The notes below the pieces were generated by a model, which was given only the letters and a program-made list of their open reading frames with translations, searched no databases and was not told where the DNA came from. From a virus, in the IMG/VR virus record IMGVR_UViG_3300035698_004667, positions 1-21,709 of that record: a stretch of 21,709 nucleotides of DNA; one strand, 5' to 3'. Of the stretch, positions 1 through 21,709 are shown piece by piece. The position numbers were made by a program, and so were the translations under genes. How positions within the stretch are numbered: the stretch's first letter is position 1; each line of letters begins with the position of its first letter.

Positions 1-50
1 ATGCTGTAATATATAAAGAGATTGAAAACAAAACCAAGGAGGTAAATAGA

Positions 51-1481
51 ATGGTAAAGGTCGAAAAAAAAGAAGAAGAAGATTCAACAGTGACAGAAAA
101 AGTTGAAGAAGTTGCAGAGGAACCAGTAGTTGAAGAAAAAAAGAAAGAAGAAAATGTTGACGCTCCTGACAAGAAAGAGAAACCTTTAGATTTAGATAAG
201 TTTAAAGAAGAAATTAAAGAAATGATTTCTGAAAATCTAAAAGTTAAATCTAAAGTTGTCAAACAAACTAAGGAGGAGACAAAGATGGATAAGAAAGAAA
301 TTCCTTTATGTATAAAGGAAATGAGAGAATCTATAAAGACGGGTGATATGTTGCAATATAAAGAAGCAGCTTCAAGATATTTTGAATCACATCCAGAAAT
401 AGATTCACAACTAAAAAGTACAGGTATCCCTTTAAGAAGTACAATGAAAGTTAAGTGTACAAATAAAGGGTGGAATGGATTGTTTGGTAAAGGAGAATTG
501 AGGGTAGTTAGTGACTTTGAAACTAAAGACACTTTAGATACCACAACTAATACTACAACATATACACAAAGCATTGTAGAATTTGCAGACGTATATTTAC
601 CAACAATAATTGACACGTTCAATAACTTAACAAACTTTTTTGGTGCATTACCAAAGAGGGACCATATTGATGGTGGAAATTATTACGGATGGAGAACAAA
701 AACTAACCAAAGTTCAGGTTTAGCTGTAGATCCAGACGTAACAACAGTGAATAAAGAAGTCGTATCAAAATATAAACTAAGAACCCCAATAAGAGAATAT
801 CGAATCGGTGTAAGTATATCTGATTATACATTATATCATTCACGAGCAGCTATTGGAGACTTGTTTATGAAAGATGTTGAAGCTAAGATGCGAGACTTAA
901 TGAAAGACATTAACAAAGATCTGTTTACTGAAAATGCAGATACAGCAGGTGTAAACGAAATCATCGGTATCCCAGCAGTATCTGATAGTGCAGGTAACAC
1001 ATCTTTATATGGTCTAACAAGAAGTACAACTAACAGATTATCTCCAGCAACAGCAACAGATACTTATGCAGCACTGCCAGGTTCAGAGTTAACTAACTCG
1101 TCAGCTATCAGACACGCTGTAGCTAAAGTTGAAGTTGAAGGTGGAGCTAGAGGTAATTTAAGACTTGTTGTAACTCCTGCAGTTCGAGACATAATCTTTA
1201 ATCTTGAAGGTACAAAGATTAGATACATGAACGAACCAAATTTAGGTTTCTTCGGTGCACCAGCACATGATGGAATACCTATAATCGTTGATCCGGACGC
1301 AAAGACAGGAACAATTTTCGTTGTAGACTTCGAAGGTGAATACATTGTTATCAGTAAAGCACCACAATTAACAGGACTTGCTAAAGTCGGTGCAGCAGAA
1401 GAAGCATACATTAGCGTTTATTTAGCTCACGTATATGAACAACCTCGAAGGATATTTGAGTATTATAACGTGAACAAATGA
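51..1481 (+). CDS. Major capsid protein, HK97 fold, with charged N-terminal scaffold-like arm
   Basis: The 476-residue product should form the icosahedral head. Residues 1-78 are very rich in Lys and Glu and look helical, like the delta (scaffolding) domain of HK97-type capsid proteins. From about residue 170 the chain reads as an HK97-fold major capsid protein: a stretch beginning VEFADVYLPTII, a long basic E-loop-like segment around GGNYYGWRTKTNQSSG, and a C-terminal P-domain/A-domain pattern (GARGNLRLVVTP, FEGEYIVISK). The start at 51 has a near-perfect AAGGAGGT site at 36-43. A second in-frame ATG at 285 (residue 79) has its own strong site, so a 398-residue form without the charged arm is likely too. 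It opens the visible operon, with a small capsid-associated gene 11 bases downstream. The fold is assigned from sequence pattern and gene order, not from a search. Confidence 0.85.
   Translation: MVKVEKKEEEDSTVTEKVEEVAEEPVVEEKKKEENVDAPDKKEKPLDLDKFKEEIKEMISENLKVKSKVVKQTKEETKMDKKEIPLCIKEMRESIKTGDMLQYKEAASRYFESHPEIDSQLKSTGIPLRSTMKVKCTNKGWNGLFGKGELRVVSDFETKDTLDTTTNTTTYTQSIVEFADVYLPTIIDTFNNLTNFFGALPKRDHIDGGNYYGWRTKTNQSSGLAVDPDVTTVNKEVVSKYKLRTPIREYRIGVSISDYTLYHSRAAIGDLFMKDVEAKMRDLMKDINKDLFTENADTAGVNEIIGIPAVSDSAGNTSLYGLTRSTTNRLSPATATDTYAALPGSELTNSSAIRHAVAKVEVEGGARGNLRLVVTPAVRDIIFNLEGTKIRYMNEPNLGFFGAPAHDGIPIIVDPDAKTGTIFVVDFEGEYIVISKAPQLTGLAKVGAAEEAYISVYLAHVYEQPRRIFEYYNVNK
270..278 (+). promoter_or_regulatory. 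Internal ribosome binding site inside the capsid gene
   Basis: AAGGAGGAG ends 6 bases before the in-frame ATG at 285. It is as strong as the site that serves the annotated start at 51, and it falls exactly at the junction between the charged N-terminal arm and the capsid domain. It probably lets ribosomes make the capsid protein without the arm. The same bases also encode part of the Lys/Glu-rich segment, so chance cannot be excluded. Confidence 0.6.
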
Positions 1482-1492
1482 GGTGATGGAAA

Positions 1493-1789
1493 ATGACTGC
1501 ATTTACAAAATCAACTGTGGAAGAATTCAACGATAACTCATTAACGAACGAATGTATGGTAAAGTATTATATGCTTGGTAAACCTGATTCAACAGGCGTA
1601 GCAGGATCAGATACAATTACCATAGATAAGTATGAAGGTGTAACCGCATATAAAGCTGAAGTATTGTCAAGAACACATACTTTATTGACACCACAAACAG
1701 CAACAATTAGTGGTAATACTGTTACCATTAACGGATCTGTAGCAGGTTTAGGTTATACTGTTGTAAGAGTTATCTTTGGAAAAGAGTAG
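1493..1789 (+). CDS. Small protein next to the capsid gene, possible head decoration protein
   Basis: I do not recognise a family for this 98-residue protein. It is rich in Thr, Val and Gly (for example TATISGNTVTING), as expected for a small beta-strand protein. It starts 11 bases after the capsid stop, with GAGGTGAT as ribosome binding site, and is followed at once by an intrinsic terminator, so it is expressed at capsid-like levels with the capsid gene. A decoration or capsid-stabilising role is inferred from size, composition and position only. Confidence 0.7.
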   Translation: MTAFTKSTVEEFNDNSLTNECMVKYYMLGKPDSTGVAGSDTITIDKYEGVTAYKAEVLSRTHTLLTPQTATISGNTVTINGSVAGLGYTVVRVIFGKE

Positions 1790-1816
1790 AAATACTCTTA
1801 TTTTTTTTTATTTTTT
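1782..1816 (+). terminator. Intrinsic terminator after the capsid transcription unit
   Basis: A 7-bp stem (AAGAGTA at 1782-1788 with TACTCTT at 1793-1799) is closed by a GAAA tetraloop and followed by nine T, one A and six T. The stem begins inside the last codons of the preceding gene. It would end or reduce transcription after the capsid and its small partner, keeping those two products in excess over the connector genes. The T-rich tract alone would also fit archaeal termination. Confidence 0.85.
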
Positions 1817-1840
1817 AATAAACTAATTGGAGGAGATATA

Positions 1841-2074
1841 ATGTATAAAGCTAAATGTGACTTTTTATGGTATCTGAAAGGTAAAGAAGTACCTGAACAA
1901 GATGTTGAAGATAACCCGAACTGGCTTCGTTTTGTTGAAGTTGTAGGTGAAAGTAAACCTAAACCTAAAAAGAGTAGCATCTTCGATTTAAATGGTGACG
2001 GTAAATTTGATAAGAAAGATGTCAAGATTGCAGCAAAAGCAATGAGTAAATGGTCTAGGAAGAAAAGAAAATAG
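1841..2074 (+). CDS. Small protein with a dockerin/EF-hand-like calcium-binding loop
   Basis: The 77-residue product has an N-terminal part (1-35) that looks like a small folded domain, a Lys/Pro linker (39-45), one calcium-loop motif, and a basic tail ending WSRKKRK. The loop at residues 49-60 is D-L-N-G-D-G-K-F-D-K-K-D, with acidic or Asn ligands at positions 1, 3, 5, 9 and 12. This is the pattern of a single dockerin repeat or EF hand, and the next helix (VKIAAKAM) fits as well. GGAGGAGAT at 1829-1837 serves the start. It lies between the capsid terminator and the head-tail connector gene, so it is probably a virion or head-assembly protein. Its function is not known. Confidence 0.75.
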   Translation: MYKAKCDFLWYLKGKEVPEQDVEDNPNWLRFVEVVGESKPKPKKSSIFDLNGDGKFDKKDVKIAAKAMSKWSRKKRK

Positions 2075-2083
2075 GTGCATGGT

Positions 2084-3199
2084 ATGGCTAACAGCGAATA
2101 TGCAACTACTATAGAATTAGTAAGATTTCTCGGTATAGAAGATAAGATACCATCTATTAAATCAATAGGTGTAGATAAAGATGAAGAGGAGGTAGGTAAA
2201 GGCGATGGTTCTGCTACACGATACTTTTTAGATAACGGTTATGTTATTGCAGGAACTTATATACTTTCATACGGTGCTACTGTAACTTCACTTACTGCCT
2301 TAACTGAAACTACAGATTATACGCTTGATAAAGATTCAGGTGAAATCACTTTAACTACAGCAGGTGCAACTGCCGTAGGTACAGATAATATTTATGCTTC
2401 TTATTCACATACAGAGCAAAGGGTTACTGATACACAATTACAGGAATCTATTAACCGAGCTTCTGAAGAAATTAATAAACGTACAAACAATTATTGGACT
2501 AACGGTACTGCCGTAACTCCTTCTTGGAAATATATCACTGACGAAAAACAAACTGGTAAAGGTAGATATTTGAGAGACTATTTCACTGAATATAGACCAC
2601 ATCCTGACGTATCTACAACGTTATCTACTACTGCAACTGTTGGTACATCTAGCGTATATGTGGCTGATACTGACGGATTTCGAAGTAGTGGAAAGATTAA
2701 TCTTGGTACAAACAAAGTTATTTATACACGTAAAAATTCTACAGCGTTTGGCGATTGTACAGGTGTAAGTTCGATTGTAGTTTCTGGTGGAGTATATCCA
2801 GTAATAATTGAAATGTCAACGTCTGAAGCAGGTTCTGATCCTATATGGACAGTCTTAGAACGTGACACAGATTATGACCTAGTTCCAGATACAGGTAAAA
2901 TCCATATCTTTAAAGACCAAATTAATTCTGATGTATCACAAACATATTATGATAGTGCACCACCACGTACAGTTCCTAACAGGTTACGTGTAACTTACAT
3001 TTGGGGTAACGATGTATTACCTCAAGATTTAAACAAATTAATTTTAATGATAGCTTCAAAAGATATCATGCACATGGTACTAAGACAAGCTCAAACTTCA
3101 GGTAGGAACGATTTCGTTCCGGGCAATTTGGGTATAGATAATGATACAATTGATATGTTGATTGAAAGGTTCAGACAATCACGTATAAGCACTTTATAA
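2084..3199 (+). CDS. Head-tail connector (adaptor-like) protein with inserted beta domains
   Basis: The 371-residue protein has a split helical core like that of head-tail adaptor proteins: an N-terminal helix (ELVRFLGI), a middle helix (DTQLQESINRASEEINKRTNNYW) and a C-terminal helical end (LPQDLNKLILMIASKDIMHMVLRQ). Between them lie beta-rich insertions with two copies of a short pattern, TDYTLDKDSGEITL and TDYDLVPDTGKIHI, and a strand segment (SSVYVADTDGFRSSGKI) of a kind common in virion proteins. ATG at 2084 is preferred over the GTG at 2075 because AGGTG sits at 2073-2077 with good spacing. At 371 residues it is much longer than simple adaptors (about 100). The role comes from domain pattern and gene order. 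Confidence 0.7.
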   Translation: MANSEYATTIELVRFLGIEDKIPSIKSIGVDKDEEEVGKGDGSATRYFLDNGYVIAGTYILSYGATVTSLTALTETTDYTLDKDSGEITLTTAGATAVGTDNIYASYSHTEQRVTDTQLQESINRASEEINKRTNNYWTNGTAVTPSWKYITDEKQTGKGRYLRDYFTEYRPHPDVSTTLSTTATVGTSSVYVADTDGFRSSGKINLGTNKVIYTRKNSTAFGDCTGVSSIVVSGGVYPVIIEMSTSEAGSDPIWTVLERDTDYDLVPDTGKIHIFKDQINSDVSQTYYDSAPPRTVPNRLRVTYIWGNDVLPQDLNKLILMIASKDIMHMVLRQAQTSGRNDFVPGNLGIDNDTIDMLIERFRQSRISTL

Positions 3200-3220
3200 T
3201 AAAACTCTGTGGAGGAAACA

Positions 3221-3742
3221 ATGGCATCGACTGCGGTCAACAAATCTACGCTTGAAAGCGAAGCATACAATAATATTTATGAAGTAATTGATACACGTTC
3301 TAATGTAGGCGATCCTCGTGATCCTGCTAATGCTAAAATCCGTATGTTCGTTTACGATTCAGATCCGTTCCATAAAGCTTTAAACTTTAGTGACATGCCT
3401 TACATAGTTTTAGAGTTACCTACACTTGAACAGATTAATCCTACGATTGACGGTAAACATAAACTGGTTCAATGGAAGAATAGGATAGTTGTAAGATCTG
3501 TCAGGAAAGGTAGTAGTGGTGGTGGAATGGTAAGTACAGGTAGAACTGACATATTATCAATTTGTGACGATTTACAAGAAACTTTTAATTCAGCTTCTGT
3601 CAGGGGACCTTTATTAATTAACGGTTTAAAGAAGATGGACCTTATAAAAGTTAATACAACTACTGACGTTATTGAACAAGAAACAATCTACGAAGCTGAA
3701 TACGAACTCAGTTACGAAACTAGGATGGAGATAAGTTCATAA
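3221..3742 (+). CDS. Head closure or tail terminator-like protein
   Basis: The 173-residue protein has no family I can name firmly. It has the mixed alpha/beta look of tail terminator or head-completion proteins: a region YIVLELPTLEQINPTIDGK, then strands (HKLVQWKNRIVVRSVRK), a helix (DILSICDDLQETFNS) and C-terminal strands (IYEAEYELSYETRM). GGAGG at 3211-3215 points to the ATG at 3221 rather than the GTG at 3209. It overlaps the next gene as TAATG and sits between connector and gp10-like genes, where stopper or terminator genes are expected. Confidence 0.65.
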   Translation: MASTAVNKSTLESEAYNNIYEVIDTRSNVGDPRDPANAKIRMFVYDSDPFHKALNFSDMPYIVLELPTLEQINPTIDGKHKLVQWKNRIVVRSVRKGSSGGGMVSTGRTDILSICDDLQETFNSASVRGPLLINGLKKMDLIKVNTTTDVIEQETIYEAEYELSYETRMEISS

Positions 3743-4227
3743 TGGTATTAAAGATACAAGTTATTGGATTAGAAAAATTCCGTCATAACATGAAAACGTT
3801 ATCAACTCAAATACGTAAAGCAGGTTTAAATACTACAAACGAGTTAGCTACTTATATGAAAATCCAAGCTAGAAGAATGGCACCGTATAAGTCTGGCCAA
3901 ACAGTTGCAGGTATCCAGAAACGTAAAACTAAAGACGGTTATACTGTAGTAAGTAACGTTCCTGGTACGTTTAAACAGAACATGTTTGCTAACAGAACCA
4001 GACCGTTCCGGACACTTAATTTTGGTTTTAAAAGTTTTCAACGATTTTTTGCTATACCTCAAAAGGTAGTTTATGGTCAACCTGCAATATCTTCAATAGG
4101 TAATCCTATCAGATGGACAGGTACACCAAGATTTTTTCATTTTGCATATTTACGTACATTATCACTTACACGAAGAATAGCTGAAAAGAATACTAAAAAA
4201 GCTCTAAGAGCAAGTTTTGGAGGTTAA
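3742..4227 (+). CDS. HK97 gp10-like head-tail joining / tail completion protein
   Basis: The 161-residue basic protein matches the general pattern of HK97 gp10-type proteins: an N-terminal strand (LKIQVIGLEKF), a helix, then the typical RMAPYKSGQTVAGIQ segment (compare AP-x-TG-x-L-x-x-SI in the family) and a strand (YTVVSNV), with a basic helical C-terminus. Such proteins act at the head-tail interface during assembly. Its ATG overlaps the preceding stop (TAATG), so translation is probably coupled. Family assignment is by pattern only. Confidence 0.75.
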   Translation: MVLKIQVIGLEKFRHNMKTLSTQIRKAGLNTTNELATYMKIQARRMAPYKSGQTVAGIQKRKTKDGYTVVSNVPGTFKQNMFANRTRPFRTLNFGFKSFQRFFAIPQKVVYGQPAISSIGNPIRWTGTPRFFHFAYLRTLSLTRRIAEKNTKKALRASFGG

Positions 4228-4231
4228 AAGA

Positions 4232-4420
4232 ATGACATATAAACATACAAATATTGGGAACAGTGATACGGTAATCTATGAAGATGGTGTAGGACACGTA
4301 TTAAAGAAAGGTGAAAGTGTGAATTTGAAAGAACAGTATATATATCCGTACATTACGATATGGGAACAGAAAGAACCGAAACGGATCAAAAAGATAAAAA
4401 CAATCATGGAGGATGATTAA
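4232..4420 (+). CDS. Small protein before the major tail gene, function unknown
   Basis: This 62-residue protein (MTYKHTNIGN...) has a short beta-rich body, with the segment VLKKGESVNLKEQYIYPYI, and a Lys-rich end. The ATG at 4232 is chosen over the TTG at 4217 because GGAGGT at 4219-4224 lies 7 bases before it; this site overlaps the end of the gp10-like gene. Small genes of this kind often sit before the tail tube gene in siphoviruses. I cannot assign a role. Confidence 0.65.
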   Translation: MTYKHTNIGNSDTVIYEDGVGHVLKKGESVNLKEQYIYPYITIWEQKEPKRIKKIKTIMEDD

Positions 4421-4422
4421 AT

Positions 4423-5028
4423 ATGGCAACAGCAATACCAGACTCATGGGATGAATTTTGTATAGTAGGAATTACTTCTCTTGATGGTACAGAACAACAA
4501 TTTTGGTCAATGACTGAAGATATAACTGCATTTGATTGGGGTGAACGTGACATTGAAGGTAGACCTTTACTTAACGGTGGCCGTGCAGTCAGGAAAATTC
4601 CAATGACAGATGAAAGTACAACGTTCAAAATCTTTCCACAATCTGCTAAGAAAGATAATACTGGTGGAGTACAATGGTTCCATTCAACAGCTACAGGTAC
4701 ACCTGTTGATGCTACAGATCCTATTGTAGTTCCGAACTCGTTATATAGAGTACCACATAAGGTAGTATTTTTGTGGGCAACGTCATTACCAAGTGCACCT
4801 ACAACAGCTTCAGGTATCCCTGCACTTAACGAGAAGGCGTATAGAGTACAAGTAGTAAACGCATATTGTACAAAGTATAAACTTGATTTCGGTGATAAAA
4901 CATTAAGTGCAGAAGTTACATTTAAATGGGCACCGTTCAATAAGGAAGGTACAGAAAATAAGCGTGAAGAGTCTACAAGTACAACCCAATTAGCAGCAGC
5001 AACTACCAACGTTACGGCGTTTATATAA
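4423..5028 (+). CDS. Major tail (tail tube) protein
   Basis: The 201-residue protein is placed where the tail tube gene is expected, after the connector genes and before the chaperones and tape measure. The C-terminal half (RVQVVNAYCTKYKLDFGDKT, then LSAEVTFKWAPF) has the strand pattern of siphovirus tube proteins, in which a late beta sheet carries an SAEVTFKW-like motif. The end is Thr/Ala-rich. GGAGG at 4408-4412 serves the start. A strong terminator follows directly, in keeping with a product needed in many copies. A 201-codon ORF on the opposite strand is a shadow of this gene. Confidence 0.8.
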   Translation: MATAIPDSWDEFCIVGITSLDGTEQQFWSMTEDITAFDWGERDIEGRPLLNGGRAVRKIPMTDESTTFKIFPQSAKKDNTGGVQWFHSTATGTPVDATDPIVVPNSLYRVPHKVVFLWATSLPSAPTTASGIPALNEKAYRVQVVNAYCTKYKLDFGDKTLSAEVTFKWAPFNKEGTENKREESTSTTQLAAATTNVTAFI

Positions 5029-5050
5029 ACGCTTTTTTTATTTTATTTTT
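5017..5050 (+). terminator. Intrinsic terminator after the tail tube gene
   Basis: GCGTTT at 5017-5022 pairs with AAACGC at 5027-5032 around an ATAT loop (the whole 16-bp element is a perfect palindrome). Seven T, an A, then further T-rich sequence follow. The stem includes the last codons of the tail tube gene. It matches the terminator after the capsid unit in design and would give extra tube protein relative to the downstream genes. Confidence 0.8.
5020..5027 (+). promoter_or_regulatory. Possible archaeal TATA box within the terminator palindrome
   Basis: TTTATATA is centred near 5024. In archaea transcription starts about 25 bases downstream of this centre, which would be near 5050, only a few bases before the ATG at 5058. 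That gene is the only one in the region without a recognisable ribosome binding site, as expected for a near-leaderless message. The AT-rich background makes chance possible. Confidence 0.35.
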
Positions 5051-5057
5051 ATAGAAG

Positions 5058-5387
5058 ATGGATGAACAGATTGAAAAGATACGGGACAGGATTATTAGAA
5101 AACCAGATTTAACTATAGGTAGAGTTCCAGAAAAGACTAAACAGATGTTTAAACAACTTGCAGATTCAGAGTTCTGTTCAGATTATGGTATGACTTTAAA
5201 GTATCTTACAGACATGTATTTCGGGTTAATTAATACGGGTTTAGATGAAATATATAATATTATAAATCATCATACAGAACAGATAAATAAGTTAGAATCT
5301 GATTCGAATGTAGATAAGAAAACCGTAAGGAGTATGTTAAACGGTAAAAATATAGGAAAAGGTGAAAAGAATGGGAAGATGGGATAG
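5058..5387 (+). CDS. Small helical protein in the tail region, function unknown
   Basis: I do not recognise a named family for this 109-residue protein. The segment TIGRVPEKTKQMFKQLADSEFCSDYGMTL, followed by another helix, resembles a short strand-helix-helix unit like those of ribbon-helix-helix regulators, and residues about 62-85 look like a coiled coil. No ribosome binding site precedes the ATG. It comes just after the tail tube terminator and overlaps the next gene by 17 bases. It could be a DNA-binding regulator or a tail assembly factor; the evidence does not decide. Confidence 0.65.
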   Translation: MDEQIEKIRDRIIRKPDLTIGRVPEKTKQMFKQLADSEFCSDYGMTLKYLTDMYFGLINTGLDEIYNIINHHTEQINKLESDSNVDKKTVRSMLNGKNIGKGEKNGKMG

Positions 5388-5763
5388 ACATATAGGAATA
5401 GGTGAACCGTTAAAGATCAACGGTGAAGAGTTTTTATTAAAGCCACTAGGCACAGAACATATACCAAAACTGTTAAAGTTGGGCGGAATATTTGGTAGTG
5501 TAAAGAAAGATGAAGATATGATAGATGTATTTAAATCTGTATCAGAATCAGAGTTAGAACTCATATCTAAATTGATTGACGCTACTTTAGAATCAAGTTT
5601 TCCAGAAGATTGGTCTAAACCTGACGAACAGATTAAACTTAAACAGTTCGGTATGAAATATATGATGGGTATACTTCCAAAGATAATGGAACTCAATTCA
5701 AGTGTACCGCTCAAGGCCGATAAAGCTACCAAAATCAAGACTTTACAGGCATCAACTAAATGA
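5371..5763 (+). CDS. Tail assembly chaperone, first (gpG-like)
   Basis: The 130-residue protein shows the pattern of siphovirus tail assembly chaperones: an N-terminal strand pair (LKINGEEFLLKPLGTEHIPKLLKL) followed by a helical body (DDVFKSVSESELELISKLIDATLESSF-type spacing). It sits directly before a short helical ORF and the tape measure gene, as the lambda G/T pair does. ATG 5371 is chosen over GTG 5362 because AAGGTG at 5359-5364 lies 6 bases before it. It ends in an ATGA overlap with the next ORF, which is in the -1 frame. Confidence 0.75.
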   Translation: MGRWDRHIGIGEPLKINGEEFLLKPLGTEHIPKLLKLGGIFGSVKKDEDMIDVFKSVSESELELISKLIDATLESSFPEDWSKPDEQIKLKQFGMKYMMGILPKIMELNSSVPLKADKATKIKTLQASTK

Positions 5764-6014
5764 ACCCCCTACACAGATTAAGGTCAACATCCAAGATATT
5801 AAGCGGTTCAGACTTAATCCAGATAAGACATGATTTTATGATGTGTTACGGTTGGATACCTATAGAACAGTTCAAGAAAGAAATCAAGATTCCGGAATTA
5901 TGGGATTTGTACCAGTTAGTAACCAAGGAGAAAAAGATAATGTATACAGCATATCAATCCATGATGTCGTTTGCAGGTATGAAGAAAGGTCAAGTTAACG
6001 AGGTATTCCAATAA
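5760..6014 (+). CDS. Tail assembly chaperone, second (gpT-like)
   Basis: The 84-residue helical protein lies between the gpG-like gene and the tape measure, the position of the lambda T part of gpGT. The segment IRHDFMMCYGWIPIEQFKKE and the later helix fit this kind of protein. It starts at an ATGA overlap, in the -1 frame relative to the previous gene, but TAA at 5757-5759 closes that frame just upstream. A lambda-like frameshift fusion would therefore have to occur at the last codon, and stop-start reinitiation seems likelier. Its stop overlaps the tape measure start (TAATG). Confidence 0.7.
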   Translation: MNPLHRLRSTSKILSGSDLIQIRHDFMMCYGWIPIEQFKKEIKIPELWDLYQLVTKEKKIMYTAYQSMMSFAGMKKGQVNEVFQ

Positions 6015-7570
6015 TGGCAGATGCAGAACAGAATATTGTAGTCAACATTAGAGCTATCACTAAAGGTTTTGGTACTTTAACTCCTCAATTTACAGCTATG
6101 CGTAACCAGGTTGAGAATCAAACTAAAGCCATTAGGAAGATGAAACAACCGTTGACTGCGACTGATGCTGTTTCTCGTACAACGTTTACAAACATGAATG
6201 AAAATATACAAGCGTTAGGTAATACTTCTGCTAATTTCATGCCAAAATTTAAAGATAGTATTAAACAAGTTTCTGTAGCTGGTGCAGGAATGGGACGGGT
6301 ATTTGGAATGAGTATGGGTACTCTTAAAGAGGTTAATGAGAAAGGATTTCAAAAAGGATTTACTAGGGCAGGTAGGTTTGCAAATAGAGTTAGGATGTTA
6401 ACTCATGGTATGCGTGGATTCAGGATGGAAATGTTAGGTGTCATGTTTTTCGGTATGGCAATGCAAAAATGGTTTACTGGAATGTTAAGACCTGCTGCAG
6501 AATTGTTAGGTATATTTGATTTATGGAGAATCACTTTACAAGTATTATTTCTGCCAGTATTAATTTTGCTTATGCCTTATCTTTTAGATTTACTTGAAAC
6601 TATAATAAATTTGAGTCCTGCGACTAAAACACTTATTGGTTGGTTTGTTATCTTTGGTGCAATTTTAGGTACTTTCCTTTTTAATGTTGGTATGATATCT
6701 CTAGGATTGGGTAGTGTAATCCAAGCGTTTCCTAGTCTTGGTAGTGCAATAGCAAAATTAGCACCACTTCTTAAACCGTTAGGAATTATCTTTTCTATAA
6801 TTACTATATTATGGATGTCTGATTTGGGTGGATTTAGGAATTGGGTTAAAACAACCTTAAAAGAAATAGGTGGCCTTTTCATGACTGCTTTTGAATTGAT
6901 TGGAAATGTAGTTAGTTTTGTTATTAATGTCATAACTGGCGATTTTGAAGGTATGGAAGAAGATTGGGGTAAGATTGGTGAAAATCTGTTAGATATTATC
7001 ATTAGATTAGGCACCATGATGATTAACATATTTAATTATACTTATAATGCAATATTAGATTTAACATTTAATATATTAGTTAAAGGGATTCTTAAAGCAA
7101 TTGAACTGCTTCATAAAGGAATGGCTAAGATACCTGGTGCAATTGGCCAACCATTTAGAGACTCTGCTGGAGAATTAGATACTTTATTAGCATCTATTGA
7201 AGGTAAAGCTGCAGAGATTAAAAATAATATGAAAATGGATTTACGTGAATCTGGAGATATTAGAAAATTTCTTTTTGAGAATTTCGGTGTTTTTGCAGAT
7301 GAGTTTGGTGGTGGAAAAGGTCAAGAATATTTAGATAAATTACCTGGTAATTCTAGTGGTCAAGTTTCTGATGATAGTACAAATATAACAAGTCCTTATG
7401 TTCCATTTAAATTACCTAGCAATATTACTGGACAAGGGAATAATATTAATATAACCCAAAATCTAACAGTAAGTGGTTCATTTAAAGAAGAAGTAGAAAA
7501 AATGTTAGATGAAAATAATAAAACTTTAGTTGATGATCTTCGAAGAATTAGTCCAGTAGGTGGTGGATAA
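6014..7570 (+). CDS. Tail tape measure protein
   Basis: The 518-residue protein starts directly after the chaperone pair. The N-terminal 130 residues are helical and basic. Several long hydrophobic stretches follow between about 137 and 310 (for example LQVLFLPVLILLMPYLLDLL and WFVIFGAILGTFLFNVGMI), as in tape measure proteins that enter the host membrane. The C-terminus is hydrophilic and Asn-rich, ending in a helix (FKEEVEKMLDENNKTLVDDL). By the usual rule of about 0.15 nm per residue the tail would be near 78 nm, which is short. The central and C-terminal parts are much more AT-rich than the neighbouring genes. Confidence 0.85.
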   Translation: MADAEQNIVVNIRAITKGFGTLTPQFTAMRNQVENQTKAIRKMKQPLTATDAVSRTTFTNMNENIQALGNTSANFMPKFKDSIKQVSVAGAGMGRVFGMSMGTLKEVNEKGFQKGFTRAGRFANRVRMLTHGMRGFRMEMLGVMFFGMAMQKWFTGMLRPAAELLGIFDLWRITLQVLFLPVLILLMPYLLDLLETIINLSPATKTLIGWFVIFGAILGTFLFNVGMISLGLGSVIQAFPSLGSAIAKLAPLLKPLGIIFSIITILWMSDLGGFRNWVKTTLKEIGGLFMTAFELIGNVVSFVINVITGDFEGMEEDWGKIGENLLDIIIRLGTMMINIFNYTYNAILDLTFNILVKGILKAIELLHKGMAKIPGAIGQPFRDSAGELDTLLASIEGKAAEIKNNMKMDLRESGDIRKFLFENFGVFADEFGGGKGQEYLDKLPGNSSGQVSDDSTNITSPYVPFKLPSNITGQGNNINITQNLTVSGSFKEEVEKMLDENNKTLVDDLRRISPVGGG

Positions 7571-7571
7571 G

Positions 7572-8006
7572 ATGGCAAATGAATGGACAAATATAACAAT
7601 AACAAAAGGTTCTCTTTCAATCAATATATGTGTTACAGTAGATGAAACAGTTTTAAATAAAGTTTTAACTAACATAACTTATGTTACTACACCACAGAAC
7701 CAAGATGGTAGTGGACCAGAAATTACTAAAATCTTAGATTTGTTAAGACTTGAACAACGGTTTAATATTGATGGACATCTAGTTAATGATAACACTTCTA
7801 CTGCAAGTAAGAAAAGAGATGATTTAATATCTGCATTTAAGTTTGGTGGACAAATGACTTTAAATTATGAAGGTGATGAGATTACAGGTAACATGGAAAA
7901 GATACTTATTAGAAAAAATAATTTGGATGGATATGAACCTGCGAATGATGGAGAAATAGGTTATGACGTTAAGTTCACGTTCATTAAAGGAGAAGATCTT
8001 GTTTAA
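7572..8006 (+). CDS. Tail protein after the tape measure, distal tail-like
   Basis: The 144-residue protein follows the tape measure by one base; ATG 7572 is preceded by AGGTGGTG. It has a beta-rich plan: N-terminal strands (TNITITKGSLSINICVTV), a helical segment (KILDLLRLEQRFNIDGHL, then ASKKRDDLISAF), then strands (GQMTLNYEGDEITGN and YDVKFTFIKGEDL). This is the sort of small protein found at the tail tip just after the tape measure (distal tail or baseplate position). The role is inferred from position and strand pattern. Confidence 0.65.
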   Translation: MANEWTNITITKGSLSINICVTVDETVLNKVLTNITYVTTPQNQDGSGPEITKILDLLRLEQRFNIDGHLVNDNTSTASKKRDDLISAFKFGGQMTLNYEGDEITGNMEKILIRKNNLDGYEPANDGEIGYDVKFTFIKGEDLV

Positions 8007-8008
8007 GT

Positions 8009-11000
8009 ATGGCAATAAAAAAAAAGGTAACTATCGGATTTCTAATTTTAACTATTCTTTTATCTGGTGTAGTGTACGTTACACTTAAAAATGATTTACG
8101 TATACGTGTAGATACAGATAAAACTACATTTTATGTTAAGAACGATAACAATCGTTGGATTGTATCAGGTAGAGAATATAACAGAATATTTGACGGTACT
8201 TCAATCATGTACAGGAAAACTTCTGAATCTTACGTTAACACATATTATAACCAAACTAATGGTAGTATCTTGATTGAACGATACACGAAATATATGCGTG
8301 GACCTATACTCATTGACACGTATACATTCAACGGTAACATAGATGACATTGAACTGTTCCCGATTTCACATAAAGTTCGAATCCTTAACGGTAGTGGCTA
8401 CTTTTATAGATATTCAGTTGATGACCTTACAGGTACAGGACCTAAACGGAAAGTGTTTGATACTGAAGTTAGCTTTGGGTTAGATATGAAAGTTAAGTTT
8501 GATAGTGGTTATAGATGGGCCTGGGTAGGTTATCCTTACGGTTCAGATTCATTTGCAGTTCAATACGATATCCCTTTAGATGACGTTACGTTCAGTGTAA
8601 GATTGTTTGATCCTTCAACCGAGATCCGGTTAAGTTTAAGTAACTTTACACGTAACATTGATGTAGAGTTAGGTTCAAAGATTAACATAACTGCACATTA
8701 TAACGGTACTGTTGAATATGATATAAATCATCCTAGTTACGGTATTAATTATACTCGTGACCAGAACAATTTAACTGTAATGTTTAACATATCTTGGTTC
8801 AGGAAAGATGAACTTAATACAAGTAAAACGTATAAAGAGTTGAATTATGTAAGTACAGGTAAACTTAACAAAACTATATGGATACGTGGTCATCAATATG
8901 ATGAAATAATTAATGCTACATTAAATCTTACAGGAATTTTATCTAATAACAGTTTACCTTCGTTAGTTAAAGTATACGTCAATCGTACATTAAGTAACGA
9001 TATTAGTGTCATATCAACAGATACAAGTCTAAATTTATCTACGTTTAATGACAGTTCAGATTCTAAAAATATAACTTGGGACGAGGTTACTGGCGGTTTA
9101 ATGGTAGACTATTTGAAGTTACCTAAAGGTGCAAACGTAACTGGTGCAAGTTTAAAACTGAAAGGACATAACAATACTGTACGAGCTATAGAAACTGAAA
9201 CTTATATTGACGATTTTAATGCAGGTGAACTTGATCGTTCAATATGGGCAAACATTTCTGGTGGTCAACAAGCACTTGCACAGACATGGGTAGTAGAAAA
9301 AGAGAGTGCGTTATGGGTAGGTTCTATAAGTTCACCTAACACACATGGACTTAATAACGGTACTGCTGCTTCATGGTTAAATAATACAAACTATCCCGAT
9401 TTACGTACAAATAATCATACCATGAGTCAAATTTATATTCATACATCAAGGACAGGATGGGGACCTGGAGAAACAGTTAGTATGATAAAAATCATGGATG
9501 AAACTTTAATTAATAGCATGGTTTCTGATAGATATACATTTAGTTCTACTTCAGGTATTGACATTCTTGGTACGTATGATAGACCGTTTTCTGCAACATA
9601 TACAAACATAGTGATAAGTTACGATCCGTCTACACATTTTGTAACTGTATTTACAACTGAAACTGGTACCAATTCTTATGACGTAAGTAGCTTAAATTGG
9701 GGAACTGAACAAATTTTACCTGTATTTTATACGTTAGGTAGAAAGAATAGTGAACTAAGTGAACAGTTTCAAGGTGATATGAAAATATACGATTATAATT
9801 ATACAACAAGGGCCAATTTAACTGATTATGTAACTAACGGTTGGTTAGAAGTTGGTATCCTTAGTGGAAATAGAAACTGGAACTATACATTAACGTTTAA
9901 TGTTAGTTCTAATGTAACTTCATTAGAAAATCCTCTTAACGATTTCATGGATACTTGTGTACCAGATCCTTTAGGATACTGTTATCCTTTACTCACTTTT
10001 TATTCAGAAACCCAAGGTATAATCAACGTATCAAACATATTAGTTAATTATACTTATGAATGGAACCCGGTTGAACTTGACACAGATTTAATTCAAGGTT
10101 TTTTACAGAATAGTAGCGGTTATGTAAATATCCCTATTGACATTGAAATATATTTAAACGGTACATTGAACGTTACTGGTGTCAAGTATGATTATGCAGG
10201 TGGTAATAGGACATACGCTATTAAAGCACATAACAGTAACTATTCTATAAACAAGACGTATAATATGACGTTCTGGTACAGTGACTGGTTTTATGAGTTC
10301 GTTCCACATATACAATATTTAGAGTTTATTCCAAGTTCACCTAACTCAAAGAATGTTACACCGTACGGTCAAAACATAAATCGTGGTTTAATCAATTTAA
10401 CTTATACGGGTTATGGTAGTAACGCTAACCTTTACTTTTATTCAAACGAATCCCATTCTTGTGTAAGCACGTTCAGTAGCGATACTAACACAAAACCTAT
10501 CGCTTCTTTATACGAAAAAGTAATTTTAGATATGCCTATGGATATTGATGTTAGAGACATATCTGGTAACAGTAATGATGGTGCTGTGTTTGGTGCTAAT
10601 TATACACTTGAAGGTAAAGTTGGAGCTGCATACACGTTTGATGGATTAAATGATTATATTAATTTATCAACAACACTATGGAACTCTGATGCAGGAACAT
10701 TTACAACATGGGTATATCGTGAAATAAATGAAACATCGGTACTTGACCAAGCAGTATTAAGCATATATGAAAGTTTTAATGATAGATTAGATTTGTATTG
10801 TGTTCCACGAACTAGTTCAATAAAAGTAACTTATTGGAATAGGACAGAATGGGAAATATCAAGGTTAGGTGAATGTCCTGTAAATACATGGTTACATCTT
10901 GGATTAGTTTGGAACAGAACAACATTTTCGTTATACCTTAATGGTATATTTAAATCAATGGAAAATATAACAGGTGGACAAAATTTATCTACTTTACAAC

Positions 11001-11920
11001 CTACCACCCTTATTTTAGGTGATAGTGGAATATCTGGTGATTATTGGTGGAATGGTACAATAGATGAAGTTCATATATGGAACAAAACTTTATCATCTTC
11101 AGAGATTTTTCAACTTTATAACAGAACCAAATTTAATCAAACAACTAATGATTTACTTGCTTGGTACACGTTTGACAGTGATACTAAAGACTATTCAGGT
11201 AACAACAAAAACGGAGTTAATAACGGTGCTACATTTACAGATAGTGGCTATATCAATAACGCATTTTCATTTAACGGTATTGATAATTATGTAGATGTAG
11301 GAAATCTGTTAGATTATAATGATACACTTTCGTTCTGGTTCAAATCTCAAAGAAATGGATTAATGTTTGGGTTTAGAGACACTTCAACTTTACCTTATGT
11401 AAGTTTTGTAAGTGGAAAGGTGTATGTATATCAAACAGGTAACAATTATTATTTGAGTGTTAATGGTGGTTTAGATGATAACGAATGGCATCATGTAGGT
11501 TTAAACTTTAACCACAATTCATCTAATTTAATAATGTACATTGATGGAGTTTTAGATACAGGTGCAACCGTAGTAACAACAGGTGTTCCATTAACTATAG
11601 ATGATTTTGTTATTGGTGCAAGTGCAAAACCAGACAACTATTTTAATGGCAGTCTTGATGATGTTATGATATATAACAGGTCACTGAATAAGATAGAAAT
11701 TCTTAACATATATAACCAGAATAAAACTGAAATATATGATACTACTGCAAAGACTGAATGGCAACTTATGGATTATCAAAAATCGTTATATTCAGTTACA
11801 GAGTTATATTATTGGGCAGACTTTAATTGTACGTCAACTTCATGGCAATGGTGGACACCGGAATGGTATTACCGAGCTTGTTGTATAGGTTGTGATATAT
11901 GTTCAGAGGAGTTGGTATGA
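8009..11920 (+). CDS. Giant membrane-anchored LamG adhesin, probable receptor-binding or surface protein
   Basis: The 1303-residue protein begins with a basic cap (MAIKKK) and a hydrophobic segment at about 8-27, a signal peptide or signal anchor with no clear cleavage site. Residues 30-830 are beta-rich. Two concanavalin A-like LamG domains lie at about 835-1042 and 1048-1242; each opens with a DxSGN-x-x-(D/K)G motif and ends with the typical IDEVxIWNKTLSxxEI pattern. The C-terminus holds a Cys cluster (C1291, C1292, C1295, C1298). I count more than 50 N-X-S/T sequons, as in archaeal S-layer-type glycoproteins. The position between distal tail and hub genes suggests a tail adhesin that binds cell-surface glycans, but an N-terminal membrane segment is unusual for a tail fibre. 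A host-derived surface protein is the alternative. Confidence 0.75.
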   Translation: MAIKKKVTIGFLILTILLSGVVYVTLKNDLRIRVDTDKTTFYVKNDNNRWIVSGREYNRIFDGTSIMYRKTSESYVNTYYNQTNGSILIERYTKYMRGPILIDTYTFNGNIDDIELFPISHKVRILNGSGYFYRYSVDDLTGTGPKRKVFDTEVSFGLDMKVKFDSGYRWAWVGYPYGSDSFAVQYDIPLDDVTFSVRLFDPSTEIRLSLSNFTRNIDVELGSKINITAHYNGTVEYDINHPSYGINYTRDQNNLTVMFNISWFRKDELNTSKTYKELNYVSTGKLNKTIWIRGHQYDEIINATLNLTGILSNNSLPSLVKVYVNRTLSNDISVISTDTSLNLSTFNDSSDSKNITWDEVTGGLMVDYLKLPKGANVTGASLKLKGHNNTVRAIETETYIDDFNAGELDRSIWANISGGQQALAQTWVVEKESALWVGSISSPNTHGLNNGTAASWLNNTNYPDLRTNNHTMSQIYIHTSRTGWGPGETVSMIKIMDETLINSMVSDRYTFSSTSGIDILGTYDRPFSATYTNIVISYDPSTHFVTVFTTETGTNSYDVSSLNWGTEQILPVFYTLGRKNSELSEQFQGDMKIYDYNYTTRANLTDYVTNGWLEVGILSGNRNWNYTLTFNVSSNVTSLENPLNDFMDTCVPDPLGYCYPLLTFYSETQGIINVSNILVNYTYEWNPVELDTDLIQGFLQNSSGYVNIPIDIEIYLNGTLNVTGVKYDYAGGNRTYAIKAHNSNYSINKTYNMTFWYSDWFYEFVPHIQYLEFIPSSPNSKNVTPYGQNINRGLINLTYTGYGSNANLYFYSNESHSCVSTFSSDTNTKPIASLYEKVILDMPMDIDVRDISGNSNDGAVFGANYTLEGKVGAAYTFDGLNDYINLSTTLWNSDAGTFTTWVYREINETSVLDQAVLSIYESFNDRLDLYCVPRTSSIKVTYWNRTEWEISRLGECPVNTWLHLGLVWNRTTFSLYLNGIFKSMENITGGQNLSTLQPTTLILGDSGISGDYWWNGTIDEVHIWNKTLSSSEIFQLYNRTKFNQTTNDLLAWYTFDSDTKDYSGNNKNGVNNGATFTDSGYINNAFSFNGIDNYVDVGNLLDYNDTLSFWFKSQRNGLMFGFRDTSTLPYVSFVSGKVYVYQTGNNYYLSVNGGLDDNEWHHVGLNFNHNSSNLIMYIDGVLDTGATVVTTGVPLTIDDFVIGASAKPDNYFNGSLDDVMIYNRSLNKIEILNIYNQNKTEIYDTTAKTEWQLMDYQKSLYSVTELYYWADFNCTSTSWQWWTPEWYYRACCIGCDICSEELV

Positions 11921-13399
11921 GTGCCAGTTCGGAACCTTAAATCAATTAAACCTATAATCTGGATACCACCTTCAAACTTTGCACAATACAGTTTAACTAT
12001 TGAACGGTCTGATAGTACAGTTGACGATTTAACACAACTTGCACATTACGTTGAACTTGAAGATGGTATAACTGATTCTATCGGGAAATTCAAAGTAGTG
12101 ATATATAACCCATCAGAAACTTATACAGGTATATGGACAGGTAACGAGACGTTCAGATATTATTCTGATTATGCTACTACTGCAACTACTCTTAGGTTCA
12201 GAGGTTTAGTTGAAAAGGTATCATACAAAAATAATAAGATTGAACTTACAGGTAGAAGTGAAGGTGTAAAACTGATTGACGTTACAGTAACTCAACAGTA
12301 TACAGATACAGAATGTTCAGTTATACTTAAAGATATCATATCTAAATATAGTGCATTCACTGATACGAACGTTACTGTTACAACAACTTCATTGACTGTA
12401 AACTGGTACCAGAAACCGTTCTGGGACTGTGTAACTGAACTGTGTAAAGCTGCAGGGTTTGATTCATATTTAGATGCAAACTTAGATTTCCATTACTTTG
12501 AAACTAATTCTGTTAAGAATAACACTGAAGGTATTGTACACACGTTTAACCTTTTAGAAGTTGGTGACTTCGCTGAAGATTTGTCACAGATTAAAAACCG
12601 TGTAATATTTTATGGTGGCCAACAAGAAGGGATCCAGTTAATATACACCTCAGAGTCAGATGATATAGACTACGGTATAGATTCAAATTTAGGTGTCCGT
12701 GAAGAGATCATTGAAGATTCTAACATTACAGATCCAGTTCAAGCTAAAGAGATTGCAGATTCAAAGTTAGATGAGTTACAGAATCCTCCAGTCACAGGTG
12801 AAGTTAAAAGTGTACTTCTTTCAACTGTCCAACCTGGTGAAAGTATGAGAATCAGTAGTCCTGATAATAACTTACCACCTACCTATTATCAATGTTTCAA
12901 GTATAAACATCTAATTGATCTTAACGGTGGTAACTTAACTACAACTATAACAATATCAAAAGAACCTCAACGTATCTATCACATAATGCGGATCATGATT
13001 GAGAACCAGAATAAAGTTAAGAAAACTCAAACTAATCCGTACGAAATGAGGTTCACTTATAACTTCTTGTTTGATATAGATAGCGGTACACATACAGATA
13101 CAGAAATAACTGACAGTGTATTGAAGTTACAATCCGGTCAAAGTTCAGGTAATTGGTTAAGTAACACTGAAGTTTTAGATACGGATTGTAATGCATGTTA
13201 TTTAGTTATGTTCGGTCAAAGTTTAACTGGAGTTACAGTTGAGGTTTCAGGTGACGGTGGCATAAATTATCAAACTATAGCTAACTTGTCAAAGATAGAT
13301 TTAACTTCAGCTAAAGGTAAAAATCTAAAACTTAAAGTTTCAATTGATGATACTAATACCCAGATAGACAGTTTAAGTTTACAATATAAGGTAGAATAA
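11921..13399 (+). CDS. Baseplate hub / tail-associated protein
   Basis: The 492-residue protein has the plan of siphovirus hub proteins (gp27/gpD-like or Gp37-like tail proteins): an N-terminal strand domain (RFRGLVEKVSYKNNKIELTGRSEGVKLID), a middle segment with VILKDIISKYS and TVNWYQKPFWDCVTELCKAAGFDSYLD, which resembles the ligand-handling insert domain, then a return to strands (IKNRVIFYGG) and a C-terminal beta domain with galactose-binding-like strands from about 380. It starts with GTG immediately after the stop of the LamG gene; GAGGAG at 11906-11911 supports this start. It would join the tube to the adhesin or peptidase. Confidence 0.7.
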   Translation: MPVRNLKSIKPIIWIPPSNFAQYSLTIERSDSTVDDLTQLAHYVELEDGITDSIGKFKVVIYNPSETYTGIWTGNETFRYYSDYATTATTLRFRGLVEKVSYKNNKIELTGRSEGVKLIDVTVTQQYTDTECSVILKDIISKYSAFTDTNVTVTTTSLTVNWYQKPFWDCVTELCKAAGFDSYLDANLDFHYFETNSVKNNTEGIVHTFNLLEVGDFAEDLSQIKNRVIFYGGQQEGIQLIYTSESDDIDYGIDSNLGVREEIIEDSNITDPVQAKEIADSKLDELQNPPVTGEVKSVLLSTVQPGESMRISSPDNNLPPTYYQCFKYKHLIDLNGGNLTTTITISKEPQRIYHIMRIMIENQNKVKKTQTNPYEMRFTYNFLFDIDSGTHTDTEITDSVLKLQSGQSSGNWLSNTEVLDTDCNACYLVMFGQSLTGVTVEVSGDGGINYQTIANLSKIDLTSAKGKNLKLKVSIDDTNTQIDSLSLQYKVE

Positions 13400-13400
13400 A

Positions 13401-14051
13401 ATGTCAAAAACACATTTTGAAATATCTAACGGTTTACAAGATAAAATTAAAGCTTATAAAGATCAATATGTTAAAGAGATATATTCTTTCTTTAAGAAGA
13501 AAAACATGATAAACTTTTTCTTTACATACATCACAGATTCGAAATTCAGAAGAGGTATCCATTTACAAAACTGGATCATTCTTCAAACTGGTAATACTAA
13601 AATAATTAAAATAGCTAAATCTTGTAAATCTTCTACAAGTCACGATAACACTGTACGTAGAGTGTTAAGATATTGGTCAAATTCTAACAATTTAAAATAT
13701 ATACCAGACTTAAAGACTTATGGTAAAAGTGAATATTGGGCAATGGTTGACGAGATTTTACAAACTAAGAAAGATGACTGTGACGGTTTCATGACAGTTA
13801 TCTATTTAACAGCTCTTGAAGCAGGTGTACCCGATTATAGATTATTTTGTACTTGTGGCAAAGTTCAAGGTGGTTATCATGCTTATGTAACTTATCTTGC
13901 AGACAACTATGTAATGTATCCGATTGATGGTTGTTATTGGCCAAAAGAGTCAGTTAAGATGAACATCCCTTACTTTAACGATCCTAAATATTGTTACGGA
14001 AAAAAGGAATGGTGGAGATTCAATTCCACAGGGAGGTATAAACTAAAATGA
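13401..14051 (+). CDS. Transglutaminase-like cysteine peptidase, candidate cell-wall endopeptidase
   Basis: The 216-residue protein has the ordered Cys-His-Asp triad of the transglutaminase superfamily: C127 in KKDDCDGF, H160 in GGYHAYVTY and D176 in YPIDGCYWP. Methanogen virus pseudomurein endoisopeptidases (PeiW, PeiP) use the same type of triad, so a lytic peptidase is plausible here, although the substrate cannot be read from the sequence. No signal peptide is visible. The N-terminal 100 residues are basic and helical and may target the enzyme. It follows the hub gene by one base, precedes a secreted protein (ATGA overlap), an XhlA-like protein and a holin-like protein. A virion-associated peptidase used at entry is the main alternative. 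Confidence 0.75.
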   Translation: MSKTHFEISNGLQDKIKAYKDQYVKEIYSFFKKKNMINFFFTYITDSKFRRGIHLQNWIILQTGNTKIIKIAKSCKSSTSHDNTVRRVLRYWSNSNNLKYIPDLKTYGKSEYWAMVDEILQTKKDDCDGFMTVIYLTALEAGVPDYRLFCTCGKVQGGYHAYVTYLADNYVMYPIDGCYWPKESVKMNIPYFNDPKYCYGKKEWWRFNSTGRYKLK

Positions 14052-14533
14052 AATGGATTATGTATGGGATTATGTTAACTTTGTTAACAGTAAGTGTATC
14101 TGCAATGGATGACGTTGACGTGAATTGTCATGAAGGTTTTTTAAATTCTGAAATATGTAGAGATAGCGAACTTCAAGATGAATTTGATGAAGTTACAGAT
14201 TACGTGTCAGGTAACGAAGCAGATTGGTTAAAAGATACTGCAGGTGTAACTAACAATTATAACGGTGGCGGTATTGGTATGCACAGTTTAAGTTCATACT
14301 TGGTAGGAATATATACCTTGTTTGAAAAGTTTGACACGTTAATAGATTATTTGTTAACTGTGTTTGCAACTAAAGATGACTTAGAACCAATGTATCAACG
14401 TATAGAAGAACTTGAATGTAAAGTTAAATTACCTGAAGCTTCTATAGGTGAACATAACGGTTGTGTCATGCAAAAACGTGCAACGAGATTAAATGAAATT
14501 TTAACTTTAAATAAAATAGTATATGAACCTTAA
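14048..14533 (+). CDS. Secreted protein of the putative lysis cassette
   Basis: This 161-residue protein has a clear signal peptide: MKWIMYGIML followed by a hydrophobic run ending VSA, with likely cleavage after A19. The mature part is acidic, has four cysteines (about 27, 37, 124 and 139), a Gly/Asn-rich turn (NNYNGGGIGM), an amphipathic or membrane-active helix (SSYLVGIYTLFEKFDTLIDYLL) and a coiled-coil stretch (EPMYQRIEELECKV). I do not recognise a family. GGGAGGT at 14031-14037 and an ATGA overlap with the peptidase gene support the start. It could act outside the membrane in lysis, in a spanin-like manner, or as a tail tip component. Confidence 0.65.
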   Translation: MKWIMYGIMLTLLTVSVSAMDDVDVNCHEGFLNSEICRDSELQDEFDEVTDYVSGNEADWLKDTAGVTNNYNGGGIGMHSLSSYLVGIYTLFEKFDTLIDYLLTVFATKDDLEPMYQRIEELECKVKLPEASIGEHNGCVMQKRATRLNEILTLNKIVYEP

Positions 14534-14771
14534 CAAAATGAAAGAAGAAATTGAAGCGTTTAAACGTAATAATGGAAACATGGATTTTTCACAGAAAGAT
14601 ATGATAATATATCTAATAACAAAAATAGATAACATGCACGAAACTTTAACTGACCAATTCCCAAAATGTAGTAACTTGTTCACTTCAAAAACCACGTTCT
14701 GGAAATTGGTAGGTTTATTTTTCGCTTTAATGAGTGCTTTAACAGCATACGTTGTATATGGAGGTAAATAA
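14523..14771 (+). CDS. Coiled-coil and C-terminal membrane helix protein, XhlA-like
   Basis: The 82-residue protein has an N-terminal coiled coil (residues 1-45, with MKEEIEAFKRN and IIYLITKIDNMHETL) and one membrane helix at 60-79, followed by only GGK. This is the architecture of XhlA-type holin accessory proteins, though sequence identity was not tested. It overlaps the previous gene by 11 bases and has no clear ribosome binding site, so coupling is likely; ATG 14538 is an alternative start. The holin-like gene begins one base after its stop. Confidence 0.6.
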   Translation: MNLNKMKEEIEAFKRNNGNMDFSQKDMIIYLITKIDNMHETLTDQFPKCSNLFTSKTTFWKLVGLFFALMSALTAYVVYGGK

Positions 14772-14772
14772 T

Positions 14773-15048
14773 ATGATAGAAACAAAAAAAGATTTTGGTT
14801 TAATTGTAGGTGTACCTGTAGCAAGAAGTGTATTTGGTTGGGCTTCAAAAGCTCTTGAAGATAAAAAGATAACCCAATTCGAATGGAAACAGTTAATATC
14901 AACTGTTTTAAAAGTTGGTTTAATGGGAACTGTAGCATACTTTGGATTAGATTCTATAGGTGTAAACAATTCAGCAGAAATAGCTGCAGTTGGTGCATTC
15001 TTTGCAGATAAGATCTTTAATGCACTAAAGAAACCTAAGAAGAAATAA
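14773..15048 (+). CDS. Holin-like small membrane protein
   Basis: The 91-residue protein has an N-terminal amphipathic helix (8-24), two likely membrane segments (about 43-60, VLKVGLMGTVAYFGL, and 66-84) and a strongly basic end (KKPKKK). Short length, two helices and a charged tail are typical of holins, which pierce the cell membrane at lysis. GGAGGT at 14760-14765 marks ATG 14773 as start. It is the last gene of the rightward module, after a peptidase and an XhlA-like gene, which supports the role. Holins have no conserved motif, so this is by architecture and context. Confidence 0.65.
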   Translation: MIETKKDFGLIVGVPVARSVFGWASKALEDKKITQFEWKQLISTVLKVGLMGTVAYFGLDSIGVNNSAEIAAVGAFFADKIFNALKKPKKK

Positions 15049-15059
15049 TAATCCCTTTT

Positions 15060-15135
15060 CCCATATCAGCACGAATAAATAATTCACCACCCCACTCTCG
15101 TCGTTTGGTTAAATTCTTAATCGTGTTGGTATGGG
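15060..15135 (+). other. Long inverted repeat at the convergence of the two gene blocks
   Basis: Bases 15060-15074 can pair with 15121-15135 over 15 positions with no gap around a 46-base loop. Thirteen pairs are Watson-Crick and two are G-U in the + strand RNA; in the - strand RNA the same two positions become A-C mismatches, so the structure favours the rightward transcript. It begins 11 bases after the holin stop. No long T run follows, so it is not a classic terminator. It may protect or end the late mRNA. Confidence 0.5.
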
Positions 15136-15272
15136 TTTATTTCTCTCGTTTGTGTGGGTTTGTCGGATAATAATTCCCATTGTTCTATCTTGTGTATTAA
15201 TTGATAACCTACTGAAGCTTTTATTTCTCCTTTGTCAACAAATTCGTAAACTATTCTTTTAATTTCTTCCAT
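15117..15272 (-). CDS. 51-residue hypothetical protein, last gene of the leftward block
   Basis: A short ORF starts inside the last codons of the RNA ligase gene (14-base overlap) and encodes a helical, acidic/basic peptide that starts MEEIKRIVYEFVDKGEIKAS and includes KIEQWELLSDKP. AGGAT lies about 11 bases before the ATG. Codon use and the tight overlap fit the neighbouring genes. It extends into the inverted repeat at the convergence point. I cannot assign a function. Confidence 0.5.
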   Translation of the reverse strand: MEEIKRIVYEFVDKGEIKASVGYQLIHKIEQWELLSDKPTQTREINPYQHD

Positions 15273-15975
15273 CTTTATTCACATCCTTTGGCATTTCGGA
15301 TAACTCATTGAAATCCTTGAACTTAACTTTGAATATTAATCGTTCTTTGTATTTATTCAATAATACAGGTTCAAACTTATATACAAGTCCTTCAGGTTTA
15401 CCACCATCACCATCTTTAATCAAAGTTTCTGTAAAAACATTTAAATCATTTAAACAACCTTGATATTGTATAATATCAACTTCTCCAAAAATAGGAACTA
15501 TATTTAATTGATTATCAATACAAACCTTTTCAACATATTTAAAATCTTGATATGCTTCTCCGATTCTTATATCAAATACTCTAAAATTCTTTTCTTTAGA
15601 ATATATACCACCTTTTTGAACTCCTGCACCATATCCTTCACCATAAATAGTAATTGTTGAATCAACATCTTTAAAGTATTCTTTAAGCTTATTAAGATTA
15701 ACTTCTTTAAGACAATCCATATACTGTTTAGATGATTTATCATTTTGGTTTAAAATAAGTTTTCTTGAACCAATAAGAGTTAATCTAGGATGTTCATTAT
15801 CTGATTTTGTTAATATAATTCTTATATTAGTTCCATCTATCTTTTCAGTAAGAATCCATTTTCCTTTAGGTAATTCCTGGGATAATTCATTAGTATTCTT
15901 AAACTTATCATCCTTTTTGAAAGGACTACTAAATTTATAATATTTTGTAAAATCGTTTAATTCATTTATTTCCAT
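15259..15975 (-). CDS. ATP-dependent RNA ligase, Rnl2-like
   Basis: The 238-residue protein carries all main motifs of covalent nucleotidyltransferases in order: motif I EKIDGTN (adenylated K45), motif III IYGEGYG (110-116), IIIa FRVFDIR (131-137), IV PEGLVYK (194-200) and V IFKVKFK (214-220). The spacing and the short length fit the RNA ligase family typified by T4 Rnl2. It would seal RNA nicks using ATP. Many viruses use such ligases to repair RNA cut by host defence nucleases. The ATG overlaps the stop of the radical SAM gene (TAATG), with AGGTGAT close upstream. DNA ligase is less likely, as no extra OB-fold or BRCT domain is present. Confidence 0.85.
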   Translation of the reverse strand: MEINELNDFTKYYKFSSPFKKDDKFKNTNELSQELPKGKWILTEKIDGTNIRIILTKSDNEHPRLTLIGSRKLILNQNDKSSKQYMDCLKEVNLNKLKEYFKDVDSTITIYGEGYGAGVQKGGIYSKEKNFRVFDIRIGEAYQDFKYVEKVCIDNQLNIVPIFGEVDIIQYQGCLNDLNVFTETLIKDGDGGKPEGLVYKFEPVLLNKYKERLIFKVKFKDFNELSEMPKDVNKDGRN

Positions 15976-16706
15976 TATTTATCACCTTTCGTTTTGTTGG
16001 ATTTATGTGAGTAAAGATAATCCATAGCTTCATATTGTCTTTGAGTTATTGCAACATTATGAGATCTACACAATTTACCAAACAATACACATTCATCATG
16101 TGTCCAATAAACTGGTTCAACTGATCCTCTCCTTTGATTATCATACCAACAATCCCCTATTTCAATTCTTAAATCTTTTAGGATCTTTAACTTTTCAACA
16201 CATTCATCAAAAGTTACTTTTCCATTAACAAGCATAAATATCTGAATTCTTTTGTATCCTGCTTCTTTCATCCAGTTAATTGCTTGAATAAACTTATCTT
16301 TTTCTGCAACACTTCGATCCCATGCAATTCTAAGCCCATTTGCATAATTTCTTTTATTATTAAATCTTCCAAATCTACTTTTCTTTAAAGCATATATAAT
16401 CTCTTTTGTTATTATAGTGAAATCTAATCCACATTGAAAATCATAATAGACTACTCTTTTATTAACCTTAATTCTTCCTAATAATTCTATTGTTTCAATA
16501 GGATTTATATGTGCATAAAGGAAATTCATATCAAGGATCACAACTTTATTTCTCTTTATTTCTGGAACTTCATAATATAATTTATCAGTAGGACAATAAC
16601 AATTCCAACAATTTCTAAAGCATCCATCAGATAATCTGATCCATTGTTCTGTTTCATTGAGTTTATTATAAAACTCCCTATGATATTCTATGTTGTCTTC
16701 TTTCAT
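15975..16706 (-). CDS. Radical SAM protein of unknown substrate
   Basis: The 243-residue protein has the iron-sulfur cluster motif C-x3-C-x2-C (C29, C33, C36, in DGCFRNCWNCYCP) and the partial barrel features that follow: VVILDMNFLYAHI, VVYYDFQCGLDFTIITKEI, LRIAWDRS and AGYKRIQIFMLVN. These match a radical SAM group I associate with phages and archaea whose reaction is unknown. ATG 16706 is chosen over 16751 because it overlaps the upstream methyltransferase stop as ATGA and the longer start has no fitting ribosome binding site. Flanking methyltransferase and RNA ligase genes suggest nucleic acid modification, but this is inference. Confidence 0.8.
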   Translation of the reverse strand: MKEDNIEYHREFYNKLNETEQWIRLSDGCFRNCWNCYCPTDKLYYEVPEIKRNKVVILDMNFLYAHINPIETIELLGRIKVNKRVVYYDFQCGLDFTIITKEIIYALKKSRFGRFNNKRNYANGLRIAWDRSVAEKDKFIQAINWMKEAGYKRIQIFMLVNGKVTFDECVEKLKILKDLRIEIGDCWYDNQRRGSVEPVYWTHDECVLFGKLCRSHNVAITQRQYEAMDYLYSHKSNKTKGDK

Positions 16707-17188
16707 TGTAATTCTGATAACTCTGTTTGTATCTTTTTTTCGACTACACATATTGTATCATTATGATTCCCTCCATGTGGTACTAAAAGTATCTCCTTGA
16801 TTTCAAATCCTCTACATTTACCAAGACCTTGACTTGACCATCCAAATGATATACATAAACCATTTGGTTTAATTACTCTTGCAGTTTCATCTTTCCATTT
16901 AGACCATACAGATGATTTAGTATCATGTAACACTTCTCCTCTTGATTCATAACATTCTTTAAGTTGTCTTGGACTATAAGGGGGGTCAAATAAAGCTAAT
17001 TCAACAGAATTATTATTATATTTTTTTAATAAATCTAATACATCTTCTTTATATGGATATGGAAATAAATCTAATGTTATTCCATTACCCCAACCTTTTT
17101 TACAATTATAAAGCTCTATTAATTCTTTTATAGGTTTAATTGTAAATGTCTTTTTATTTGGCATAGCCCATATTCTTTTTATATACAT
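16703..17188 (-). CDS. Small DPPY-type adenine DNA methyltransferase-like protein
   Basis: The 161-residue protein has the catalytic DPPY motif (68-71, ALFDPPYSPRQLKECYES), a downstream block (ETARVIKPNGLCISFGW, 101-117) and a C-terminal block (FEIKEILLVPHGGNHNDTICVVE). These match a compact group of phage methyltransferase-like proteins. The usual SAM-binding FxGxG motif is not obvious; GWGNG at 32-36 may stand in for it. AAGGAGG lies 8 bases before the start. It is co-transcribed with the radical SAM gene and overlaps it by 4 bases, suggesting a shared function. It may modify viral DNA or may need a partner to be active. Confidence 0.7.
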   Translation of the reverse strand: MYIKRIWAMPNKKTFTIKPIKELIELYNCKKGWGNGITLDLFPYPYKEDVLDLLKKYNNNSVELALFDPPYSPRQLKECYESRGEVLHDTKSSVWSKWKDETARVIKPNGLCISFGWSSQGLGKCRGFEIKEILLVPHGGNHNDTICVVEKKIQTELSELQ

Positions 17189-17191
17189 ATT

Positions 17192-18001
17192 CTATTCCTC
17201 CTTTTTGGGTTGGTCTGTGAGTGTATCATTAAAATTACTCTGATTTAACCTTTTATTTGCTATATCACAATATTCTTTACTTATTTCAAATCCCATAAAG
17301 TTTCTATCCAACATCTTTGATATTTTTGTAGTTGTTCCACTACCATTAAATATATCTAAAACTAAATCCTTTTTATTACTCCAACTTAAAACATGGTCTT
17401 TTATTAATTGTTCTGGAAACATTGCAGGATGAAATCGTTTAGAATTACTTTTTTCAGCAAAACATTTCCAAATATTAAATCTTTGACCGTATTGTGGTAT
17501 AACTTGTCCGATATTACTTAATTGTTTTGTTGTACCATCTTTTTGTCTAAAAGTTCCATGTTTTTTTCTATTAAAACTTTTATTCTTTCTATCTTTAATT
17601 CGCTTCAATGTTTTTATATTTCCCTTACTTATAATAAACATATATTCAAATACGGGTGCATATCTTTTTTTTAATGAACCAACAGCTGTAAATGTACCTT
17701 TGTTCCAAATCATAGTATCATGTAAATTAAAACCAATTTCTTTAAAGAATAATACTTGTTTAAAAGAAGTTCCAGTTTCACTTCCATTTATTGTAGCATC
17801 TCCAACAATCCAAACAATAATACCTCCATTTTTAGTAATTCTGTATAATTCTTTTACTATTGCTTTAAAATTAAAAGAATAACCTTTGTAATCCCTAAGA
17901 TTGTCATAAGGTGGGGAAGTTATAGTTAAATCAATTGAATTATCTTCTAATTGTTTCATACCTTCTAGGCAATCCATATTATAAACTTTATTAATTTCCA
18001 T
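17192..18001 (-). CDS. DNA methyltransferase, beta class, TSPPY type
   Basis: The 269-residue protein has the catalytic motif TSPPY at 28-32 and the SAM-binding motif DIFNGSGTT at 216-224, in that order, so the target-recognition region lies between them (beta-class layout). SPPY is more common in N4-cytosine enzymes, DPPY in N6-adenine enzymes. HPAMFPEQL (191-199) is the usual segment before motif I. An upstream extension to 18082 was rejected: it is read in another frame by a zinc-ribbon gene, and the start MEINKVYNMDCLEG matches its paralogue at 18473-19180. No clear ribosome binding site is seen; it overlaps the zinc-ribbon gene by 11 bases. Confidence 0.85.
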   Translation of the reverse strand: MEINKVYNMDCLEGMKQLEDNSIDLTITSPPYDNLRDYKGYSFNFKAIVKELYRITKNGGIIVWIVGDATINGSETGTSFKQVLFFKEIGFNLHDTMIWNKGTFTAVGSLKKRYAPVFEYMFIISKGNIKTLKRIKDRKNKSFNRKKHGTFRQKDGTTKQLSNIGQVIPQYGQRFNIWKCFAEKSNSKRFHPAMFPEQLIKDHVLSWSNKKDLVLDIFNGSGTTTKISKMLDRNFMGFEISKEYCDIANKRLNQSNFNDTLTDQPKKEE

Positions 18002-18104
18002 CATTTTTGTTTGATTCACATTTGTGGTTTTCACAATTACATAAAAGAATACCACATTTATCACATCTAAAAGATGTTCCACAATTACTACAATCTGGGT
18101 CCAT
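17991..18104 (-). CDS. Tiny zinc-ribbon protein (37 residues)
   Basis: A 37-codon ORF with a good ribosome binding site (AGGTGAG about 8 bases before the ATG) encodes a Cys-rich peptide: C5-x2-C8, C14-x2-C17, C22-x-C24 and C29, with H27 near the end. This is enough to bind one or two zinc ions. It starts one base after the stop of the previous gene and runs into the start of the methyltransferase. The regular Cys spacing is hard to obtain by chance. It could be a nucleic acid or protein adaptor for the methyltransferase. No family is assigned. Confidence 0.65.
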   Translation of the reverse strand: MDPDCSNCGTSFRCDKCGILLCNCENHKCESNKNDGN

Positions 18105-18105
18105 T

Positions 18106-18261
18106 CTATTTCTCACCTTTGTTTGAATTTGTGAGTGTTGCTTTAATCCTTTCAGTATAATCTATTACTTCTCCTTTTAATATTGAAATATAATGTTTTA
18201 ATCCTGAATCTGATAAATGTCCTTTTTGTAATAATTCCTCATAAAATTCTTTGTTTATCAT
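18106..18261 (-). CDS. 51-residue hypothetical protein
   Basis: This small ORF (MINKEFYEELLQKGHLSDSG...) encodes a helical, charged peptide with two predicted helices joined by GHLSDSG. AGGT lies 6 bases before the ATG, its stop is one base from the zinc-ribbon start, and its start is 17 bases after the previous stop, so it fills the operon without gaps. I see no known motif. Confidence 0.6.
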   Translation of the reverse strand: MINKEFYEELLQKGHLSDSGLKHYISILKGEVIDYTERIKATLTNSNKGEK

Positions 18262-18278
18262 TTTTTACCTATATTACG

Positions 18279-18476
18279 CTACATCCAATCATTAAAATCA
18301 CGATAAGCTATATTCATGTTTTTATATCCAGATGCAAAACTTACTTGTGGAGTTTCTTTTATCCTTATTGATAATGCTCCTGTTTTTGGATTAAATTTCC
18401 ATTCTAGTCCTATTTCCATAATTTTATCTGGATTTTCTATTTCAATTTTCTTAACGTGTAATTGACATTTTCTCAT
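18279..18476 (-). CDS. 65-residue hypothetical protein
   Basis: The protein (MRKCQLHVKKIEIENPDKIM...) is rich in beta strands (LHVKKIEIE, GLEWKFNPKTGALSIRIKE) and ends FNDWM. ATG 18476 overlaps the upstream methyltransferase stop (ATGA) with GGTGGA just before it, so it is preferred over the start at 18503. It may be a small partner of that methyltransferase, but nothing in the sequence shows a function. Confidence 0.6.
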   Translation of the reverse strand: MRKCQLHVKKIEIENPDKIMEIGLEWKFNPKTGALSIRIKETPQVSFASGYKNMNIAYRDFNDWM

Positions 18477-19180
18477 TGTTCCACCGATTTCTGAGTAAAC
18501 CAATTATTCATATTAGATTGATTTAATCTTTTTATAGCAATATCATAATATTTCTTTTCAAGTTCAAAACCAATATAATCACGTTCTAATTGTTTACAAG
18601 CAACTGCAGTAGTTCCAGAACCCATGAATGGATCAAGAATTAAATCACCACAATTTGAACTTAATCTAATGTATCTTTTTATTAATTCTATTGGTTTTTG
18701 AGTGGGATGTTCATTACTTACTCCATTTGTAAAACAAAAAAATGATTTAAAATAATAATTATAATCTAATTTACCATTCCAATATGCACCTTTGCTTCTT
18801 AAAAAAATAACATATTCAATTTCAGCAAGATACGATGAATTTTTACATGGAATTGGTGCTTTTTTATTAAGTGTTAGAATATCATAATTTAATTTTCTTT
18901 TGATTGCTTCATTTAAATATAATGGAACTAATGCTTTATTACAAAAGAAATAAGCATTTACTTTATCTTGTTGTAAATCTAATAATGATGGTATAAACTT
19001 ATTAAAATCAAATTTATTAAGTTCTTTTTCCCCAATCTTTGTATATAACTCCCTCATTCCAACTATTCCTTTCCCTGAACTTTGAAATTCATATGGTGGA
19101 TCTGCTATAATTAAATTAGGAATTGGACAATCTTTTAATCCTTCTAAACAATCCATATTGTATATTTTATTTATTTCCAT
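18473..19180 (-). CDS. DNA adenine methyltransferase-like, DPPY type
   Basis: The 235-residue protein has DPPY at 27-30, HPTQKP at 158-163 and the SAM motif DPFMGSGTT at 183-191, in beta-class order, with a recognition region of about 125 residues between. It most likely methylates adenine N6 in viral DNA. Its first 14 residues (MEINKIYNMDCLEG) and its end (IKRLNQSN) closely match the methyltransferase at 17192-18001 while the middle differs, so the two are paralogues with different targets. GAGGT lies about 14 bases upstream of the ATG, and a 10-codon ORF ends just before it. Confidence 0.85.
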   Translation of the reverse strand: MEINKIYNMDCLEGLKDCPIPNLIIADPPYEFQSSGKGIVGMRELYTKIGEKELNKFDFNKFIPSLLDLQQDKVNAYFFCNKALVPLYLNEAIKRKLNYDILTLNKKAPIPCKNSSYLAEIEYVIFLRSKGAYWNGKLDYNYYFKSFFCFTNGVSNEHPTQKPIELIKRYIRLSSNCGDLILDPFMGSGTTAVACKQLERDYIGFELEKKYYDIAIKRLNQSNMNNWFTQKSVEQ

Positions 19181-19181
19181 C

Positions 19182-19214
19182 TTATCGTAAATCTACCTCA
19201 AACAGAATACTCAT
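19182..19214 (-). CDS. Possible 10-residue leader ORF before a methyltransferase gene
   Basis: The 37-base gap between two genes holds ATG-nine codons-TAA (MSILFEVDLR), with AGAGGT 7 bases before the ATG. Its stop ends two bases before the methyltransferase ATG. It may couple translation across the gap. Given its size, chance is quite possible. Confidence 0.25.
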   Translation of the reverse strand: MSILFEVDLR

Positions 19215-19217
19215 TTC

Positions 19218-19490
19218 TTAACCTCTATCAAATTCTTGTTCTGTAAATTGCATATAAATTTCACCATATTTATTAACACAGTAATAAAATCCTGCATCAC
19301 TCATTCTGGTTAATTCTGCATCAAGTTCATTACAATTCTGTTCGGCTATTTCTATCATTACTTCTTTATCAGTACCTGATAATTTATTAAAAACTTTACT
19401 CACACCATAAATTGATATAACTATTATAGTTACAACTAAAAAAAATATTAAAAAATAAAAAAAAGTTTCACTATCTTTTCGTTTAGTCAT
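19218..19490 (-). CDS. Small single-helix membrane protein
   Basis: The 90-residue protein has a charged N-terminus (MTKRKDSE), a long hydrophobic segment at 9-30 (FFYFLIFFLVVTIIVISIYGV) and a soluble part with three cysteines (C53, C71 and none conserved beyond) and acidic end. With positive charge at the N-terminus the soluble part probably faces outward. It starts in an ATGA overlap with the upstream gene. I recognise no family; its place next to modification genes gives no clear role. Superinfection exclusion would be a typical job for such a viral protein but is unsupported. Confidence 0.6.
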   Translation of the reverse strand: MTKRKDSETFFYFLIFFLVVTIIVISIYGVSKVFNKLSGTDKEVMIEIAEQNCNELDAELTRMSDAGFYYCVNKYGEIYMQFTEQEFDRG

Positions 19491-19696
19491 TTCCTAACCT
19501 CAATATATCCTGTCTCTTTACCGAACTTATAAAACTCTTTAGTATCTAACCGTTTCAACGATTTAGTTAATAACAGTTTCTCTGACCGGAGTTCACTTTT
19601 ACGTTTCAGTATAGTTTGTTTTAAACATTTAACTTGGTGTCCGATTATGTCTATATATTTATAGTGATGTAACGCTTTCTTTAAATTCGATATCAT
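19487..19696 (-). CDS. 69-residue basic helical protein, function unknown
   Basis: The protein (MISNLKKALHHYKYIDIIGH...) is highly basic and predicted helical, with a Lys/Arg/Leu-rich stretch (KQTILKRKSELRSEKLLLTK) that may form a coiled coil or bind nucleic acid. It overlaps both neighbours by 4 bases (ATGA). Its codon use is richer in G+C than the block on its left, which marks it as the edge of the replication module. Confidence 0.6.
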   Translation of the reverse strand: MISNLKKALHHYKYIDIIGHQVKCLKQTILKRKSELRSEKLLLTKSLKRLDTKEFYKFGKETGYIEVRK

Positions 19697-20046
19697 TTGT
19701 ATAACCTCTCTTTAACTGGCTTTTTATATCCAGGATAATATTTGTATTTAATAAATCCATAATAATCTTGCCATACCCATTGTTCAACCCAGATGTCAGT
19801 TGAACCGTACAGGTCAACGAAAACTTGATAACGTTTATGTGGATGTTGTTTATTTGAAGTTATTTGTACGAACAGTACAATACCAGGTTTAATACAACAC
19901 TTATCAAACAATCCAAACAGATCTCTAACTTTAGCGAACTTTGAAGTTTTTTCAACGTCACCAACTAACCAACCTTCAAACTCTAAACTGAGTTTACATT
20001 TGTTAGCTACACGCCAACCTTTACTTCTGGGATTTTTAAGTCTCAT
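19693..20046 (-). CDS. PD-(D/E)XK-like nuclease, divergent active site
   Basis: The 117-residue protein follows the plan of a small phage nuclease-like family: an N-terminal RSKG...VANKCKLSLEFEGWLV helix, RDLFGLFDKCCIKPG (41-54) with acidic D42 and D48, a strand VLFVQITSNKQ (57-67) and an end strand IWVEQWVWQDY. In PD-(D/E)XK enzymes the strand would carry E/Q-x-K; here it reads Q61-I-T63-S, like relatives I recall with QxTT. It may cut branched or nicked DNA, as a Holliday junction resolvase would, or the active site may have changed. It overlaps the ATPase gene by 4 bases. Confidence 0.6.
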   Translation of the reverse strand: MRLKNPRSKGWRVANKCKLSLEFEGWLVGDVEKTSKFAKVRDLFGLFDKCCIKPGIVLFVQITSNKQHPHKRYQVFVDLYGSTDIWVEQWVWQDYYGFIKYKYYPGYKKPVKERLYK

Positions 20047-21194
20047 CTTTTATCCACCCATTCTTCTTGAACTTCAACTGTACCATCACCCATCATACTA
20101 TCATAGTCATTTATACTACCATTAAACTCTTTAATCAAACTGTCAAACTCTATCTGGTTTATACTGTACATGTCGATCAACCACAAGATAGAGTTATAGA
20201 TGGCTTTCCTTCTACCTTTTAGTGTAACTTTACTTGTATCTTTATATCTACGTTTATATCCGTTTTTAGATTTAAGTTCTTGTAACCATAACACAGTTTT
20301 AGCAAAATCTATATAATGTTGTCTGTTAGATTCTGATTCAGTTTTCATGTCAAAATCTTTATCGAACTTTTGTAACAGTACACCATCAAATTTAAGTTTA
20401 AGAAACCTAGTATCAATAGCTTTCTTGTTATCCCAGAACCCGTTATCGAAATACTTGTCAGGGTTATTATAACAGTCAATGTTGTTATACAAGTACGTTA
20501 TGGATTGGTTCGGGGTAAGATATTTAGATTTTGTGTTAGTTGACTTCATTGCACCGTTGATATATACTGACGATCCTCCTGCAACTTTCATGTTAAACTC
20601 TTCCATGATTTCTCGAACTTCTTTCTTAGATTCTAACACATCGTCAAACACAATGTTACCTACACCGTTGATTTGGTTAAGTACCCCAGGAACTGACCTA
20701 GGTTTAAACACAGTACATAAGTTAGTTAAACCATGTATAACTTCAAAGATTGAACTTTTACCGAACTCTGGATTAGATGAAATACATACATAGATTCTAC
20801 CTATCTGGCCCATTAATGCAACGATTTTAAGTAATGTCCAATGTTCATTACATGTATGTTCAAAGTTACAGAACTCGTTTATCATAGTTCTTATATCTGG
20901 TATGGCTTGTTCTGGTACGATCCTGAATGGTGTAGATGAAGTTGGATGTGTGATAACATCTTCTTTATACACTAACTCTTCACATGAGTTTACTTTAATA
21001 GGTAAAGATTTTATACAACTCTTGTCAAGGAAATATTTATCTTTATCTTTAAGTGCGAAATAGCCACGAAGTACTCCAGTTTCAAACTCAATCAACTTTA
21101 ACGATTTAGATGTTATGTGATGTTCATAGATTAGTTTATCGTACATCCATGCGTTATGTGTAGCTATGGTGTTAAGATGATATTTATATGACAT
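20043..21194 (-). CDS. P-loop AAA+ / SF3-like ATPase, probable replication protein
   Basis: The 383-residue protein has a Walker A motif SNPEFGKSS (140-148, with Ser in the first Gly position), Walker B GNIVFDDV (179-186), a sensor-1-like segment QSITYLYNN (230-238) and a candidate arginine finger in AIDTRFLKLKF (R263). This layout fits AAA+ or superfamily 3 helicase ATPases of viruses. The N-terminal 100 residues resemble no domain I can name, and no primase motif is visible. Neighbouring nuclease and small basic proteins support a replication or recombination role. A DNA packaging ATPase is unlikely from motif order and position. Confidence 0.65.
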   Translation of the reverse strand: MSYKYHLNTIATHNAWMYDKLIYEHHITSKSLKLIEFETGVLRGYFALKDKDKYFLDKSCIKSLPIKVNSCEELVYKEDVITHPTSSTPFRIVPEQAIPDIRTMINEFCNFEHTCNEHWTLLKIVALMGQIGRIYVCISSNPEFGKSSIFEVIHGLTNLCTVFKPRSVPGVLNQINGVGNIVFDDVLESKKEVREIMEEFNMKVAGGSSVYINGAMKSTNTKSKYLTPNQSITYLYNNIDCYNNPDKYFDNGFWDNKKAIDTRFLKLKFDGVLLQKFDKDFDMKTESESNRQHYIDFAKTVLWLQELKSKNGYKRRYKDTSKVTLKGRRKAIYNSILWLIDMYSINQIEFDSLIKEFNGSINDYDSMMGDGTVEVQEEWVDKR

Positions 21195-21196
21195 GG

Positions 21197-21502
21197 TTAG
21201 TATACCTCTTCTTTTTCAACTTTACAGTCAGCTATTTCCTTTTTCTCTTTAGACTTCTTTTTAGGTTGAGATTTACATTCGTTTATCCATGCTTTAGATT
21301 TACCTACAAACATGTTTCCGTTTGGGTATACACTAATCTTTACAGTTAACATTAAAGTTACTGTACGTATTTCAGAAGCTAATTTACTAGATTCGGCAGC
21401 TAGTTTTGGTTGAGGTTTAGAATTAATCGAGGTGTGTGATTCGCTAATTTCTGTACGTACATTTAACTTTAACAGTTCTGATAGATCTATATTTTCACCC
21501 AT
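21197..21502 (-). CDS. 101-residue hypothetical protein
   Basis: The product (MGENIDLSELLKLNVRTEIS...) has a short N-terminal helix, a Ser/Pro/Lys-rich middle, a beta-strand segment (TVTLMLTVKISVYPNGNMFVGKSKAW) and a strongly charged Lys/Glu tail. The strand segment could form a small OB-like or ssDNA-binding fold, but this is speculation. It begins three bases after the truncated methyltransferase ends and stops two bases before the ATPase start. No ribosome binding site is clear. Confidence 0.55.
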   Translation of the reverse strand: MGENIDLSELLKLNVRTEISESHTSINSKPQPKLAAESSKLASEIRTVTLMLTVKISVYPNGNMFVGKSKAWINECKSQPKKKSKEKKEIADCKVEKEEVY

Positions 21503-21505
21503 TTT

Positions 21506-21709
21506 TCATAATCTTTTAGGCAGGATACCCACTAATTTATTAGTGGGAGGAATGCCGTCCTCCTTTGAATTTTCTGCAAGAGGAAGAAGCGTTCTTTGAC
21601 TTAATCTCTTTTTAGCCATATTAACATATTTCTCCGAAATCTCAAACCCTATAAAGTTTCTATTGTTTTCTTGAGATACTACTGCTGTTGTTCCACTGCC
21701 CATAAATGG
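21506..21709 (-). CDS. DNA methyltransferase, C-terminal part, cut by window edge
   Basis: The reading frame enters from beyond the window as PFMGSGTTAV, the SAM-binding motif I of a beta-class methyltransferase, followed by NFIGFEISEKYVNMAKKRLSQ, the same ending as the two complete paralogues. After RLSQ the tail of about 30 residues (starting RTLLPLAENSKEDGIPP) differs from both and is encoded by a hairpin-rich stretch. The catalytic PPY motif and the start lie outside the window. Confidence 0.8.
   Translation of the reverse strand, partial: PFMGSGTTAVVSQENNRNFIGFEISEKYVNMAKKRLSQRTLLPLAENSKEDGIPPTNKLVGILPKRL
21528..21563 (-). repeat. Two overlapping inverted repeats in the end of a methyltransferase gene
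   Basis: One perfect repeat has 9-bp arms (21528-21536 with 21539-21547, arms CCCACTAAT/ATTAGTGGG) around two bases. A second has 6-bp arms (GGAGGA 21546-21551 with TCCTCC 21558-21563). They share two bases, so only one can form fully at a time. The stretch is clearly richer in G+C than its surroundings and encodes the atypical C-terminal tail. It resembles subterminal hairpins of IS200/IS605-type elements, but no transposase or TnpB gene is in the window. Confidence 0.5.

Follow-up and report, generated by a model that had tools for sequence, protein, structure and literature searches.

The window analysed here is the whole 21,709-nt (21.7-kb) stretch of record IMGVR_UViG_3300035698_004667, from an uncultivated tailed virus. 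Its plus strand carries structural genes, including those for an SU10-type capsid protein and tail proteins, and its minus strand carries a cassette with genes for a DPPY protein, a radical-SAM protein and an Rnl2-type RNA ligase (Table 1). The ORFs confirmed that the three genes are joined by overlaps, as had been noted in a sequence-only reading of this DNA: the DPPY and radical-SAM genes overlap by ATGA, and the radical-SAM stop codon and the ligase start codon share TAATG. Ribosome-binding sites precede the DPPY start (GGAGG) and the ligase start (AAAGGTGAT). Because the same minus-strand cassette has at least two further methylase genes and part of a third, the adjacency of a methylase is by itself weak evidence in this window.

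Table 1. Genes and motifs discussed in the text, in window coordinates
Feature	Position	Strand	Remarks
DPPY methyltransferase-like protein	16703..17188	-	161 aa; phrog_11619, short clade without motif I/II segment
DPPY motif (methylase motif IV), residues 68-71	16976..16987	-	aligned with family
Deletion site, residues 39-46 (LDLFPYPY)	17051..17074	-	relatives have ~20-25 extra residues here (alignments)
Radical-SAM protein	15975..16706	-	243 aa from ATG within ATGA overlap; phrog_9298 E=4.1e-6
CFRNCWNC (CxxxCxxC cluster motif)	16599..16622	-	canonical radical-SAM motif
Rnl2-type RNA ligase, nucleotidyltransferase domain only	15259..15975	-	238 aa
Full-length N4/N6 DNA methylase	17192..18082	-	PF01555 E=2.1e-42; ends 3 nt before DPPY gene
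Second full-length N6/N4 DNA methylase, same cassette	18473..19180	-	PF01555 E=4.1e-29
C-terminal end of third methylase (MGSGTTAV...)	21506-21703		cut by window edge

Alignments placed the radical-SAM protein as a relative of phrog_9298 that is short and divergent. With the phrog_9298 proteins of Bacteroides LoVEphage, Marinitoga camini virus 1, vir215 and vir335, it shares CxxxCxxC and a common core, as well as a D[MN]N block after the second strand and a CG/QG[LF]D block, but the window type is ~60 residues shorter and lacks their N-terminal NIGLxxVDS...GGTGY region. Its branch also differs from phrog_9298 in having the extra cysteines C107, C184 and C201 (numbering of a 258-aa version that starts at an upstream ATG at 16751), which do not vary among the five members of the short branch that were aligned and could possibly form a second cluster or a substrate site. 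Homologs align from roughly the start in the ATGA overlap, and residues 1-24 of the 258-aa version have a pLDDT of <50 in the model. The cluster cysteines, previously given as C29/C33/C36, are indeed present and correspond to C44/C48/C51 in the 258-aa numbering, from which it follows that the earlier numbering started at the ATGA overlap.

The Pfam PF04055 match to the radical-SAM protein stays under its cut-off, a sequence search of solved structures gave no match, and exact-peptide scans of viral and genome collections returned no close relative; only alignment queries found relatives. The few close ones are from vir520 (a Methanofastidiosa virus), two IMG/VR contigs, a Hadesarchaea MAG contig (L036) and one partial sequence from the same phylum. 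CxxxCxxC is kept in L036 and in the phrog_9298 rows, and three other relatives have C-x3/5-H-x2-C instead. In these three (L002:19947-20702, L013:5965-6663 and L035:6001-6684), the second cluster cysteine is replaced by histidine, which is unusual for a radical-SAM cluster; the variant motifs read GCPWQHEYC, GCPYGHEYC and GCPWSDIHDYC, that is, C-x3-H-x2-C, or C-x5-H-x2-C in vir520. The vir520 protein, which is 35% identical to the window protein over most of its length, thus differs from it in the cluster motif; its gene has as neighbours a Holliday junction resolvase gene and, four genes upstream, a gene for a short C5-type methylase. The structural model of the window protein (pLDDT 75, pTM 0.74) has the partial TIM barrel of a radical-SAM fold, and the top Foldseek matches were radical-SAM enzymes (MgmA, MTAB, AprD4 and MiaB; best E=4.5e-5), grouping the model with the B12-type and MiaB-like enzymes.

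The ligase matched PF09414 (E=4.7e-19), phrog_548 (E=7.2e-28) and, in the PDB, T4 Rnl2 (1s68; E=2.6e-5). Like T4 Rnl2, it has all nucleotidyltransferase motifs of an Rnl2-type ligase, namely, I (EKIDGTN, residues 44-50), III (YGEGYG, 111-116), IIIa (FRVFDI, 131-136), IV (EGLVYK, 195-200) and V (KVKFKD, 216-221). Unlike T4 Rnl2, it has no C-terminal domain: the protein stops 17 residues past KVKFKD, and TIGR02307 scores well under its cut-off. The description of an Rnl2-like ligase with "all motifs" therefore holds for the nucleotidyltransferase domain and not for the C-terminal Rnl2 domain. In T4 Rnl2, loss of the C-terminal domain makes the enzyme defective in step 1 of ligation, and losing merely 15 C-terminal residues causes a step 1 defect equal to that of the truncated enzyme (PMC3514331).

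The sequence-only reading had treated the three genes as a unit, with their co-occurrence in viral genomes as the check. That check found them rarely together. The radical-SAM gene was detectable in 0/31 records with DPPY relatives, in a search, run without a positive control, whose query alignment included rows from records known to bear the family. An Rnl2-type RNA ligase scored above the cut-off in one of these 31 records, a 357-kb phage, and a PF09414 (Rnl2-type) ligase was found in none of the 32 radical-SAM records. On these counts, we rejected the trio as a conserved system; it is not a recurrent module, with the proviso that many records of both sets are fragments, so that absence is not proof. 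In L066, a gene of phrog_9298 lies ~5 kb from one resembling phrog_11619.

That the radical-SAM and DPPY proteins may nevertheless belong together is suggested by L036, in which the same radical-SAM family is fused in-frame to a DPPY methyltransferase: a single 419-aa frame (L036:4775-6034) encodes a radical-SAM domain and, behind it, a methylase domain with DPPY. The earlier pairing of these two proteins is thus favoured by the fusion and disfavoured by the absence of a detectable radical-SAM gene from the records with DPPY relatives. The fused methylase is only remotely related to the window DPPY protein and matched phrog_11619 weakly (E=0.0057; hhalign E=1.5e-4); it retains CFGKTDG...TVDKNP, which resembles motifs I and II and which the window protein lacks. 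The next gene after the fusion (6078-6704) is methylase-like. Elsewhere on the contig, the gene at 9260-10420 reads like a C5 methylase. In the Oscillospiraceae phage NatCom_21982 (L086:1779-5908), a relative of the radical-SAM gene overlaps an upstream PF01555 methylase gene and adjoins a C5-methylase-like gene, the three following one another with overlaps.

Across the 32 radical-SAM records, 7 had a methylase within 1.5 kb of the radical-SAM gene, where uniform placement gave a mean of 2.47 (p 0.005); at 3 kb the count was 11 against a mean of 3.88, a level that 0/5000 random placements reached. Small control sets from these records were similarly near methylases at 3 kb (PAPS-reductase-like genes, 5/11; SSB genes, 3/7), so this proximity does not single out the radical-SAM gene and reflects early-gene clustering; because the controls match the above-uniform level, we discarded it as specific evidence. 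It is quite conceivable, if somewhat doubtful, that the radical-SAM gene has no connection with the methylases and is an early gene, with for example a host protein, tRNA or small molecule as the target of its product, that lies near them through clustering in the early region. The control counts fit this explanation, as do the 0/31 result and the presence among the closest folds of MgmA, which is a protein C-methylase, and AprD4, which is a sugar dehydratase; however, the in-frame fusion in L036 and the methylase overlap in NatCom_21982 exceed loose clustering.

The DPPY protein matched phrog_11619 (E=1.5e-34) and is 48% identical to a staphylococcal phage "adenine-specific DNA methylase." It carries motif IV (DPPY) as in the DNA N6-adenine/N4-cytosine methylases of this family, and its identity to the phrog_11619 methylases of Staphylococcus LSA2311, Streptococcus Bonnie and 23TH, and Serratia BF is ~43-57%, with shared DPPYSPRQ and HGG.HNDTI blocks and a shared N-terminal RIWAMPN..TF.IKPI. 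These methylases differ from the window protein and its clade in having a DPFANxS...TNDLDP segment; in ordinary family members, this segment (VDPFANxS...ITNDLDP) stands just ahead of the DPPY block and contains the SAM-pocket motifs I and II. Alignment with relatives showed that the SAM-binding motif I and the acidic residue of motif II are absent from the window protein and its clade, and this comparison bears out, as a deletion of motif I, the earlier remark that the protein has no obvious SAM motif.

The same deletion was found by alignment in L014/L078, L077, L079, L080, L081, L083 and L085. These short proteins run from a DPF-like remnant directly to P[FYH]P[FY] and then to a motif III-like aspartate, and DPPY is retained throughout except in L081, which has DPVY. 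In a phylogenetic tree that omitted L080 because it nearly duplicates L079, and in which the deleted columns were kept (gaps carry no signal), the window protein and at least six viral contigs formed one clade with support of 96/90. Since at least six other contigs carry the same deletion and group as one clade, the missing SAM motif is inherited, and we rejected an artefact as its cause. The structural model (pLDDT 79) has fewer strands than a full class I methylase fold. It resembles DNA N6-adenine methylases in Foldseek, with TTHA0409 (E=1.5e-5), RsrI and CcrM as matches and TM-scores of ≤0.48. Because the motif I/II segment is deleted, we class the protein as methylase-like rather than as a proven methylase.

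The full-length methylase directly upstream of the DPPY gene is a possible alternative partner of the DPPY protein. Genes of the short clade adjoin full methylases in the window (PF01555), and L081 has an upstream NPPY methylase-like gene and L083 a downstream gene that starts like a C5 methylase; beyond the window, the short-clade loci had no radical-SAM gene that we could find. The short protein could accordingly be an accessory subunit of an ordinary full methylase, unconnected to the radical-SAM protein, but the short-clade loci L077 and L078 have no adjoining methylase, and the partner types vary (NPPY methylase-like, C5 and N4/N6), so that no specific partner is conserved; we regard this as unlikely. 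It is still less likely that the protein is a minimal DNA methylase that binds SAM through a rebuilt pocket (the DPF remnant, the PYPY loop and the motif III aspartate). In its favour, the clade retains D49 as the motif III-like aspartate, along with DPPY and with DPF in its original or a variant form, and the fold of the model looks methylase-like, its best Foldseek matches being DNA methylases; against it, the motif I loop, the next helix and the motif II acidic residue are missing in every aligned clade member and L081 has DPVY in place of DPPY.

We favour, with a probability of roughly 0.4, the reading that the three genes belong to an anti-restriction and nucleic-acid-processing cassette, whose radical-SAM and DPPY proteins may share a nucleic-acid substrate, with the ligase working apart from them. 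The DPPY protein would no longer bind SAM in the usual way and would serve as a base-recognising subunit through its DPPY loop, its partner being either a full methylase encoded next to it or else, as far as this virus is concerned, the radical-SAM protein. The latter would modify a nucleic-acid base via 5'-deoxyadenosyl radical chemistry, and this modification would help the viral DNA to escape restriction. The ligase would act separately on broken RNA and, its C-terminal domain being absent, would depend on a partner or on a pre-adenylated end. Since the relatives of the three genes do not travel as a set, cooperation towards an exotic DNA base is possible for the first two only. The gene overlaps and ribosome-binding sites, the L036 fusion, the NatCom_21982 overlap, the methylases in the cassette and the Foldseek placements of both models are consistent with this reading, as is a locus suspected in Thermus phages (PMC11437467); the lack of co-occurrence in the 31 records, the non-specific proximity to methylases, and the remoteness of the L036 methylase, with its motif I/II-like segment, argue against it.

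Little was found in the open literature on base hypermodification by phage radical-SAM enzymes. In the Thermus phages Cumys and phiMa, the authors suspect that a radical-SAM locus produces an unknown modification of DNA, and the module is linked to DUF483 and not to a DPPY protein (PMC11437467). phiMa and Cumys were absent from the tblastn results with the window radical-SAM protein.

A bolder version of the favoured reading would see in the short DPPY clade a methylase fold that has lost its cofactor pocket and become a base-presenting subunit, which in this virus would flip out a base and pass it to a radical-SAM enzyme for modification at a carbon atom; the two would form a new viral DNA modification complex, and the fused protein of L036 would represent a form of it whose methylase is intact. 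We consider this a long shot. If the pair does work together, a widespread phage radical-SAM family without a known reaction would gain a class of substrates open to testing, namely DNA or RNA bases. Independently of any pairing, a methylase clade that lacks the SAM-motif segment yet keeps the catalytic loop has taken an unusual step in evolution and is a simple target for biochemistry.

Three further neighbourhoods of radical-SAM genes were recorded. In Bacteroides phage LoVEphage (L041:4695-8066), the radical-SAM gene, a Dam-like methylase gene (in two frames) and an RtcB ligase gene lie within ~3.4 kb; among the phrog_9298 loci scanned with LoVEphage seeds, this order recurred only in the near-identical phage PV4-TP1 (L042), and we took it as a coincidence rather than a convergent trio. 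A DUF5131 gene (phage Gp37/Gp68-like, with CxxxCxxC) at L013:5186-5866 immediately precedes the radical-SAM gene and shares its strand. PAPS-reductase-like genes occur in 11 places in the 32 radical-SAM records, and in 7 of these the phrog_9298 gene is no more than 3 kb away.
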